From NCBI RefSeq assembly GCF_020905335.1, contig NZ_JAJJMN010000001.1:1054001-1118000 (forward strand): 64,000 nucleotides of DNA, given 5' to 3'. This stretch comes from Flavobacterium lipolyticum (lineage in GTDB: Bacteria; Bacteroidota; Bacteroidia; Flavobacteriales; Flavobacteriaceae). The translations under genes and the position numbers were made by a program. Positions 1 through 64,000 of the stretch are shown one piece after another (position 1 is the first letter of the stretch; each line of letters begins with the position of its first letter). The notes beneath the pieces are model-generated. The model saw only the letters and a list, made by a program, of their open reading frames with translations, was not told the DNA's origin and ran no database searches.

Positions 1-586
1 TCGGCATCCAAACTCCATTAATGTTTTTTTTATCCCATTGATACTCATATCCTAATGACACAAAAGTACCCCCGATTAAAGGAGCTGTGCTCCCCCTATC
101 AATACTTAAATCCGAAATTATTGTATTCTTGTAATTATGAAAAATTGTAATTTGATTATCAAACGTTGGATTTGTAGGATTGGTAACTGTTGCCTTGTAA
201 TTTACGGTAATCTTAATCATATCAGCTTCATTCTGAAAACAACTCCCATTAGTTGAAAATTTATAAATAACCTGAGTATCAGAACTCACAGTCTTTTTAA
301 ATTTAAAAACAATGTTTGTTTCGTTCTGATAGTAATTCATTATGCTTCCTTTCGAATAGCTAACTAACTGAAAACCATCCGTATTGCCACAGGACATGGT
401 TTCAAGAAAAATAGGAGTACTCTCAGTACTACCATAAAATTTTACCAGAATACTTGCTGTACCTTCAACTCCTGAGGCGACATCGATGGATTTTGTTTTA
501 GAATCGTACTTTACACTACCTTGACAGAACGCTAATTGTATAAAAAAGAGCATCAAAAACAAAAAACTTAAAGTAATTTTTTTCAT
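1..586 (-). CDS. secreted protein, partial (C-terminus beyond window)
   Basis: The reading frame is open from the ATG at 584-586 to the left edge, about 195 codons. The N-terminus is a typical export signal (lysines, then a long hydrophobic stretch, ending near FCQG). The rest is Thr/Ser/Asn-rich and beta-prone; near residue 190 it reads YEYQWDKKNINGVW, which resembles the YQWQ...W pattern of Ig/PKD-like modules in large flavobacterial surface proteins. That resemblance is inference. It probably is a surface or type IX-secreted protein, but the sorting domain, if any, lies outside the window. It is separated from the heme operon to its right by a terminator, so it is probably transcribed independently. 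Function unknown. Confidence 0.75.
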   Translation of the reverse strand, partial: MKKITLSFLFLMLFFIQLAFCQGSVKYDSKTKSIDVASGVEGTASILVKFYGSTESTPIFLETMSCGNTDGFQLVSYSKGSIMNYYQNETNIVFKFKKTVSSDTQVIYKFSTNGSCFQNEADMIKITVNYKATVTNPTNPTFDNQITIFHNYKNTIISDLSIDRGSTAPLIGGTFVSLGYEYQWDKKNINGVWMP

Positions 587-603
587 GTTAAATTAAATAA
601 AAG

Positions 604-651
604 ATTAAAAAATAACCCCGAACCAACTAAATTTAGCTAGTTCGGGGTTAC
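604..651 (-). terminator. intrinsic terminator of the heme-uptake operon
   Basis: A near-perfect palindrome (arms begin AACCCCGAAC at 614 and end GTTCGGGGTT at 649) lies just after the HmuY stop codon and, read leftward, is followed by a T-rich run. Confidence 0.9.
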
Positions 652-663
652 TACATTATAGTA

Positions 664-2070
664 TTATTTCAACAATGCATATTGAAATTTAGGATATCCT
701 CTCTCACCATCTTCTTTTGTTCCACCAGTAAATTTCAACTTGTAGACATTTCCAGCAGGATCTTTAACTACATAGAAACGATCAGTTCTTAAAACGAATT
801 GCGAAACTGGCGTACCATTAGGACCAACAACACTTGTTCCTCTCCAGTTAGATCCAATATTTCTTTGATCGTCATTAAACTTTGAAGTTTCTACATTCGC
901 TAATGTAAAATTGTCATATGAAAAAGCACTTGTAAGAACTTGATATGTTTGCGCCCCACCTTTTACGTTATTAACAACATAATCAGCAAAAAGATAAGGC
1001 GACGAACCTGTCGGACCAGGAATTACATTTGTAAATGAAGTGAAGTTAAGATCCCATTGATTCTTTTGTGGCTCAACATTAACCGTTTTCTTATCCAATA
1101 AACTAAAGAATGTAAAATTGTATGCACTATTTTTCGAAATTACAACTTCATCATGCGTCGTAGCAGCTATATCTGCATATTGAATCTTATAATCACTTCC
1201 GCTTTTCAGAACTCTAATTTTTTTCCATCCTCTAGAAGTTCCAGCTCCAACACCTTCAGAACCTAAAGCTGCAGTAGCAGGGTTACTTCCCATGTTAATT
1301 AAATAAACTTTATTTTCAGAATCAGTTGATGAAACACCTGCAATAGCTGTTTGAAGAATATCCCCTGCTGGACCGTCAACTTGACTTACAATTCCATTTC
1401 CAGGAGTAATAATCATAGTTTCGTCCGGTGTTTGTACTTCATCAATATTTGTTGTTGTCAATTTCTTTGCTGACATTTTTAATGAGCCATTCAGTACTAC
1501 TCTAAAATCTGAACCAGAATAAAAACCTAAGTCCCAAGAAGTTCTTACAACTGTTGTTAATTTTCCTGTGCTTAAATCAACATAAACCTGATTTGGTTCT
1601 GCAGAACCTCCAACCAAAGGAGCCAAAGCTGTACCTAATGAAGCCGTTTCATTAAAATTCAACTGGATTGTTTTGTTCCCTACTACATTAACATTAATAG
1701 AAGAACCATCAATTGTAAAAATTACATTCTTAACCTCCGCACCTACTGCATTTTTAATTTTATTAAAAGTAAATTCAGCAGATGTCGCATTTTGAGCAAA
1801 AGGTATTACTATTTTATTTGCAGCTGCTGCGGGAGCAGTTGTAAAATCTGTAGTATAAACTGCAGCCGTAACCGTGTACGAAACTGTAATTGTTCCTGCA
1901 GAAGGAGCCGGAGCAGCAAACTTAATCTGAACTGGAGTTGCGGCACTTGTTAAATTATAGGAAGACTCCGCAAATGCGACAGCCACAGATTCTCCGCCAT
2001 TATCGTCGTTATTACAAGCCGTAAAAGCCAGTAATACGAAAGAAAGTATTAAAATAAAGTTTTTTTTCAT
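664..2070 (-). CDS. HmuY-like heme-binding lipoprotein
   Basis: The 468-residue protein starts with a lipoprotein signal (AFTAC, lipidated Cys19), followed by an Asp/Asn/Gly linker. Residues about 25-140 look like one Ig-like beta domain. The C-terminal part has the HmuY-family pattern: 'YVDLSTGKLTTV' followed by 'SWDLGFYSG', and later 'NQWDLNFTSF'. HmuY proteins are surface lipoproteins that capture heme and hand it to a TonB receptor. Here the gene follows the receptor gene by 8 nt on the same strand, the hmuR-hmuY arrangement. It is longer than Porphyromonas HmuY (about 215 residues) because of the extra N-terminal domain. Family placement is by recognition, not by search; heme as ligand is inferred from family and partner. 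Confidence 0.85.
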   Translation of the reverse strand: MKKNFILILSFVLLAFTACNNDDNGGESVAVAFAESSYNLTSAATPVQIKFAAPAPSAGTITVSYTVTAAVYTTDFTTAPAAAANKIVIPFAQNATSAEFTFNKIKNAVGAEVKNVIFTIDGSSINVNVVGNKTIQLNFNETASLGTALAPLVGGSAEPNQVYVDLSTGKLTTVVRTSWDLGFYSGSDFRVVLNGSLKMSAKKLTTTNIDEVQTPDETMIITPGNGIVSQVDGPAGDILQTAIAGVSSTDSENKVYLINMGSNPATAALGSEGVGAGTSRGWKKIRVLKSGSDYKIQYADIAATTHDEVVISKNSAYNFTFFSLLDKKTVNVEPQKNQWDLNFTSFTNVIPGPTGSSPYLFADYVVNNVKGGAQTYQVLTSAFSYDNFTLANVETSKFNDDQRNIGSNWRGTSVVGPNGTPVSQFVLRTDRFYVVKDPAGNVYKLKFTGGTKEDGERGYPKFQYALLK

Positions 2071-2078
2071 GATATATA

Positions 2079-4232
2079 TTAATTAAAATTTAGATTATAC
2101 GTAAGTTTAATAAAGTAAGAGCGTCCATATCCAAGCATTAAGTCTGAACTTGTGGAACCATGTGCCCCTCCGGTTGAACCTCCTCCATTCCTCACAGATT
2201 GAACGTCTGTAATGTTAAATAAGTTTCTGGCGCCAACCATTACTTCAAACTGATTTTTGAAAAACAATTTGCGAACAGAAGCATCCATCCAACTATAAGG
2301 TTTGATTTCATTCAAAAAGAATTTAGCACTTCCGTCTGTGTCTGTTCCAGCCACAAATTGTTGCTGTTGTCCATTATACTTGTAGTACAATGCTACCAGG
2401 GTATTCCATTTTGGAATATTATAAGAAATACTGGAATTCAACTGAAATGAGTACAGATACTTATCATCAGTAGTTAGATTTAGTGCCGCCAAATCTAATT
2501 TTCGGGAAATACCTACTAAAGCCGCACCAATTTTTACATTCCAGTTTTTATATGAATATTGCTCAGTAGTTGACGCATTCCACATTTTATAGGCATTGAT
2601 ATTAACATATCGATAACTTAATGAAGGAACAACTTGAGTCAAAACCATATCGATTCTATCATCGACATTCATAAAGGTAAAGGCTACATTATTTGAAATT
2701 TGCGCTCCTGAACGAAGTTGACAAGATCTTTTAAAACTTAGCTCATATGAAGTACTATTTTCGGGAACTAAATCAGGATTCCCCTGAACATTATGATTAG
2801 AATCTACAAAATAAGTATAAAGCTCATCAAAGTTAGGAGTACGATATGATTTCCCCATAGAAGCTCTCGTCTCTAATCCTTTTTTAAAAATATATCTTAG
2901 TCCTAACGAACTAGCATATTGATTGTCAAAATTAGATTGAATTGAATAACGAAGTCCTGGACGAATCGAAAATTTATCGGTCAGATTGACCTCTGCCACA
3001 GTAAAAATATCATAATTTTCAAGTCGCTTTCTTATGTCTTTAAGCTGTTGCTGATCGTCCTTAAAAGTACCTGCAGTCGCATCATAAAATCCATTTTCAT
3101 TTGTAATTTCATAACCCAATTGAAAATCGACCTTTTTACTATTGAAAAAATTACTCAACGTTCCTGTAGAATAGAAAACTTCTTTTGATTGGTAAGTTTG
3201 TCTGTTATTATCAAACTCCTTTCCTGTTTCCATTTGATAGTTAAACCTTTCTAAATCACGTTCTTGTTTCTGATGGGAAAGCGAAACATTATAATTTAAC
3301 TTCGAAAACAATTTCCCGTTAGAATTTAAATGATGATAAAATCTATTGGTTATAAAACGTTTATCATTTGCATAATAGGTTTCAGGAAAAGGATAATTAT
3401 CTTGCGGAATTAAAATTGGATTGTAAAAATGAACATCCTCACCATAGTAATCAAATTTGTAAAATATTTTAAAATTTCCTTTTTGATAACCTAAAAGCCC
3501 ATTACCAACTAACTGATCTTTCGGAAGCCATTTATAACCTCGTAACCCATTATTCATGGCATAATCTTTCCCCTTCATATTATCATAAAAACCAGCAAAA
3601 TCATTGCGGTTCCCTCCTATATTAACAAACCAGTTTTCGTTAAAATTATGAGCTATTTTCGCTGATTGAATATGGCGGCCTTTATTAAAAAGAGCATATT
3701 CATTACCTACGGTTTCTTCCTGAACAGTCGTACTAATCTGCCATCTGTATCCTCCGCCTTTTTTAGTTATGATATTCAAAATACCACTTACGGCATTTGC
3801 TCCATGAGTTACTCCCATTGAACCTTCAATAATTTCGATACGTTCAACATCGTCAAGATTTACTTGCGTTAAATCTACATTGGTTCCCATTCCGGTATCA
3901 CTCACTAATGGAATGTTATCGATTAATATTTTAAAATATTGTGAATCTAATCCAAACATAGAAACGGTTGAACGTCCATCACTCCCGCTATTCCTAATCG
4001 TTATATTTAAGTATTGATTTAAAACATCTGCAAGATTGTTTGCTGCCAATTGCTTAATATCTTCCTTTGAAATCACACGAACATTAAACACTGACTTTTT
4101 TATAGATTGGGGCTCTAATTGCCCGGTAACCACCACTTCAGAAAGTTTATTTACAGCCGTGGTATCTTTCTTTTGTGCAAAGGAGATTTGACAAAAAAGA
4201 AAAGCTGTAAAAAAGATAAATTTGATTTTCAT
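2079..4232 (-). CDS. TonB-dependent heme receptor, HmuR-like
   Basis: The 717-residue outer-membrane receptor has a signal peptide (about 1-20), a plug domain (about 30-160; EVVVTGQ box, 'NPDL'-type barrel motifs further on) and a 22-strand-type barrel ending in an aromatic-rich C-terminus. There is no carboxypeptidase-like N-domain. Typical heme-receptor boxes are visible: YRTP at about 463-466 (YRAP/FRAP box) and NPDL at 485-488, with a histidine at about 480 between them. This is the arrangement known to matter for heme use in Porphyromonas HmuR. The gene is first in a two-gene operon with the HmuY-like lipoprotein and divergent from the DUF6607 gene. Specificity for heme is inferred from these boxes and the partner. 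Confidence 0.88.
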   Translation of the reverse strand: MKIKFIFFTAFLFCQISFAQKKDTTAVNKLSEVVVTGQLEPQSIKKSVFNVRVISKEDIKQLAANNLADVLNQYLNITIRNSGSDGRSTVSMFGLDSQYFKILIDNIPLVSDTGMGTNVDLTQVNLDDVERIEIIEGSMGVTHGANAVSGILNIITKKGGGYRWQISTTVQEETVGNEYALFNKGRHIQSAKIAHNFNENWFVNIGGNRNDFAGFYDNMKGKDYAMNNGLRGYKWLPKDQLVGNGLLGYQKGNFKIFYKFDYYGEDVHFYNPILIPQDNYPFPETYYANDKRFITNRFYHHLNSNGKLFSKLNYNVSLSHQKQERDLERFNYQMETGKEFDNNRQTYQSKEVFYSTGTLSNFFNSKKVDFQLGYEITNENGFYDATAGTFKDDQQQLKDIRKRLENYDIFTVAEVNLTDKFSIRPGLRYSIQSNFDNQYASSLGLRYIFKKGLETRASMGKSYRTPNFDELYTYFVDSNHNVQGNPDLVPENSTSYELSFKRSCQLRSGAQISNNVAFTFMNVDDRIDMVLTQVVPSLSYRYVNINAYKMWNASTTEQYSYKNWNVKIGAALVGISRKLDLAALNLTTDDKYLYSFQLNSSISYNIPKWNTLVALYYKYNGQQQQFVAGTDTDGSAKFFLNEIKPYSWMDASVRKLFFKNQFEVMVGARNLFNITDVQSVRNGGGSTGGAHGSTSSDLMLGYGRSYFIKLTYNLNFN

Positions 4233-4257
4233 TATTTTTATTCATTCTTAATAATGG

Positions 4258-4310
4258 CGCAAATATATAAACTATTTTTATTTGTTCTAAATTAAATACA
4301 TATATTTGCG
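4258..4310. promoter_or_regulatory. divergent promoter region with 11-bp inverted repeat
   Basis: CGCAAATATAT at 4258-4268 is mirrored exactly by ATATATTTGCG at 4300-4310. Each arm contains a TATATTTG -7 element (leftward 4260-4267, rightward 4301-4308), giving back-to-back promoters for the heme operon and the DUF6607 gene. The rightward one also has TTTG at 4281-4284, near the -33 spacing. The extra CG..CG symmetry beyond the -7 elements may be a shared operator; that part is inference. Confidence 0.7.
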
Positions 4311-4336
4311 AAAATTTAAAAACAAAATATTACGTT

Positions 4337-5239
4337 ATGATTTCAAAAAGCCTCTATTTTTCAGCTGTTATGGCTTTGACTTGTAGCCTTGGTTTCAGTC
4401 AGGATAAAAAACAACAAGACATCAAATCCATCAAATCTATGTGTGGTTGCTACGAAGTGAAGTTTAATTTCGCAGAAACTTTTCAATACGCTAAAGATTC
4501 TGCAACTTATAAACCATCTGAAACAAAACACGAATCTGCATTAGAATGGGTGGAATTATTAGAAGACACTCCTAACAAAATTGTAATGCAACACTTACTA
4601 ATAGTGAGTGACGATATGATCATCAAACACTGGAGACAAGACTGGTTGTATGAAAACACCGACTTATATACCTTTAATAAAGGAACATCCTGGAAATACA
4701 AAAAACTGGACAAAAAAGCAGTAAAAGGTCAATGGACACAAAAAGTATTTCAGGTAGATGATAGTCCACGTTACGAAGGATCTTCGACATGGGTACATGT
4801 AGACGGACAAAACTACTGGGCAAACATTGCTGATGCACCACTTCCAAGAAGAGAGCAAACCAAACGTAATGACTATAATGTTTTAAAAAGAAGAAACATT
4901 CACGAAATTACAGCTACAGGATGGAATCATGAGCAGGACAATGACAAATTGGTGCGTGACGACAGCGGAAAAGATGTTTTATTAGCGCAGGAAAAAGGGC
5001 TGGACGTTTACACTAAAGTTCCGGATATTAAATGTATCGCTGCTCAAAAATGGTGGAAGGAAAACAACGCGCTTTGGAAGAATGTTCGTGACAAATGGCA
5101 AACTCTTTTTGACAGACATCAGGACTTAAACTTAGAAGCTAAAGTAGACAGAAAAGCACTTTACTCTCTTCTGTTTGATTTAAAACCAACTGCTACAAAA
5201 GCAGAAAGTGATGCAATCATCAACAAGTTCGTAAAATAA
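4337..5239 (+). CDS. DUF6607 family exported protein
   Basis: A 300-residue protein with a signal peptide (cleavage near SLGFSQ). The mature part begins with 'IKSMCGCYEVKFNFAETF' and contains many Trp/Tyr residues (HWRQDWLY, WKYKKLDKK, ATGWNHEQDNDK), which I recognise as the DUF6607 family of Bacteroidota. No catalytic function is known for the family. It is transcribed divergently from the HmuR/HmuY-like operon across a symmetrical 100-bp promoter region, which suggests co-regulation with heme uptake. A role in heme or iron acquisition is inference from context only. Confidence 0.8.
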   Translation: MISKSLYFSAVMALTCSLGFSQDKKQQDIKSIKSMCGCYEVKFNFAETFQYAKDSATYKPSETKHESALEWVELLEDTPNKIVMQHLLIVSDDMIIKHWRQDWLYENTDLYTFNKGTSWKYKKLDKKAVKGQWTQKVFQVDDSPRYEGSSTWVHVDGQNYWANIADAPLPRREQTKRNDYNVLKRRNIHEITATGWNHEQDNDKLVRDDSGKDVLLAQEKGLDVYTKVPDIKCIAAQKWWKENNALWKNVRDKWQTLFDRHQDLNLEAKVDRKALYSLLFDLKPTATKAESDAIINKFVK

Positions 5240-5264
5240 GAAATTCCTTTTCTACTTATATTCT

Positions 5265-5297
5265 AAAAGCCGATAGTAACAAACTATCGGCTTTTTT
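5265..5297 (+). terminator. terminator of the DUF6607 gene
   Basis: Stem AAAAGCCGATAG / CTATCGGCTTTT with a 7-nt loop, followed by a T run, 25 nt after the stop codon. Confidence 0.9.
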
Positions 5298-5302
5298 ATG
5301 CA

Positions 5303-5335
5303 TAAAAAAACCGTCTGAAAATAATTTCAAACGGT
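5303..5335 (-). terminator. leftward intrinsic terminator with no obvious gene
   Basis: ACCGTCTGAAA / TTTCAAACGGT stem; read leftward it runs straight into a T8 tract. The nearest leftward gene (stop at 5746) already has its own terminator at 5662-5705, so this one ends an unknown transcript or is a spare. Confidence 0.65.
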
Positions 5336-5661
5336 CTGCTACCTTCTATGTTTAATTAGGCTATTAGCTTACTAATTCAAAACAGCATAAAATTAATAAG
5401 AGGTCGGTATCTTTAATCTTTTACGATCGATATTCTGGAATAATCATCTCGGATATGCTTAAAAAAACTCTTGAGGTGATATTAGAGTCTGTAGATAAGG
5501 ATGTTAGAATCCTGTAATATTTCATTAATTAAAGTAGGAAAATTAATATATTATTTAATCCCATACAAATAAATAAGGCACTATTTTTTTACTTTTTTCT
5601 ATAAGACTAAAATCCAGTATTTTGACGACATTGCACAAGGCAGTATAATTAAGGAACCTAC
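5336..5661. other. intergenic region without a convincing gene
   Basis: About 330 bp between two leftward terminators. The only short frames are a 34-codon leftward ORF (5421-5525, MKYYRILTSLS...) without a ribosome-binding site and, on the other strand over the same bases, an ATG-less frame reading DRYSGIIISDMLKKTLEV. Neither is convincing. No TANNTTTG promoter element was found on either strand. A small RNA ending at 5303 is possible but unsupported. Confidence 0.4.
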
Positions 5662-5705
5662 AAAAAAACAAAAAGGGCCGATAGTTTTACAACTATCAGC
5701 CCTTT
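5662..5705 (-). terminator. terminator of the 5746-6456 gene
   Basis: Stem AAAGGGC-GATAG around an ACAA-containing loop, followed leftward by T-rich sequence; 40 nt past the stop codon. Confidence 0.85.
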
Positions 5706-5745
5706 GATTCATGCTATCTATAAAAAATATGTCTTATATGAACTA

Positions 5746-6456
5746 TTATTTAGCTTCTGCGCACTCAGAATAGGAAACAATATGTTTCGTTAAATCAGTC
5801 CATTTCGGCTCAGGATTTGCAGCAATTACTTTTTCACAGCTTCCCCATAATGGCACAAATTCTTTTTTATAATCTTTCTTCTTCAATAAAAATGCAGGAG
5901 AATCTTTTTTGGCAACATAATACGATTTTGCATCACCTCCAATAAATTTAACCCCGCCAACTCCTAATGAAGTCGTTTCTTTTGCATGAGGATCACAGTA
6001 TACTTTAAACTCTTTACTGAATGAAGGGTTAAGTAACTGCATTAACAATTTGCTGTTTCTCTTTTTGATTTTTACATCAGCAGTTTCAAAATAAGCGTAC
6101 CCATCGTTTAAGAAATCCTGGTTTAACTTATCGTCATTCCATTTTTTAAAGTCTTGCAGAAAATTTAATTTTTTTCCTAAGTTATCCAATCCGCTTGGTG
6201 GCAAGTACATGAATTTAATATCTTCTGGTTTTAGTTTGTGTTTTTTACCAGTTCCATCTTGTAATTTGATGAACTCAATTAAACCTTTGTCTCTGTCGAT
6301 ATCTTTAATAGTACCATTTATTTCGGTACCATCAGCCAAAGTAATGTAAGCCGTTTTACTGTGAGAAAATCCATAAGAAGGAGAAATCAAATCTTGCGCA
6401 TTTGCAGAACAACACACTACTAGAAACACTAGTAGCAAAAAGGAATTTTTAATCAT
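5746..6456 (-). CDS. exported protein of unknown function
   Basis: A 236-residue protein with a clear signal peptide (hydrophobic 4-18, cleavage near CSANAQ). Residues 35-75 ('AYITLADGTEINGTIKDI' and following 'KGLIEFIKLQDGTGKKHKL') look like a small beta-barrel or Sm-like module often found at the start of secreted Bacteroidota proteins. The C-terminal half has three cysteines (near residues 154, 207 and 232), possibly disulfide-linked in the periplasm. I do not recognise a family. It has its own terminator and stands alone. Confidence 0.8.
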   Translation of the reverse strand: MIKNSFLLLVFLVVCCSANAQDLISPSYGFSHSKTAYITLADGTEINGTIKDIDRDKGLIEFIKLQDGTGKKHKLKPEDIKFMYLPPSGLDNLGKKLNFLQDFKKWNDDKLNQDFLNDGYAYFETADVKIKKRNSKLLMQLLNPSFSKEFKVYCDPHAKETTSLGVGGVKFIGGDAKSYYVAKKDSPAFLLKKKDYKKEFVPLWGSCEKVIAANPEPKWTDLTKHIVSYSECAEAK

Positions 6457-6792
6457 TTGTTTTTTGGTTAATTTTTTTGCCTACTCTTGCGATTTTCGGC
6501 TTCCTCGATTATTATTTTAACAGGAAATTTTTAGCTAACACCCTGTATTTATTGGCTTCACAAACTTTTTTTATAAATTATTTTCTTACCGTAAACATAG
6601 CTATAAAAACAAGATTTACAAATGTTAAACTGTATTTTTTACACGAAAATTCGCCCCAAAAACCTTTGCCTGTTTTTCGTCTTAATTACCTTACGTTTTC
6701 TAATAAAATACAAATTATTTTGGATGGCAACATTTTAGCTAACCTTCCCTTTCTACTCTCGAAAACCAATAGATTTTTTGATTTTGAGCTGA
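6457..6792. other. AT-rich intergenic region
   Basis: Very AT-rich spacer between argS and the upstream end of the 5746-6456 gene. It should hold the leftward promoter of the latter, but no clean TANNTTTG element is visible. A 111-codon rightward ORF covers it and even runs into the argS terminator; it has no family features and is judged spurious. Confidence 0.5.
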
Positions 6793-6837
6793 CAAAAAAA
6801 AAGAGTCGATAATTACATTTATAATTATCGACTCTTT
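6793..6837 (-). terminator. argS terminator
   Basis: Perfect 15-bp stem (AAGAGTCGATAATTA at 6801-6815 with its complement at 6822-6836), 24 nt after the argS stop and followed leftward by a T9 run. Confidence 0.93.
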
Positions 6838-6860
6838 GCATTTTATCTTTTGTACAGCAA

Positions 6861-8639
6861 TTACATGCGCTCCGGAACTTCGATTCCCAGCAAACTAAAA
6901 GCGGCTTTGATAACCTCAGCTACTTTTTGCGAAAGCTGTACTCTGAATACTTTTTTAGTTAAATCTACTTCTCCTAATATGTGTACCGACTGATAAAAAG
7001 AATTATATTCTTTTACCAAATCGTAAGTATAATTAGCAATCAGAGCCGGGCTATGATTATGTGCCGCATTTTGAATTACTTCCGGGAAAAGTTCGATTTG
7101 TTTTACCAGCTCTTTTTCTTTTTCGTGTAATTCTTCGGTATTCGTCTGAGCTGAAAAATCAAAATCAGCTTTACGGATTATCGATTGGATTCTCGCGTAA
7201 GTGTACTGAATAAACGGCCCTGTATTTCCAGCAAAATCAACAGATTCTTCAGGATTAAACAAAATACGTTTTTTTGGATCTACTTTTAAGATATAATATT
7301 TCAATGCCCCAAGACCAATAGTTTGGTACAATTTAGCTTTTTCTTCGGTTGAATAACTGTCCAGTTTTCCTAAATCTTCAGAAATTTGTTTCGCTGTATC
7401 GGTCATATCCTGCATCAAATCATCAGCATCTACAACGGTTCCTTCACGGCTTTTCATTTTCCCTGAAGGCAAATCAACCATTCCATATGATAAATGATAC
7501 AAGCTTGAAGCCCAGTCAAAACCTAGTTTTTTCAGAATAAGAAACAGCACTTTAAAGTGATAATCCTGTTCGTTACCAACTGTATATACCATTCCGCCCA
7601 CATCCGGCATGTCTTTTACACGCTGAATTGCGGTTCCAATGTCCTGTGTCATGTAAACTGCAGTTCCATCTGAACGCAAAACAATTTTACGATCTAAACC
7701 TTCATCGGTAAGATCAATCCAAACGGAACCGTCAGGGTCTTTTTCAAAAACGCCTTTGTCCAGACCTACCTGAACCACATCTTTTCCTAATAAATAAGTA
7801 TTGCTTTCGTAATAGTATTTATCAAAATTAACGCCCAGATTGGTATAAGTAGTAGCAAAACCATCGTAAACCCATTGGTTCATCATTTTCCAAAGCGAAA
7901 TTACCGCTTCATCTCCTGACTCCCATTTTTTAAGCATCTCTTGTGCTTCAATAATGATTGGAGACTGTTTTTTGGCTTCTTCCTCTGTTTTTCCGGTTTC
8001 CATAAGTTGAGAAATCTCCCCTTTGTAAGCTTTATCAAACTCAACATAATACTTCCCTACTAATTTATCTCCTTTTAGATTTGAACTTTCGGGAGTTTCA
8101 CCATTTCCAAACTTCTGCCAGGCCAGCATCGATTTGCAAATATGGATTCCACGGTCGTTGATAATCTGTGTTTTGTATACTTTTTTTCCTGATGCTTTGA
8201 TAATTTCAGCTACAGAATACCCTAACAAATTGTTACGTACGTGACCTAAGTGTAAAGGTTTATTGGTGTTTGGCGAAGAATATTCAACCATGATTGCTTT
8301 CTCTTCCGGATTTGGTGTTACATATCCGAACTTGGTATTGTCTTTTATTTCATTAAAGAAATTCAAATAGTAACTATCCGCAATGACAATATTCAAAAAT
8401 CCCGAAACCACATTAAAGCGTGCTACTTCAGAAACGTTCTCTACCAGATAATTTCCAATTTTATTTCCCAGTTCGACAGGATTGCTTTTAATCACTTTCA
8501 ATAAAGGAAAAATCACCATTGTGATGTCGCCTTCAAATTCCTTTCGGGTGGTTTGAAATTCGATTTTCTCAACAGTAACATCAAATAATGCTTGTATTGC
8601 TTTTTGTATAGAAGGTGTAAGAATTTGTGATAATGACAT
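6861..8639 (-). CDS. argS: arginyl-tRNA synthetase
   Basis: A 592-residue class I aminoacyl-tRNA synthetase that charges tRNA-Arg in the cytoplasm. The N-terminal additional domain (about 1-90) is followed by the HIGH signature HLGH at 130-133, preceded by 'VEYSSPNTNKPLH', the usual ArgRS context. The KMSKS-like loop is KMKSREGT near residue 390, after 'SYGMVDLPSG'. The C-terminal DALR anticodon-binding domain carries 'NTGPFIQYTYARIQSIIRK' and ends in 'SLLGIEVPERM', the canonical ArgRS ending. Length and motifs are complete. It is monocistronic, with a TATATTTG element 22 nt upstream and a strong terminator. Confidence 0.98.
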   Translation of the reverse strand: MSLSQILTPSIQKAIQALFDVTVEKIEFQTTRKEFEGDITMVIFPLLKVIKSNPVELGNKIGNYLVENVSEVARFNVVSGFLNIVIADSYYLNFFNEIKDNTKFGYVTPNPEEKAIMVEYSSPNTNKPLHLGHVRNNLLGYSVAEIIKASGKKVYKTQIINDRGIHICKSMLAWQKFGNGETPESSNLKGDKLVGKYYVEFDKAYKGEISQLMETGKTEEEAKKQSPIIIEAQEMLKKWESGDEAVISLWKMMNQWVYDGFATTYTNLGVNFDKYYYESNTYLLGKDVVQVGLDKGVFEKDPDGSVWIDLTDEGLDRKIVLRSDGTAVYMTQDIGTAIQRVKDMPDVGGMVYTVGNEQDYHFKVLFLILKKLGFDWASSLYHLSYGMVDLPSGKMKSREGTVVDADDLMQDMTDTAKQISEDLGKLDSYSTEEKAKLYQTIGLGALKYYILKVDPKKRILFNPEESVDFAGNTGPFIQYTYARIQSIIRKADFDFSAQTNTEELHEKEKELVKQIELFPEVIQNAAHNHSPALIANYTYDLVKEYNSFYQSVHILGEVDLTKKVFRVQLSQKVAEVIKAAFSLLGIEVPERM

Positions 8640-8660
8640 GTAAACTTATTTTAAAGTGTG

Positions 8661-8668
8661 CAAATATA
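8661..8668 (-). promoter_or_regulatory. -7 promoter element of argS
   Basis: TATATTTG on the minus strand matches the Bacteroidota TANNTTTG consensus and lies 22 nt before the argS start. No good -33 TTG was found at 17-19 nt. Confidence 0.6.
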
Positions 8669-8953
8669 CTGCTTATTCACCAATTACAGAAAATCAAAAA
8701 CATATTAAATCGAATAAAGCGGTTCTAATTTCTTAAAAAACCTCCCCATTTAAGTGTTAAAATTATGCAAAAACCAAAACGCTAACCCATTATAAAACAG
8801 ACGATCTTACGGAAGAAATATTTTTTTTCACTTTTTTCTGTAACATATCCTTAGCAAACGAGTCTTAATAGAGACTTCAAATTAGTTTTGAGGACAAAAA
8901 ACAAAAACAAAATAACAATCATCATCAATCCATCAAAAAATCATTATTGCATT

Positions 8954-11368
8954 ATGAAACTAAAATTCTTTCTGTTCGTATTACTGGGTGTAATGACAAC
9001 AGCAAATGCACAGAACTCAGGAAGTGTTTCCGGAAAAATTACTGAAAAATCAAACAGCGCTCCTATTTCTTATGCCACCATCTCGGTTAAAGAGAACGGA
9101 AAAGTAGTCGCAGGAGTTAATTCTGATGATCACGGAGATTTCTCTATCAAAAATCTGGCTTTAAAAAGTTATACTATCGAAATTCAATATATTGGATTTC
9201 GTAAATATGTAGGCTCTTTACTTTTAAGTGATAACAAAAAAACGGCTACCATTAATGTATCGCTTGAAGAAGAAGCTACTCAGCTTAAAGGAGTGAACAT
9301 TGTAAGTGAGCGTTCGACAATCGAGCAAAAAATTGACCGAAAAGTAATTACTGTCGGAAAAGATTTAACTACTGCCGGAGCTTCTGCCTCTGACATCATG
9401 AACAACATTCCCTCTGTAAACGTAGATCAGGACGGAAAACTTTCGCTTCGCGGAAATGATAACGTTCGTGTATTGATCGACGGAAGACCTTCAAACATTG
9501 ATCCTGCTCAGTTGTTGAAACAAATTCCATCAACGTCAATCAAAAAAATTGAGTTGATTACCAACCCAAGTGCCAAGTACAATCCGGAAGGAATGTCTGG
9601 TATCATCAACATCATCTTACACAAAAATACCAATACCGGTTTCAACGGAAGTTACAGTGGGGGAATTACTTTTGGAGAAGTAGCAAAATACAATCAGTCA
9701 TTAGATTTGAACTACAAGACAGGAAAAGTAAATTTCTTTGGAAACGTAGGACAAAATTTTGGAACTTATTACAATGATGGTTTCATCAACAGATACGATC
9801 AGGACATTCGTCAAAAAATTGATGTTGTGAACGAAAATGATTCTTACTTGTATAAAATCGGGATGGATTATTTTATCAATGATCACAATACGATCTCTTT
9901 TTATACCAATCAAAACAAATCAAACGGAAAGTTTTTTGTAGACACCAATATTGATTACAGCAATGTAAGCAGTTCTGATATTGCTAACATGTTACAAAAA
10001 TCAAAATATACTGGTCCGGATAACGTAGGAACTTATAATTTAGCTTACAAACACATCTTTAAAAAAGAAGGTCATACCCTAGATATTGAAGGAAACTATA
10101 GCGACAATAAAGAAACCCAAAATGCAGGTTTTGACACGCAAATAAGAAAAAAAGACAATACTTTAGACAATCAGTCTTATAACGATTATATTGCCGGCAC
10201 TCGTAAACTAAGTACTTTAAACATTGATTACGTAAATCCATTAAACGACAAAACGACTCTTGAAGCAGGTGCCGAGGCCAGAATTACAAAAACAGATAAC
10301 GATTATATCACCGGAAATCCGTTAGCAGCACTTCCCGTTTCTAATTATACTTATGATACTGATATTTATTCTGCTTATGTAACATTCGGACAGAAATTCA
10401 AAAAATTCAGTTATCAATTAGGAGCTCGTTTCGAAAGTTATAAAGTGGTTGCGAATTTAAATCATGGTCTTGACAAATTCAATGACGATTACATTACGTT
10501 ATACCCGTCAGCATATTTGACTTACAATCTGAATGAGAAAAATACGTTACAGTTAAGCTACAGCCGTCGTGTAGACCGTCCGAGTTTAGAACAGACAAAA
10601 CCTATTCGTGAGTTTTCTACTCCTTTAATTACAGCATTAGGAAATCCTGAATTAAGACCTCAGTTTACGAATTCTGTTGAAGTAAATTATACTAAAACTT
10701 TCGAAAAAGGAAGCTTTACTACAGGTGTTTTTGTGAGAAGCATCAACGACCAAATCAGCAGAGTTTTACTTCCGGACGATACAGATCCAAGTGGTAACAA
10801 ACAAATCCTGACGTATGCCAACTTTGACCGTAATACCTCTTATGGTTTTGAAGCTTCTTTCACTTATAAAATTGCAAAATGGTGGGACATTTCACCATCT
10901 ATTGACTTTTCAAGCATTAACCAACAAGGTATCGTGTTTGTATACGATCCTGTAACTCAAAAAAGCAGTCCGCTGGAAAGAAAAATCACAGTAGGTGCTT
11001 TCAACGGACGTATGAATTCTAACTTTAAAGTAAACAAACGTTTAAGTTTCTTATTATTCGGATTTTACAGAGGAGAAGTTGAAGGTCTTCAAAATAACAG
11101 CCATGCCATGTATAAAATGGACATGGGATCCCGTTATACCTTGTTAAACAATAAAATGAACATCAGTTTACGTTTTAACGATGTGTTCAATACAATGAAA
11201 TACGCTTTTGATTCTCAGTATCCTTATTCACACTCAGGGCAATTTACATGGGAGAGCCAAACAGTTTACCTAGGGTTAACTTACAACTTTGGAGGTGCTA
11301 AAATCAAAAACCTGCAACGTAAACAAAGAGAAGACAACACCAATAAAGGTGGAGGCGGATTGTTCTAA
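8954..11368 (+). CDS. TonB-dependent outer-membrane beta-barrel protein (copy 1)
   Basis: An 804-residue outer-membrane protein. I chose the ATG at 8954 because it begins a standard signal peptide (MKLKFFLFVLLGVMTTANAQ); a longer frame from a TTG at 8888 adds no sensible N-terminus. Residues about 24-110 form a carboxypeptidase-regulatory-like beta-sandwich ('GSVSGKITEKSNSAPISYAT'). A TonB plug follows at about 115-235 ('LSLRGNDNVRVLIDGRPSN', 'NPEGMSGIINIIL'), then the family-3 outer-membrane barrel with 'FSYQLGARFESY' and 'LSYSRRVDRPSLEQ'. A Gly-rich tail ends the protein. The substrate is unknown. It has a same-length tandem paralogue directly downstream. No SusD partner is present, so a polysaccharide-utilisation role is unlikely. 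Confidence 0.9.
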   Translation: MKLKFFLFVLLGVMTTANAQNSGSVSGKITEKSNSAPISYATISVKENGKVVAGVNSDDHGDFSIKNLALKSYTIEIQYIGFRKYVGSLLLSDNKKTATINVSLEEEATQLKGVNIVSERSTIEQKIDRKVITVGKDLTTAGASASDIMNNIPSVNVDQDGKLSLRGNDNVRVLIDGRPSNIDPAQLLKQIPSTSIKKIELITNPSAKYNPEGMSGIINIILHKNTNTGFNGSYSGGITFGEVAKYNQSLDLNYKTGKVNFFGNVGQNFGTYYNDGFINRYDQDIRQKIDVVNENDSYLYKIGMDYFINDHNTISFYTNQNKSNGKFFVDTNIDYSNVSSSDIANMLQKSKYTGPDNVGTYNLAYKHIFKKEGHTLDIEGNYSDNKETQNAGFDTQIRKKDNTLDNQSYNDYIAGTRKLSTLNIDYVNPLNDKTTLEAGAEARITKTDNDYITGNPLAALPVSNYTYDTDIYSAYVTFGQKFKKFSYQLGARFESYKVVANLNHGLDKFNDDYITLYPSAYLTYNLNEKNTLQLSYSRRVDRPSLEQTKPIREFSTPLITALGNPELRPQFTNSVEVNYTKTFEKGSFTTGVFVRSINDQISRVLLPDDTDPSGNKQILTYANFDRNTSYGFEASFTYKIAKWWDISPSIDFSSINQQGIVFVYDPVTQKSSPLERKITVGAFNGRMNSNFKVNKRLSFLLFGFYRGEVEGLQNNSHAMYKMDMGSRYTLLNNKMNISLRFNDVFNTMKYAFDSQYPYSHSGQFTWESQTVYLGLTYNFGGAKIKNLQRKQREDNTNKGGGGLF

Positions 11369-11403
11369 TCCAACTTTTACTAATCGATTTTAATAGTTTT
11401 TTA

Positions 11404-11440
11404 AAAAGCCCGGAGTTTGCCAACTTCGGGCTTTTTTTTA
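11404..11440 (+). terminator. terminator after receptor copy 1
   Basis: Stem AGCCCGGAGTT / AACTTCGGGCT with TGCC loop and a T8 tail, 35 nt after the stop codon. Confidence 0.93.
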
Positions 11441-11753
11441 TGGATATTTGGCACATTTAGTTAAAATTGAATCGCTGTTTTTATTCCTGCCATACTTACA
11501 ATAATAAGACACGCCTCCCGTGTTACCTCCTTATTCTACTGAAGAAAATGAAAATCCATCCGGAAGCTAAACCTACAAATTGTTAAAATTATCAAAAATT
11601 CAAAAACTAATTTACTCTAAAACAGCGCATCACAAAAAAGACATTTCTGATTTTAATTTTTACTGTAACATCGGATTGAAAAGACGGTCTCTAGTGATAC
11701 ATTTTGAAGTATTTCAAAAAGAAACAATCATCAATCAAATCAATCACATGTTC
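11441..11753. other. intergenic region between the receptor paralogues
   Basis: Promoter and leader of receptor copy 2. The last 30 nt (AACAATCATCAATCAA at about 11724-11739) resemble the leader of copy 1 (AACAATCATCATCAAT at about 8914-8929), so the duplication included the 5' untranslated region. No exact TANNTTTG element, RNA gene or other ORF was seen. Confidence 0.5.
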
Positions 11754-14168
11754 ATGAAATTAAAATTACTTTTATTAGTCTTACTGACTACAATGACAAC
11801 TCTGCAGGCACAAACTTCCGGAACTGTTTCTGGAAAAGTTACCGAAAAATCAAACCATGCTCCTATTTCTTATGCTACAGTTTCGCTTAAAGACAATGGA
11901 AAAATTGTCTTAGGAGTTAACACTGATGATAACGGCGATTTTACCATTAAAAATCTGGCTTTAAAAAATTACACGATTGAAATTCAATATATCGGATTTA
12001 AGAAATACACGGGATCTGTTATTTTAAGTGAGGATCAAAAAGAGGCTAGTCTTAAAATTGCTCTTGAAGAAGAAGCGACACAACTTAAAGGGGTTAATGT
12101 TATTAGCGAACGCTCAACCATTGAGCAAAAACTGGATCGAAAAGTAATCACAGTCGGTAAAGACCTGACCACTGCCGGAGCTACAGCTTCTGAGATTATG
12201 AATAACATTCCATCTGTCAATGTAGATCAAAACGGAAAAATTTCGCTTCGCGGAAATGATAATGTCCGAGTATTGATTGACGGAAGACCCAGTAATATTG
12301 ATCCTGCTCAATTACTAAAACAAATCCCGTCAACTTCTATCAAAAAAATTGAGCTAATTACCAATCCGAGTGCCAAATATAATCCGGAAGGAATGTCGGG
12401 AATCATCAACATTATTTTACTTAAAAATACCAATATAGGTTTCAACGGAAGTTACGGCGGAGGAATCACTTTTGGGGAAGCTACCAAACACAATCAATCG
12501 CTGAATTTGAATTACAAAAACGGAAAAGTAAATTTTTATGGAAATGCCGGTCAAAATTTAGGAACCTATTTTTTCGACAGTTCTCTTCAAAGATTCGATC
12601 AGGATCTTTATCAAAAAATAGACTTTAAATCGAATGCCGACTCTCATCTGTATAAAATCGGAATGGATTATTTCGTTGACGCACAGAATACGATTTCTTT
12701 CTACACGAATCAAAGCAAATACAATCAGGACGTATTTGTTGACGCTAATATCAACTACAACAATAATCCTGAAATCAGCAACATCTCGCAAAATTCCAGA
12801 TACTTCGGCCCTCAAAAAATGGAAACTTATAATCTGGCTTACAAACATCTCTTTAAAAAAGAAGGCCACACTTTAGATTTTGAAGGAAACTTCAGTAAAT
12901 ACAATGCCTCGCAACAAGCCCATTTTGACACCCAAAACAGTGCTCCTGACAACACTGTCAAAAATGTAAATTATACAGATTTAAACAAAAGTCATCGTAA
13001 ACTAAATACATTTAATGTAGATTATGTTAATCCGTTGGACGAAAAAACAACTTTGGAATTAGGTGCCGAAGCCAGAATCACAAAATCAGCAAATGATTAT
13101 GCCAGAATAAACCCTGCTAACCCAACCGAGGATCAGCTGCTCTATTACACTTACGATACAGATATCTACTCGGCTTATGTAACATTCGGTCAGAAATTCA
13201 AAAAATTCAGTTATCAATTAGGCGCACGTTTTGAAAGCTACAAAGCAGCTGCCAGTTTTAATCATGGTCAGGATACGTTTAATGACGATTATATCACGCT
13301 ATATCCATCTGCTCATTTTACTTATAATTTAAATGAGAAAAACACCATACAATTGAGTTATAGCCGTCGTGTAGATCGCCCGAGTTTAGAACAAACAAGA
13401 CCTATTCGTGAGTTTTCGACACCCATGGTAACGACATTGGGGAATCCTGAATTAAGACCTCAATTCACTAATTCTGTAGAGATAAATTACACTAAGACCT
13501 TAGAAAAAGGGAGTTTAAATTTGGGAATTTATGCCAGAGGTATCAACGATCAGATCAGCAGAGTCATAGATACGGATTATAATGAGGCAGTGGGCAACAA
13601 ACTAATCGTATCTTATACCAATTTTGATCATAATACGGCTTATGGATTTGAAGCTTCTTTTAATTATAAAATCACAAAATGGTGGGATATCTCGCCGTCG
13701 ATTGACTATTCAAGTATCAATCAACGAGGTATTGTTTTTTCATTAAACCCGATCACAAACACAGGAACGCCAATCGATCGAAAAATTACAGTTTCTGCTT
13801 TAACCAGTAGAATAAACTCTAATTTTAAAGTCAACAAGCGCATGAGCTTTTTACTATTTGGTCTTTATAATGGGCCAAGTGACGGTCTTCAGGGCAACAG
13901 CCACCAAATGTACAAAATGGACATAGGCACGCGTTATACTTTATTGAACGATAAAATGAATATCAGCCTTCGTTTTAATGATGTTTTCGATACTATGAAA
14001 TATTCTTTCGACACACAATATCCTTACCCGCACTCAGGGCTGAGCACCTGGGAAAGTCAAACGGTTTATTTAGGTCTGACCTACAATTTTGGAGGAGCAA
14101 AAATTAACGGTATGAACCGTAAAAATAGAGAAGAGAACAATATTGGCAGTAGCGGTGGAGTTCTTTAA
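11754..14168 (+). CDS. TonB-dependent outer-membrane beta-barrel protein (copy 2)
   Basis: An 804-residue paralogue of the preceding gene, of identical length. The start at 11754 gives the signal peptide MKLKLLLLVLLTTMTTLQAQ, parallel to copy 1; an ATG two codons earlier (11748) is the alternative. Domain order is the same: carboxypeptidase-regulatory domain, plug, family-3 barrel. The plug (about 115-235) is almost identical to copy 1, while segments about 265-330 and 390-450, expected to be extracellular loops, and the tail differ clearly. That pattern fits duplication followed by divergence of ligand-binding loops. It has its own terminator upstream and downstream and so is probably a separate transcript. 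Substrate unknown. Confidence 0.9.
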   Translation: MKLKLLLLVLLTTMTTLQAQTSGTVSGKVTEKSNHAPISYATVSLKDNGKIVLGVNTDDNGDFTIKNLALKNYTIEIQYIGFKKYTGSVILSEDQKEASLKIALEEEATQLKGVNVISERSTIEQKLDRKVITVGKDLTTAGATASEIMNNIPSVNVDQNGKISLRGNDNVRVLIDGRPSNIDPAQLLKQIPSTSIKKIELITNPSAKYNPEGMSGIINIILLKNTNIGFNGSYGGGITFGEATKHNQSLNLNYKNGKVNFYGNAGQNLGTYFFDSSLQRFDQDLYQKIDFKSNADSHLYKIGMDYFVDAQNTISFYTNQSKYNQDVFVDANINYNNNPEISNISQNSRYFGPQKMETYNLAYKHLFKKEGHTLDFEGNFSKYNASQQAHFDTQNSAPDNTVKNVNYTDLNKSHRKLNTFNVDYVNPLDEKTTLELGAEARITKSANDYARINPANPTEDQLLYYTYDTDIYSAYVTFGQKFKKFSYQLGARFESYKAAASFNHGQDTFNDDYITLYPSAHFTYNLNEKNTIQLSYSRRVDRPSLEQTRPIREFSTPMVTTLGNPELRPQFTNSVEINYTKTLEKGSLNLGIYARGINDQISRVIDTDYNEAVGNKLIVSYTNFDHNTAYGFEASFNYKITKWWDISPSIDYSSINQRGIVFSLNPITNTGTPIDRKITVSALTSRINSNFKVNKRMSFLLFGLYNGPSDGLQGNSHQMYKMDIGTRYTLLNDKMNISLRFNDVFDTMKYSFDTQYPYPHSGLSTWESQTVYLGLTYNFGGAKINGMNRKNREENNIGSSGGVL

Positions 14169-14208
14169 TACCGTATTCATCACTAAAGTTTAATTATTTA
14201 ATTAAAAA

Positions 14209-14250
14209 TAAAAAATCCGGAGTTTACAAATTCCGGATTTTTTTTTTGTT
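14209..14250 (+). terminator. terminator after receptor copy 2
   Basis: AAATCCGGAGTTTACAAATTCCGGATTT hairpin followed by a T10 run. Confidence 0.93.
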
Positions 14251-14290
14251 GAATTCTATTTTCTGTTAACTTAATTGATCCCTTTTGATT

Positions 14291-14503
14291 TTACTGTTCG
14301 ATCGGTCGAATAATCACCAGATTAGGCATACAAGTCACAATTACTCTTCCTCCAAATTCGAAGCCAAGTTTCTGTAGCCAGTTTCCGCAGAGTTTGATCT
14401 CAGGAACTTTTTTCTGACTGTATTCATTAAATCTCATTTTGGGTTGAATTTTCAGACTACGCACATCCGGGCGTCTGATTGTTGTTCGTTTGTCGTTTCG
14501 CAT
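14291..14503 (-). CDS. SymE-like type I toxin family protein
   Basis: A 70-residue basic protein. The ATG at 14501-14503 is chosen because it starts the conserved block and sits 150 nt downstream of a good promoter element; an in-frame ATG at 14551 lies inside the structured leader. Residues 34-70 contain 'KVPEIKLCGNWLQKLGF', then 'GGRVIVT' and 'NLVIIRPIEQ', the SymE pattern (P-x-I-x-L-x-G-x-WL-x2-x-GF, then a basic beta strand and a hydrophobic L-V-I-I end). E. coli SymE is an SOS-induced AbrB-fold toxin held back by the antisense RNA SymR. Here no antisense gene is evident, but the mRNA leader is structured and can pair with the start codon. Toxicity is inference from family. Confidence 0.78.
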   Translation of the reverse strand: MRNDKRTTIRRPDVRSLKIQPKMRFNEYSQKKVPEIKLCGNWLQKLGFEFGGRVIVTCMPNLVIIRPIEQ

Positions 14504-14553
14504 AAACTTATATTTTTTAAAAAGAGGCCTGACGATGCTGCGAAACGACAAAC
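14488..14553 (-). promoter_or_regulatory. 15-bp inverted repeat enclosing the symE start codon
   Basis: GTTTGTCGTTTCGCA at 14488-14502 (covering the UG of the start codon and the next four codons) has an exact complement at 14539-14553 in the leader. In the mRNA this gives a 15-bp helix with a 36-nt loop that would hide the ribosome-binding region and start codon. The leader arm is shared with helix P3 of the structured element, so the two folds exclude each other. Confidence 0.65.
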
Positions 14554-14611
14554 ATAGTTTGAAGGCATAGGACTTGCACCTACTCTTCGCCAGGCTTTAT
14601 CTTTGATTTTT
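14522..14611 (-). ncRNA. structured leader RNA upstream of symE-like gene, copy A
   Basis: Read on the minus strand this 90-nt segment can fold into P1 (14587-14594 with 14528-14535, 8 bp), P2 (14567-14571 with 14579-14583, 5 bp, 7-nt loop UGCAAGU) and P3 (14557-14561 with 14549-14553). The second copy at 14759-14847 keeps the same helices with compensatory changes (see findings). G-U pairs fit the minus strand only. It sits between the promoter at 14658-14665 and the symE-like start, so it is a 5' leader. No known Rfam family is recognised. Confidence 0.6.
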
Positions 14612-14657
14612 AAATTTGATGAATTGTACATAATTTATATTTAATCGTTTCGCATAT

Positions 14658-14665
14658 CAAATATA
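14658..14665 (-). promoter_or_regulatory. -7 promoter element of the symE-like gene
   Basis: TATATTTG on the minus strand, placing the transcript start near 14650, upstream of the structured leader. In the second repeat unit the corresponding bases are altered. Confidence 0.6.
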
Positions 14666-14747
14666 AGATAATTCTTTCAAAAAAAACACTATTTAAAAAT
14701 CATTTTAATCTATCTAATCTGTGGCTTTAAAAATTTCATCTAACAGA

Positions 14748-14970
14748 TATTTTTAAAAAGAGGCCTGATGATGCCACGAACCAACAAGAGAACTTGTATA
14801 GTACGGGACTTGCACCCGCTCTCCACCAGGTCTTATCTTTGATTACTAAATTAGATAAATTAATCTTGAAAATTCTCTTATATTGATTCGTACATCACAT
14901 ACAAGATGTTTCATTCAAAAAAAATATTTAAGGAATCATTTTAATCTATCTAGTCTGTGACTTAACAAAA
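14748..14970 (-). repeat. tandem repeat unit 2, without its own gene
   Basis: Diverged second copy of the preceding unit. Its -7 element is altered and it leads into unit 1, not into a coding region, so it is either a remnant of a lost symE-like gene or an upstream regulatory copy. Confidence 0.7.
14759..14847 (-). ncRNA. structured leader RNA, copy B
   Basis: Same fold as copy A: P1 (14823-14830 with 14764-14771), P2 (14803-14807 with 14815-14819, same loop UGCAAGU), P3 (14793-14796 with 14785-14788). Helix sequences differ from copy A but pairing is kept. Whether it is transcribed is uncertain. Confidence 0.5.
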
Positions 14971-15032
14971 CATAACATTTGTCCGAACGTAACCCTGTCT
15001 TTAAAACTTCGACTTTATGTTAAAGCTTCCGT

Positions 15033-15704
15033 TTACAGGAAGTTTTTTAATTCTTTTATTTCCTCAGGATTTGCTTTTTCGTTTTGATCTGTAATCGCAG
15101 ACGAATGATAAAAAGTAGGCTGCAATTTTTCCTGTAGTAACTTAATGTTCGAAGAGCGCAAACCACCTCCGGGCATGATTTCAATTCGGTCACCCGCTAA
15201 TTTCTGAATCAATTGTAAATCCAAAATTCCTTCTTCAACATTCTTCCCACGTCCTGAAGTCAGTATCGTTTGAAAACCACATGCAATTACCTCTTCCAAT
15301 CCTTGTTCTATCGAATTCACAACATCAAATGCACGATGAAAAGTACAGGAAAGCGGACTGGCCAATTGCACCAGTTCCAGATTCTGCTCTTTATTAACAC
15401 TGCCATCCTGATTTAGGATCCCGAAAACAAAACCATCAACTCCCAGTGCTTTAAGTTGTTTAATATCTTGTTTCATTTCCTGGAACTCTTCTTCGGTATA
15501 AACAAAATCACCACCACGAGGTCTGATGATAACGTGCATTTTAATGGTTAGTTTTTCCCGAACTCTTTCTGCTGTTATCAAATTTGGCGTTGTTCCGCCA
15601 AGTCGCATATCATCGCATAATTCGATTCTGTCTGCTCCATTGTCTTGTGCAATTATTGCCGATTCGTAATTGAAACAGGCTATCTCCAATTGATTTTTTT
15701 TCAT
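15033..15704 (-). CDS. cutC: copper homeostasis protein CutC
   Basis: A 223-residue TIM-barrel protein of the CutC family. Signature segments are 'QLEIACFNYESAIIAQDNGADRIELC' (here split: ACFNYESAIIAQ, then GADRIELCDD), 'LGGTTPN', 'IIRPRGGDFVYT', 'GVDGFVFGIL', 'CTFHRAFDV', 'LTSGRG' and 'IMPGGGLRSSN', in family order. CutC is a cytoplasmic protein linked to copper tolerance, but its biochemical activity is unsettled. It is slightly shorter than the usual 240-250 residues, with the loss at the C-terminus. It is monocistronic, with TATTTTTG 38 nt upstream. Confidence 0.93.
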   Translation of the reverse strand: MKKNQLEIACFNYESAIIAQDNGADRIELCDDMRLGGTTPNLITAERVREKLTIKMHVIIRPRGGDFVYTEEEFQEMKQDIKQLKALGVDGFVFGILNQDGSVNKEQNLELVQLASPLSCTFHRAFDVVNSIEQGLEEVIACGFQTILTSGRGKNVEEGILDLQLIQKLAGDRIEIMPGGGLRSSNIKLLQEKLQPTFYHSSAITDQNEKANPEEIKELKNFL

Positions 15705-15742
15705 TTGATTGATTTAAAAGTGGCACCAGCTTGATGATGCCA

Positions 15743-15750
15743 AACAAAAA
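15743..15750 (-). promoter_or_regulatory. -7 promoter element of cutC
   Basis: TATTTTTG on the minus strand, 38 nt before the cutC ATG. Confidence 0.55.
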
Positions 15751-15800
15751 TATAAATTAAAAACTGAACGATCAAAGCAAATCAAAGGTTAGAGTAACCA

Positions 15801-16275
15801 TAAAGGCTTCGACTCCGCTCAGCCGGACAATCGTTGTCGCGATCCTCTTGAAACCTAAATATCACCCTGAGTGGAGTCGAAGACTCACAAACCGTAAAGG
15901 CTTCGACTCCGCTCAGCCGGACAAGCGTTGTCGCTATCCTCTTGAAACCCAAATGTCACCCTGAGCAAAGTCGAAGACTCACAAACCGTAAAGGCTTCGA
16001 CTCCGCTCAGCCGGACAAACGTTGTCGCTATCCTCTTGAAACCTAAATGTCACCCTGAGTGGAGTCAAAGGCTCACAAACCGTTAAGGCTTCGACTTCGC
16101 TCAGCCGGACAATCGTTGTCGCAATCCTCTTGAAACCTAAATGTCACCCTGAGCGGAATCGAAGGCTCACAAACCGTTAAGGCTTCGACTCCGCTCAGCC
16201 GGACACTAATTGTAGAAGACAAAAGGCTGCAAACAAAACCCGAGTGCCATCCTGAGCGGAGTCGAAGGCTTATTT
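15801..16275. repeat. 94-bp palindromic repeat array, block 1 (5 units)
   Basis: GGCTTCGACT recurs at 15805, 15899, 15993, 16087 and 16181, a strict 94-bp period. Each unit has a left arm CTTCGACTCCGCTCAG and a right arm CTGAGYGGAGTCGAAG, a 16-bp inverted repeat, plus an inner hairpin GACAA-NCG-TTGTC. The middle of the fifth unit is replaced by unrelated sequence but its right arm (about 16253-16268) is intact. The block stops 5 bp before the GIY-YIG stop codon. Confidence 0.95.
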
Positions 16276-16279
16276 ACCA

Positions 16280-16603
16280 CTAAAGTTTCTTATTAACGTG
16301 GTTCTTATGACTCGTTTCATTTAGACATTCGGCCAGTTGTTTTAAATCATCCCATCTATCGTTTATAATGGCTTCTTTCTTTTTTCTACTCCACCCCTTT
16401 ACTTGTTTTTCGAATGAAATGGCCTGAAGCACATACTTAAAATCAGTATAGAAAACCAGTTCTAAAGGTCTTCTATTAAAAGTATAACACCCCTTATTTA
16501 AACCCGACTTATGCTCATCGAATCTTCTTTCAATATTATTTGTAACTCCGGTGTAATAACTATTATCAGAACATTTAAGGATATAGACATAATACAATTT
16601 CAT
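16280..16603 (-). CDS. GIY-YIG nuclease family protein
   Basis: A 107-residue single-domain GIY-YIG protein. The two short motifs are 'YYVYILKCSD' and 'SYYTGVTNN' (Y-V-Y and Y-T-G in place of GIY and YIG), followed by the helix 'IERRFDEH' with the catalytic Arg and the later 'SFEKQVKGWSRKKKEAI' with the catalytic Glu. The length fits the stand-alone UvrC-N-like family; there is no other domain. Such small proteins are common in flavobacteria and their role is not established. It lies alone between two arrays of a 94-bp palindromic repeat, which is the main hint about its biology. Confidence 0.9.
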   Translation of the reverse strand: MKLYYVYILKCSDNSYYTGVTNNIERRFDEHKSGLNKGCYTFNRRPLELVFYTDFKYVLQAISFEKQVKGWSRKKKEAIINDRWDDLKQLAECLNETSHKNHVNKKL

Positions 16604-16689
16604 AACATATACCTTTTAATTAAACCTAACTAAAAGTAAGAAAAATCTTTTAAAAAATATATACTTATAATATAACTGATTTGCCTATT

Positions 16690-17006
16690 GGAACGTGGGC
16701 TTCGACTCCGCTCAGCCGGACAAGCGTTGTCGCTATCCTCTTGAAGTACAAATGTCACCCTGAGCGGAGTCGAAGGCTCATAAACCGTAAAGGCTTCGAC
16801 TCCGCTCAGCCGGACAAACGTTGTCGCTATCCTCTTGAAACCTAAATGTCACCCTGAGTGGAGTCGAAGGCTCACAAACCGTTAAGGCTTCGACTCCGCT
16901 CAGCCGGACAAACGTTGTCGCTATCCTCTTGAAGTACAAATATCACCCTGAGTGGAGTCGAAGGCTCACAAACCGTAAAGGCTTCGACTTCGCTCAGCCG
17001 GACAAT
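16690..17006. repeat. 94-bp palindromic repeat array, block 2 (3 units and a partial)
   Basis: The same repeat as block 1, in the same orientation: GGCTTCGACT at 16698, 16792, 16886 and 16980, again exactly 94 bp apart. The fourth unit stops after the left arm and GGACAA. Units 1 and 3 carry GAAGTACAAAT where most other units have GAAACCTAAAT. Confidence 0.95.
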
Positions 17007-17012
17007 GCAGTG

Positions 17013-17045
17013 CACAAAAAAACCTGCTCTAAAAAAGAGCAGGCT
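17013..17045 (-). terminator. fabH terminator
   Basis: CCTGCTCT / AGAGCAGG stem and, leftward, a T7 run, 28 nt past the fabH stop. Confidence 0.93.
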
Positions 17046-17072
17046 ATGAAATATAATGCAAGATGAATTAAT

Positions 17073-18080
17073 TTACCACTTAATGATTGCACTTGCCCAG
17101 GTAAAACCACTACCAAAGGCAGCCAGTACAACTGTATCTCCGGATTTGATTTTTCCTTGCTCCCATGCTTCAGTCAAAGCAATCGGAATAGAGGCTGCAG
17201 TAGTATTTCCGTACTTCTGAATATTATTGTGTACCTGATCGTCACTCAATTTGAATTTGTTTTGAATGAATTGTGAAATTCTTAAATTCGCCTGATGAGG
17301 AATCAACATATCAATATCTGAAACCTGTAAACCATTTGCTTCTAATCCTTCATTGATTACTTCAGCAAAACGAACCACTGCATTTTTAAATACAAACTGT
17401 CCATTCATATACGGATAATAACTCTCATCATTAGGATCATTATCTGCTATAATATCGGTTACCCAGCGCGCTCCCATTCCCGGTGCCTGCAGAGCTAGTT
17501 CTTCAGCATGCTGTCCTTCTGAATGCAAATGGGTAGATAAGATTCCTTTGGTCAAATCCTCTTCACGGCTTATAACTGCCGCTCCTGCTCCATCTCCAAA
17601 AATTACCGAAACTCCACGTCCACGAGTAGTCATATCCAGTCCTGTCGAATGTACTTCTGAACCAATTACCAGGATATTTTTATACATTCCGGTTTTGATA
17701 TACTGATCGGCAACCGACAATGCATAAACAAAACCAGAACATTGATTTCTAACATCCAGTGCTCCTACAGTACGTAATCCTAAATCACGCTGTACCAAAA
17801 CTCCAGGTCCTGGAAAATAATAATCCGGACTTAAGGTAGCAAAAACTACAAAATCAATATCTTCTTTGGCGACGCCAGAACGTTCTATAGCAATTTTAGC
17901 TGCTTTTACACCCATTGTAGTTGTGGTATCTTCCCCACGAATAATATGTCTACGCTCCTGAATTCCAGTTCTCTCCTGAATCCATTCGTCATTGGTATCA
18001 ATTATCTTAGACAAATCATCGTTGGTCACAACATTTGAAGGGACATAATATCCTAAGCCCGCTATTTTTGAATGATACAT
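17073..18080 (-). CDS. fabH: 3-oxoacyl-ACP synthase III (FabH)
   Basis: A 335-residue condensing enzyme that starts fatty acid synthesis by joining acetyl- (or branched acyl-) CoA to malonyl-ACP. The catalytic triad is visible: Cys114 in 'VRNQCSGFVYAL', His262 in 'IPHQANLRI' and Asn292 in 'KYGNTTAASIP'. The N-terminal 'TNDEWIQERTGI' is also typical. Bacteroidota often carry more than one FabH; this copy stands alone and not in a plsX-fabH-acc cluster, so it may be the second type. It is monocistronic, with TAAATTTG 33 nt upstream and a strong terminator. Confidence 0.95.
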   Translation of the reverse strand: MYHSKIAGLGYYVPSNVVTNDDLSKIIDTNDEWIQERTGIQERRHIIRGEDTTTTMGVKAAKIAIERSGVAKEDIDFVVFATLSPDYYFPGPGVLVQRDLGLRTVGALDVRNQCSGFVYALSVADQYIKTGMYKNILVIGSEVHSTGLDMTTRGRGVSVIFGDGAGAAVISREEDLTKGILSTHLHSEGQHAEELALQAPGMGARWVTDIIADNDPNDESYYPYMNGQFVFKNAVVRFAEVINEGLEANGLQVSDIDMLIPHQANLRISQFIQNKFKLSDDQVHNNIQKYGNTTAASIPIALTEAWEQGKIKSGDTVVLAAFGSGFTWASAIIKW

Positions 18081-18112
18081 ATTGTTTTATTATTTGTTAA
18101 AAAATTGTAATG

Positions 18113-18120
18113 CAAATTTA
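18113..18120 (-). promoter_or_regulatory. -7 promoter element of fabH
   Basis: TAAATTTG on the minus strand, 33 nt before the fabH start. Confidence 0.55.
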
Positions 18121-18344
18121 AGTATACTTTAAAACATTAACGTCCAAATTAGTGTTTTTTTCGTAATTGGCAATTCAATATACTTTAATTATAAATAGGA
18201 TTCTGACAGTTTATATTCTGAAAAAACAATTTTTACCTGAAAAATGTGAAAAGTATCAAAAATAACACCTAAAATGTAACAAGTTTGAAGTATTTTAGTC
18301 AAACATATAGGAATACCAAACTCTAAACTCCTAAAATTCACATT

Positions 18345-20756
18345 ATGAAATTAAAGGTTACATTACTTTTGTTTCTTAACATTGGCTTTTTTGCCTTTGC
18401 ACAAGAAAATCTCACTTACCAAAAACCATCAAAATCTATCTTAGATTTAGCCGATTACGAAAAAGCTCCTACAGTATCGATGGATACTAAAAAGGAGAAT
18501 ATGTTATTAATGTACAGAAGTACATACAAAACACTCGATGATTTAAACCAGGACGAACTTCGCTTAGGAGGTTTAAGAATTAATCCGGTAACAAACATTT
18601 CCAGCTCTGTAACTTATACGACAAATTTAAAGCTAAGAAAAATTAGCGGTAAAGAAGAAGTTCAGGTTTCGGGATTACCTCAAAATCCAAAAATAAGCAA
18701 CATCCTTTGGTCTCCAAATGACAAGAAAATAGTGTTCTCTCACACCACAAATTCAGGTGTCGAACTTTGGTTTCTGGATGTTGAAACTGCAAAAGCAACG
18801 AAACTTACTGAGGCAACTGTTAATGCCAATTTAGGAAATCCGTTTAGCTGGTTCTTAGACAATGAGACTATTTTGGTAAAAATGCTTCCAAAAAACAGAA
18901 AACCATTATTGGATCCTAAAAATGATTTACCAACCGGTCCAATTATCTCTAATACAGCAGGAACAAAATCTCAAAACAGAACGTTTCCTGATATGTTGAA
19001 AAATCAAAGTGACGAAATTAATTTTGAAAACATCACCACTTCTGAACTTTACAAAGTTAATCTTAACGGAAATGCTACATTGTTTAAAGAAGCTGCAATG
19101 TATTACGGAGAAAGAATTTCGCCAGACGGTAATTATATTATGCTGACCACGATTCAAAAACCATTTTCTTACGTAGTTCCTTTATACCGATTCCCATCCA
19201 GAACTATTGTTTATGATGCGAGAGGAAAAGAGATCAAAATAGTTAATGAAGTTCCGTTAAACGAAATAATACCAAAAGGTTTTATGGCTGTTCGAAAAGG
19301 AAAAAGAGAAATGGCATGGAGAAATGATAAACCTGCAACCTTATCTTATGTTGTGGCTTTAGATGAAGGTGATCCTGCCAATAAGGTTGATTGTAGAGAT
19401 GAAGTTTTTCTTTGGAACGCTCCTTTTACAAGCGAAGCAACTTCTTTAGCAAAAGTTCCACAGCGTTACGACGATATTATTTGGGGTAATGACAATGTGG
19501 CTTTTCTAACAGATCAATGGTACGACACCCGTAATACCAAAACCTACCTGATCAATCCGGCAAACCCAGCTCAACAGCCAAAAGTAATTACAGACAGAAA
19601 CCAACAGGATGTTTACTCAGATCCTGGAGTTTTTGAAACCAGAAAGAACGAATACAACAAATATGTTCTGGCGATTGAAAAAGACAACGCTTATCGTATT
19701 GGAGATGGATATACGAAAGAAGGACAATTTCCTTTTATTGATGAATTCAATCTAAAAACGTTACAATCCAAACGTATTTATACCTCACCGTATAAAGACA
19801 AAAAAGAAGATTTACTTGAAATTGAAGATTTTAAAGCAGGGAAAGTTTTGGTACAAATTCAGTCTAAGAGTGAATATCCGAATTATTACTTTAGAAATAT
19901 CAAAAAACAAAACAGCTTAACACCAATTACTTCTTTCAAAAACCCGTTTGAAAGCATTAAAAATGTGAGTAAGGAAGTGATCAAATACAAGCGTAAAGAT
20001 GGTCTTGAACTTTCAGGAACTTTATATTTACCAGCCGGTTACGACAAAGCAAAGAAAGAAAAGTTACCTTTATTAATCTGGGCTTATCCAGCTGAATACA
20101 AAGACAGAAACAGTGCCGGACAATCGACTCAAAATTCAAATGAATTCACTACTCCTTATTACGGATCGTTTGTGTATTGGGTAACCAAAGGGTATGTTGT
20201 TCTTGATGATGCTGCTTTCCCTATCATTGGTGAAGGCACTACAGAACCTAATGATAACTTTATGCCACAATTAGTAGCCAATGCTGAAGCTGCAATTGAT
20301 GCTGTTGATGCTTTAGGATACATTAACCGTAAAAAAGTAGCTATTGGAGGTCACTCGTATGGTGCATTTATGACTGCCAACTTACTGACTCACTCCAACC
20401 TTTTTGCTTGTGGAATCGCCCGAAGCGGTGCTTATAACAGAACGCTGACTCCTTTTGGGTTCCAAACAGAACAACGTAATTACTGGGAGGTTCCGGAAGT
20501 GTATACTAAAATGTCTCCTTTTATGAATGCCGACAAAATGAAAACACCACTTTTGTTAGTTCATGGTGAGGCCGACAATAATCCAGGAACTTTCACTTTA
20601 CAAACAGAGCGTTACTATCAGGCTTTGAAAGGCTTAGGAGCAACCGCAAGAATGGTTATTCTACCAAAAGAAGCACATAGTTATGTTGCCAAAGAAAACA
20701 TTTTACACTTACTTTGGGAACAAGATCAGTTTTTAGAAAAATATCTGAAAAACTAA
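18345..20756 (+). CDS. S9 family prolyl oligopeptidase-like exported peptidase
   Basis: An 803-residue protein with a signal peptide (cleavage near FFAFAQ), a beta-propeller-like N-terminal region (about 30-530, with 'WSPNDKKIVFSH' and 'ISPDGNYIMLTT' blades) and a C-terminal alpha/beta hydrolase domain. The catalytic triad is readable: Ser671 in 'GGHSYGAF', Asp744 in 'VHGEADNN' and His778 in 'KEAHSYV'. It belongs to the group of long S9 peptidases related to glutamyl endopeptidase of plastids; exact specificity cannot be told from sequence. It probably acts in the periplasm on peptides taken up for nutrition. Monocistronic, with a downstream terminator. Confidence 0.92.
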   Translation: MKLKVTLLLFLNIGFFAFAQENLTYQKPSKSILDLADYEKAPTVSMDTKKENMLLMYRSTYKTLDDLNQDELRLGGLRINPVTNISSSVTYTTNLKLRKISGKEEVQVSGLPQNPKISNILWSPNDKKIVFSHTTNSGVELWFLDVETAKATKLTEATVNANLGNPFSWFLDNETILVKMLPKNRKPLLDPKNDLPTGPIISNTAGTKSQNRTFPDMLKNQSDEINFENITTSELYKVNLNGNATLFKEAAMYYGERISPDGNYIMLTTIQKPFSYVVPLYRFPSRTIVYDARGKEIKIVNEVPLNEIIPKGFMAVRKGKREMAWRNDKPATLSYVVALDEGDPANKVDCRDEVFLWNAPFTSEATSLAKVPQRYDDIIWGNDNVAFLTDQWYDTRNTKTYLINPANPAQQPKVITDRNQQDVYSDPGVFETRKNEYNKYVLAIEKDNAYRIGDGYTKEGQFPFIDEFNLKTLQSKRIYTSPYKDKKEDLLEIEDFKAGKVLVQIQSKSEYPNYYFRNIKKQNSLTPITSFKNPFESIKNVSKEVIKYKRKDGLELSGTLYLPAGYDKAKKEKLPLLIWAYPAEYKDRNSAGQSTQNSNEFTTPYYGSFVYWVTKGYVVLDDAAFPIIGEGTTEPNDNFMPQLVANAEAAIDAVDALGYINRKKVAIGGHSYGAFMTANLLTHSNLFACGIARSGAYNRTLTPFGFQTEQRNYWEVPEVYTKMSPFMNADKMKTPLLLVHGEADNNPGTFTLQTERYYQALKGLGATARMVILPKEAHSYVAKENILHLLWEQDQFLEKYLKN

Positions 20757-20769
20757 ATCACCACAAAAA

Positions 20770-20806
20770 ACTAACCGGACAGATTTTAAAAACCTGTCCG
20801 GTTTAA
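20770..20806 (+). terminator. terminator after the S9 peptidase
   Basis: AACCGGACAG / CTGTCCGGTT hairpin, 15 nt after the stop codon, followed by a weak T tract. Confidence 0.85.
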
Positions 20807-20808
20807 TA

Positions 20809-20849
20809 ATAAAAAAAGCCATAAACTTAATCGATTAATTTATGGCTTT
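20809..20849 (-). terminator. terminator of the ABC ATPase gene
   Basis: AAAAGCCATAAA paired with its complement across an ATCGAT centre; leftward it ends in T7. It directly abuts the convergent terminator. Confidence 0.88.
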
Positions 20850-20853
20850 TATT

Positions 20854-21804
20854 TTATAGATAGTTCAAACCTAAAAATATTTCCTGTTCGAGAGGCAGGT
20901 CAATTTCACTTTCAAAAAAGATTAATTGTCTTTTATAAACCGTTTCGATGAGATAGTGATTCCCTCTAAAATAAGTTCTTCTGATTTTTACCGGTAAATT
21001 AGACTCGGTAACCATTTTAAACTGATGTGGATAAACTAGAGTTTTATGCATTTGATCTTCGTAAGGAACCAAAACATGAGTAGGAACTTCGTTGACCTCT
21101 CCAAAAAGTGAGGCTACATATTTCGTTTCAGGGTCTTCATAAATTTTTGTTGGGTTGTCTTTAATGAGGACCTCTCCGTTACGCATTACAATCGCTTCAT
21201 CAGCAAATGACAAAGCATCCGTACTATCGTGTGTAGCAATAATGCAGGTAATTCCTTTTTGCTTCAAATAGCGAAATAAATTTCGGCGCAATGCATTTTT
21301 TCTGAAAGCATCAATTTGACTGAACGGCTCATCCAATAAAATCACTTCGGGTTCTAAAGCCAAAACTCGCACCAGCGCCACTCTCTGCTGTTGACCCCCA
21401 CTCAAAAATTTAGCTTTCACGTTTGAAAACTGCTCCATTTCTACCATCTCCAATAATTCCTGAACACGCAGTTTTTTCATGTTTGCAAAACCATTCGAAA
21501 GAAACTTCCCAACATTTTCCGCAACTGTTTCATAAGGAGACAAATCAAAATCCTGAGCCAGATATTTCATGAATGGCATTCCGGGAATCAAATTGTACTT
21601 TGGTCCCAAAACAGGTTTTTCATTATAAAAAATCTTGCCTTCATCCAGGTTATACAAACCGTACATGAGTTTTAAAAGTGTACTTTTTCCGCAGCCGCTT
21701 TCTCCAATAATGGCAATATTCTCACCTTTATTTATGGTAAAAGAAACGTTTTTTATAACAGGATTTTCGGTGTACGAAAAAGAGATATTTTGAATGTCGA
21801 GCAT
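20854..21804 (-). CDS. ABC transporter ATP-binding protein (FbpC/PotA-like), orphan
   Basis: A 316-residue ABC ATPase. Walker A is GESGCGKST at 34-42, the Q-loop is 'YLAQDFDLSP', the signature is 'LSGGQQQR', Walker B is 'VILLDEP' and the H-loop is 'IATHDS'. The C-terminal 90 residues ('LPVKIRRTYFRGNHYLIE') look like the regulatory/TOBE-type domain of importers for iron, sulfate, molybdate or polyamines. No permease or binding-protein gene is next to it and it has its own promoter element and terminator. The partner is therefore encoded elsewhere or the protein has another role. Confidence 0.9.
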   Translation of the reverse strand: MLDIQNISFSYTENPVIKNVSFTINKGENIAIIGESGCGKSTLLKLMYGLYNLDEGKIFYNEKPVLGPKYNLIPGMPFMKYLAQDFDLSPYETVAENVGKFLSNGFANMKKLRVQELLEMVEMEQFSNVKAKFLSGGQQQRVALVRVLALEPEVILLDEPFSQIDAFRKNALRRNLFRYLKQKGITCIIATHDSTDALSFADEAIVMRNGEVLIKDNPTKIYEDPETKYVASLFGEVNEVPTHVLVPYEDQMHKTLVYPHQFKMVTESNLPVKIRRTYFRGNHYLIETVYKRQLIFFESEIDLPLEQEIFLGLNYL

Positions 21805-21822
21805 GGGTTATATTTGAAAGTT

Positions 21823-21830
21823 CAAATTTA
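21823..21830 (-). promoter_or_regulatory. -7 promoter element of the ABC ATPase gene
   Basis: TAAATTTG on the minus strand, 19 nt before the start codon. Confidence 0.5.
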
Positions 21831-21849
21831 CAATGTTTAATTTCTAAAG

Positions 21850-21880
21850 TCAAAAAAAGCTGCTTCAATTTATGAAACAG
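21850..21880 (-). terminator. terminator of the lipocalin-ompA pair
   Basis: AAAAGCTG-CTTC / GAAA-CAGCTTTT stem with a leftward T7 run, 30 nt after the OmpA-family stop. Confidence 0.88.
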
Positions 21881-21909
21881 CTTTTAAGAAATTTTATTGT
21901 AGATTGAAA

Positions 21910-22605
21910 CTATTTTCCAGCCTGAGCTTTAGCATCATTTACCATTTTGTCGTTTGCAGTGATAGAAAACTCTACACGACGGTTTTGTGCTCTTCCTTCC
22001 GGTGTGTCGTTTGTCGCAATTGGATCAACAATACCTAAGCCTGAAGTTTTGAAACGGCTTGATTTTAATCCTTTTGAAACTAAATAAGCCTGTACCGAAG
22101 CAGCTCTTTGTCCTGAAAGTGTCAAATTGTATTCCGGTCTTCCTGTATTATCAGTATATCCAAAAATTTGAATATCAGTATCTCCATACTCGTTAAATAC
22201 CGGTACCAGTTTATCTAAATTTGCTTTAGCCTGAGGCGTCAAAGAAGATTTATTAGTATCAAAACGTACTGCATTTTCATTTAAAGTTAAGTGAATTCCT
22301 TCTCCTACTCTTTCTACGTTTGCACCTGGTAAAGCCTGATCAATTTCACGGGCTTGTTTGTCCATTTTGTTTCCAATAAGAGCACCAGTTCCTCCACCTA
22401 CAGCAGCTCCAATTGCAGCTCCCAAAGCAGCATTTCCACCTTTTCCTAGGTTATTTCCTAAAACAGCACCTATGATACCACCCGCAACTACTCCAATTCC
22501 GGCACCTTTTTGTGTGTTATTTGCATTTTTTACGGAATCGCAGCTTGTAAAAAAACTTGCTACTACTAGCAAACAACTCAAACTTAAAACGGTTATCTTT
22601 CTCAT
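21910..22605 (-). CDS. OmpA family lipoprotein (YiaD-like)
   Basis: A 231-residue protein with a lipobox (FFTSC, Cys22), a glycine-zipper segment at about 35-82 with many GxxxG steps ('GAGIGVVAGGIIGAVLG'), and an OmpA C-terminal peptidoglycan-binding domain (about 110-220). The latter carries 'FDTNKSSLTPQAKANLDKL', 'IQIFGYTDNTGRPEYNLTLS' and 'NRRVEFSI', with the conserved Asp and Arg for diaminopimelate binding. It should tether the outer membrane to the cell wall. It lies 18 nt downstream of a lipocalin-family lipoprotein gene and is probably cotranscribed with it. Confidence 0.93.
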   Translation of the reverse strand: MRKITVLSLSCLLVVASFFTSCDSVKNANNTQKGAGIGVVAGGIIGAVLGNNLGKGGNAALGAAIGAAVGGGTGALIGNKMDKQAREIDQALPGANVERVGEGIHLTLNENAVRFDTNKSSLTPQAKANLDKLVPVFNEYGDTDIQIFGYTDNTGRPEYNLTLSGQRAASVQAYLVSKGLKSSRFKTSGLGIVDPIATNDTPEGRAQNRRVEFSITANDKMVNDAKAQAGK

Positions 22606-22623
22606 CTTTTTATATTTTTATTT

Positions 22624-23127
22624 TTAATTGGCTCTTTGAAATTGGTACACTACATCTTTTGTTTGTCCACCTACGTTAATGTTATCGATCAACTGAAATG
22701 AATTATCAGTCAAACCTGCAACTTTTAATAGGTATCCATCTCTTACCTTTTTAGCTTTTATCCCAGCATCTAAAATTTTAAGAACAAACATTCCCTGATT
22801 ATTAACACTCCAAACAATTGGTGAGTTAAATCCGGTGCAGCTTGCTGCTGTCAAAGCCATTGACCCTTTGTTGTTATTTGAAATGAAATTCCACGTACTT
22901 CCGATGAAGCATTTAGAATCTGCAAGATCAAAAGAATTTACCTTGATATATTCAGAACCGGGATAAGAAACATTGGTTAAAACCCAATTTCCTTTAATAG
23001 CTACCTGAGTAGGTCTGTCAAGTTTAGTCGATAGTGTGGGTGCTCCATTTGAAGCTGTTGTAGACGAAGCTGATTTACACGCAAAAAACATCGCGGCCAT
23101 CATGCAAATGAAAATAATTTTCTTCAT
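22624..23127 (-). CDS. lipocalin-family lipoprotein
   Basis: A 167-residue lipoprotein. I use the ATG at 23125-23127 because it begins a proper lipoprotein signal (MKKIIFICMMAAMFFACKS, Cys17); upstream in-frame starts add a poor N-terminus. The mature part has the small lipocalin-like pattern of Bacteroidota: 'GNWVLTNVSYPG', 'FIGSTWNFISNNNKGSMAL', 'IVWSVNNQGMFVLKI' and 'DVVYQFQRAN'. The ligand is unknown. It forms an apparent operon with the OmpA-family gene downstream, with a strong TATCTTTG element 54 nt upstream. Confidence 0.82.
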   Translation of the reverse strand: MKKIIFICMMAAMFFACKSASSTTASNGAPTLSTKLDRPTQVAIKGNWVLTNVSYPGSEYIKVNSFDLADSKCFIGSTWNFISNNNKGSMALTAASCTGFNSPIVWSVNNQGMFVLKILDAGIKAKKVRDGYLLKVAGLTDNSFQLIDNINVGGQTKDVVYQFQRAN

Positions 23128-23180
23128 TTTGTACATTTTTTTTAGAGTTAATACTGACACGTTTAACAATTATTATACCA

Positions 23181-23188
23181 CAAAGATA
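23181..23188 (-). promoter_or_regulatory. -7 promoter element of the lipocalin-ompA pair
   Basis: TATCTTTG on the minus strand, followed by GTGG; matches TANNTTTG. Confidence 0.65.
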
Positions 23189-23331
23189 CAATTCATAGGG
23201 ATATCTCGGGTTTCAGAATCTAATTATTTTCTTTCAAAATTAACACTTGCGCCATTTTGTCACCCAAAAAACAATTGGTATTCTATTTGAAGAAATGAAA
23301 ATCATCACATTAAACTAAAAAATAAAAAAAT

Positions 23332-25215
23332 ATGACAACAGGTAAAATTAATGTTTCGGTAGAAAACATCTTTCCCTTAATCAAAAAATTCTTATACAGC
23401 GATCACGAAATTTTCTTACGTGAGCTTGTTTCCAACGGAACTGACGCTACTTTAAAACTAAAACATCTTATTAGTATTGGCGAAGCTAAAGTAGAATACG
23501 GAAATCCGGTTATCGAAATCAAAGTAGACAAAGAAGGAAAAAAAATCCACATTATCGATCAGGGTCTTGGAATGACTGCTGACGAAGTGGAAAAATACAT
23601 CAATCAGGTTGCTTTTTCAGGAGCTGAAGAATTCCTTGACAAATACAAAGATTCTGCTAAAGATTCAGGAATTATTGGTCACTTTGGTCTTGGTTTTTAT
23701 TCCGCTTTTATGGTTGCAGAAAAAGTAGAAATCATTACAAAATCATACAAAGATGAACCTGCAGCTCACTGGACATGTGACGGTAGCCCTGAGTTTACCT
23801 TAGAACCTGCTGATAAAACTTCACGTGGTACTGAAATCATCCTGCACATTGCTGAAGATTCTCTTGAATTTTTAGAAGATTCAAAAATCAGTGGATTATT
23901 GAACAAGTACAACAAGTTTATGCCTGTGCCAATTAAATTTGGAACCAGAACAGAAACACTTCCAAAACCGGAAGATGCTCCTGAAGATTATGTCAATGAA
24001 ACTGTTGAAATCGACAACATCATCAACAATCCAAATCCGGCATGGACGAAACAACCAACTGAATTATCTGACGAAGACTACAAAAACTTTTACAGAGAAT
24101 TATATCCAATGCAGTTTGAGGAGCCGTTGTTCAACATTCACTTAAATGTAGACTACCCTTTTAACCTAACCGGAATTTTGTACTTCCCTAAGTTAGGTTC
24201 GGACATGCAGATTCAAAAAGACAAAATTCAATTGTACCAAAACCAGGTTTACGTTACAGATAATGTAGAAGGAATTGTACCTGAATTTTTAACGATGTTA
24301 AAAGGTGTTATTGATTCTCCGGATATTCCATTGAACGTTTCCCGTTCAGGATTACAAGCTGATGGCGCTGTTAAAAAGATCTCAAACTATATCACTCGTA
24401 AAGTAGCTGATAAACTAAAAGCTTTGTTCAATGAAAATCGTGCTGATTTTGAACAAAAATGGAACGACATTAAAATCGTTTTAGAATACGGAATGCTTTC
24501 TGAAGATAAATTCTACGAAAAAGCCGGTGCGTTTGTGTTGTACCCAACAGTTGATGATACCTACTTTACTCTGGAAGAATTAAAAGAAAAATTAAAAGAA
24601 AATCAAACTGACAAAGACGGAAAACTGATCGTCCTTTATGCCGGAAACAAAGATGCACAGCATTCTTATATTGAAACAGCAAAAGAAAAAGGATATGAAG
24701 TATTACTCTTAGATTCACCTATTATCTCACACTTAATTCAAAAAATTGAAAGTGACAATAGTGGTTTAACTTTTGTACGTGTAGACTCTGATCACATTGA
24801 TAATTTAATCAAGAAAGAAGAAAACACCATTTCTAAATTGTCAGATGAAGAAAAAGAAACATTAAAAACATCTTTAGAAACTTACATCCCTAAAGCATAC
24901 TCTGTACAACTGGAAGCAATGGACAGTCAGGCGGCTCCATTTATCATCACCCAACCTGAATTCATGCGAAGAATGAAAGAAATGAGTCAGTCAGGTGGTG
25001 GCGGAATGTTCGGAATGGGCAATATGCCGGAAATGTACAATTTGATTGTAAATACTAATTCAGACTTAGCGTCAAGCATCCTGAACACAGAAGACAAAAC
25101 ACATCAGGAACACTTGGTAAAACAAGCTTTAGACTTAGCAAAATTGTCACAAAACTTATTAAAAGGAGAAGCTTTAACCGCTTTCGTAAAAAGAAGTTTT
25201 GAAATGATTAAATAA
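23332..25215 (+). CDS. htpG: molecular chaperone HtpG (Hsp90)
   Basis: A 627-residue Hsp90, close to the 624 of E. coli. The N-terminal GHKL ATPase has 'FLRELVSNGTDAT' (the ATP-binding Asn), 'IDQGLGMT' (Asp of the DxGxG box) and 'GHFGLGFYSAFMVAEKV'. The middle domain carries the catalytic Arg in 'LNVSRSGLQADGAVKKI'. The dimerisation domain follows; about 560-580 there is a Gly/Met-rich insert ('SGGGGMFGMGNMPEM') seen in Bacteroidota HtpG. Cytoplasmic stress chaperone. Monocistronic with a terminator; divergent from the lipocalin gene. Confidence 0.97.
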   Translation: MTTGKINVSVENIFPLIKKFLYSDHEIFLRELVSNGTDATLKLKHLISIGEAKVEYGNPVIEIKVDKEGKKIHIIDQGLGMTADEVEKYINQVAFSGAEEFLDKYKDSAKDSGIIGHFGLGFYSAFMVAEKVEIITKSYKDEPAAHWTCDGSPEFTLEPADKTSRGTEIILHIAEDSLEFLEDSKISGLLNKYNKFMPVPIKFGTRTETLPKPEDAPEDYVNETVEIDNIINNPNPAWTKQPTELSDEDYKNFYRELYPMQFEEPLFNIHLNVDYPFNLTGILYFPKLGSDMQIQKDKIQLYQNQVYVTDNVEGIVPEFLTMLKGVIDSPDIPLNVSRSGLQADGAVKKISNYITRKVADKLKALFNENRADFEQKWNDIKIVLEYGMLSEDKFYEKAGAFVLYPTVDDTYFTLEELKEKLKENQTDKDGKLIVLYAGNKDAQHSYIETAKEKGYEVLLLDSPIISHLIQKIESDNSGLTFVRVDSDHIDNLIKKEENTISKLSDEEKETLKTSLETYIPKAYSVQLEAMDSQAAPFIITQPEFMRRMKEMSQSGGGGMFGMGNMPEMYNLIVNTNSDLASSILNTEDKTHQEHLVKQALDLAKLSQNLLKGEALTAFVKRSFEMIK

Positions 25216-25249
25216 AACTTTTAGCAATATAAGTTTTCAAAATTAGAAT

Positions 25250-25290
25250 TTAAGCCCTGCAAGTAAACTTGCGGGGCTTTTTATTTTTAG
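25250..25290 (+). terminator. htpG terminator
   Basis: AAGCCCTGCAAGT / ACTTGCGGGGCTT hairpin followed by a T-rich tail. Confidence 0.93.
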
Positions 25291-25402
25291 AAAAACAAGC
25301 CTCAATTAAGCCCCACTGAATCCAAGCGGATTTTTTTATCGTATTTCATTTTTTTCGTTACATTTGATTGCCTTTTAATCTAATCAAAAAACAAAAACTA
25401 CT

Positions 25403-26233
25403 ATGAAAAAAACAGCATTTTTACTCCTAACCATTTGTACAACAGCACTAACACAACTTTCCTGCTCTGGCAATGATGACACAAAAAAACAACCTGAATC
25501 TGATGTCACGTCAGTTGGAGCTTCTCTTACCATCGATGCCATTAACGATATGGACATCAAAACCGGGTTAATCGTTACAACAAAAAACACTTCCTCAGCA
25601 AAACCAAACGAGACAACACCGGGAATCTGTGGCGCAATTACAATCACACAACAAAGCCCAACCTCTTATCCGAAAGTTTTCACAGTTGATTACGGAACCG
25701 GATGCACTGACAATCTGATCAACAGAAAAGGGAAATTAAAAATCACGCTTTCAGGACCGATAATTACTACCGGAAGTAAAATAACCATCGAAAGAATCGA
25801 CTATTCTTTTAATGGCATAAAACTGGAAGGAACAATAGAATACACCAACACAACAACTGTGGCAACTGTACCACAATGGAGCCGAAAAGTGACCAACGGA
25901 AAGTTCACTGATTTAGAAGGCAGAGTTTACCTTAACTCAGGAAACTGGACTGTAAAACAAACTGCAGGTGTCGATACTCCTTATGTTCTGGAAGACAATA
26001 CGTATGAAATGACTGAAGGAAACCACACCATCACCAGCTCAAACGGAGCCGTATTAACCTTAACCGTTCAGGAATCATTAATTAAAAAATATACTTGCGA
26101 TTTTATTTCCAAAGGAAAACTAAAAGTTCAGGGCAATCTACTAAACGGAGTGGTTGATTATGGCAATAATGATTGCGACAAAAAATTCACTTACACAAAC
26201 GAAAACGGAACTACATTTAATCTCTCCATGTAA
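25403..26233 (+). CDS. lipoprotein of unknown function
   Basis: A 276-residue lipoprotein: signal ending QLSC (Cys21), then an acidic/Lys linker 'SGNDDTKKQ'. The body is Thr/Ser/Asn-rich and beta-strand-like, with four cysteines (near residues 75, 98, 231 and 260) that could form two disulfides. The C-terminal 'TCDFISKGKLKVQG' with following 'DYGNNDCDKKFTY' is a pattern I have seen in unnamed flavobacterial lipoproteins, but I cannot assign a family. It stands alone with its own terminator. Confidence 0.82.
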   Translation: MKKTAFLLLTICTTALTQLSCSGNDDTKKQPESDVTSVGASLTIDAINDMDIKTGLIVTTKNTSSAKPNETTPGICGAITITQQSPTSYPKVFTVDYGTGCTDNLINRKGKLKITLSGPIITTGSKITIERIDYSFNGIKLEGTIEYTNTTTVATVPQWSRKVTNGKFTDLEGRVYLNSGNWTVKQTAGVDTPYVLEDNTYEMTEGNHTITSSNGAVLTLTVQESLIKKYTCDFISKGKLKVQGNLLNGVVDYGNNDCDKKFTYTNENGTTFNLSM

Positions 26234-26255
26234 TACTCTTTATTCCTAAAAAGAT

Positions 26256-26293
26256 CAAATCCCAATTTAGAAATAGATTGGGATTTATTTTTT
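26256..26293 (+). terminator. terminator after the 25403-26233 lipoprotein
   Basis: AAATCCCAAT / ATTGGGATTT stem followed by a T-rich run. It excludes any start of the next gene upstream of about 26295. Confidence 0.88.
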
Positions 26294-26364
26294 GGCAAAA
26301 TTTGAATGCCACCACAGTACATTCAAACTATTTTCTTTATTTTGCAGCAAAATCTAAAAAACCA

Positions 26365-27081
26365 ATGAAAAAATCAATTATTGCTTTTGTTGCTCTTGCC
26401 CTATTGGCATCCTGCAGCAAAAAAGAATCAACTGACGGTTTGCACCTTACAGGAAACATAAAAGGATTAAAAAACGGAACTTTATATATTCAAAGAATCG
26501 TTGACACATCACTTGTTGCTATTGACAGCATTAAAATAGACGGAAATTCTGCATTTGAAACAAACATAAAACTGGAATCTCCTGAAATGTTATATTTATT
26601 CCTGGATCGCGGAGTAACCAATTCACTGGATAACAATGTTATGTTTTTCGCAGAACCTGGGAACATCAACATCGACACGAACCTTGATAATTTTATTTAT
26701 GGTGCAAAAATTACCGGATCTAAAAATCAGGAATTGTACGATGAGTATAAAAAGATAAATTCCCGTTTTAATGAAGAAAGCCTTGCTATGGTAGAATCGA
26801 GATTTAAGGCTGTAAAAAGACAAGACCAGAAAGCCATTGACAGTATTAACACCAAACAGGAATCTAACATCAAAAGAAAGTATTTATACGCTACTAACTT
26901 TGCCCTAAACAACAAAGATCACGAAATCGCTCCTTACATTGCTTTAGCTGAGATTTACGATATCAATGTTAAGTTTTTGGACACGATTCAGAAATCAATG
27001 ACACCAAAAGTAGCCAATTCATTATACGGTAAAAAACTAACAAAATACGTTTCCGACATCAAGAAAGAGCAACAAAAATAA
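26365..27081 (+). CDS. DUF4369-domain lipoprotein
   Basis: A 238-residue lipoprotein (signal MKKSIIAFVALALLASC, Cys17). I start at 26365 because the frame upstream overlaps the previous gene's terminator. Residues about 24-120 match the DUF4369 pattern: 'LTGNIKGLKNGTLYIQRI', 'VAIDSIKIDGNSAF' and 'FFAEPGNINIDTN'. In Bacteroidota this domain usually precedes an AhpC/thioredoxin domain; here the second half is only a charged helix-rich region, so the protein has the N-terminal domain alone. Function unknown. Confidence 0.85.
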   Translation: MKKSIIAFVALALLASCSKKESTDGLHLTGNIKGLKNGTLYIQRIVDTSLVAIDSIKIDGNSAFETNIKLESPEMLYLFLDRGVTNSLDNNVMFFAEPGNINIDTNLDNFIYGAKITGSKNQELYDEYKKINSRFNEESLAMVESRFKAVKRQDQKAIDSINTKQESNIKRKYLYATNFALNNKDHEIAPYIALAEIYDINVKFLDTIQKSMTPKVANSLYGKKLTKYVSDIKKEQQK

Positions 27082-27087
27082 AATCCA

Positions 27088-27124
27088 ACAAAAATGTCCT
27101 GACTATTCAGGACATTTTTTTTAT
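27088..27124 (+). terminator. terminator of the DUF4369 gene
   Basis: AAATGTCCTGA / TCAGGACATTT stem with a T8 tail. Confidence 0.93.
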
Positions 27125-27141
27125 ATCAAATTTCATCCCCC

Positions 27142-27600
27142 CTATCTTCCAAGCAGAGCACCCAAAATTCCAAATACAAATACAAGTCCGTATAAAGCAA
27201 GAATAGCCAGCATGAAAATACCGATGAATTTATAGTGTGATTTAAGATACCCCAGAGAACTGGTCAACAACTCTGAATCATTCTCTCTAAAAGCTCTCTT
27301 TGTATTTACAGCAAACTTGTACAAATAATAAACCGGAAAGAAATAGATCGCCGCAATAAAAACATAGACAAATCCCATTAACGCTCCAAAAGAGCCTCCA
27401 AGACCTCCCATTCCCGACATGCTATTTCCCATAGCCGAAAAAATAGTTCCTGCAAAAACGGCAATTAAAACCATCAACCCAATTCCTACGAATCCTAAAA
27501 TAGACAGGAAATAAGCCCATTTGGCGGTTTCCTTTAAAAAGTCTTTAGCAGTTTGGTCAAGCTGCAATTCAAATTTTTCAAAAACTGATGTTTCTTCCAT
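27142..27600 (-). CDS. DUF5362 family membrane protein
   Basis: A 152-residue inner-membrane protein with three or four hydrophobic segments (about 30-55, 70-95 and 125-150). A soluble N-terminal helix reads 'LDQTAKDFLKETAKWAYFLS'; the loop is Gly/Met-rich ('MSGMGGLGGSFGALMGF') and is followed by 'FPVYYLYKFAVNTKRAF', the recognisable DUF5362 core. No function is known. TATGTTTG lies 27 nt upstream; it stands alone. Confidence 0.85.
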   Translation of the reverse strand: MEETSVFEKFELQLDQTAKDFLKETAKWAYFLSILGFVGIGLMVLIAVFAGTIFSAMGNSMSGMGGLGGSFGALMGFVYVFIAAIYFFPVYYLYKFAVNTKRAFRENDSELLTSSLGYLKSHYKFIGIFMLAILALYGLVFVFGILGALLGR

Positions 27601-27626
27601 TATTAATATGTTTTTTGGTTAAGTAA

Positions 27627-27634
27627 CAAACATA
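27627..27634 (-). promoter_or_regulatory. -7 promoter element of the DUF5362 gene
   Basis: TATGTTTG on the minus strand, 27 nt before the ATG. Confidence 0.5.
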
Positions 27635-27904
27635 AGAAAAATAGCACTACAAACACCTCCATCAAAAATAGGTCAGATACAAAAAAGACAGCTTCCAGGG
27701 TATTTCGTTTAATTCCCAGCGAGTTTCGCACAGATTTCTTATAGACGCTTCCAATACTGCACCTGCATACTTTACACAAAACCTTGCTCTCTTTAGGGTT
27801 AGAAAAAAAAAGCCCACGGATTACACCAATTCGTTTCACAAAAACGTGGATCTCCACGGATTTTTATTCCAAAGAATACTACACCCGTGTACTTTGCGTA
27901 AAAC
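27635..27904. other. intergenic region with degenerate repeats
   Basis: No credible gene. ACAAAACCTTGCTCTCTTTA at about 27777-27796 resembles AAAACCTTGCGCTCTTTGCG to the right of the insertion sequence (about 29324-29343), a phrase common between flavobacterial genes. An imperfect hairpin sits around 27845-27860 (ACGTGGATCTCCACG). An 84-codon leftward ORF here looks spurious. Confidence 0.45.
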
Positions 27905-27972
27905 GGATCAAGAACAAAACCTGGGGAGGAATGTCAAAATAAAATTAGAAATTTGTAATCTAAGAATTAGAT

Positions 27973-28320
27973 ATGACACCTATAGAGCTTTTAAAATTTA
28001 TGCTTCCTGATTTTTTAATAGAATACTTTGAAGTAGTTTCTACCACTAACACAGAAGAAGTATTGCATCTGTATTTTGAAGAAAAAATAAAACCTCCACA
28101 AGAGTTTAATTCTTTTGAATTGATTTCTAAGGGGTTTCTTGATGAGATTACTATTCAGGATTTTCCATTAAGAGGTAAATTTGTGTATTTACACATCAAA
28201 AGACGCCGTTGGACTAATAAAACCAATGGAGAAATCATCAAAAGAGATTGGACTTTAGTTGCTAAAGGAACTCGCATGACTCAGGAGTTTGCGACTTTTT
28301 TAAAAGAAATTAATAGATAA
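27973..28320 (+). CDS. ISAon1-type transposase, N-terminal region (orfA)
   Basis: A 115-residue protein with 'LLKFMLPDFLIEYFEVV' at the start and 'FVYLHIKRRRWTNK' followed by 'RDWTLVAKGTRMTQEF' near the end, the N-terminal region of ISAon1-type transposases. It ends at 28320 while the downstream frame, open from 28304, continues the protein: read through with a +1 (or -2) shift, the sequence runs into a helix-turn-helix-like part and the DDE domain. Either frameshifting or independent translation must supply the second part. Confidence 0.85.
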   Translation: MTPIELLKFMLPDFLIEYFEVVSTTNTEEVLHLYFEEKIKPPQEFNSFELISKGFLDEITIQDFPLRGKFVYLHIKRRRWTNKTNGEIIKRDWTLVAKGTRMTQEFATFLKEINR

Positions 28321-28447
28321 GAGTGCCACAGATTGTCATACCATTGGAGGCTTTTTCGGGGTTAACGGAAAGAGACTCCAAAGACAATACAAAAAACATT
28401 TAAGCTCATTTAATACATGGGCTCCACGCGAACATGCGCACCAATGG

Positions 28448-29296
28448 ATGATTTACCCTGAAAACATGGGCACTCATTTATCCATTGACGAGGTGGCTTT
28501 GTCTCAGGGGGAACTTTACACTATCCTGACCAACAAGAAATTCAAAGGCAAAAAAGGTTGCTTGGTAGCTATTGTTGCCGGAACTAAAGCAGACCAGGTT
28601 ATAGAACACATCAGAAAGATTGATTACAAGAAAAGATCTTTTGTCAAAGAGATAACGCTCGATATGGCTAATTCCATGAAGCTAATCTCTAAGAAATGTT
28701 TTCCTAAAGCCATACAGGTTACAGATCGGTTCCATGTTCAAAAATTAGCGCTCGAAGCAGTACAAGAGATTAGAATCAAACATCGCTGGGAAGCTATGGA
28801 CTTTGAGAATCAATCGATACTACAAGCCAAATTAGAAAACAAAACATACATTCCCCAGCTTTTACCTAACGGAGATTCTGTTAAACAGTTATTAGCCAGA
28901 AGCAGGTATCTACTTTATAAGTCTCGCGAAAAATGGACTCGGAGCCAAGAAGAAAGAGCACAAATGGTATTTGAACTATATCCTGACATTAAAACAGCTT
29001 ACAATTTAAACCAACAGCTTCGAGGAATTTACAATAACTACAATGACAAACATATTGCCATGACCAAACTGGCACATTGGTATAGAAATGTAGAAGAATC
29101 AGGTTTTAAAAACTTTAATATTCTACTCAATACCATAACTATTAATTATCAGTCAATCTTAAACTATTTTGATAATAGAAGCACAAATGCTTCGGCAGAA
29201 TCTTTCAATGCTAAAATAAAAGCTTTTAGAAGTCAATTTAGAGGAGTGAGCAATATAGATTTTTTCTTGTTCAGATTATCTAATCTTTTTGCTTAA
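28448..29296 (+). CDS. ISAon1-type DDE transposase, catalytic part (orfB)
   Basis: 282 residues from the first ATG; the frame is open from 28304 and the upstream 48 codons ('TIGGFFGVNGKRLQRQYKKH') clearly belong to the same domain, so the ATG at 28448 is probably not the true beginning. Catalytic residues of the ISL3-like DDE fold: Asp in 'HLSIDEVAL', Asp in 'QVTDRFHVQKLALE' and Glu in 'NASAESFNAKIKAFR'. The protein cuts and joins the ends of its own element. The C-terminus 'FFLFRLSNLFA' is the usual end, so the gene is full-length on that side. Confidence 0.9.
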   Translation: MIYPENMGTHLSIDEVALSQGELYTILTNKKFKGKKGCLVAIVAGTKADQVIEHIRKIDYKKRSFVKEITLDMANSMKLISKKCFPKAIQVTDRFHVQKLALEAVQEIRIKHRWEAMDFENQSILQAKLENKTYIPQLLPNGDSVKQLLARSRYLLYKSREKWTRSQEERAQMVFELYPDIKTAYNLNQQLRGIYNNYNDKHIAMTKLAHWYRNVEESGFKNFNILLNTITINYQSILNYFDNRSTNASAESFNAKIKAFRSQFRGVSNIDFFLFRLSNLFA

Positions 29297-29405
29297 TCCC
29301 CAACTTTTGAACCTGATCCCGTAAAACCTTGCGCTCTTTGCGGTTAAAAAACCATATGCAGATTCATTTCACAAAAACTCGAATCTCTATTAATTTCACT
29401 TAAGA

Positions 29406-29440
29406 GCAAAAAAAAAACCACCACTAAAAAGTGATGGTTT
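29406..29440 (-). terminator. terminator of tRNA-Thr copy 1
   Basis: AAACCACCAC / GTGATGGTTT hairpin with a leftward T9 run, directly after the tRNA 3' end. Confidence 0.85.
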
Positions 29441-29447
29441 CACGTTG

Positions 29448-29521
29448 AGCCGGCGGAGGGACTCGAACCCACGACCTGCTGATTACAAATCAGCTGCTCT
29501 AGCCAACTGAGCTACGCTGGC
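29448..29521 (-). tRNA. tRNA-Thr(UGU), copy 1
   Basis: Complete 74-nt cloverleaf on the minus strand. The anticodon arm is GCTGA-TTTGTAA-TCAGC (anticodon TGT), the T-arm loop TTCGAGT, the D-arm GCTC-AGTTGGCTA-GAGC, the discriminator T. CCA is not encoded. The acceptor stem has an A4-C69 mismatch, and the T stem a T50-T64 mismatch. Confidence 0.97.
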
Positions 29522-29589
29522 GACTCATTACGTTTGTAAATGTATAATGGATTTTAAATTTTCCAAAATAAATCTACTGCTTATTTCAA

Positions 29590-29620
29590 TTAAAAACCAC
29601 CACTCGCAGTGATGGTTTTG
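29590..29620 (-). terminator. hairpin between the two tRNA-Thr genes
   Basis: AAACCACCACT / AGTGATGGTTT stem, the same as after copy 1, so the duplication included the terminator. Confidence 0.75.
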
Positions 29621-29625
29621 TGTTG

Positions 29626-29699
29626 AGCCGGCGGAGGGACTCGAACCCACGACCTGCTGATTACAAATCAGCTGCTCTAGCCAACTGAGCTACGCTGGC
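29626..29699 (-). tRNA. tRNA-Thr(UGU), copy 2
   Basis: Identical over all 74 nt to the copy at 29448-29521, including the A4-C69 mismatch. The flanks match only in part (same hairpin downstream, same ~35 nt TCCAAAATAAATCTGC-type spacer upstream), which points to a tandem duplication of gene plus terminator. Confidence 0.97.
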
Positions 29700-29777
29700 G
29701 TCTCATTACGGGTGCAAATATAAGTCGGTTTTTCGTTTTTCCAAAATAAATCTGCACTTTTTTATGCTTTTTTTTGC

Positions 29778-30044
29778 TTACAATTCGTTGATTTTAGCAA
29801 TCAATTGATTAGCAGTTTCTTCCAATTCGATATTGATTTGCTTGAAGTGCGCTTTTTTGTTTTCAACATTCTTAGCGTTTACTTTTGTGATCAAAGTATC
29901 AAATGCAGCGATAGCCTGATCAACCAAAGCGTTCGTTTCAGGAGTAGGATTTCCTGTTGTTGACATTTCAAATAAGTAAATTGCCTCAATAATATCTCCT
30001 AATACGAAATTGATGTCTTTCTTTAAGTTTTTAACGTTTGCCAT
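29778..30044 (-). CDS. conserved small cytoplasmic protein of unknown function
   Basis: An 88-residue, Ala/Asn/Lys-rich helical protein without signal or membrane segment: 'LKKDINFVLGDIIEAIYLFE', 'TNALVDQAIAAFDTLI' and 'HFKQINIELEETANQLIAKI'. The heptad-like spacing suggests a helical bundle. I recognise it as a widespread flavobacterial protein without a named role. TACTTTTG lies 28 nt upstream. It precedes the tRNA-Thr pair on the same strand, with no visible terminator in between, so readthrough transcription of the tRNAs is possible. Confidence 0.85.
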   Translation of the reverse strand: MANVKNLKKDINFVLGDIIEAIYLFEMSTTGNPTPETNALVDQAIAAFDTLITKVNAKNVENKKAHFKQINIELEETANQLIAKINEL

Positions 30045-30071
30045 TTTTATTTTAATTTAAATTTGCGACTG

Positions 30072-30079
30072 CAAAAGTA
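30072..30079 (-). promoter_or_regulatory. -7 promoter element of the 88-residue protein gene
   Basis: TACTTTTG on the minus strand, 28 nt before the ATG. Confidence 0.55.
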
Positions 30080-30187
30080 CATATAATCTTTTTATTACGC
30101 GCTATGAAATGTAAATTTCTAAAATTGAAGCATTTCCATTTAAAAGAAATGCATTTATCTCAGCTTGAAACGAATACCTTTTCTACT

Positions 30188-30646
30188 CTACAATACTAGC
30201 TCTTTAATCGTTTCCATTGCTTTCTGAATGTGTTTTGCCGCATTCATACTATCAAAAATCAGAATAACTACTCCATTCTTATCGATAATATAAGTAACTC
30301 TTCCCGGCAAAAGACCAAATAGTGTGTTACGCACCCCAAAAAGATGTCGTAATTTTTTATCCTGATCAGACAATAGTATAAAAGGCAATTGATGTTTGTT
30401 GGCAAATTTATGATGCGACTTTACAGTATCACTGCTTATACCAATAACTTCAGCGCCCAAGTCCTTGAAATCTTCGTATTGATCTCTAAAACTACAAGCT
30501 TCTGTCGTACATCCCGGTGTATTGTCTTTTGGGTAAAAATAAATCACGAGCGGCTTTCGTCCCAAAACACTTTGGCTTTCGAAAACTTCTCCATGATTAT
30601 CTTTAGCAGTAAAATTCGGAACTATATCTCCTATTTTTAATGACAT
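30188..30646 (-). CDS. thioredoxin-dependent peroxiredoxin (Bcp/PrxQ type)
   Basis: A 152-residue peroxiredoxin that reduces hydrogen and organic peroxides in the cytoplasm. The peroxidatic Cys46 is in 'DNTPGCTTEACSFRD', with the resolving Cys51 five residues later, the atypical 2-Cys PrxQ spacing. 'LPFILLSDQDKKL' and 'RVTYIIDKNGVV' complete the family pattern. Its ATG directly abuts the queD stop codon, so it is the last gene of the idi-queD-prx operon. Confidence 0.95.
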   Translation of the reverse strand: MSLKIGDIVPNFTAKDNHGEVFESQSVLGRKPLVIYFYPKDNTPGCTTEACSFRDQYEDFKDLGAEVIGISSDTVKSHHKFANKHQLPFILLSDQDKKLRHLFGVRNTLFGLLPGRVTYIIDKNGVVILIFDSMNAAKHIQKAMETIKELVL

Positions 30647-31060
30647 TTATTCTTCTCCTTTATAAGTTACAAAATTGCGGTCGGTTTCATTCAAAACAAT
30701 TTCTAAATCGAAATCGGGTTGAATTCTCTTTTTAATTTTATTCCATATCACAACAGCAATATGCTCCGCTGTTGGATTCAAATCCTGAAATTCCGGAACA
30801 TCCAGATTCAGGTTTTTGTGATCGAACGGAATCTCTACTTCTTCACGTATGATATCCGCTAATACTTTCACATCCAGAACAAAACCGGTTTCGGGGTCAA
30901 TTTTTCCTGTAACACTTACTGTTAAACCATAATTATGACCATGAAAATTGGGGTTATTGCATTTTCCAAAAACGGCATCGTTCTTTTCAAATGTCCAATC
31001 TTTCCTGTACAATCGATGTGCAGCATTAAAATGTGCTTTTCTAGATATGGTTACTTTCAT
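30647..31060 (-). CDS. queD: 6-carboxytetrahydropterin synthase (QueD/PTPS family)
   Basis: A 137-residue enzyme of the PTPS fold, making 6-carboxytetrahydropterin for queuosine synthesis. Zinc ligands are His15 ('FNAAHRL'), His40 and His42 ('FHGHNY'); the catalytic Cys34 is in 'FGKCNNP' and the pterin-anchoring Glu is near the end ('NETDRNF' region). Middle gene of the idi-queD-prx operon. The other queuosine genes are not here. A 6-pyruvoyl-tetrahydropterin synthase role is the alternative, less likely with the Cys-x3 spacing and context. Confidence 0.92.
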   Translation of the reverse strand: MKVTISRKAHFNAAHRLYRKDWTFEKNDAVFGKCNNPNFHGHNYGLTVSVTGKIDPETGFVLDVKVLADIIREEVEIPFDHKNLNLDVPEFQDLNPTAEHIAVVIWNKIKKRIQPDFDLEIVLNETDRNFVTYKGEE

Positions 31061-31082
31061 TTTGGTTGGTGGTTGGTTTAGT

Positions 31083-31610
31083 TTAAAGTTTATGGTCTTC
31101 TAAATAATGATAAAATTCATCAAATATTATTTTAAACCATACGGTATAAATTTCGGGCTGTTGTTGAATATCTTCTTTTACATCTTCTATTTTCATCCAT
31201 TTCCAATCCTCCACTTCATCTGTATTGATCGCCGGATCATCATTAAAATATCCAATCATAACGTGATCGAGCTCGTGTTCTGTCAAGCCATTATCAAAAG
31301 GAGCTTTATAAATAAAGTGAAAGAGTTCCTTTAAATCTGTCTTAAACCCCATTTCCTCAAAAAGTCTCCTGCTTCCGGCCTGGACATTTGTCTCTCCTTC
31401 ACGCTGATGACTACAGCATGTATTTGTCCAAAGTAAAGGTGAGTGATATTTTTGATGAGCACGTTGTTGTAACATTATTTCATTCTTATCATTTAAGACA
31501 AAAACCGAAAAAGCACGATGCAACATCGCTTTTTCATGTGCTTCCAATTTTGGCATTAAGCCAATTTGTTCATCCTGTTGGTTTACTAGTATTACGTTTT
31601 CTTCTATCAT
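31083..31610 (-). CDS. idi: isopentenyl-diphosphate delta-isomerase, type 1
   Basis: A 175-residue Nudix-fold enzyme interconverting isopentenyl and dimethylallyl diphosphate for isoprenoid synthesis. 'LHRAFSVFVLND' and 'LLWTNTCCSHQREGE' hold the metal His residues and the catalytic Cys (65 or 66); 'SRRLFEEMGF' is the Nudix helix; the acidic 'TDEVEDWKWM' with Glu near 115-120 is also typical. First gene of the operon; queD follows after 22 nt. TATTTTTG sits 17 nt upstream. Confidence 0.95.
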   Translation of the reverse strand: MIEENVILVNQQDEQIGLMPKLEAHEKAMLHRAFSVFVLNDKNEIMLQQRAHQKYHSPLLWTNTCCSHQREGETNVQAGSRRLFEEMGFKTDLKELFHFIYKAPFDNGLTEHELDHVMIGYFNDDPAINTDEVEDWKWMKIEDVKEDIQQQPEIYTVWFKIIFDEFYHYLEDHKL

Positions 31611-31627
31611 AGGGCTTATTGATCAAA

Positions 31628-31635
31628 CAAAAATA
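31628..31635 (-). promoter_or_regulatory. -7 promoter element of the idi-queD-prx operon
   Basis: TATTTTTG on the minus strand, 17 nt before the idi start. The remaining divergent spacer up to 31867 shows nothing else recognisable. Confidence 0.5.
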
Positions 31636-31867
31636 CGAAAAAAGAAATGGCTTGAAAATCCTGAAAGAGATTGTGAAAAGTTTAACGAGCTTAGAATCAC
31701 ACAAAAAACTAGCTATCAACAAAATACAAACCAATCAATCTTCAAAACTCTTTAAATACAAGCCTTAAAACTGAATTCCTTTGTTTTACGTAAATAATAA
31801 AAGTTAAAACATACTTAAAAAAATCTGAATTGTAAACTACGCGACATTTCCAGGCGAAATCTAGCCG

Positions 31868-31875
31868 TATCTTTG
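31868..31875 (+). promoter_or_regulatory. -7 promoter element of msrB-msrA
   Basis: TATCTTTG, 27 nt before the msrB ATG. It also shows that the TTG at 31873 cannot be the translation start. Confidence 0.65.
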
Positions 31876-31902
31876 AAATACAGAATTAAAGCATTCCTAA
31901 CA

Positions 31903-32457
31903 ATGAAAACAAAAACTCAATTTCTCAGCCTTTGCTTTTTAATTCCGCTCTTTATACTACAAGCATGCGGGCAAAATGCAAAAAAACAAAATACAACAAC
32001 GACGGCCATGGAAAACAAAATCAGCAAGCCCGGAAATCCTTATTATTCCAATACCGACACAACTAAACTCAACGTCAGCAATGCCGAATGGAAAAAAGTA
32101 CTCCCTGAAGATGTTTATGCTGTAATGCGCGAAGCGGACACCGAAAGACCTTTCACCGGAAAATACTGGAAAACAGATGAAAAAGGAACTTATTATTGCG
32201 CTTCCTGCGGCAATAAACTTTTTCGCTCGGGAGCTAAATTTGCCAGCAGCTGCGGATGGCCCAGTTTCTTCGAACAAGACAACAAAAAAAGCGTTGTTTA
32301 CAAAAATGACAACTCCCTTGGTATGGAAAGAATTGAAGCACTATGCGGACGTTGCAGCGGACACTTAGGTCATTTATTTGATGACGGACCTCCACCAACC
32401 GGAAAACGCTACTGCATGAATTCGATTGCACTTGACTTTATTCCCGATACTAAATAA
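31903..32457 (+). CDS. msrB: peptide-methionine (R)-S-oxide reductase, lipoprotein form
   Basis: A 184-residue MsrB with a lipoprotein signal (LQAC, Cys22), so it should repair oxidised methionine in envelope proteins. Zinc cysteines are Cys99/Cys102 ('CASCGNKLF') and Cys148/Cys151 ('CGRCSGHLGHLF'); the catalytic Cys171 is in 'RYCMNSIAL' and a possible recycling Cys117 is in 'SSCGWPSF'. The ATG at 31903 is chosen because the promoter covers the alternative upstream start. msrA follows after 8 nt on the same strand. Confidence 0.96.
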   Translation: MKTKTQFLSLCFLIPLFILQACGQNAKKQNTTTTAMENKISKPGNPYYSNTDTTKLNVSNAEWKKVLPEDVYAVMREADTERPFTGKYWKTDEKGTYYCASCGNKLFRSGAKFASSCGWPSFFEQDNKKSVVYKNDNSLGMERIEALCGRCSGHLGHLFDDGPPPTGKRYCMNSIALDFIPDTK

Positions 32458-32465
32458 AACTAAAA

Positions 32466-33083
32466 ATGAAGAACTTATTCCTAATTAGTCTATTTGCATT
32501 GTCCATAAATGGATTTGCACAAAACAGCAAAACAAAAAGCTCCTCAAATCCGGAAACAATTACACTTGGAGGTGGCTGTTATTGGTGCGTTGAAGCCGTT
32601 TATGAAAATCTGGCAGGGGTAAAATCTGTAGTCTCCGGTTTTTCAGGAGGAAAAGTCGCTAATCCAACCTATGAAGAGGTTTGCACAGGAACAACGGGGC
32701 ATGCCGAAGTAGTCCAGATTACTTACGATAAAAGCGTTACGGATATCAATGAAATTTTCAAAGTTTTCTTTACCGTTCACGATCCAACAACCTTAAACAG
32801 ACAAGGGGCAGATGTTGGTACGCAATATCGATCTGTTATTTTTTACAAAAATGACGAACAAAAAAAGGCCGCAGAAAGTATTATTGCCGAACTGAACAAA
32901 GCAAAAGTCTACAGCAGCCCTATTGTAACAAAAATAGAACCCTTTAAAGTTTTTTACAAAGCTGAGGATTATCATCAAAATTATTATGCTAACAATAAGA
33001 ACCAACCCTATTGTAAAATGGTCATTCAGCCCAAAATAGAAAAATTTGAAAAAGTTTTTAAAGACAAACTCAAAAAGAAATAA
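32466..33083 (+). CDS. msrA: peptide-methionine (S)-S-oxide reductase, exported
   Basis: A 205-residue MsrA with a signal peptide (cleavage near NGFAQ). The catalytic Cys38 is in 'LGGGCYWCVEAVYE'; the substrate-pocket segments 'GHAEVVQITYD', 'FFTVHDPTTLNRQGADVGTQY' (within 20-residue pieces: VHDPTTLNRQG, DVGTQYRSV) and 'EDYHQNYY' are all present. It reduces the S epimer, complementing MsrB; both being exported means a dedicated envelope repair pair. The electron donor is not encoded here. A terminator follows. Confidence 0.96.
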   Translation: MKNLFLISLFALSINGFAQNSKTKSSSNPETITLGGGCYWCVEAVYENLAGVKSVVSGFSGGKVANPTYEEVCTGTTGHAEVVQITYDKSVTDINEIFKVFFTVHDPTTLNRQGADVGTQYRSVIFYKNDEQKKAAESIIAELNKAKVYSSPIVTKIEPFKVFYKAEDYHQNYYANNKNQPYCKMVIQPKIEKFEKVFKDKLKKK

Positions 33084-33109
33084 TACTTGTTTATGAAGGT
33101 TAATACAAG

Positions 33110-33142
33110 TTGCCGTTCACTCTCGTGGACGGTTTTTTTATT
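33110..33142 (+). terminator. msrB-msrA terminator
   Basis: CCGTTCAC-TCTC-GTGGACGG hairpin with a T7 tail. Confidence 0.9.
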
Positions 33143-33231
33143 ACCTTTTCTCCCCAAAACACATCTTTAAGAACTCTTTTAAAACTGCAAACTAATTTTA
33201 CCGTAATTTGTATTCTCAAAATAATGTAAAA

Positions 33232-34191
33232 ATGAAAGCACTTACCTTTTCTTCTTTCGGAAATTCTGATGTTTTGGAATACATTGAAATTCCGAATCCA
33301 CAATTAAAAAACGATGAGATTTTAGTCGAAATGAAAGCCATCGGATTAAACTTTGCCGATGTTTACAGACGAAAAGGGAACTATCATTTAAAAGGAACCC
33401 CTCCTTTTATTGCCGGTTACGAAGGTGCCGGAATTGTAACAGACCCTAACAATCATCCCGAATACAAAGTTGGTGATCGCGTAGCTTTCGCCGATGTTCC
33501 TTTTGCAAATGCAGAATTAGTCGCGGTAAACATCAACCACGTTTTACCTTTACCCGATACGATTTCTTTTGAAACTGCAGCAGCTGTTTTACTACAAGGT
33601 TTAACAGCGCATTACTTAGCAACCGACAGTCACAAAACCGTAAAAGATGAAACAGTATTGATTCACGCTGTAGCCGGGGGAGTTGGACAAATTCTAACAC
33701 AAATCAGCAAACTTTTAGGCGCAAAAGTAATTGGCTTGACTTCATCTTCAGAAAAAGCAAAAGTAGCATTTGAACAAGGTGCTGATCATGTCTTCCTTTA
33801 CAACGAAAACTGGAAATCGCAAGTCTTCGAAATGACTCCAAAAGGCGTCGATGTTGTTTATGACAGTATCGGAAGCACTTTAACTGAGAGTTTTGAAGTT
33901 ACGAAAGAATGCGGACAAGTTGTTTTCTTCGGAATGGCAGGCGGTGATCCGGAACCGGTAGACCCGAGAATGTTAATGGACGGTTCTAAAACTTTAACCG
34001 GGGGAGATTTATGGAGCTATTTAAATTCCAAAGAAGAAAGAATCAAAAGAGCAATGCAATTGTTCCACTGGATTTCTGACAGAAAAATCAAACTTTCCGA
34101 ACCAACTTCTTTCAAATTATCAGAAGGAAAACTAGCCCACGATTATCTCGAAAGCCGAAAAAGCACCGGAAAAATTATTCTGATTCCTTAA
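33232..34191 (+). CDS. NADPH:quinone oxidoreductase-like (zinc-free MDR family)
   Basis: A 319-residue medium-chain reductase. The GroES-like N-domain has 'AIGLNFADVYRRKGNY' and 'AGYEGAGIV'; the Rossmann domain has 'LIHAVAGGVGQILTQISKLLG', split here as HAVAGGVGQ and 'GAKVIGLTSSSEKAK', the NADPH-binding quinone reductase pattern. The structural zinc cysteines of alcohol dehydrogenases are absent. It likely reduces quinones or enones in the cytoplasm. The ATG at 33232 is used; a TTG 24 nt upstream overlaps the promoter-like sequence TAATTTG at about 33204-33210. Confidence 0.92.
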   Translation: MKALTFSSFGNSDVLEYIEIPNPQLKNDEILVEMKAIGLNFADVYRRKGNYHLKGTPPFIAGYEGAGIVTDPNNHPEYKVGDRVAFADVPFANAELVAVNINHVLPLPDTISFETAAAVLLQGLTAHYLATDSHKTVKDETVLIHAVAGGVGQILTQISKLLGAKVIGLTSSSEKAKVAFEQGADHVFLYNENWKSQVFEMTPKGVDVVYDSIGSTLTESFEVTKECGQVVFFGMAGGDPEPVDPRMLMDGSKTLTGGDLWSYLNSKEERIKRAMQLFHWISDRKIKLSEPTSFKLSEGKLAHDYLESRKSTGKIILIP

Positions 34192-34195
34192 TTTT

Positions 34196-34256
34196 TTTGC
34201 CACGAATTCACGAATCATTTAAAATAAAATTCGTGAATTCGTAGCATTTTTTTTAA
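34196..34256 (+). terminator. long hairpin terminator after the quinone reductase
   Basis: A perfect 15-bp stem (CACGAATTCACGAAT at 34201-34215 and its complement at 34229-34243) with T8 following. The arm is one of the interspersed flavobacterial motifs, so a mobile repeat may serve as terminator. Confidence 0.85.
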
Positions 34257-34278
34257 CGCAAACCCCTAAAGATTCCTC

Positions 34279-35361
34279 TTAAATCAACCTGTCAATTCCC
34301 ATTTCGGTTATTTCGGACAATTCTAATAGTCGGGTTACATCCTTTTTGTTAGCTACAAAAAACAAATAACTATCACCTTGCGTATCGTAACTCATTAATT
34401 CTAAATCTTGTTTTGCCAATTCCTCTTGAATATACGGAAACAAATCATGACTGTACGTTTCTTCAGGATATTCAAAAGTAAAATCTTCACCAATCATTTC
34501 TGAGATGAAATATTCAGCATCTTCCGGATCAAATTTCCAGTCGCTGTGCCAGGAATTTATTCCTTCAAAAAAGTCGAATTCGTAATCATATTCTTCATCC
34601 TCTTCCTCCAATCCAAAGTTATCAAAAAGCGTCTGAGACTGATCTTTCAATAACTCTTCTTCCATATCTCCTCGAGAAAGCAATTGCAAAAACTCTCTAA
34701 AATACCCGACTGAAACCTCATCCGGCATTAAACTTTCGGCAGAAGGACGAATAACTGTTGGTGCCAACTCGATGCCCATGTATTCGCAAATTCCCTGAAG
34801 TACTGTTTTGAAATCGTTAAAACCTATTTCTTGCAGTTGATTCTTTGGCGCTTCGATATCAATTGGTTCGGCTTCCAAAAATCCTTTAGTATAGTCATAA
34901 AAATAACTGTTTGAATACAGCAGCCTAAAATCATTCGTCTCCATACTATTGGTACAACAAAAGAAGATAATAAAATTTTGCAAAACGTGCTTCAAATGTT
35001 TTTTCATCTCTAATGAAGGCTCCGAGTAAAACTCAATATGAAGATAATTGCAAACAGGTTCCTCCAGCATTTCATCATCAGAAAGTGGAGCAATATTCAC
35101 CTTTTTATACAATTCGTTTAAAACTTCATGCGAATTTTTAAATCCGCTCTTTTTTACTTCAGCCCTGCCTTCTTCATGATCAAATGAATCCGGAAAAGAA
35201 TACATCGTTGCAGAAACTGTGTCGTGAATTCCTTTCATTTTAAAATCCACTCGACTTGACTCATTTTGCAGATAAGTATAGATAGAATCCAGAACATCAA
35301 AAGAAACGATTGATTCCGGATTGTTATTTCTTCCAAAGAAGTTAGAAAAGAAGTTTTTCAT
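34279..35361 (-). CDS. acidic cytoplasmic protein of unknown function (perhaps DUF6630)
   Basis: A 360-residue, very acidic protein without signal or membrane segments. The N-terminus 'MKNFFSNFFGRNNN' is basic; the middle has a poly-acidic stretch 'LEEEDEEYDYEFDFF' at about 250-265. The final 80 residues ('SDWKFDPEDAEYFISEMIG', 'SYLFFVANKKDVTRLLEL') remind me of the DUF6630 family, but I hold that loosely. TATGTTTG lies 38 nt upstream. No operon partner; function unknown. Confidence 0.8.
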   Translation of the reverse strand: MKNFFSNFFGRNNNPESIVSFDVLDSIYTYLQNESSRVDFKMKGIHDTVSATMYSFPDSFDHEEGRAEVKKSGFKNSHEVLNELYKKVNIAPLSDDEMLEEPVCNYLHIEFYSEPSLEMKKHLKHVLQNFIIFFCCTNSMETNDFRLLYSNSYFYDYTKGFLEAEPIDIEAPKNQLQEIGFNDFKTVLQGICEYMGIELAPTVIRPSAESLMPDEVSVGYFREFLQLLSRGDMEEELLKDQSQTLFDNFGLEEEDEEYDYEFDFFEGINSWHSDWKFDPEDAEYFISEMIGEDFTFEYPEETYSHDLFPYIQEELAKQDLELMSYDTQGDSYLFFVANKKDVTRLLELSEITEMGIDRLI

Positions 35362-35398
35362 AAAAAATACTATAGTATAAAGTTAAAAACAGGTTTTA

Positions 35399-35406
35399 CA
35401 AACATA
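35399..35406 (-). promoter_or_regulatory. -7 promoter element of the 34279-35361 gene
   Basis: TATGTTTG on the minus strand, 38 nt before the start codon. Confidence 0.5.
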
Positions 35407-35551
35407 CTACTTTTAACCCGTTGGGTGAATTACTTTTAACACATAGAAACATAGACACTATATCTATAAAAAAGGCGTTTCACTTTATTTAAATAGGCAT
35501 AGCCTCTTATGTGAAAGAAATAAATTTCTTTTTTTGTTCTCTTTTTACACC

Positions 35552-35571
35552 TATCCCGATGCTTCGGGACT
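35552..35571. repeat. short GC-rich hairpin
   Basis: TCCCGA-TGCT-TCGGGA, an isolated palindrome in AT-rich sequence. It lies downstream of the COG2509 gene but lacks a T tail in that direction. The surrounding 270-bp spacer (35362-35631) shows nothing else; a 60-codon ORF in it is judged spurious. Confidence 0.6.
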
Positions 35572-35631
35572 ATTTGTTAAATCATTTTTTTGCTAATTAT
35601 ACCGAACGTGTTAAAACACATAAAAAACATT

Positions 35632-37191
35632 CTATTTTAAAGCCTCAGCAATCATTAAAGCGCATTTTTCTCCATCAATGGCTGCAGAAATAATACCTCC
35701 GGCATATCCGGCACCTTCTCCACACGGGTACAAGCCTTTAATTTGCAAATGCTCATAAGTCATAGGATCTCTAGGGATTCGAACTGGTGATGACGTGCGG
35801 CTTTCCGGAGCATGCAAAATTGCTTCATTGGTTAAATAACCGCGCATTGATTTTCCAAATTCTTTAAAGCCTTCACGTAAAATTTGCGACAAAAATCCTG
35901 GAAAAACCTGCCCCATCTCAACCGATGTTGTTCCGGGAACGTAAGAAGTTTTCGGAATATCAGCTGAAACTTTATTCTGCGTAAAGTCGATCATTCGCTG
36001 AGCAGGAACCTTTTGAGTCTGCCCTGCCAAATGCCATGCTTTTTGTTCGATACTTTTTTGAAATTCCATTCCGGCCAAAGCTCCAAACTTTGCAAAAGGC
36101 TTAAAATCTTCCAACTTTAATTCGATTACAATTCCTGAATTTGCCGTAACCTGATCTCGTTTCGAAGGTGACCAACCATTAGTAACCACCTCACCCGGGC
36201 TCGTTGCACAAGGTGCAATTACACCACCCGGACACATACAAAACGAATACATTCCGCGACCGTTGACCTGTTTTACAATAGAGTATGGTGCAGGAGGCAG
36301 ATGCTCTCCTCGATAATCACAACTGTACTGAATACTGTCAATTAATTGCTGTGAATGTTCTGCACGAACTCCTAAAGCAAATGGTTTTGCTTCTATAAAA
36401 ATTTTCTTTTTGTCTAATAACTCAAAAATATCACGTGCCGAATGTCCTGTCGCCAGGATTAATTTATTGGCCAAAATCTTGTCGCCGTTTTGAGTAACGA
36501 CACCTTCAACTTCATTATTCTTTACCAAAATATCAGTAACGCGTGTATCAAATAAAACCTGACCACCAAACTCTATGATTTTATTTCGAATATCTTCAAT
36601 AATTTTTGGCAATTTATTGGTTCCGATATGTGGATGCGCTTCTATCAAAATGTCTTCAGAAGCTCCAAAAGCAACAAGCAATTCTAAGATTCGGGTTACA
36701 TCTCCACGCTTTTTAGAACGTGTGTATAATTTCCCATCTGAATAGGTTCCTGCTCCACCTTCACCAAAACAATAATTAGAATCTTCGTTAACGATATGTT
36801 CACGATTTATTGCTTTTAAATCACGACGACGTCCACGTACATCCTTTCCGCGCTCCAGTACAATTGGTTTTAAACCTAACTCTATTAATTGAAGTGCCGC
36901 AAAAAGCCCTGCCGGACCTGCTCCGACTACAATTACTTCCTGTGCAGACGAAACATCCTTATATACAGGCAATTCTATTTTAGTTTCCTGAAAAGGTTCG
37001 CCCTGCAAATAGATAATAACTTTTAAATTGATTTTGATCGCTTTTTGACGCGCATCAATAGATCGTTTCAAAATCGAAACGTATTGAATTTCTTTGGGAG
37101 AAACTTTTATTTGTTTAGACAAATGGTCTTTCAACAACAATTCGTTTGCTGCTATTTCCGGTGTTACCTGAAGTAAAAGTTCTCTTGGCAT
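35632..37191 (-). CDS. FAD-dependent dehydrogenase, COG2509 type
   Basis: A 519-residue flavoprotein. After an N-terminal alpha/beta region (about 1-85) comes the dinucleotide fold 'VIVVGAGPAGLFAALQLIE', then 'LERGKDVRGRRRD', 'NYCFGEGGAGTYSDGKLYTR', 'LATGHSARDIFELL', 'MCPGGVIAPC' and the C-terminal 'GLYPCGEGAGYAGGIISAA'. These are the landmarks of the COG2509 family of uncharacterised dehydrogenases. Length is normal. The substrate is unknown. TACTTTTG is 48 nt upstream. Between it and the next gene on the right lies the 28-bp repeat array. Confidence 0.93.
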   Translation of the reverse strand: MPRELLLQVTPEIAANELLLKDHLSKQIKVSPKEIQYVSILKRSIDARQKAIKINLKVIIYLQGEPFQETKIELPVYKDVSSAQEVIVVGAGPAGLFAALQLIELGLKPIVLERGKDVRGRRRDLKAINREHIVNEDSNYCFGEGGAGTYSDGKLYTRSKKRGDVTRILELLVAFGASEDILIEAHPHIGTNKLPKIIEDIRNKIIEFGGQVLFDTRVTDILVKNNEVEGVVTQNGDKILANKLILATGHSARDIFELLDKKKIFIEAKPFALGVRAEHSQQLIDSIQYSCDYRGEHLPPAPYSIVKQVNGRGMYSFCMCPGGVIAPCATSPGEVVTNGWSPSKRDQVTANSGIVIELKLEDFKPFAKFGALAGMEFQKSIEQKAWHLAGQTQKVPAQRMIDFTQNKVSADIPKTSYVPGTTSVEMGQVFPGFLSQILREGFKEFGKSMRGYLTNEAILHAPESRTSSPVRIPRDPMTYEHLQIKGLYPCGEGAGYAGGIISAAIDGEKCALMIAEALK

Positions 37192-37239
37192 TGTATTTTA
37201 TTTATTCAAATTAGCTTTTCTTTCTATGAAAAGAACATG

Positions 37240-37247
37240 CAAAAGTA
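37240..37247 (-). promoter_or_regulatory. -7 promoter element of the COG2509 gene
   Basis: TACTTTTG on the minus strand, 48 nt before the start codon. Confidence 0.5.
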
Positions 37248-37339
37248 CTATTTTGAAATGAAAATACATCAATTGAAAATTTTATCTGAACTAGGATGAT
37301 AACGTTCTTTCACATTGAGTGAAGTCAAAATGTAGCAAA

Positions 37340-37620
37340 GGTTCTCGACTTCGCTCGAACTGACAAGAGGTCTCGACTTCGCTCGAACTGACAAAGGGGG
37401 CTCGACTTCGCTCGAACGGACAAGGGTTCTCGACTTCGCTCGAACTGACAAAGGGTCTCGACTTCGCTTGGACCGACAAAGGGTCTCGACTTCGCTCGAA
37501 CGGACAAGGGTTCTCGTCTTCGCTCGAACTGACAAAAGATCTCGACTTCGCTCGAACTGACAAGGGGTCTCGACTCCGCTTGGACTGATAAGGGGGCTCG
37601 ACTTCGCTCGAACGGACAAT
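37340..37620. repeat. 28-bp tandem repeat array, 10 units
   Basis: CTCGACT (one CTCGTCT) begins at 37344, 37372, 37401, 37429, 37457, 37485, 37513, 37541, 37569 and 37597; the period is 28 bp with one 29. The unit reads about CTCGACTTCGCTCGAACKGA followed by CAAGGGKT. The core TCGACTTCGCTCGA is a short palindrome, and TCGACTTCGCTC is also found in the 94-bp repeats. Array start is preceded by TTGAGTGAAGTC at about 37315-37326. The unit lacks stop codons in all three minus-strand frames. Confidence 0.95.
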
Positions 37621-37657
37621 AAGACAATTTCAAAGTGAAATTTCAAACTAACCTTTG

Positions 37658-37665
37658 TACCTTTG
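37658..37665 (+). promoter_or_regulatory. -7 promoter element of the 79-residue protein gene
   Basis: TACCTTTG, 28 nt before the ATG at 37694. Confidence 0.6.
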
Positions 37666-37693
37666 CCTCTTTGAAACTTTGCACCTATAAATA

Positions 37694-37933
37694 ATGTCCA
37701 GAAAAATAAAACTAATTTGGGATTTCCGTGGGCCGGCTTCTGCTAAAACAGCTGAACATCATGAAATTCACTTAAAAGAATATATCGCCATCGAAAAACT
37801 TCCGTTGAACATTACGGGGTTTTCAATAATAAACGATATGCATGCGATCGCTTTTATGGTCGTTACCGATGAAAATATGATTCCCGTAAGAGATGCTTTG
37901 AAGCCGCATCGAGGGGAAGTATTTGAAGGGTAA
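37694..37933 (+). CDS. conserved small protein of unknown function
   Basis: A 79-residue soluble protein starting 'MSRKIKLIWDFRGPASAKTA' and ending 'VRDALKPHRGEVFEG'. Several histidines (residues 22, 23, 26, 50 and 72) and the 'IWDFRG' start are suggestive but assign no activity. Good promoter element and codon use like neighbours support a real gene. I recognise similar unnamed proteins in flavobacteria but cannot name a family. Confidence 0.8.
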   Translation: MSRKIKLIWDFRGPASAKTAEHHEIHLKEYIAIEKLPLNITGFSIINDMHAIAFMVVTDENMIPVRDALKPHRGEVFEG

Positions 37934-37967
37934 ATTCTAATTTTTGGGATGAAATTCCAATAAAAAT

Positions 37968-38018
37968 AAATTCCAAATTCCAATTGCTTAACCAGCTTGG
38001 AATTTGGAATTTATATCT
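37968..38018. terminator. large hairpin between convergent genes
   Basis: AAATTCCAAATTCCAA at about 37971-37986 and its perfect complement at about 37999-38014. It can end transcription from both sides; a T10 tract lies 10 nt to the right. The palindrome is of a kind often seen between flavobacterial genes. Confidence 0.7.
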
Positions 38019-38044
38019 TGAGTTTTTTTTTTATTTTACAGCAA

Positions 38045-38464
38045 TTAGAAATTAATTTTATAATCGCTAAATATATAGGTATCCTTTTTCTCTCCTGAAA
38101 GTTTTATGCTTTTAAATTCTACTACTTCATCATTCTTTATTTCATAACTATACACTTCTGGATTTTTTGCACTCGAAGACAATTCATAAAATTTTCCTTT
38201 TTCTGTCCACCATTTCCCTTTTTCAGTAAAAGTTTCTATTTGGCAATCCTCTTTTGTAGTAAACATAATCACATAGGTACCGTTTTCAAATCTTTGTTGT
38301 ATCCAGTGCTTTTCTACGCCTTCAATCTGTTTTTCAACTTCAAAACCTTTCCAGACTCCAATTAATCTAGAATCTTGTTCTTTACTTCCTGTCGAAAAAC
38401 TAAAAATTAACATCGCCAATAGCAGAAGACCAAGTGATGTAAATAAAAATGATGTTTTTTTCAT
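38045..38464 (-). CDS. membrane-anchored or exported small protein, lipocalin-like
   Basis: A 139-residue protein with an N-terminal hydrophobic segment (about 5-25, no cleavage site or lipobox evident), then 'LIGVWKGFEVEKQIEGVEKH', 'NGTYVIMFTT', 'GKWWTEKGKFYEL' and a beta-rich end. The pattern 'GVWKG...G.Y...F....GKW......FYEL' is like small lipocalin-fold proteins of Bacteroidota; fold assignment is inference. It is the third gene after recQ, 4 nt behind the preceding stop. Confidence 0.75.
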   Translation of the reverse strand: MKKTSFLFTSLGLLLLAMLIFSFSTGSKEQDSRLIGVWKGFEVEKQIEGVEKHWIQQRFENGTYVIMFTTKEDCQIETFTEKGKWWTEKGKFYELSSSAKNPEVYSYEIKNDEVVEFKSIKLSGEKKDTYIFSDYKINF

Positions 38465-38468
38465 ATAA

Positions 38469-39227
38469 TTAGTTTAGAGGGATTTCAATTGTTTTCATAT
38501 AATCGTTTGAAAAAATAAACATAAAAGATTCCACTTTCTTATCGGCTTTGTAATCAGCTTCTTTTTGCTTTAAATATTTATTTTCTTTATTATTACTATT
38601 TGAGTTTTCAAGTGTCAATTTGTTTAAAACCTTATCACTTTCAACCGTGATTTCTTTAAATTCTTTTGCTTTTTGTTTGTATTCGTCAGTCTTTTTATAA
38701 TATTTAAAATATTTCTTTTTAAAATCCACAAATTCTTCGGCGGTTAATTTTTTAGATTTTACGTTTACTCCATCTTTTAGTTCTATCAAAGTATAATTTT
38801 CAAATATAGAACTATATCCCATATGAACATACTGCAACATTTTTCCTGAAGGACAAATTAGAAGACCAGAATAAAATTTACATTCAAAATTTTTGTTTTC
38901 ACCAAAAATAGCTTCATAAATAGAAGTCAAGAAAAAATCGCTTTCGCCCTTACTATTCTTCTTGTAATCCTTCTTATATATATTTTCAACAACCAGTTTT
39001 CCTTCTAAAAACTTAAAATAGGCGATATAACCTCTCCAATTTGCACTAGAGACGGTAGTTATTAAATTTTCAGGGATAGGATGTATCTTGAAATATTCTT
39101 CTAATGGATTTGACTGAATTCGCAATGTATCTTTATCAATAATCAAACAATCTGAAACCTGAGCAGTTGCAAACGATTTGGTAGATATCAATACGACAAA
39201 AATAAAAATAGCTTTTAAAAACTTCAT
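38469..39227 (-). CDS. exported protein of unknown function
   Basis: A 252-residue protein with a signal peptide (cleavage near FATAQ). The body has aromatic beta-like segments ('WRGYIAYFKFLEGKLVVENI', 'GYSSIFENYTLIELKDG') followed by a Lys-rich helical part (about 175-230). No known family. It is 8 nt downstream of recQ and 4 nt upstream of another small exported protein, so the three are probably cotranscribed, although no functional link is apparent. Confidence 0.78.
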   Translation of the reverse strand: MKFLKAIFIFVVLISTKSFATAQVSDCLIIDKDTLRIQSNPLEEYFKIHPIPENLITTVSSANWRGYIAYFKFLEGKLVVENIYKKDYKKNSKGESDFFLTSIYEAIFGENKNFECKFYSGLLICPSGKMLQYVHMGYSSIFENYTLIELKDGVNVKSKKLTAEEFVDFKKKYFKYYKKTDEYKQKAKEFKEITVESDKVLNKLTLENSNSNNKENKYLKQKEADYKADKKVESFMFIFSNDYMKTIEIPLN

Positions 39228-39235
39228 AAAACAAC

Positions 39236-41431
39236 CTAGTTTGCAACCTCACTAATAAACTTAATTCTCATCAAACGCAACTCATCAATATCATAGTCAC
39301 CATCGAATTCTTTAAGAGCATCCTCGATTTTATCCGATTCCGATTCCATGAAATAATCATGAATTTCTTCCTGCTGATCGTCATCCAGCATGTCATCAAC
39401 CCAGTATTTGATATTTAGCTTGGTACCCGAATAAACGATTTGTTCCATTTCTTTGATCAAAGCGTCCATCGAAAGTCCTTTTGCAGAAGCAATATCACTT
39501 AGCGGCAATTTTCTGTCGATGTTTTGAATGATATATAATTTATTAGCGGAGTTGACTCCTGTAGATTTGACTACTAAATCATCCGGGCGAATGATATCAT
39601 TATCTTCAACATATCTGCTGATTAAAGAAACGAAATCACCACCATATTTTTTAGCTTTCCCCTCACCTACACCATGAATATTAAATAGCTCCGTTAAAGT
39701 GATTGGGTATTTCAGAGCCATATCTTCAAGTGAAGGGTCCTGAAAAACAACAAACGGAGGAACTCCTAATTTCTTAGCTACTTTTTTACGCAATTCGCGC
39801 AGCATGCCCATTAAGACTTCATCGGCTGTTCCTGACGATTTTCCTGCAGTTACAATTGCTTCATCTTCAGATTCACTGTATTCATGATCTTCAGACATCA
39901 TAAATGAAACCGGTTTTTTAATGAAGTTCAAACCTTCTTTTGTGATTTTCACTACACCATAAGTTTCAATATCTTTTGACAGATAACCTGCTACCAAAAC
40001 TTGTCGAAGCAAGGCCATCCAATATTTCTCATCGTGGTCAGAACCCGACCCAAAAAACGATTGGGCATCTGTTTTGTGTGCTTTGATTACAGCATTTACA
40101 CGGCCAATTAAGGTAAACACAATTTCTTTTGACTTATAAATATGCTTGGTATCCCGAACAATTTCCAACAATTTAACAACCTGCTCTTTGGCTTCAATTC
40201 TTGTTTTAGGATTACGAACGTTGTCATCCATATCTGCGCCTTCTCCGGTCTCGCTGTCGAATTCTTCACCAAAATAATGCAATAGAAACTTTCTGCGTGA
40301 CATTGAAGTTTCGGCATACGCTACTACTTCCTGCAAAAGAGCAAATCCAATCTCTTGTTCTGCTACTGGCTTCCCGGACATGAATTTCTCCAACTTCTCC
40401 ACATCTTTATAGGAATAGTACGCCAGACAATGTCCCTCTCCTCCGTCACGACCAGCACGACCTGTTTCCTGATAATAACTCTCCAGTGATTTTGGAATAT
40501 CATGATGAATTACAAACCGAACGTCCGGTTTGTCAATCCCCATTCCGAATGCAATAGTTGCCACAACCACATCAACATCTTCCATCAGAAACATATCCTG
40601 ATGTTTGGCACGGGTTTTAGCATCTAAACCTGCATGATACGGCACAGCACTGATCCCGTTAACTTGTAAAACTTCGGCAATAGACTCTACTTTTTTACGG
40701 CTTAAGCAGTAAATAATTCCGGATTTGCCTTTATGTTGTTTAATAAATCGAATAATATCCGACTCTATATTTTTTGTTTTTGTTCGAACTTCGTAGTACA
40801 AGTTCGGTCTGTTGAACGACGCTTTGAAAGTATTTGCATCGGCCATTTCAAGATTTTTCAATATATCCTCCTGAACTTTTGGGGTTGCAGTGGCGGTAAG
40901 TCCAATAATGGGTACTTTTCCTAATTGTTTGATTATATTTTTCAGATTACGATATTCCGGCCTGAAATCATGACCCCACTCTGAAATACAGTGCGCTTCA
41001 TCAATCGCTACAAAGGAAATGGATACGCTTTGTAAAAAAGCCACATACTCTTCTTTTGTCAACGATTCAGGCGCTACATACAAAAGTTTAGTCAAACCTG
41101 AAGTAATGTCTTTTTTAACCTGGGCAATTTCTGTTTTGGTGAGAGAGGAATTTAACACATGGGCAATTCCGTTTTCTGACGAAAGGCTTCGAATAGCATC
41201 AACCTGATTTTTCATCAAAGCAATCAAAGGAGAAACAACTATGGCCGTTCCATCCTGAATTAAAGCGGGTAATTGATAACAAAGAGACTTTCCACCGCCA
41301 GTTGGCATAATTACAAAAGTATTCTTCTTCTCTAAAATACTCGTAATGACTTGCTCCTGCAAGCCCTTAAATTGGCTAAAGCCGAAATACTTCTTTAATT
41401 CCTTGTGTATTTCAATTTCGTTTGAATTCAT
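39236..41431 (-). CDS. recQ: ATP-dependent DNA helicase RecQ
   Basis: A 731-residue 3'-5' DNA helicase. Motif I is 'MPTGGGKSLCYQLPAL' (42-57), the DEAH box is in 'AIDEAHCISEWGHDFRP' (DEAH 144-147), motif III 'GLTATATPKVQ' and motif VI 'YYQETGRAGRDG'. The RQC region follows (about 340-520). An HRDC-like domain at about 540-620 ('LRKKVAKKLGVPPFVVFQD', 'GVGEGKAKKYG') and an acidic C-terminal extension complete it. Bacteroidota RecQ of this length is usual. The zinc cysteines of the RQC domain seen in E. coli RecQ are not present in the same form. Confidence 0.96.
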   Translation of the reverse strand: MNSNEIEIHKELKKYFGFSQFKGLQEQVITSILEKKNTFVIMPTGGGKSLCYQLPALIQDGTAIVVSPLIALMKNQVDAIRSLSSENGIAHVLNSSLTKTEIAQVKKDITSGLTKLLYVAPESLTKEEYVAFLQSVSISFVAIDEAHCISEWGHDFRPEYRNLKNIIKQLGKVPIIGLTATATPKVQEDILKNLEMADANTFKASFNRPNLYYEVRTKTKNIESDIIRFIKQHKGKSGIIYCLSRKKVESIAEVLQVNGISAVPYHAGLDAKTRAKHQDMFLMEDVDVVVATIAFGMGIDKPDVRFVIHHDIPKSLESYYQETGRAGRDGGEGHCLAYYSYKDVEKLEKFMSGKPVAEQEIGFALLQEVVAYAETSMSRRKFLLHYFGEEFDSETGEGADMDDNVRNPKTRIEAKEQVVKLLEIVRDTKHIYKSKEIVFTLIGRVNAVIKAHKTDAQSFFGSGSDHDEKYWMALLRQVLVAGYLSKDIETYGVVKITKEGLNFIKKPVSFMMSEDHEYSESEDEAIVTAGKSSGTADEVLMGMLRELRKKVAKKLGVPPFVVFQDPSLEDMALKYPITLTELFNIHGVGEGKAKKYGGDFVSLISRYVEDNDIIRPDDLVVKSTGVNSANKLYIIQNIDRKLPLSDIASAKGLSMDALIKEMEQIVYSGTKLNIKYWVDDMLDDDQQEEIHDYFMESESDKIEDALKEFDGDYDIDELRLMRIKFISEVAN

Positions 41432-41456
41432 TCTTTATATTAATGGATATTTTGTA

Positions 41457-41464
41457 TAAATTTG
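41457..41464 (+). promoter_or_regulatory. -7 promoter element of the kdsD operon
   Basis: TAAATTTG; transcription would start near 41471, which rules out the TTG at 41462 as translation start. Confidence 0.6.
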
Positions 41465-41518
41465 CAACACATAAAGATACAACTTTCTTTTATACATACA
41501 AATTTTAAATATTCTGTT

Positions 41519-42484
41519 TTGATCACAAAAGAAAATATATTGGCGATCGCCAAAAAAACCATACTATCTGAAAGTGAAGCAATTACAAAGCTAATTGATT
41601 TTCTGGACGAAAATTTCTACGAAGCTGTCCAGCGCATTTACGAAACTAAAGGCCGATTGATCGTTACAGGCATCGGAAAAAGCGCCATTATTGCTCAAAA
41701 AATGGTCGCTACTTTTAACTCAACCGGCACACCTTCTATGTTCCTACATGCCTCAGAAGCCATTCATGGTGATCTGGGAATGCTTCAAAATGAAGACATC
41801 GTAATCTGTATTTCAAAAAGCGGAAACAGTCCTGAAATAAAAGTGCTGGTTCCTCTGTTAAAACGTTTCGGAAACATCCTGATTGGAATGACAGGAAATG
41901 TAACTTCATTTTTAGCTAAAGGCTCTGACTATGTATTAGACACAACTGTAGAAACAGAAGCCTGCCCAATCAATCTGGCACCAACCAGCAGTACCACTGC
42001 TCAACTTGTTATGGGAGATGCCTTAGCAGTTTGTTTGATGGAAATGCGCGATTTTAAACCTGAAGATTTTGCGGTTTATCATCCTGGCGGAGCTTTAGGG
42101 AAAAAACTATTACTTCGTGTTAAAGACATGATTGAGCATTCGTTAAAACCAATGGTTACTCCTGATACCTCAATCAAAAAAGCGATTTTTGAGATCTCTG
42201 AAAAAAGACTGGGTGTAACTGCGGTAATTGAAAATGATAAAATTATCGGAATCATTACTGACGGAGACATCCGAAGAATGCTAAATGACGTAGATACTAT
42301 TGCTGATTTAACTGCAAAAGATATTATGTCTAAAAATCCTAAAGTAGTGTCTTCTGAAACAATGGCGGTTGACGCTTTGAATATCTTAGAAGATTTTTCG
42401 ATAACACAGCTTATTGTTGCTGACAATGGAGAGTACAAAGGCGTACTACATTTACATGACATTTTAAAAGAAGGAATCGTATAA
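41519..42484 (+). CDS. kdsD: arabinose-5-phosphate isomerase (KpsF/GutQ family)
   Basis: A 321-residue SIS-CBS protein converting ribulose 5-phosphate to arabinose 5-phosphate, the first step to Kdo of lipopolysaccharide. I start at the TTG at 41519 ('LITKENILAIAKKTI'), the usual N-terminus; there is no suitable ATG. The SIS domain has 'GRLIVTGIGKSAIIAQKM', 'FLHASEAIHGDLGML' and 'ISKSGNSPEI'; two CBS domains fill about 200-320 ('LGVTAVIENDKIIGIITDGD'). It overlaps tatC by one base. Its placement near lptB fits envelope biogenesis. Confidence 0.93.
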   Translation: MITKENILAIAKKTILSESEAITKLIDFLDENFYEAVQRIYETKGRLIVTGIGKSAIIAQKMVATFNSTGTPSMFLHASEAIHGDLGMLQNEDIVICISKSGNSPEIKVLVPLLKRFGNILIGMTGNVTSFLAKGSDYVLDTTVETEACPINLAPTSSTTAQLVMGDALAVCLMEMRDFKPEDFAVYHPGGALGKKLLLRVKDMIEHSLKPMVTPDTSIKKAIFEISEKRLGVTAVIENDKIIGIITDGDIRRMLNDVDTIADLTAKDIMSKNPKVVSSETMAVDALNILEDFSITQLIVADNGEYKGVLHLHDILKEGIV

Positions 42485-43299
42485 TGGCAAAAAAAAACCT
42501 TGGCGAGATGTCATTTCTGGATCATCTTGAAGAATTAAGATGGTTATTGGTTAGAAGTACAATTGCCACTATGATAATGGCATTTGTGACCTATTTTATA
42601 AGTGACTATTTATTTGATAAAATCATTCTTGGTCCAACCCGACCTACTTTTTTTACTTATGTTTGGTTCTGTGATTTATCACACCAACTAGGCTTTGCCG
42701 ACAGCATCTGTATCACACAGCTGAATTTCATTATCCAAAATACAGAAATGGAAGGTCAGGTAAATATCTTTGTATGGATGTGTCTTTTAGCCGGTTTTAT
42801 TTTGAGTTTCCCTTATATTTTATGGGAAATCTGGAAGTTTATCAGTCCTGCTTTATATGAAAAAGAGCGAAAAAATGCCAAAGTATTTATTTTCACCTCC
42901 TCCTTACTTTTCTTTTTAGGGGTACTGTTTGGATATTTCGTCGTGATCCCAATGTCAGTAAATTTCGTTGCCACTTTTTCTGTGAGTGATGTTGTAAAAA
43001 ATCAATTCACATTAGACTCTTATATGGGAATGGTGAAAACAAGTATACTGGGAAGCGCTATCTTTTTTGAACTGCCAATTGCCATTTACTTTTTAACCAA
43101 ATTAGGATTAGTAACCCCTGAATTCTTAAGAAAGTACTGGAAATACGCAGTCATTATCATCTTGATTATCGCGGCAATTGTAACACCTCCTGACGTAGTG
43201 AGTCAAACTATAGTAGCGATACCAATGTTGCTTATCTACGAAGTGAGCATCCTGATTTCTAAGATTGTTTATCGAAATAAAATGAAAGAAAATGTCTGA
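42484..43299 (+). CDS. tatC: Sec-independent protein translocase TatC
   Basis: A 271-residue inner-membrane protein with six hydrophobic segments. The N-terminus 'MSFLDHLEELRWLLVRS' is the conserved TatC signature that binds twin-arginine signal peptides. 'PYILWEIWKFISPALYEKER' contains the conserved Pro/Glu loop, and the end is 'AAIVTPPDVVSQTIVAIPML'. The extra segment at about 50-95 before the second helix is a Bacteroidota feature. tatA/tatB are not in the window. Overlaps kdsD by 1 nt and the next gene by 8 nt. Confidence 0.96.
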   Translation: MAKKNLGEMSFLDHLEELRWLLVRSTIATMIMAFVTYFISDYLFDKIILGPTRPTFFTYVWFCDLSHQLGFADSICITQLNFIIQNTEMEGQVNIFVWMCLLAGFILSFPYILWEIWKFISPALYEKERKNAKVFIFTSSLLFFLGVLFGYFVVIPMSVNFVATFSVSDVVKNQFTLDSYMGMVKTSILGSAIFFELPIAIYFLTKLGLVTPEFLRKYWKYAVIIILIIAAIVTPPDVVSQTIVAIPMLLIYEVSILISKIVYRNKMKENV

Positions 43300-43645
43300 T
43301 ATCATAAAAGAATTTAATGATTACCGTTCTAAAATGAACGAAAAATTGCTGGCTGACAATAATAAAATTGTAAAAAGGATTTTCAATCTTGATACAAATG
43401 CTTATGCGCCCGGAGCTCTTGATGTTAAAACAAAAGAGCTTTTAGGATTAGTAGCCTCAGCCGTTTTGCGTTGTGATGATTGTGTAAAATACCATCTTGA
43501 AACCAGCCATAAAGAAGGCGTTACGAAAGAAGAAATGATGGAAGCTATGGGGATCGCAACTTTAGTGGGCGGAACCATCGTAATTCCACATTTGAGAAGA
43601 GCATACGAATTTTGGGAAGCTTTAGAAGAAGCTGAAACTAAATAA
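43292..43645 (+). CDS. carboxymuconolactone decarboxylase (AhpD-like) family protein
   Basis: A 117-residue helical protein with the AhpD-type redox motif Cys61-x2-Cys64 and His68 ('RCDDCVKYHLETSHKEG'), followed by 'EEMMEAMGIATLVGGTIV'. AhpD-like members act as alkylhydroperoxidases or disulfide reductants; true decarboxylases lack the CxxC. It overlaps the end of tatC by 8 nt and so is translationally coupled to it. The exact role is unknown. Confidence 0.92.
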   Translation: MSDIIKEFNDYRSKMNEKLLADNNKIVKRIFNLDTNAYAPGALDVKTKELLGLVASAVLRCDDCVKYHLETSHKEGVTKEEMMEAMGIATLVGGTIVIPHLRRAYEFWEALEEAETK

Positions 43646-43666
43646 TTGTTAATACGTTTATTTGTT

Positions 43667-43705
43667 GAATCGTTTATTTGTTAATTTGTAGCGAATAAAC
43701 GATTC
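43667..43705. repeat. 12-bp inverted repeat between the CMD and lptB genes
   Basis: GAATCGTTTATT at 43667-43678 and AATAAACGATTC at 43694-43705, loop 15 nt; a further palindrome CGTTTAAACG follows at 43709-43718. No T tail, so it is not a clear terminator; it may stabilise or process the mRNA. Confidence 0.7.
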
Positions 43706-43732
43706 ACACGTTTAAACGATTAAACTTAAAAA

Positions 43733-44473
43733 ATGAAATTAAGAGCCGATAATTTAATAAAAACCTATAAAGGGCGCAGTGTTGTAAAAGGAATTTCTGT
43801 TGAAGTTAATCAAGGAGAAATTGTAGGTCTTTTGGGACCTAACGGTGCCGGAAAAACGACTTCGTTTTACATGATTGTAGGATTGGTTAAACCTAATTCA
43901 GGGAACATTTATCTGGACGATCTGAATATTACCGATTATCCTATGTACAAACGTGCTCAACAAGGAATTGGCTATTTAGCACAGGAAGCTTCTGTTTTTA
44001 GAAAATTAAGCATTGAAGACAATATTCTAAGTGTTTTACAATTGACTAAGCTATCAAAAGAAGCGCAGATCGCCAAAATGGAAAGTTTAATTGAAGAATT
44101 CAGCTTAGAACACATTCGTACCAACCGTGGAGATTTACTTTCAGGAGGAGAACGTCGTCGTACTGAGATTGCACGTGCTCTGGCAACCGATCCAAAATTC
44201 ATTTTACTGGATGAACCTTTTGCAGGAGTTGACCCGGTTGCGGTTGAAGACATTCAGAGAATTGTAGCACAGTTGAAAAATAAAAACATCGGAATTTTAA
44301 TTACCGACCACAACGTTCAGGAAACTTTAGCCATCACCGATAAAACATACTTAATGTTTGAAGGTGGAATTTTAAAAGCCGGAATTCCGGAAGAATTAGT
44401 GGAAGACGAAATGGTTCGTCGTGTTTATCTGGGACAAAATTTTGAACTTCGTAAAAAGAAACTTGAATTTTAA
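43733..44473 (+). CDS. lptB: LPS export ABC transporter ATP-binding protein LptB
   Basis: A 246-residue ATPase that powers transport of lipopolysaccharide from the inner to the outer membrane with LptFG. Walker A is GPNGAGKT at 35-42, the signature is 'LLSGGERRRTEIARAL', Walker B 'FILLDEPFAGVDPVAVEDI' and the H-loop 'LITDHNVQETL'. 'YLAQEASVFRKLS' (Q-loop with coupling residues) and 'RVYLGQNFEL' are LptB-specific. It is in the same direction as kdsD-tatC, 87 nt after the CMD gene. Confidence 0.97.
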   Translation: MKLRADNLIKTYKGRSVVKGISVEVNQGEIVGLLGPNGAGKTTSFYMIVGLVKPNSGNIYLDDLNITDYPMYKRAQQGIGYLAQEASVFRKLSIEDNILSVLQLTKLSKEAQIAKMESLIEEFSLEHIRTNRGDLLSGGERRRTEIARALATDPKFILLDEPFAGVDPVAVEDIQRIVAQLKNKNIGILITDHNVQETLAITDKTYLMFEGGILKAGIPEELVEDEMVRRVYLGQNFELRKKKLEF

Positions 44474-44483
44474 GAAGTTATAT

Positions 44484-44534
44484 GTGAATGGTAAAAAGCG
44501 AAATGTAAATCACTTTTTACCATTTTTTTTTAAA
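44484..44534 (+). terminator. lptB terminator
   Basis: ATGGTAAAAAG / CTTTTTACCAT stem with a T9 tail, 15 nt after the stop codon. Confidence 0.88.
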
Positions 44535-44547
44535 TTTTACAATTAGC

Positions 44548-44772
44548 ATGAAATCAGAAGAACCGAAACCAACTCAGGAAGATTACGACAATTGGCATAA
44601 AGACCCAAGTAATTGGTATTTGGGCTGTTTTTACTACAACCCAAAAGACAAACGATTACTCCCTCCAAAAAGAATTCAATGGATGGGCTACACCATAAAC
44701 TTCGCCAATCCTTACTCCGTTTTACTTTTATTGCCGCTATTAATAATGATCGTTTTAGTTTTATTGAAATAA
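44548..44772 (+). CDS. DUF5808-type small membrane protein
   Basis: A 74-residue protein: N-terminal hydrophilic part, then 'SNWYLGCFYYNPKDKRLLPP', the DUF5808 signature (x-W-x-L-G-x-F-Y-Y-N-P-x-D), then 'IQWMGYTINFANPYSV' and a C-terminal transmembrane helix. Function unknown; in other bacteria the domain occurs in membrane proteins. It is only 13 nt after the lptB terminator and has no clear promoter of its own. Confidence 0.8.
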   Translation: MKSEEPKPTQEDYDNWHKDPSNWYLGCFYYNPKDKRLLPPKRIQWMGYTINFANPYSVLLLLPLLIMIVLVLLK

Positions 44773-44793
44773 ACCACCACTAAGACTGAATTC

Positions 44794-45654
44794 TTACTCC
44801 ACTGTTATAAACTGTAATTGCTCTAAATCACCGTTATAGATATTTACATCTACAGTGTGTTTAATTCCTGGCAAAGATGCTTTTTCGGTAAATTGCCAAA
44901 ATAACCAATCGTCTTCAATTTTCTCTCTATAGAAATTATAGTTCGCAATCCAGAATAAATATTCTCCAAATTCTTCTTTCAGGAAATCACCATAATAACG
45001 CTCTCCGGTATAAATAATCGGACGCACCTGATAATGCGCTTCAACCTTATTCAACCAACGTTTTAATCCTTTCTTCAAACTGTCTAATGACTGATTTTTA
45101 GGTAATCTTTCGATATCTAAAACCGGAGGCAGATCCCCTTTTTGTAATTTTACTGTTTTAATAAACAAATCTGCCTGTTCTATCGAATTTTCGTTGGGAC
45201 GGTAATAGTGATAAGCCCCTCGAATAATTTTATGTTTTTTCGCACCTAACCAATTGTGCATAAATTGTCGGTCTACTTTATTATTTCCTGCTGTAGCCCG
45301 GATAAAAACAAACTGAACCGGATATTTTTCTTCCAAAACCTCAACATCACTCCAATGCACGGTTCCCTGAAATTCAGAAACATCAATACCGATTACTTTT
45401 CCTTTGTGATTTTCCAGAACCTGAACATTTCTAACATCAGAAAGATGTTTTTCTACCGCATCCTCTTCCAGAACTTTATTTGATTTAAAGCCAAGATAAT
45501 AAGCCAATCCATCACGATAATGATAAACTGTTGCGAAAAAAAGCAGTACTAAAAAAGAGTAAATAATAAAACGAAGTCCGCTCGCTAAAATCGACCTCTG
45601 AGGTTTCGATCTACGGGAGTTAGAAGTTCTTCGGGTAGTCGTTTTTCTTGCCAT
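44794..45654 (-). CDS. glycoside hydrolase family 25 (lysozyme-like), membrane-anchored
   Basis: A 286-residue protein with a very basic N-terminus (ARKTTTRRTSNSRRSKPQR), one transmembrane helix (about 27-45) and a GH25 barrel from about 88. Catalytic acids are visible: Asp91 in 'GIDVSEFQG' and the Asp180/Glu182 pair in 'PPVLDIERL'. 'FVFIRATAGNN' and 'GAYHYYRPNE' are family hallmarks. It should cleave peptidoglycan in the periplasm. It follows pssA by 10 nt and is probably cotranscribed. Confidence 0.93.
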   Translation of the reverse strand: MARKTTTRRTSNSRRSKPQRSILASGLRFIIYSFLVLLFFATVYHYRDGLAYYLGFKSNKVLEEDAVEKHLSDVRNVQVLENHKGKVIGIDVSEFQGTVHWSDVEVLEEKYPVQFVFIRATAGNNKVDRQFMHNWLGAKKHKIIRGAYHYYRPNENSIEQADLFIKTVKLQKGDLPPVLDIERLPKNQSLDSLKKGLKRWLNKVEAHYQVRPIIYTGERYYGDFLKEEFGEYLFWIANYNFYREKIEDDWLFWQFTEKASLPGIKHTVDVNIYNGDLEQLQFITVE

Positions 45655-45664
45655 TCCAATAAAA

Positions 45665-46381
45665 CTACTTTTTCAAAAAGATATTATTCACTATTGAAAG
45701 CAACACATAAATAATAATAATTAACGGAATGGCCATGTACTGTAACAACACCACCAAAACCAGAGAAATCAATAAAAATACAATTTGCAGAACATTATCC
45801 TTTACCGTAAACTTTTTAATCTTTAAGGCAAACAATGGAATTTCGGCATTTAAAATATAAGCGCTGCATAAAGTAATTCCCAAAAGAACCCAATGATTGG
45901 TTAACATTTCAAATATTATCAATGAATCCGAGAAATCGATAACCAATGGAAGGCTTAAAACAAAAAGCGCATTCGCCGGAGTTGGCAAACCTATAAACGA
46001 ATCAGTCTGACGTGTATCAATATTAAAATTAGCCAATCGGTAACAAGAACCTAATGTTACAATAAATCCAAGAAAAGGAACGATTGTTAAGGCAACTTCA
46101 TTGTTCGGGTCAGCACTTTTTAAGAACAAACTGTACATTACATAACCCGGAACAACACCACTGGTTACCATATCTGCTAACGAATCTAACTGCAATCCAA
46201 GCGGACTTGAAACTTTGAACAATCGGGCAAAAAAACCATCAAAAAAATCAAAAAAGATCCCTAAGGAAACCATGCAAAAAGCCATTAAAAAGTTATCTTG
46301 AGAAACAAAAACAACAGCAATACAGCCGCAGAACAAGTTGATTAATGTGATTAAATTAGGAATGTGTTTTTTAATGTTCAT
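45665..46381 (-). CDS. pssA: CDP-diacylglycerol-serine O-phosphatidyltransferase
   Basis: A 238-residue membrane protein of the CDP-alcohol phosphatidyltransferase family. The full motif is D48-G-x2-A-R-x8-G62-x3-D66-x3-D70. About seven hydrophobic helices follow. It makes phosphatidylserine, the precursor of phosphatidylethanolamine. The opening 'MNIKKHIPNLITLINLFCGC' is typical of the Bacteroidota PssA. First gene of a pair with the GH25 gene. Confidence 0.94.
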   Translation of the reverse strand: MNIKKHIPNLITLINLFCGCIAVVFVSQDNFLMAFCMVSLGIFFDFFDGFFARLFKVSSPLGLQLDSLADMVTSGVVPGYVMYSLFLKSADPNNEVALTIVPFLGFIVTLGSCYRLANFNIDTRQTDSFIGLPTPANALFVLSLPLVIDFSDSLIIFEMLTNHWVLLGITLCSAYILNAEIPLFALKIKKFTVKDNVLQIVFLLISLVLVVLLQYMAIPLIIIIYVLLSIVNNIFLKK

Positions 46382-46544
46382 GATTTATATTTTTAACAAA
46401 TGGTGAAGGGCAAATTTCGTATAAATAAGCGACATTAATAGCAAAAATTTCTATTAAAATTCTCGCCTTTCAAAAGCTTCATAAGCATTTTCTCATGAAA
46501 AATTTAAGTTTTACAATAATTTCAATTAGATGAGTAAAATATTA

Positions 46545-46552
46545 TATTTTTG
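46545..46552 (+). promoter_or_regulatory. -7 promoter element of the PorV-like gene
   Basis: TATTTTTG, 41 nt before the TTG start codon. Confidence 0.55.
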
Positions 46553-46593
46553 ATAAAAATTAAAACAGACTCCGGTTTGCTAAAATATATCCG

Positions 46594-47661
46594 TTGAAGA
46601 AAATCTTTGTATTTGTATTATTGTGGAGTTGCACCTTACAGTATGCACAAACCGTTCGAAAATATTCGAATGAGTTTATGAATATTGGCGTTGATGCAGC
46701 CGCCTTAGGAATGTCGGGTGCTGTTGTCGCTTCTACAAATGATGTCAATTCCGTTTATTGGAATCCGGCTGGTCTTACTCATCTTGAGGATCATCAAATT
46801 TCGTTGATGCACGCCAATTACTTTGCCAATATTGCACAATACGACTACATTGGATATGCCAGTCCGATTGATGATAGAAGTGCCTGGGGAATTTCGATGA
46901 TTCGTTTTGGAGTTGATGACATCATGGACACCACTCAATTGATCGACAATCAGGGAAATATAGATTACAACCGAATCAGACTGTTCTCTACTGCCGATTA
47001 TGGTTTTACTTTTTCTTACGCGAGAAAATTACCTGTAGATGGTTTTCAGTATGGTGTAAATGCAAAAGTAATCAGAAGGGTTATTGGAAAATTTGCCAAT
47101 TCCTGGGGCTTTGGCTTTGACTTTGGTCTTCAATTTGAAAGAAATGGATGGAACTTTGGTTTGATGCTTCGCGATATTACCACTACTTATAATGTTTGGA
47201 ATATTGATGAAGAGGAATACAAGAAAATTGCCAATGCCATTCCGGGAGAAAACAACGAATTACCAGAAAGTACCGAAATTACTTTACCAAAAGCTCAACT
47301 GGGAGTTTCTAAAAAAATTGAGTTTCACGGCGATTACAGTCTTTTGGTAGCTACGAATTTAAACATGCGTTTCGAGCAAACCAATGATATTATTTCCTCA
47401 AAAGTCGTTAGTATAGATCCTGCTTTGGGGTTTGAGTTTGGTTATACTGATCTTGTATTTTTAAGAGCCGGAGCAGGAAATTTTCAAAATGTAACGCAGT
47501 TGGACAATACCGAAAAGTTAAATTTTCAACCAAACATTGGTCTTGGTTTTAAATACAAAGGCATTCAGGTCGATTATGCCCTGACTGATTTAGGAAATCA
47601 AAGTACCGCTTTATACTCTAATATTTTTTCATTAAAAGTAGATTTAGGTATCTTTAGATAA
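46594..47661 (+). CDS. PorV/PorQ-family outer-membrane protein (PorV2-like)
   Basis: A 355-residue outer-membrane barrel (FadL/PorV fold). The start is a TTG that gives a good signal peptide (KKIFVFVLLWSCTLQYAQ). Then 'EFMNIGVDAAALGMSGAV' followed by 'NDVNSVYWNPAGL' is the PorV hallmark. It is close to PorV2, annotated as a putative type IX secretion component distinct from the shuttle PorV (LptO). The following gene (DUF4105) lies 37 nt downstream on the same strand and may share its transcript. A role in type IX secretion is inference from family. Confidence 0.88.
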   Translation: MKKIFVFVLLWSCTLQYAQTVRKYSNEFMNIGVDAAALGMSGAVVASTNDVNSVYWNPAGLTHLEDHQISLMHANYFANIAQYDYIGYASPIDDRSAWGISMIRFGVDDIMDTTQLIDNQGNIDYNRIRLFSTADYGFTFSYARKLPVDGFQYGVNAKVIRRVIGKFANSWGFGFDFGLQFERNGWNFGLMLRDITTTYNVWNIDEEEYKKIANAIPGENNELPESTEITLPKAQLGVSKKIEFHGDYSLLVATNLNMRFEQTNDIISSKVVSIDPALGFEFGYTDLVFLRAGAGNFQNVTQLDNTEKLNFQPNIGLGFKYKGIQVDYALTDLGNQSTALYSNIFSLKVDLGIFR

Positions 47662-47698
47662 TATTTGTTAACTCTTAAACTTCTTAAAATTTTAAATT

Positions 47699-48835
47699 AT
47701 GAAAAATGTCCTTTTCAAAAAAACACTTTTTAGTTTACTATTATTATCAAGTTTTTTGGGTTACAGCCAAAATGTGCCCTTATCAAAAGAAGCTCAAATA
47801 AGTGTTATTACCTGCGGACTGGGTAATGAAAGCTACTCTTATTTTGGTCATACTGCCATTCGCGTCGCCGATCCGGCGAACACTATTGATGTTGTTTATA
47901 ATTATGGTAATTTTGATTTTAGAACACCCAATTTTGTCGCTAAATTCGCAAAGGGCGATTTACAGTATTTTGTCAGCGTAAGATCGTTTCCTGAGTTTAT
48001 AAACGATTATACTAACGAAAAAAGAAGTGTTTTCGAGCAGGAACTTTTCATCTCTCCAGATTTAAAACAAAAACTTTTTGACAATTTAAATGCAGCCGCA
48101 TTCTCTGAAGAACGATATTATACCTATAAATTTATCGACAAAAACTGTACTTCGATGGTGGTAGATGTCATCAATAAATCTTTAAATGCAAATATTGTAA
48201 CTAAAAAAGGAGATACGGCTGAAACCTACCGATCTATTCTGTTTCCTTACTTCAAAGATCATTTTTATGAGCAGCTGGGAACCAGTATTATTTTCGGAAC
48301 AAAAGTAGACCAGGCAGGTACGAAAATCTTTTTACCCTTTGAATTAAAAAACAGTTTAGAAAAAACTACTTTTCAAAACCAGCCTTTAGTAAGTAAAAGC
48401 AAAACGCTGCTAAGTTTTGAAAAAGAGATTCCAAGCTCATGGTGGAATAATATTTACACTTACCTCCTGCTATTGGCTTTTGTAGTTTTGGCACACCATA
48501 AAGTGGTAGATAAAATATATCTTTTTATCTTATCGTTAATAGGAATCTTTTTTATTACGGTTGGTTTTTATTCCCTTCATCAGGAACTGGCAATGAACTA
48601 TAATGTACTTTTATTAAGTCCGCTTTTATTGGTATTAATCCTCTTTTCGCTCTTAAAAAACAAAAGATGGTCGTATCGATTCGCAGTTCTACATTTACTT
48701 TTTTTGATCGTTTATACCATTTTCATGATCAACAAAGCACACTTCTTTATTGTTCTGCCCATGATCATAACTAGTGGATTTGTTTTGGTGAGAGTCGCTA
48801 TTCGAAATAAAAAACGTATTCCTATTATTATCTAA
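47699..48835 (+). CDS. DUF4105 / Lnb-type protein (putative lipoprotein N-acyltransferase)
   Basis: A 378-residue protein: signal peptide (cleavage near LGYSQ), a periplasmic DUF4105 domain (about 30-190) and four to five transmembrane helices from about 250. The domain has 'VITCGLGNESYSYFGHTAIR' with His51, and 'FIDKNCTSMVVDV' with Cys150, the His/Cys pair expected for a thiol-dependent papain-like enzyme. This family was recently described in Bacteroides as Lnb, acylating the N-terminal Cys of lipoproteins; I state that from memory. Follows the PorV-like gene. Confidence 0.85.
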   Translation: MKNVLFKKTLFSLLLLSSFLGYSQNVPLSKEAQISVITCGLGNESYSYFGHTAIRVADPANTIDVVYNYGNFDFRTPNFVAKFAKGDLQYFVSVRSFPEFINDYTNEKRSVFEQELFISPDLKQKLFDNLNAAAFSEERYYTYKFIDKNCTSMVVDVINKSLNANIVTKKGDTAETYRSILFPYFKDHFYEQLGTSIIFGTKVDQAGTKIFLPFELKNSLEKTTFQNQPLVSKSKTLLSFEKEIPSSWWNNIYTYLLLLAFVVLAHHKVVDKIYLFILSLIGIFFITVGFYSLHQELAMNYNVLLLSPLLLVLILFSLLKNKRWSYRFAVLHLLFLIVYTIFMINKAHFFIVLPMIITSGFVLVRVAIRNKKRIPIII

Positions 48836-48836
48836 T

Positions 48837-50231
48837 TTACTGTCCGCGATAAAACAGAACGGTAGTAATCGTTTTAAAAGTAATGCTCAAATCTAAAAAG
48901 ATACTTCTGTGCTTGATGTAGTATAAGTCGTACTGCAGTTTGATCAAACTCTCCTCTATAGATTCTCCGTAAGAATAGTTTACTTGCGCCCAACCGGTAA
49001 GTCCTGGTTTCACAACGTGTCTTGTTTCGTAAAAAGGCATTATACGGGCTATTTCTGCCACAAAAAATGGTCGCTCAGGTCTTGGCCCTATTACGGCCAT
49101 ATCACCCTTTAAAATATTAAAAAACTGTGGCAATTCATCGATTCTTGATTTGCGCATCATTTTACCGAAAGGCGTAATCCGTTTATCATTTGAAGTAGCG
49201 AAAACAATCCCATTAGACTCCGAGTTTTCTACCATAGTTCGAAACTTATAGATTTTAAAAACAACTCCGTTTTTACCTACGCGTTCCTGCGTGTAAAACA
49301 AAGTTCCTTTATTCGCTAACAAATTTGTAACAAGAATAACAGGGATAAACAGAAAACAAACCAACAGCCCTGTAATGGAGAACAACAACTCGATGAAACG
49401 AACAGAAAACAAGTATAATTTATTACTATTATTTCTGCTGAAGGGAAAGAATCTATAAAAATCGCGGGCTATATAGTGCACCGGAATACGCTGTGTTTTA
49501 CTTTCGTAAACCTGAGTATACTCTCTGATGATATTTCCTGATTCTAATAAGTGAAGCAATTGCTGGTATAAATCGGCTGTGATTCCATCTGTTTTTTGAG
49601 AAGCAATGACAATCTCCGAAACCCTATTACGAGCTACAAACTCTTCTAAATCTTTCTTTTTAACTTCTTTTACATAATGAAAGTTTGAATCTTCTTCTGA
49701 AATTGCGTCTGAATTTACAAAACCAATAATTTTATAATGCGGGTCAACATTCTCAAGTCCTAAAACCAATTCTTCCACCTGATTCTGATCACATATTAAA
49801 ACTACATTCTGAGAAAAACGATGTGACGCCAAAAAATAAACATAAAACAAACGCCACAATAACAATGTAACAAGTATCGTAAAATAAAAAATTACAATAA
49901 TTAATCGCTGCTTAGGTAATTCCGGAGATAAAATTGGAGTAAACAAATACGCCAGGCTTGAAGCTGTGGCCGTAAAAATTACACTTTGAAGAATTTGCAA
50001 CTGATTACTGGCTACCTGTAAATTGTACATTTCGAATATTACACCAAAAGTGTATACATAAGTCAGAAATAAAAGTATACCGGGAAAATTTCTTTTATCA
50101 AAAACAAAATAGTTATAATGAAATACTAAACTTAACAAGTATAATGCGGATAAAATAAAAACAACATCAAAAAGAAGAAGTAATACTTTTCTTTCCGAAA
50201 TTTCGAAATGCATTTTATGATTTGAAAACAT
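48837..50231 (-). CDS. polyprenyl-phosphate sugar-1-phosphate transferase (WcaJ/WbaP-like)
   Basis: A 464-residue inner-membrane enzyme that starts repeat-unit synthesis by linking a sugar-1-phosphate to undecaprenyl phosphate. Four N-terminal helices (about 10-130) precede a nucleotide-binding-like domain (CoA-binding_3, about 135-250), one more helix (about 275-300), and the catalytic domain: 'KIYKFRTM', 'RIDELPQFFNILKGDMAVIG', 'GPRPERP' and 'PGLTGWAQVNYSYG'. It is the last gene of the polysaccharide operon and its stop lies 1 nt from that of the convergent DUF4105 gene. Glucose or galactose as first sugar cannot be told. Confidence 0.95.
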   Translation of the reverse strand: MFSNHKMHFEISERKVLLLLFDVVFILSALYLLSLVFHYNYFVFDKRNFPGILLFLTYVYTFGVIFEMYNLQVASNQLQILQSVIFTATASSLAYLFTPILSPELPKQRLIIVIFYFTILVTLLLWRLFYVYFLASHRFSQNVVLICDQNQVEELVLGLENVDPHYKIIGFVNSDAISEEDSNFHYVKEVKKKDLEEFVARNRVSEIVIASQKTDGITADLYQQLLHLLESGNIIREYTQVYESKTQRIPVHYIARDFYRFFPFSRNNSNKLYLFSVRFIELLFSITGLLVCFLFIPVILVTNLLANKGTLFYTQERVGKNGVVFKIYKFRTMVENSESNGIVFATSNDKRITPFGKMMRKSRIDELPQFFNILKGDMAVIGPRPERPFFVAEIARIMPFYETRHVVKPGLTGWAQVNYSYGESIEESLIKLQYDLYYIKHRSIFLDLSITFKTITTVLFYRGQ

Positions 50232-50287
50232 TTAATAAGTTTGTTAGGGGCTTAAACTTGAGGCGAATATATTATAAAAAAAAGAAC

Positions 50288-51637
50288 TTAATCGACGGAA
50301 TTTTCTGCTTTTTCAGGAATTTTAACCTGCACAAAAAGTAATGATAGTGCATATACAAAAGCCGGTGCTGCGGTACGCATGGCAGCATGATTAATCGTTA
50401 ACAGCCAAAAGGCAAAAAATGATAAAAAGTAGAGATGCTGCTTGTTACTTATATAGACAACAAAAGGGGTCAGAAATAGTATTATCAGTCCAAAAACTCC
50501 AAACAAACCATGTTCACTCAACATACGGGTGATTTCGTTGTGGGAAGCAGCGTCATCTCTAAATCTTTCTGCCCTAGCATATCTCCCCATACCTGCTCCA
50601 ACTCCTAAAATGGGGTTATCGCTAAAAAGGGCAAACTCTTCATTCATAATTTGCTCCCTTCCTCCTAAACGGTCTTTTTTATCCCGTCCTCTAGCATCCT
50701 GATTGGCATACCGTTTTTCTATAAGTCCTTTGGTCTGAAAAGAAGAGTACGCCCAAACTCCCATACCTATTAATCCCGTAAGAATAAAAACCAGTACGAA
50801 TTTATTTTTCCCTCGTAGATTTGAGTACTTATATAGCAAGAATAATAAACAAACAATCATAACCACTGCTGTTAGAACTCCTCCTCTTGAAAAAGTAACA
50901 ATACCTCTATAGGTCACAAATATTAGCAAAACTCCGTTTAAAATAATTTTCATTTTCGATTTTGAAAACAATATCAATTGTGTAAAAAACACAAACATCC
51001 CTAAACCCAAAGCGGTAGAAACCTGATTAGGACCAAATCCTCCGGAAGTTTCAAAATTAGATTGTGTTCCGGTGACTACATCTCTAACGCTAGGGTTAAA
51101 TAAAAACAAATATACTGTTGTGCTCAATATGGGTAATCCCATTGCAACTAACACTTTTTGCAAATCCGGGAACAAAATTCTTCTTTTAAACATATAAATT
51201 GAAGATATTGCTAAACATAAGGGTCCTGATAAATTAAACACCAATGATTTTTTAACATCTATAGAAGGATTAAAAGTGGTAGATGTTATTAAGATACCTG
51301 GAATCAGCAAAATCAAAAAAAACCAATATATAAAGGCATTTGTCGAGAAATTACGGTATATCATACCCAACAGCATGAAAAAAATGACATTGACTTTAAC
51401 ATATTCATTGTTAAAATTCCCTCCGGTCATCCGCAAAAAAACCTCAACGCCAACTAAATATGCCGCTACTATCAGTACTTCATTGTTTGCATTTTTAGTC
51501 CGGTAAACAATAAAAAGACCAACAACAGGAATTAAAAGCGCATATATTTTCGATAAAAAAGGCATGGCAAAAACGACCACGGCAATTACTGCATGAATTA
51601 GAAGCAGAAGAATGTAATATTCTTTTTTATTTTTCAT
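50288..51637 (-). CDS. O-antigen ligase/polymerase family membrane protein
   Basis: A 449-residue protein with about 11-12 hydrophobic segments and the conserved periplasmic-loop region of the Wzy_C family: 'GVGAGMGRYARAERFRDDAA', then 'SHNEITRMLSEHGLFGVFGL' (His after the Asp-rich segment). 'SGGFGPNQVSTALGLGMFV' is also a Bacteroidota pattern. It is either the polymerase (Wzy) or a ligase for the polysaccharide made here; sequence alone cannot decide. 57 nt upstream of the sugar transferase gene. Confidence 0.9.
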   Translation of the reverse strand: MKNKKEYYILLLLIHAVIAVVVFAMPFLSKIYALLIPVVGLFIVYRTKNANNEVLIVAAYLVGVEVFLRMTGGNFNNEYVKVNVIFFMLLGMIYRNFSTNAFIYWFFLILLIPGILITSTTFNPSIDVKKSLVFNLSGPLCLAISSIYMFKRRILFPDLQKVLVAMGLPILSTTVYLFLFNPSVRDVVTGTQSNFETSGGFGPNQVSTALGLGMFVFFTQLILFSKSKMKIILNGVLLIFVTYRGIVTFSRGGVLTAVVMIVCLLFLLYKYSNLRGKNKFVLVFILTGLIGMGVWAYSSFQTKGLIEKRYANQDARGRDKKDRLGGREQIMNEEFALFSDNPILGVGAGMGRYARAERFRDDAASHNEITRMLSEHGLFGVFGLIILFLTPFVVYISNKQHLYFLSFFAFWLLTINHAAMRTAAPAFVYALSLLFVQVKIPEKAENSVD

Positions 51638-51653
51638 TTATATGTCTATTGTT

Positions 51654-52739
51654 TCAAGATGCAAAAGTAGGTAAAGATTTTAACCATAAAAGATATTCTT
51701 TTACAATCGCACTTTCACTATAATTTAACTGAACTTTATTGTACAATCCTAAAGCCATTTCATCTCTGTATTTACCAGATACTATTAATTTTTCGATTGC
51801 TACGGTAAACTCTTTTAAGTTATCAGGTTCTACTATTAATCCTTCTTTTTCAGAGGTAATTATTTTTGAGATTTCACCTACATTGGTTGCCACAACGGGT
51901 ACTCTATGCAAACCATATTCTAAGACAGCCAAAGGAAGCCCTTCTGAAAGTGATGGCAAAACAGCTATCTCGCATTGTTGTAATGCTGAGCTAACATTAC
52001 CGCTTGTTCCATAAAAGAAAACTGTTTCCTGAAGTTTTAGATCACTGACCTTTTTTTTCAGTTTTTCTGAATAGGTGTCATCAAAATCTTTACCGAATAA
52101 ATGAAATGTCCAATCAGCGAATTTGTCTTTAATCAAATTGGCAGCATCAATTAATAAATCGTGATTTTTTTGCGGGCGTAAATTCGCTACACAAATGATT
52201 CGCTTGCCTGCTACACCGCTTAAAATTTGTTTTTCAGTAGAAACAGCATCAATTATAAAGTTAGGGAAATAAACAATGTTTGAACACCATAAATAAGATT
52301 TAGCCCAGTCTTTCAAAGCTGAATTTACTGCAATAATACCTGTAAAGAAAAAGGAGCCTGCTTTTAAGCTTAAATTTTTCCGGGCAGACAGATCTTGCGA
52401 AATACCATAATGGTCGTGCCATATAATTTTGATTTTGGGCAACGTCAATTTCACTAAAACGGCAATAAAAAACGAGGAACTGTGAGCATGAATCAGATCT
52501 GCTTTATTCTTCTTTAAATACTTTCGTAACCTGAAAACAGCCTGAAGATCTATTGTTTTTTTTTTCTTCAGGAACAAATAAGAAACTTTTTGATCTATTT
52601 GATTGACCAACAATCCTTCTTTACGGGAAACAACTAAACCAGAAAACGATATGTTTTTTGATAACGAATTGGCATAATTAATAGCCATACGTTCTGCTCC
52701 GCCAGCTTCTAGGGAGTCTATTATTTGTACGATTCTCAT
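51654..52739 (-). CDS. glycosyltransferase, GT4 type
   Basis: A 361-residue GT-B enzyme. 'IIDSLEAGGAERMAINYANS' at the N-terminus is the GT4 acceptor-loop pattern, 'LIHAHSSSFFIAVLV' follows, and the donor domain has 'RIICVANLRPQKNHDLLIDA' and 'SLSEGLPLAVLEYGLHRVPV' with the E-x7-E-like motif, 'VATNVGEISKII'. It adds one sugar of the repeat unit. Overlaps the upstream gene's stop by 4 nt (ATGA). Confidence 0.93.
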   Translation of the reverse strand: MRIVQIIDSLEAGGAERMAINYANSLSKNISFSGLVVSRKEGLLVNQIDQKVSYLFLKKKKTIDLQAVFRLRKYLKKNKADLIHAHSSSFFIAVLVKLTLPKIKIIWHDHYGISQDLSARKNLSLKAGSFFFTGIIAVNSALKDWAKSYLWCSNIVYFPNFIIDAVSTEKQILSGVAGKRIICVANLRPQKNHDLLIDAANLIKDKFADWTFHLFGKDFDDTYSEKLKKKVSDLKLQETVFFYGTSGNVSSALQQCEIAVLPSLSEGLPLAVLEYGLHRVPVVATNVGEISKIITSEKEGLIVEPDNLKEFTVAIEKLIVSGKYRDEMALGLYNKVQLNYSESAIVKEYLLWLKSLPTFAS

Positions 52740-53854
52740 TTTGACAAGAGTTTTTTAATTTCGGCTTCAAAAACATCGGTCGTATAATTTTGTGACCACT
52801 TGCCAGCTAAATTACTTTTGTTAAAAAAGAGCATTTGATTTTCCAGTATTCCGCTTATTTGATTAACATCTTTCTCGAAATCCATTTCTAACAAAAGGCC
52901 TCTGTTACCATAATCGAGCATAAAGGGAACACAGGATATTTTTGTTGCAATAGGCACACATCCCCAAAACATTCCTTCAGCAATTGCTTTTGGCCAGCCT
53001 TCGCTCTTTGATGGCAAGATGACAAAATGACTTTTTTGATAGGCTTTTTTTACTGTTTCCAGATCCTGATTTCCATGTAAAACAATCTCGTTTTCTAAAT
53101 TATTGATTTCGATATACTTTTCTAAAGAATTTCTTTCAGCCCCTTCACCATATAAACTTAACACTACATTATATCCTCTTTCTAATAATTCATGAACTAA
53201 TTGTATGGCATATAAAGGATTTTTCCCTATAACAAGACTTCCTACAAAAATAAATTCTATCCTATTTTCAAAGCTTCTTTTTTTAACACTTTCTTTTTCT
53301 GCGTCAGCATAGGTCGCCGTAAAAAAAGGCTTAATATTTTGCGACTGATTTTTCCATTCTCCATATACCAAAACTTTCATATTTCGAGTCAAAAAAGTAT
53401 TGTTTAAAACCCATTTTTGAATTTTATAACTGTAAGGTTGTTTACTTTTAGGATCCCAATTACCCGCATATTTAGCTGTTTTAGGTTTATTTGGAAAAAA
53501 CACCTGAACAAAACATGCCAACAAACCTATATTTCCGGGACAGCGCAAATGAATATGGTCTGCATTTTTCATTGCTTTAAATAGAATCAAAATATTATAA
53601 AAACTAAAAAAAAAGGATTTCAGAATATTTGAAAAAGAACTTAAATTAAAATCTTTAAGCTGAAAATGCTTTTTAAAAGTAAAAGGGATTTCAGTAATTA
53701 AAAGCCCTCTGTCTTTTTCCCAAACCGGACAGCAGAAAATAAAATCATCGCTAAACTGTTCTAAAACGATTAGCTCCTTCACATAAGGACTATAAGCAAA
53801 TGGAATTTGGTTTTTATAAATTAATGGCGCCGATGAGACAATTAATAATTTCAT
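52736..53854 (-). CDS. glycosyltransferase, GT4 type
   Basis: A 372-residue GT-B enzyme. N-domain 'HIHLRCPGNIGLLACFVQVF', 'AKYAGNWDPKSKQP', then the donor domain with 'EFIFVGSLVIGKNPLYAIQL', 'SLYGEGAERNSLEKYI' and 'ILPSKSEGWPKAIAEGMFWG' (E...E motif). Specificity unknown. One-base overlap (TAATG) with the upstream acetyltransferase gene and 4-nt overlap with the downstream GT4, so translation is coupled. Confidence 0.93.
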   Translation of the reverse strand: MKLLIVSSAPLIYKNQIPFAYSPYVKELIVLEQFSDDFIFCCPVWEKDRGLLITEIPFTFKKHFQLKDFNLSSFSNILKSFFFSFYNILILFKAMKNADHIHLRCPGNIGLLACFVQVFFPNKPKTAKYAGNWDPKSKQPYSYKIQKWVLNNTFLTRNMKVLVYGEWKNQSQNIKPFFTATYADAEKESVKKRSFENRIEFIFVGSLVIGKNPLYAIQLVHELLERGYNVVLSLYGEGAERNSLEKYIEINNLENEIVLHGNQDLETVKKAYQKSHFVILPSKSEGWPKAIAEGMFWGCVPIATKISCVPFMLDYGNRGLLLEMDFEKDVNQISGILENQMLFFNKSNLAGKWSQNYTTDVFEAEIKKLLSK

Positions 53855-54408
53855 TAAATATATCCTTTTGAACCGTTTTGAGAAATGATTACCGCCGGAA
53901 CCCCCATTGCAACAGCATTCTCCGGTAAAGAATCTTTAACCATCGAGCAGGCACCAATGAGTACATTATTACCAATAGTAATTTTACCGGCAACTACTGC
54001 ATTAGCTCCAATGTATACATTATTCCCTAAAATTGGTGTTCCTCTCTTTTCACCATGACCTGATACTCCAATAGTAACGCCTTGTGAGATATTACAATTA
54101 TCTCCAATAATAGCCTTTGCATTGATAATAATACCCCCAAAATGACCTACGTAAAAGGAATGTCCAATTTTTACAGAAGATGCTATAGAAATCCCTGTGA
54201 GAATTTCAATAGTTTTTTGCCACATTAAAGTAGAGAACAACAGAGGAAGTCTAAATAATTTCCAGGCAATGTTAGTATAAATATAATGGGCGATCCTATA
54301 CTGAAAAGTAGCCCAAAAGCCCTGAGTAAAAAATACAATTACAAAGAAATGACCGCCATACTTGCGGTACTTCCTATAATCTGACTTTATAAGTTGAAAT
54401 AGATTCAT
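53854..54408 (-). CDS. serine acetyltransferase-like hexapeptide acyltransferase
   Basis: A 184-residue left-handed beta-helix protein. The N-terminal helices ('FQLIKSDYRKYRKYGG', 'WATFQYRIAHYIYTN') resemble those in polysaccharide-cluster CysE-like acetyltransferases. The hexapeptide part has 'IGHSFYVGHFGGIIINAKA', 'ISQGVTIGVSGHGEKRGTP' (catalytic His region), 'LGNNVYIGANAVVAGKITIG' and 'LIGACSMVKDSLPENAVAMG'. In this context it should O-acetylate a sugar and not serine. Confidence 0.9.
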   Translation of the reverse strand: MNLFQLIKSDYRKYRKYGGHFFVIVFFTQGFWATFQYRIAHYIYTNIAWKLFRLPLLFSTLMWQKTIEILTGISIASSVKIGHSFYVGHFGGIIINAKAIIGDNCNISQGVTIGVSGHGEKRGTPILGNNVYIGANAVVAGKITIGNNVLIGACSMVKDSLPENAVAMGVPAVIISQNGSKGYI

Positions 54409-54417
54409 CTAACTATT

Positions 54418-55413
54418 TTATTCTCCAGGTTTATTAAAAATTAAACTAAACCAGCCTAAAATTCTGCCAAGACTTTCTGTAAAAGCGGCCTTTTTATTAT
54501 TTGAGGTAAATGTATTACTAAATCTAATTAAGATCAAAAGTAATGTAATTGCATTCCACTTGCATCTATCCTTAAAATTCGGATTGGGGTTTTTAACACG
54601 CCAGACATACCATCCGTTTCTAACGACCATTTTTCCGTAATAATACCGGTTGGGTCTTCCTGTTTCGGCATGAAAATGACCTAATCTTGCAGCTGTATTT
54701 ACATAAAGTTTGCCAATTTTTGCAACTCTTAAAGTAAAATCAGCATCTTCATATAAACCATATCCTTCAAAATAGGTCGAAAATGACAGCTTCTCAAAAA
54801 CTATTTTTTTAAAGGAAGAAACACCTCCCATTAATTGCTCAGCTTCATATGTTTTACCACTGGGTGGTAAGAAACCAATACTTCTGCCGTGTGAAAATAA
54901 AGGAGAAAAACCGGGAAGACAATTGCTGTCTAAATGAAGTTTTTTTCGCAAAACAAATCTACTCCCATCTTTGCGTTTCCATCCGTCAAAATAAAATTCA
55001 TTAATCTGAGGAATGTAATTTTCTGTTGCTTTTTCCCATTTTACTTCATTCGTAATATAACCTCCTACGCCCATAGCATCCGAAAACGCACTATAGGTTT
55101 GTAATATTTTTTCAAAATAATCTGATTCCAGAATTGTGTCATCATCCAAAAAACAAACAACTTCCATATCCTGACCAACTTTACCAATACCAAAATTCCT
55201 TTGTCTGGTGAGTCCGCGATTTTGATCATCGACTAAAAAGTACTTTAAATTTTGGAATGAATTCTGACTTAAAATAATTTCTGATTCCTTATTTAATGAA
55301 CCGTCAATAATTAAAATTTCATCCGGATATAAAGTTTGTGTCTTTACGGATTGCAATAACTCCAGCAAAGGCTGAGGACGCATATAAGTACAAATGATTA
55401 AGGAAAATTTCAT
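54418..55413 (-). CDS. glycosyltransferase, GT2 type
   Basis: A 331-residue GT-A enzyme: 'FSLIICTYMRPQPLLELLQS' start, 'EILIIDGSLNKESE', 'RGLTRQRNFGI', the metal-binding 'VVCFLDDDTILESDYFEKIL' (DDD), and 'GYGLYEDADFTLRVAKIGKL' (catalytic ED). No N-terminal membrane helix. 9 nt upstream of the acetyltransferase gene and 3 nt after the next GT2 gene; tightly packed operon. Confidence 0.93.
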   Translation of the reverse strand: MKFSLIICTYMRPQPLLELLQSVKTQTLYPDEILIIDGSLNKESEIILSQNSFQNLKYFLVDDQNRGLTRQRNFGIGKVGQDMEVVCFLDDDTILESDYFEKILQTYSAFSDAMGVGGYITNEVKWEKATENYIPQINEFYFDGWKRKDGSRFVLRKKLHLDSNCLPGFSPLFSHGRSIGFLPPSGKTYEAEQLMGGVSSFKKIVFEKLSFSTYFEGYGLYEDADFTLRVAKIGKLYVNTAARLGHFHAETGRPNRYYYGKMVVRNGWYVWRVKNPNPNFKDRCKWNAITLLLILIRFSNTFTSNNKKAAFTESLGRILGWFSLIFNKPGE

Positions 55414-55416
55414 GTT

Positions 55417-56955
55417 TTATTTATATCTGACTCCCAAATCGTTTAATTTCTTAGCATAAAATAGTGATTTTTTAAACTGAAGATTTTTGTACGGAATTCT
55501 AAAAAATCGATACAAAAGACCTTTTTTGGAACCTTTAAAGAGGTATAGAAAAAAATATTTGTACTTGTACTCGATTACTTGCTGAGGAGTAAAATGCTTT
55601 ACAATACCGTACATTATTGTCGGACTTGGTACGGGACGAATTGTCTTTACCGGAGTATCTAATTCCCATGGCTGTGTTTTTCTCTTTTTCCCTGTGATTT
55701 TAGCCTGACTCCCCCAAAAACGGTACCCGCCAGCAGGTGGCTTTAAATGCAAATTTGGAGAAAAAGGGTTTAAAATAACCACTTGTCCTAATTTAGCTAA
55801 CGATATTCCAAAATCAGTATCTTCACCATAACCTCCATCAAAGTTAATATCGTTGCCTGTTAGCTTTCTGACATATTCAGTTTTCACACAAGAATTGGCA
55901 TTACTAAAAGTTGAGGATGCACCAGATTTCCATCTTTTCTCTCCTAATTTTTCAAGTTTAACTTCTAAATCTTTTAATTCCTGTTGTTCATTATCTGCTC
56001 TGACATCTAAGCCATTACAGACACTCACTTTATAGGTTTGCATTAACCTGATATGATTTTCAATGAAATTTGACTGTACACGAACATCGTCATCTCCAAA
56101 AACGATATATTCACCCGTACACAACTCTATAGCTTCATTACGGGCTCTGCAGCTTCCTTTTGTTTGCTGCCATTTAACAATTAACTCAAAAGGAAAATCT
56201 TTTTCAGAATACAATTTTTCATTTCTGAGCGCTTCGGGAGTTGCATCGAGTACCACTACTTGTGCAACGGGATAACTCTGCACGCTCAAATCTTCTAACA
56301 ATTGCAAGGTAAAATCCTGGCGCATCATTGTTGGAATGATATAACTAACAGATGGTTTACCTTCGATACAATTTAACTCACGGGGTTTAATAACTGGTTT
56401 TTCAGAGCTTCTCTTAAAATTTTTCGCAGCATAAAAAAAAGCATTCCATTCTTTCGTCTTCCAGAAACCTTCCCGATAAAGCATGAATAATGAATGTTCT
56501 TTTTTAAAGTTTTTTCTAAAAAAAATGTATCTGTCTTTTGCTGTTATATTAATTCTCTCTTTGATATTATCCGTAAATAAACCTTTTATATAAAGTGGAA
56601 TTGCAGCAGAATTCCGTAATGCGTTATACCCAAAATCTAATGCCTGAATTTGATGATTTTGATATTCAGGATCAAACCCGCCTAAAGTTTCCCAGACAGA
56701 TTTTCGAATGGCAAATGCATTTGAATTAATCCGCCAGCTCACGCACTCGTCCAGATTATCAAAATCATTGATATACCAAAAAAAAGTAGCCGTTTGATAA
56801 ACCAATTCCGGGAAAGCATTTTTATAACCTTGTTCAAATGAACTATGCCAAATATCTCCGGCGCCAGAACACAAAACTTCCAGTTTCTCTAAGTCAGGTT
56901 GCCCATTGTAAAGAATAATCTCTCCACTACTTGTTCTAAACTCATTCAATTCCAT
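55417..56955 (-). CDS. two-module GT2-type glycosyltransferase
   Basis: 512 residues. The first 180 look like the C-terminal part of a GT2 domain without its nucleotide-binding start ('FAIRKSVWETLGGFDPEYQN', 'NALRNSAAIPLYIKGLFTDN'). Residues from about 205 are a full GT2 domain: 'PSVSYIIPTMMRQDFTLQLL', 'GSCRARNEAIELCTGEYIVF', the metal-binding 'GDDDVRV', and 'DGGYGEDTDFGISLAKLGQV'. So it is either a fusion with a degenerate first module or a module used for acceptor binding. It ends with a basic region ('RFFRIPYKNLQFKKSLF') that may contact the membrane. Confidence 0.88.
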   Translation of the reverse strand: MELNEFRTSSGEIILYNGQPDLEKLEVLCSGAGDIWHSSFEQGYKNAFPELVYQTATFFWYINDFDNLDECVSWRINSNAFAIRKSVWETLGGFDPEYQNHQIQALDFGYNALRNSAAIPLYIKGLFTDNIKERINITAKDRYIFFRKNFKKEHSLFMLYREGFWKTKEWNAFFYAAKNFKRSSEKPVIKPRELNCIEGKPSVSYIIPTMMRQDFTLQLLEDLSVQSYPVAQVVVLDATPEALRNEKLYSEKDFPFELIVKWQQTKGSCRARNEAIELCTGEYIVFGDDDVRVQSNFIENHIRLMQTYKVSVCNGLDVRADNEQQELKDLEVKLEKLGEKRWKSGASSTFSNANSCVKTEYVRKLTGNDINFDGGYGEDTDFGISLAKLGQVVILNPFSPNLHLKPPAGGYRFWGSQAKITGKKRKTQPWELDTPVKTIRPVPSPTIMYGIVKHFTPQQVIEYKYKYFFLYLFKGSKKGLLYRFFRIPYKNLQFKKSLFYAKKLNDLGVRYK

Positions 56956-56959
56956 TTCT

Positions 56960-58111
56960 CTATTCCGGATTTATTATTTTTTTATAAAAATTAATATTGT
57001 CATTTGTTATTTTATCGGTGCTAAAAAATTGTTCCACTCTGCTTCTTGCTTTTTCTCCTGTCACTTTTGTCAACATTGAATTATCAAGAAAGTGAAGAAT
57101 TTTGGTTGCAAACAAACTATGGTTCTTTGGGTCAACTAAAAAACCACTTTCTCCATCAATAATCACTTCTCCTGCCCAACCAATATCAGACGCCACAATT
57201 GCTTTTTGCATCGCCATAGCTTCAAGCCAGGAAACCGGAAAAGCTTCTGCAAACGAAGGAAATATACAAACTGTAGCCTGTTCAATCTTCTTCTTAATTT
57301 CGGAATAAGAAACACTTCCTAAATAAGAAACATTTGCTTTGGCTCTTTCTGAAAAAAGATCCTGCATCATTTGCCAGGTCGACAAATTACCGGAAATAAT
57401 ATCCGGAACATCTTTCCCTACTAAAATGAGTTTTGCTGCGGGATCGTTCTCTACCACCTCATTAAAAATTAAAGGCAATTCTAAAAGTCCTTTTTTTCTA
57501 ATCAGACTCCCAAAATAAAATATGCTTTTATCATCAGGGACCGAATTGTTTGAAGGCTGGAACAAATTTAGATCAACAAGATTGGGAATCACTATAAATT
57601 TTTTACTCAGACCAAAAACCTGATTTGTTGTATCTGCTGTAAATTGGCTTACCGATAACAGGGCTGTTGCTTTTTTCAGAGCTCTTTTTTCATGAAACTT
57701 ATTAATCCATTTTACAGGACGATTATCCAGATGACAAAAATAGGTATCAGATCCGTGTAGTCGTATTACAACCGGACATTTTTGAGGCTGAATAAAAGAA
57801 GTAATTCCTGTCCAGTCTGCCGTTTCTACTAAGTCAATTTCTTTAGCAGAAAATAACTGATTGATTATGTTCTCTATTTTTTTTCTGGTCAGAAACCACG
57901 ATAATCCTTTTAATTTCTTATTTTTTATTTGTTGGATAATGATCCCGTTATCCATAAAAATATCATCTTTATGCTGACCATATACCAAAATACGAACCGA
58001 AACTCCTTTTTCTAAAAGTCCAATCGCTAAGCTTTTAATACTTGTTCCCAAACCGCCTGAGTTTCCAGTAGCAGCGTGAGGATATTCTGGTGTTAAAAAA
58101 GCTATTTTCAT
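56960..58111 (-). CDS. glycosyltransferase, GT4 type
   Basis: A 383-residue GT-B enzyme: 'AFLTPEYPHAATGNSGGLGT' at the start (donor/acceptor loop GGLG), 'VVIRLHGSDTYFCHL', 'FYFGSLIRKKGLLELPLIFN', and 'IFPSFAEAFPVSWLEAMAMQ' with 'ASDIGWAGEVIIDGESGFLV' (the E...E motif). Specificity unknown; 4 nt from the downstream GT2 gene. Confidence 0.93.
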   Translation of the reverse strand: MKIAFLTPEYPHAATGNSGGLGTSIKSLAIGLLEKGVSVRILVYGQHKDDIFMDNGIIIQQIKNKKLKGLSWFLTRKKIENIINQLFSAKEIDLVETADWTGITSFIQPQKCPVVIRLHGSDTYFCHLDNRPVKWINKFHEKRALKKATALLSVSQFTADTTNQVFGLSKKFIVIPNLVDLNLFQPSNNSVPDDKSIFYFGSLIRKKGLLELPLIFNEVVENDPAAKLILVGKDVPDIISGNLSTWQMMQDLFSERAKANVSYLGSVSYSEIKKKIEQATVCIFPSFAEAFPVSWLEAMAMQKAIVASDIGWAGEVIIDGESGFLVDPKNHSLFATKILHFLDNSMLTKVTGEKARSRVEQFFSTDKITNDNINFYKKIINPE

Positions 58112-58114
58112 AAT

Positions 58115-58996
58115 TTATCGATTGAAAAAGTCTTTTAAGATTCGCGTGGTAAATATTCTTGCTCCTGCATCTGTCATGTGTCCGCAGGAAGAAAAATATT
58201 TATTTTCTACCACAACATTCTCATAATTATGAATTTCCGGATATGCTTTTTTAACTTTATCAAAATAATTCATACCTACCACATTCTCACACATTGGTGT
58301 CATTACCGCAATAAAATTTATATTATTGGCTTTACAAATATTTTTGATTTCTTCGTAGTATTTATTTTTAGGCAAAGGATTTAGATTAACAATATTATTT
58401 TTCATATTCCCATTTTTGTGTTTTACCAATGGATAATATCCTAAGTTATCTAATGCATTTGTTGCTTTGCCTCCTGCTATATTGTAAATTTCTCTAAAGC
58501 CAATTTTTGAATCAAATTTTATGTATCTGTAAAAAGGGATGTAATACAGTTCGTTAAAATTGTTCTGACCGGAGAAATGATCTTTTATAAGCTTTGAGTT
58601 ATGCATATAAGGTAAAAACTTTGCAGAAACTCCATCTGATTCCTGATCATTAGAAAGATTCAAATCGGCTTCAAGAATTACGTTTTTGATTTCATATTTT
58701 CGTTCGATCATTAATTTTAACATCAATGAAGCTTCAAACAAATGCCCTCCGCTCATACCATAGTTAAATGTTTTCAATCCTTTCTCTTCAAACATCTGAG
58801 AAACAAAATGATTGTTGGCTCTCGAAGAACCTAAAATTACAACATCATATTTACAGGCTTCAGAATTAAAAACAGACTCTACCTTCCCTCTGTTCTTAGA
58901 TTGAAAAAAAATAGCGGTATACAAACCATCCAGTATTACGGCAATCAAAATTACCGCTATTAAGATTTTGGCTGTATAAATTAAAAATCGTTTCAT
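58115..58996 (-). CDS. SGNH-like membrane-anchored protein, O-acylation partner
   Basis: A 293-residue protein with an N-terminal transmembrane helix (about 8-30) and a periplasmic domain starting 'CKYDVVILGSSRANNHFV' (nucleophile-like Ser in GSSR, 56-59) with 'FNYGMSGGHLFE' and near the C-terminus 'CGHMTDAGARIF'. That is the SGNH-type layout of DltD/AlgJ-like partners of MBOAT proteins. Its gene overlaps the start side of the MBOAT gene by one base, so the two should act together in adding acyl groups to the polysaccharide. No close family name is recognised. Confidence 0.82.
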   Translation of the reverse strand: MKRFLIYTAKILIAVILIAVILDGLYTAIFFQSKNRGKVESVFNSEACKYDVVILGSSRANNHFVSQMFEEKGLKTFNYGMSGGHLFEASLMLKLMIERKYEIKNVILEADLNLSNDQESDGVSAKFLPYMHNSKLIKDHFSGQNNFNELYYIPFYRYIKFDSKIGFREIYNIAGGKATNALDNLGYYPLVKHKNGNMKNNIVNLNPLPKNKYYEEIKNICKANNINFIAVMTPMCENVVGMNYFDKVKKAYPEIHNYENVVVENKYFSSCGHMTDAGARIFTTRILKDFFNR

Positions 58997-60429
58997 TAAA
59001 ATTGAAAATATATAAATTCTTTGTAATCTGAATAAGTTCCAAATGCCAGTATAGCACCTAGGGCCAAAATCACCCTCAACATACTTCTTTTTCCTGAAAG
59101 AGGCTCTTCTTTGGTTCTGTTATTCCATTCGACCAAAACAAATAATACGATCATAGGCAATACCTCATAATTGTAACGCTCGTTATCAAGATATTGAGAA
59201 TAAAAATCCCCATTAAAAATCATTCGCTTTAAGTAGGATACAGCATCCGTAATTGTTTTTGCTCTAAAAAACACCCAGGCTATACAAGTGATAAAAAATG
59301 TAAAAAGAATATTGAATATCACTTTTACAGAATCAGTATTAAAACTAAGTTTAATCTCGTCTATATTATTGCGGTTACTGTTGGATAACAGCAATGGTAG
59401 AAAGTATATGGCATTTATAAATCCCCAGGTGATGTAAGTCCAGTTCGCTCCATGCCAAAATCCGCTTACTATAAAAATGATAAACGTATTTCTGATTTTC
59501 ATCCAAATACCTCCTTTACTTCCTCCCAACGGAATATACAGGTAATCGCGAAACCATGAGGAAAGAGAAATGTGCCAGCGACGCCAAAATTCTGCAATAT
59601 CCCTTGAAAAATAGGGATAATTGAAATTTCTAAGTAAATCTAATCCAAACAATTTTGAAACTCCCAATGCAATATCAGAGTATCCTGAAAAATCACCATA
59701 AATTTGAAATGCAAAATATATGGCCCCTAAGATAAGCGACAATGAATTCATGGAAGAATAATTGTCAAAAACAGCATTGGCATAAGTAGCACATGTATCT
59801 GCAATAACTACTTTTTTGATCAATCCCCAAATGATTTGATACACACCTTCTTTGGCGATTTGAAAATTAAACTCTCTCTTAACTTTTACCTGAGGCAGTA
59901 AATGCGTTGCTCTCTCTATTGGTCCGGCAACAAGTAATGGAAAATAACTCACAAACAATGAATAATCAACAAAGTTGTATTCGGCCTTTATACGTTTGTA
60001 ATAGATATCAATAACATAAGATAGTCCGTGAAAAGTATAGAATGAAATTCCAACAGGGAGAATAACATTTAACAATATCGGACTTGCTTTGAATCCCCCC
60101 GAATTTAATAATTCTGAAAAAGATGCGGCAAAAAAGTTATAGTATTTAAAAATTCCTAAAAACCCTAAATTAACTGAAATACTGAGCCAAAACCAAAACT
60201 TTCGACTTTGCTCTGATTTCCCTTTCTCGATTTGAATCCCGGTATAATAATCTAAAAAAGTTGAGAAAATGAGTAAAAATAAAAATCTCCAATCCCAACA
60301 GGAATAGAAATAGTAGCTTGCGATAATTAATAAAGCATTTTGAGCTTTTTTTGTTTTATTACATACAAACCAGTATAGAAAGAAAACGATTGGCAAAAAA
60401 ATAGCGAATGCTAAGGAATTAAAAAACAT
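58996..60429 (-). CDS. MBOAT family O-acyltransferase (AlgI/DltB-like)
   Basis: A 477-residue membrane protein with about 11 helices. Signature segments: 'LPIVFFLYWFV', 'FYTFHGLSYVIDIYYKR', 'QIYGDFSGYSDIALG', 'EFWRRWHISLSSWFRDYLYI' and the catalytic His326 in 'GFWHGANWTYI'. It moves acyl (usually acetyl) groups across the inner membrane for transfer to polysaccharide. Paired with the SGNH-like gene downstream. Confidence 0.95.
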   Translation of the reverse strand: MFFNSLAFAIFLPIVFFLYWFVCNKTKKAQNALLIIASYYFYSCWDWRFLFLLIFSTFLDYYTGIQIEKGKSEQSRKFWFWLSISVNLGFLGIFKYYNFFAASFSELLNSGGFKASPILLNVILPVGISFYTFHGLSYVIDIYYKRIKAEYNFVDYSLFVSYFPLLVAGPIERATHLLPQVKVKREFNFQIAKEGVYQIIWGLIKKVVIADTCATYANAVFDNYSSMNSLSLILGAIYFAFQIYGDFSGYSDIALGVSKLFGLDLLRNFNYPYFSRDIAEFWRRWHISLSSWFRDYLYIPLGGSKGGIWMKIRNTFIIFIVSGFWHGANWTYITWGFINAIYFLPLLLSNSNRNNIDEIKLSFNTDSVKVIFNILFTFFITCIAWVFFRAKTITDAVSYLKRMIFNGDFYSQYLDNERYNYEVLPMIVLFVLVEWNNRTKEEPLSGKRSMLRVILALGAILAFGTYSDYKEFIYFQF

Positions 60430-60447
60430 ATTTTTGTTTACAGTAAT

Positions 60448-61536
60448 TTAAAATTTTAATCCATTTTGTTTGAGTAGTGCAAAATGATTTTCGACCATTT
60501 TCGGCAAAGAAAAGGAATTCGCAATTAATTCTCTTGTATTAATGGATATCTTTTTGCGCCCTGAATAAACATCTTCAAGAATTCCTGCCAGTGCTTTTAC
60601 ATTTTTGGTCTCAAAAATATATCCATTTTCTCCTGAGGTTATTGCTTCGGTATTTCCACCTACATTAGTCGTAATTACAGGAACGTTTGCCGCAAGACTT
60701 TCCAGAATTGACAGGCTAAAACATTCCATATGGGTCGGCTGCAACATATAATCGTACTGCGAAAAAATTTCATTTAAATTAGGTTTACTACCCATAAAAA
60801 TGAAACAATCCTGTACTTTATATTCTTTAACTTTTTCTAATAAATGCTGTTCATAAGGTCCTTCACCATATACCCCTATTTTAATCTCCTTTTTTATTTC
60901 AGCAGACAGAAGATATACTGCTTCAATTAAATCCTGAATTCCTTTAGATTCTCTAAGGTGAGAAGCAACTAAAAAAACGGGTTGAGTGTTAGCTCTGTTG
61001 GCTCTTGTTAAAATTGAATCTATAATTACTCCGTTATAAATCGTGATCGTTTTTGCTTTTATATGAGTTCCAAAGTCATTTAAAATTTCTTTTACAGTAT
61101 AGTTGGATACCCCAACAAAAACATCAATATATCCTGAGAATAGAATTCCTTTGAGTCTTTTATTTATTTTCTTTTTTAATGAATATCCGTTTAAAGGTCT
61201 TGGATTATGATCTACAGCAATGACCTCAGCATTTGAAACTTTCTTTACCTTATAAAAAAAGGAGGTGCATAATTCTACGAAATGAGTAATGATATGCGTG
61301 TACTCTGGTTTACGTTCTTTGCAAAAAGAAAGAAAATTATTTTCAGGAGCTAGTTCTTGACTGCTGTAAATAGTTAGATTGGGATAATTACCATGATTGG
61401 AACTATTAGGAAAAAACCAATCGATATCAATGTTATTTTCTTTACATTTCTTATCAAAATCCCAGAAAAAATAATCCATACCTCCTACTCTTTCCGGAAG
61501 TAATTTATAATTACAAATTACAGCTACCTTAGTCAT
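60448..61536 (-). CDS. glycosyltransferase, GT4 type
   Basis: A 362-residue GT-B enzyme: 'CNYKLLPERVGGMDYFFWDF' (GG acceptor loop), 'VIAVDHNPRPLNG', 'VFLVASHLRESKGIQDLIEA', 'GVYGEGPYEQHLLEKV' and 'MECFSLSILESLAANVPVIT' followed by 'TNVGGNTEAI' (E...E motif). Its start overlaps the acyltransferase gene by 8 nt. Confidence 0.93.
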   Translation of the reverse strand: MTKVAVICNYKLLPERVGGMDYFFWDFDKKCKENNIDIDWFFPNSSNHGNYPNLTIYSSQELAPENNFLSFCKERKPEYTHIITHFVELCTSFFYKVKKVSNAEVIAVDHNPRPLNGYSLKKKINKRLKGILFSGYIDVFVGVSNYTVKEILNDFGTHIKAKTITIYNGVIIDSILTRANRANTQPVFLVASHLRESKGIQDLIEAVYLLSAEIKKEIKIGVYGEGPYEQHLLEKVKEYKVQDCFIFMGSKPNLNEIFSQYDYMLQPTHMECFSLSILESLAANVPVITTNVGGNTEAITSGENGYIFETKNVKALAGILEDVYSGRKKISINTRELIANSFSLPKMVENHFALLKQNGLKF

Positions 61537-62590
61537 TATTCTTATTTAATAAACATTTATGTAAATATCTACTAATCTTAGTTTCTACTTTTTGCGTGTA
61601 AAAAATACTTAAAGTAATCATTACAATCATAATTAAGATTGGCGCGATAAAACTGTTTGGATAGAAAAAGCTAACTATGTTCTTAATCCACACTACTCCA
61701 ATATAGTCGTGAATAAGATAAAGAAAGTAAGATGACACTCCAATTTTAATAATGAATCTGTTTTCTAAAAATTGTAAGGATCCAGGATAGTATATAAAGC
61801 AAAAAAATAATAAAAACATGATTATTGCTGAAATAAATTCAGACAAATCAAAAGCATGATTAATGATTAAAAAACTTACTATTAGTAAAAATAGGTATAG
61901 TTTAAATGTTTTATTATTATACAACATATAAAACAATGCTCCTGATAGAAAAAAGATGAGATACTTTATAAGATTAAATAGATTAAAAAATTTACTTACG
62001 ATTTTAATTTGATCAAAGCCATAAAAAAGTAATACATTATATAAAAGTAAGAATGCAAAACAGACTATGATAAAATTTCTCTTAAAATTCTTTTTGCTAA
62101 AAAAATAAATAATACTGGTAAAGAGATAGAACTGAATTTCCGGCCATAAACTCCAATAATCGAAGTTGATATAACTAAAGTACTCCGGAGTTTCAGAAAA
62201 TAAATTATAAATATGAGGCGGAAGAAAGGTAATACTTATGATTAAATTTCTAAAATGATTATCTGGAAATGTATTATAGTGATCCAATATTAATAAAATA
62301 CAATATGTTAATACCGAAGCAACTAATATAGAAGGAAATAAGCGAATGAACCTTTTTTTCCAAAAAGATATAAAGTCCTTTGTGCCTTCTAACGAATAAC
62401 AAATTACAAATCCACTTATCATAAAGAAAAAGGGAACTCCTTTAAAACCATAATGAAAATAATTTCCTCCAAAATAAGGATATCTTGAGTCATTCCAGCG
62501 ATAAAAGTAATGATACAAAATAACAGATAGAATTGCTATAGCCCTAAAACCGTCGAGAACAGAAATTCTGTCTTTCTCATTATTAATCAT
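61529..62590 (-). CDS. acyltransferase family 3 membrane protein
   Basis: A 353-residue protein with about ten transmembrane helices. The start 'RISVLDGFRAIAILSVILYH' holds the family-3 motif (R/H near the N-terminus, His in LYHY), followed by 'GFKGVPFFFMISGFVICYSL', 'WKKRFIRLFPSILVAS' and 'NFDYWSLWPEIQFYLF' (SLxxExxFY motif). It probably O-acylates a sugar, a second acylation route beside MBOAT. Overlaps both neighbours (8 and 4 nt). Confidence 0.93.
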   Translation of the reverse strand: MINNEKDRISVLDGFRAIAILSVILYHYFYRWNDSRYPYFGGNYFHYGFKGVPFFFMISGFVICYSLEGTKDFISFWKKRFIRLFPSILVASVLTYCILLILDHYNTFPDNHFRNLIISITFLPPHIYNLFSETPEYFSYINFDYWSLWPEIQFYLFTSIIYFFSKKNFKRNFIIVCFAFLLLYNVLLFYGFDQIKIVSKFFNLFNLIKYLIFFLSGALFYMLYNNKTFKLYLFLLIVSFLIINHAFDLSEFISAIIMFLLFFCFIYYPGSLQFLENRFIIKIGVSSYFLYLIHDYIGVVWIKNIVSFFYPNSFIAPILIMIVMITLSIFYTQKVETKISRYLHKCLLNKNND

Positions 62591-63975
62591 ATTTTTTCCA
62601 AAATTTGAGAGATTCTTTTGCTTGTACCTTCCAATGATCCACCTATCTGTAGTTCTAGAAATTTAGCCCGTTCCTCTTTTTTAGGATCAATATGACTCAA
62701 AATTTTATTTATAGCTTCAAGATATTCATCATCATTTTTCACAATATGGGTCGAATCTGAATCTACTAATTTGGACAAATGTTCATATTTTAAAAACTTT
62801 TGGTCATCAAACCATCCGTTTGTTTCACTCCCGAAAACGGGATTTACAACAGGTTTATCGAAAATAAAAGCATCCAATGTTATGGTTGACAAAACATTTA
62901 CGGACAAGTCGCAATGTTGTAATAAAGATTTTAAATCATTGAGATCCGCAACAGATGGCACTCTTTGCGTCCATGCTTCCTGATGCCCTTCTCTGCTAAT
63001 GTTCCAATCCGGAAAATTCCATATTATAAAAGGATATTTTTCAATGTATCTTTTGAATCTTACAGGTTCTTCTGCCGGAGATGTTCTCACAATAAGATTA
63101 ACCTCTTTCACAAGCTTTCGTTGCGCCATAAATTCTGCCAATATTTCTAAATAAACAGGGTCGTTCTCACTGCTTGCATCATTACATGTAAAAAATATAG
63201 TTGGCTTGTTATGGTCTATTTTAAATCTTTTATCAAACGTTTCTTTGTCGTAGCCATATTTATTTAAAACATAAGGTTCAAACTGCGGGGTTCCGACAAT
63301 AGCAATCTGGTCTTCTTTGATTGATTGATAAAAAGTTAGTAATTCCTGTTTCATCAAATTACTCCAAACAAGATAAAAATCAAAATTACCGGCCATTCTT
63401 CCTTTTGATGCAAGGTTATCCCAACTAAAAATAAAAGCCGATGTTTTAATTTTTAATTTTTCGGCAGCAAATATAAGCGGTGCGATAAACGGTGGACGCT
63501 GATGTGTAAAAAACAATAACGAAATATTATTCTCTTTTAACAGTTCTGTATATTGTTTTGTAATGGCATTAGATCGAAACGTTTGCTGTTGCCATCTGTT
63601 GTATCGAAGGATCCGGTTTTCAGAATGAAATAACCTGGAGTACCAATGAATAAATCTCGTGGCATAACCTCTGGGATTTCTGGCTTTTGATTGGGTAATA
63701 TTTAAATTATCTGAAATACCAAAATTGCCTTTTGCATGCAACTGCAAATGGGTAACTTCTTTAGCTTTTCTAAAAAACCAAGTGTAAAATGATTCTTCAA
63801 AAACTTCTAGTTCTATAATCTTACAATTTAAATCAAAATCTTTATAAACCGTTTTGGGTAAACAGGAAAAAATGATTACCTCCTTAAAATTGGTTTTAGC
63901 TTCCTGAATAAAATCACTCAATATAAAATTACGAAACCCAACCCCATCAGTTATGACAACTCCTAAATTCTTCAT
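62587..63975 (-). CDS. GT-B-like putative glycosyltransferase
   Basis: A 462-residue soluble protein. 'SAFIFSWDNLASKGRM' and 'DFYLVWSNLMKQELL' with 'IAIVGTPQFEPYVL' are seen in UDP-glycosyltransferase/glycerophosphotransferase-like GT-B proteins of surface-polysaccharide loci. The donor domain has 'TIFFTCNDASSENDPVYLEI', 'VNVLSTITLDAFIFDKPVVN' and 'GSLEGTSKRI'. Activity unproven. Its frame begins at the ATG at 63973-63975, 25 bp from the window edge; the operon probably continues upstream. Confidence 0.8.
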   Translation of the reverse strand: MKNLGVVITDGVGFRNFILSDFIQEAKTNFKEVIIFSCLPKTVYKDFDLNCKIIELEVFEESFYTWFFRKAKEVTHLQLHAKGNFGISDNLNITQSKARNPRGYATRFIHWYSRLFHSENRILRYNRWQQQTFRSNAITKQYTELLKENNISLLFFTHQRPPFIAPLIFAAEKLKIKTSAFIFSWDNLASKGRMAGNFDFYLVWSNLMKQELLTFYQSIKEDQIAIVGTPQFEPYVLNKYGYDKETFDKRFKIDHNKPTIFFTCNDASSENDPVYLEILAEFMAQRKLVKEVNLIVRTSPAEEPVRFKRYIEKYPFIIWNFPDWNISREGHQEAWTQRVPSVADLNDLKSLLQHCDLSVNVLSTITLDAFIFDKPVVNPVFGSETNGWFDDQKFLKYEHLSKLVDSDSTHIVKNDDEYLEAINKILSHIDPKKEERAKFLELQIGGSLEGTSKRISQILEKI

Positions 63976-64000
63976 CAGTTATTATTCTAAGCTTCCTATT

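Follow-up and report, generated by a model that had tools for sequence, protein, structure and literature searches.

A structured RNA upstream of SymE-like toxin genes in Bacteroidota, proposed to act as a C4-like antisense RNA on the same strand

Directly upstream of a symE-like gene of Flavobacterium lipolyticum, and on the same strand, lies a structured RNA with a segment (a') that is complementary to the start of that gene and also to a sense segment (s1) on the other side of the RNA. These complementarities, and the co-variation of the segments involved, recur in most of the elements that we collected. In our judgement the RNA is probably a same-strand antisense RNA that works like the C4 RNA of the phages P1 and P7, and we favour an antisense RNA that is excised from the leader over a cis-regulatory leader. 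The original prediction, which was made for two copies of the element, had overlooked the relation between a' and the gene start, the matching 5' segment s1 and the resemblance to the C4 RNA of phage P1.

Two copies of the RNA and the conservation of its helices

The window, i.e. the whole stretch of DNA that was analysed, comprises 64,000 nt of F. lipolyticum, and all coordinates refer to it. Both RNA copies (A and B) sit in a larger tandem repeat with units of ~236 bp, which include the sequence upstream of the RNA (repeat families D2, D3 and D4; spacing 236-238 nt, identity 75-79%, extending to about 14969). Copy A is directly followed on its 3' side by a 70-codon symE-like gene and copy B by unit A, without a gene of its own.

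14518..14595, minus strand: RNA core of copy A (helices, model match, alignment)
14594-14587/14535-14528, minus strand: P1 of copy A
14583-14579/14571-14567, minus strand: P2 of copy A, with loop TGCAAGT (T-loop hairpin 14583-14567)
14561-14557/14553-14549, minus strand: P3 of copy A
14523-14519, minus strand: T5 tract of copy A
14754..14831, minus strand: RNA core of copy B (helices, model match, alignment)
14830-14823/14771-14764, minus strand: P1 of copy B
14819-14815/14807-14803, minus strand: P2 of copy B, with loop TGCAAGT as in copy A
14797-14793/14788-14784, minus strand: P3 of copy B
14291..14503, minus strand: symE-like gene, 70 aa, start ATG 14503-14501 (PF08845; start set by homologues)

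The three helices were found in both minus-strand copies as originally described, including the paired changes from C-G to U-A at position 6 of P1 and from U-A to C-G and A-U to G-C at positions 2 and 3 of P2. The strand was predicted correctly as well: a model search of both strands matched the two copies on the minus strand, and the outer pair of P2 is G-U in 15 of 22 sequences. Covariation between just two copies is weak evidence. Folded singly, the cores reach z-scores of only -1.47 (A) and -0.89 (B), and P3 of copy A is absent from the minimum-energy fold of the core. It is because of the further homologues, and not of the two copies, that P1 and P2 are settled.

Pairing is indeed maintained in further copies. 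An alignment of 22 sequences, which was fitted to a covariance model (R1) that itself contains P1 and P2 and thus leans towards these helices, shows standard pairs in 98.2% of the P1 and P2 cells. Within it, 11 of the 13 pairs display changes on both sides (52 such cells, counting sequences and not events, with the near-identical pairs winA/L055 and winB/L091 included; 0 of 500 shuffles as good), and pairing falls to no more than 50% when the partner is slid by 1-3 columns. The weakest helix is P3: 76.7% of its cells are paired in a six-sequence alignment, a value that is due in part to a one-base shift of its register between subgroups. By eye, the T-loop of P2 follows the consensus GGUGNRAGUCC, and in one locus that was found through its protein (L062) a GCAA loop takes its place. 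A resemblance of the consensus to cobalamin riboswitches was dropped for want of an Rfam match.

The geometry of P2 is that of a tRNA T-arm, which is what a tRNA fragment would display, and a decayed group II intron or plain chance might be considered along with it. The covariation in 22 homologues, the absence of any match to Rfam intron or tRNA models in the region (E up to 10) and the failure of ARAGORN to find a tRNA there make these origins hardly conceivable. More generally, none of the Rfam families fits the RNA at E values up to 10 in the window region; group II introns, tRNAs and known riboswitches were discarded on this basis. The proposal of a cis-regulatory RNA of an unrecognised family thus holds in as far as the RNA is structured and lacks an Rfam match, and its description as a cis-regulatory leader is probably incomplete.

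The antisense segment, its sense partners and the proposed mechanism

Outside P1 and P2, the features that matter are the antisense segment, its partners s1 and s2 and a promoter box:

14539..14553, minus strand: a' of copy A, antisense (3' arm of P3 plus J3/1; complementarity tests)
14488..14502, minus strand: s2, pairing partner of a', spanning the start of symE from the U of AUG to the end of codon 5 (perfect 15-nt complement)
14641..14654, minus strand: s1 of copy A, sense, near the presumed 5' end of the transcript, complementary to a' (0/500 shuffles as good)
14658..14665, minus strand: -7 promoter box TATATTTG of copy A (box position test)
14775..14792, minus strand: a' of copy B, with no matching gene start after it
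14875..14892, minus strand: s1 of copy B, complementary to a' of copy B (duplex tests; minimum-energy fold)
14896..14903, minus strand: degenerate -7 box of copy B, TGTATGTG, with 2 mismatches

Duplexes were evaluated in a gapped test with 200 dinucleotide shuffles per element and, for a larger set, in an ungapped test with 500 mononucleotide shuffles, in which at most 10 shuffles as good were allowed. In copy A, a' and s2 form 15 perfect base pairs at the AUG of symE, a result equalled by 1 of 500 shuffles in the ungapped and by 0 of 200 in the dinucleotide test. Among the elements with upstream sequence (L058 has none and is outside the count), 16 of 20 reached at most 1/200 for s1 and a' in the gapped test, the others being L110 (4 of 200), L060 (6), L103 (17) and L106 (52). 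In that test at most two of the upstream regions of the 19 other elements matched the pairing of the element's own region, and therefore s1 and a' co-vary. The ungapped test was passed by 22 of 29 elements; it was failed by L061 and L102, which had passed the gapped test, and by L106, L116, L117, L122 and L215. Taken together, L106, L117 and L122 lack a convincing s1 or have none, and that of L116 and L215 is marginal.

For a' and s2 the corresponding numbers are 12 of 21 elements (at most 1/200, gapped) and 17 of 30 (ungapped, over 60 nt past the core, which leaves the gene starts of L105 and L107 beyond reach). The gapped misses are L062 (7 of 200), L108 (8), copy B (18), L060 (36), L106 (96), L107 (123), L109 (129), L103 (159) and L104 (184), and the match of L110 falls inside the gene, away from its start. 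Complementarity to s2 was absent in both tests from copy B, L060, L103, L104, L106, L107 and L109 and was marginal in L062, L108, L188 and L248. In 14 of 30 elements the ungapped duplex (at most 10/500) reaches the start AUG of a frame that is 50 codons long or longer. The sequence of a' varies by lineage (e.g. GTCGTTTCGCA, GGGTGTTCGCA, GGATGTACGCA and GTTTGGTGTCA), and s1 and s2 change along with it in most homologues, though not in all, which we read as a sign of selection on the pairing.

The s1 segment of copy A is located just downstream of the -7 box TATATTTG, of the Bacteroidota type TAnnTTTG. Directly before s1, a box with at most one mismatch is present in 22 of 29 elements, where 6.5 would be expected on the basis of these loci; the seven others are copy B, L061, L102, L104, L106, L117 and L122. 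On the 3' side, 18 of 30 elements, including both window copies, have a run of four or more U in the 12 nt that follow P1.

From these patterns we infer transcription, repression of translation, the order of events, cleavage by RNase P, the 3' end and action in trans as follows. A single promoter would give rise to a transcript that starts near s1 and continues through the RNA (P1, P2, P3 and a') into symE. By covering s2, which spans the symE start from the U of AUG to the end of codon 5, a' would block initiation, such that the toxin would normally be silent. In the unprocessed transcript s1 would capture a' first, until RNase P cuts at the 5' foot of P1 and so detaches s1, leaving a' available. 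A tRNA-like handle for RNase P might be provided by the T-loop hairpin next to P1. Where present, the U-rich tail after P1 would set the 3' end, and the mature RNA of ~75-80 nt would target the mRNAs of symE both in cis and in trans. The handle is a guess, because P2 is a UUCG hairpin in the C4 RNA of phage P1, a T-loop hairpin here and closed by a GCAA loop in L062. A passage in PMC11143913 has RNase P reading a T-loop 12 bp from the cut; the 8 bp of P1 plus the 5 bp of P2 come close to this distance, which is only a hint.

A purely cis-acting leader with two states, a kinetic timer or riboswitch from which no separate RNA is made, has to be weighed against this scheme. Pairing of s1 with a' would keep the start codon open and pairing of a' with s2 would close it, with P1/P2 and the T-loop sensing something. 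For both copies the s1:a' duplex is part of the minimum-energy fold of the leader (142-144 nt; z = -2.2 and -2.9), so that s1, P3 and s2 compete for a'; s1, s2 and the 5' arm of P3 are mutually exclusive partners, s1 is made first, and among the 13 SymE elements with both regions the stronger partner in the gapped test is s2 in six and s1 in seven, and therefore the two states are similar in strength. All of this would suit such a switch. Yet the attached genes (SymE, an antirepressor, guanylate kinase, RlaP and proteins of unknown function) have no pathway in common, L062 has GCAA in place of the T-loop, and copy B has retained s1 and a' without a target gene. Considering both sides, we regard the two-state leader as rather unlikely.

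The U runs could also point to a transcription attenuator, in which P1 and the U-tract terminate most transcripts and pairing of s1 with a' prevents P1 from closing. With 12 of 30 elements lacking such a run, and with no explanation offered for why a' copies the gene start, attenuation appears improbable. A leader peptide encoded through the RNA, the translation of which would control symE, is more doubtful still and was rejected by eye: the ATG after s1 of copy A opens a frame of 59 codons through the RNA and some homologues are open as well, but the frame differs between lineages, with early stops in L060, L061, L102 and L110, and is not conserved.

Under the antisense reading, copy B would be a second, diverged unit that has lost its own target. 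The target gene beside it is absent, and s1 is present while s2 is not. Its s1:a' duplex is retained (9/500 shuffles as good in the ungapped and 1/200 in the gapped test), and in its relative L091 the -7 box reads TGTATTTG. The a' of copy B fits gene starts that encode Met-Arg-Thr-Asn-Lys, the residues that open a 90% identical SymE of Flavobacterium sp. CFS9 (P0001; judged from the protein sequence alone). A search of its own genome for a second target of this segment gave 12 matches with at most two mismatches, equal to the reversed-pattern control (12); the sole exact match is copy B itself, one match with a single mismatch lies in an open frame and not at a gene start, and the other 10 have two mismatches. 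Copy B may be read in two ways, as a remnant or as an orphan RNA by which incoming alleles would be silenced.

Distribution of the RNA and the genes behind it

The product of the gene behind copy A matches SymE_toxin (PF08845; 8.6e-11, 42.2 bits, cut-off 29) and remains below the NCBIfam cut-off for the E. coli equivalog (25 versus 132 bits). A search of genome contigs with the SymE protein yielded 10 loci, of which eight (L055-L062) have the RNA directly upstream of symE. The Flavobacterium relative UGB4466 possesses a single copy of kind A (L055), and F. tructae both kinds, on two contigs (G159 and L056/G635 are apparently one F. tructae assembly). When 150 genomes of the genus were searched by blastn for close copies, the element was recovered from one, namely that of the window; the F. 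tructae relative emerged in a larger draw.

The covariance-model search that had been suggested did uncover homologues, in Chitinophagaceae, Cytophagales, Flavobacterium and viral contigs. With R1, built on six sequences, matches were obtained in 14 of 344 Chitinophagaceae genomes (the family of Ferruginibacter), at 16 places in all. Of 395 genomes sampled across the phylum, 19 gave matches at E <= 0.1, strong in two alone (the own genome and G159); the six weak places that were inspected out of 21 (L067, L068, L069, L070, L072 and L086) were chance-like. A second model (R2), comprising P1 and P2 only, matched 14 of 234 Chitinophagaceae genomes, mostly those already found with R1, and 6 of 194 genomes of the Cytophagales (the order of Agaribacillus). 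Inspection of the new R2 places retained L113, L115, L116, L117, L120 and L122 and discarded L114, L118, L119 and L121 as chance.

Three copies were recovered from viral contigs (L188, 5e-10; L215, 4e-13; L248, 8e-7). They were obtained with loose DNA patterns for phage copies, which returned L188 as the convincing model match among 80 loci and L215 and L248 among 92, the matches being mostly chance. L272 was judged to be chance on inspection and L285 and L295 score the same; L243-L247, which came from a DNA pattern, were dropped on inspection. No match to the element was found by blastn of phages and plasmids, nor any match to SymE in a protein search of viral contigs. Considering its presence in few genomes plus viral contigs, the element is sporadic, as mobile cargo would be.

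SymE is the most common gene behind the RNA, as in 10 of the 16 Chitinophagaceae places found with R1, a share that is biased upward since all models began from SymE copies. The predicted link to SymE is thus frequent and at the same time not exclusive, as the RNA has spread to other genes: a guanylate kinase in L105 (by Pfam) and L107 (by similarity to the L105 gene), RlaP in L106, a P22_AR_N antirepressor in L113, related small proteins without Pfam or PHROG match in L108 and L115 (one genome), an 88-residue protein in L215 and proteins without database match in L109 and L248. No clear gene follows the RNA in L188, L120 and L103. In L105 and L107, from two genomes, the RNA precedes the guanylate kinase gene by ~67 nt and s1 pairs well; pairing at the gene start is two-part in L105 and weak in L107. 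The cassette of L215 stands before a 1020-codon gene, with an inverted repeat and a T-run upstream, which is the layout of a phage cargo gene. Read from the open reading frames alone, the 1020-codon gene looks like a tail tape-measure gene and the gene beside L248 like an integrase.

The idea that SymE in general needs this RNA was rejected, with no convincing model match at any of the 28 loci (L027-L054) that were covered out of 37 other same-genus SymE matches. L032, L034 and L037, same-genus SymE loci of other species, have very similar DNA at the match, without an RNA hit. A degenerate SymE cassette (L122; G1124:C7:234808-234880) shares its contig with the fuller L116; it has lost the 5' arm of P1 and the start codon, and the complementarity between a' and s2 is still nearly perfect.

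We tentatively extend the proposal to a class of RNAs that would occur throughout the Bacteroidota: C4-like antisense RNAs on the strand of their target, with a T-loop as the handle for processing. They might constitute a portable cassette of promoter, antisense RNA and start codon that silences any gene placed behind it, and orphans such as copy B might be trans-acting immunity RNAs against incoming symE alleles that start with Met-Arg-Thr-Asn-Lys. If so, the silenced genes would be SymE toxins, antirepressors and phage cargo genes.

Relation to C4 and other antisense systems, and the surroundings in the window

Antisense RNAs that are cut from the transcript of their own target are known from P1/P7 and relatives in Proteobacteria, according to the portions of PMC2864571 and PMC5320573 that deal with C4. 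The latter describes excision by host RNase P at the 5' end of stem P1, with b' partly occluding the ribosome-binding site and a' conferring specificity, and names Proteobacteria orders and Caudovirales in the part on taxa; the c4 antisense RNA is tabulated for Proteobacteria and phages in PMC2864571. The phage P1 record AF234172 is annotated in the order promoter, a1, b1, C4, a2, b2, icd and ant1, with putative a1 TTGACAG, b1 GTTAGTGC, a2 TTGACAG and b2 GTTAGTGA, and C4 RNA at 48343-48419.

The likeness extends over several levels. Both RNAs are located upstream of, and on the same strand as, their target, with one promoter for RNA and target (here inferred from the layout), and the order is that of promoter, upstream sense copy, RNA and downstream sense copy at the target start. 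In both, two sense copies flank the RNA (here s1 passes the ungapped test in 22 of 29 homologues, and 17 of 30 pass it for s2). The Rfam fold of C4 has a closing stem P1 and two inner hairpins, as does the present RNA, in which P1 and P2 are strong and P3 is weaker, and the antisense segments occupy parts of the second hairpin and of the final joining strand. The antirepressor of L113, the only homologue with such a gene identified, is of the kind that C4 controls, and the copies in viral contigs also favour a C4-like reading. On the other hand, P1 is shorter here and P2 is a T-loop hairpin instead of the UUCG hairpin of phage P1 C4, one continuous antisense segment of ~10-18 nt replaces two of 7-8, and s2 covers the start codon, whereas C4 targets the sequence before it. 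The target in the window is SymE, the commonest attached gene, and not a phage antirepressor operon, and the hosts are Bacteroidota, as opposed to the Proteobacteria and Caudovirales named for C4 in the relevant part of PMC5320573. The C4 model RF01695 had no match in the window region (E = 10) or in six loci and exceeded its cut-off in 0 of 9 genomes, and R2 did not match phage P1 C4. As the models fail both ways, we call the RNA C4-like and not C4, without claiming common descent.

The pairing of a SymE-family protein with an antisense segment against the 5' part of symE is shared with the type I toxin-antitoxin system SymE/SymR. As stated in the pertinent part of PMC1891008, the gene of E. 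coli SymR lies on the opposite strand, with its promoter inside symE, and the RNA is antisense to the 5' part of this gene. The a' segment, in contrast, lies upstream on the same strand. In type I toxin mRNAs of the hok/aapA kind alternative long-range pairings hide the start, as proposed for the symE leader; their antitoxin is a separate RNA from the opposite strand, and they are without the T-loop three-way junction of the RNA described here.

In the main texts of the open-access literature we found, among the papers listed, no description of such an RNA with SymE, with guanylate kinase or in Bacteroidetes, and for C4 antisense RNA together with Bacteroidetes only PMC2864571 matched. The structured-RNA candidate sets of PMC8040213 were checked by main-text terms only. 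If the antisense reading is true, the logic of C4 would operate in another phylum, mainly on a toxin gene, outside Rfam and with a different structural core, and an antitoxin would be supplied for a subset of the Bacteroidota SymE genes. It would also provide a computable rule, in which a' predicts the start of the target, making targets and orphan immunity RNAs testable, and shared ancestry versus convergence with C4 would become a clear question.

Some further features of the window were recorded. Tandem repeats of 94 bp with the inverted-repeat core CCTGAGCGGAGTCGAAGG (15711-17091) flank a GIY-YIG open reading frame (16280-16603; PF01541). Adjacent genes at 8888-11368 and 11580-14168 encode similar outer-membrane proteins, apparently the result of a tandem duplication, the product of the latter with OMP beta-barrel and TonB plug domains; a model match between the two (11408-11440) was rejected as a short hairpin with a T-run. 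A DUF805b RNA match (Rfam RF02914, 38.6 bits) is located at 6478-6509 on the minus strand, and two tRNA-Thr (TGT) genes with equal scores occur 178 bp apart at 29447-29521 and 29625-29699.
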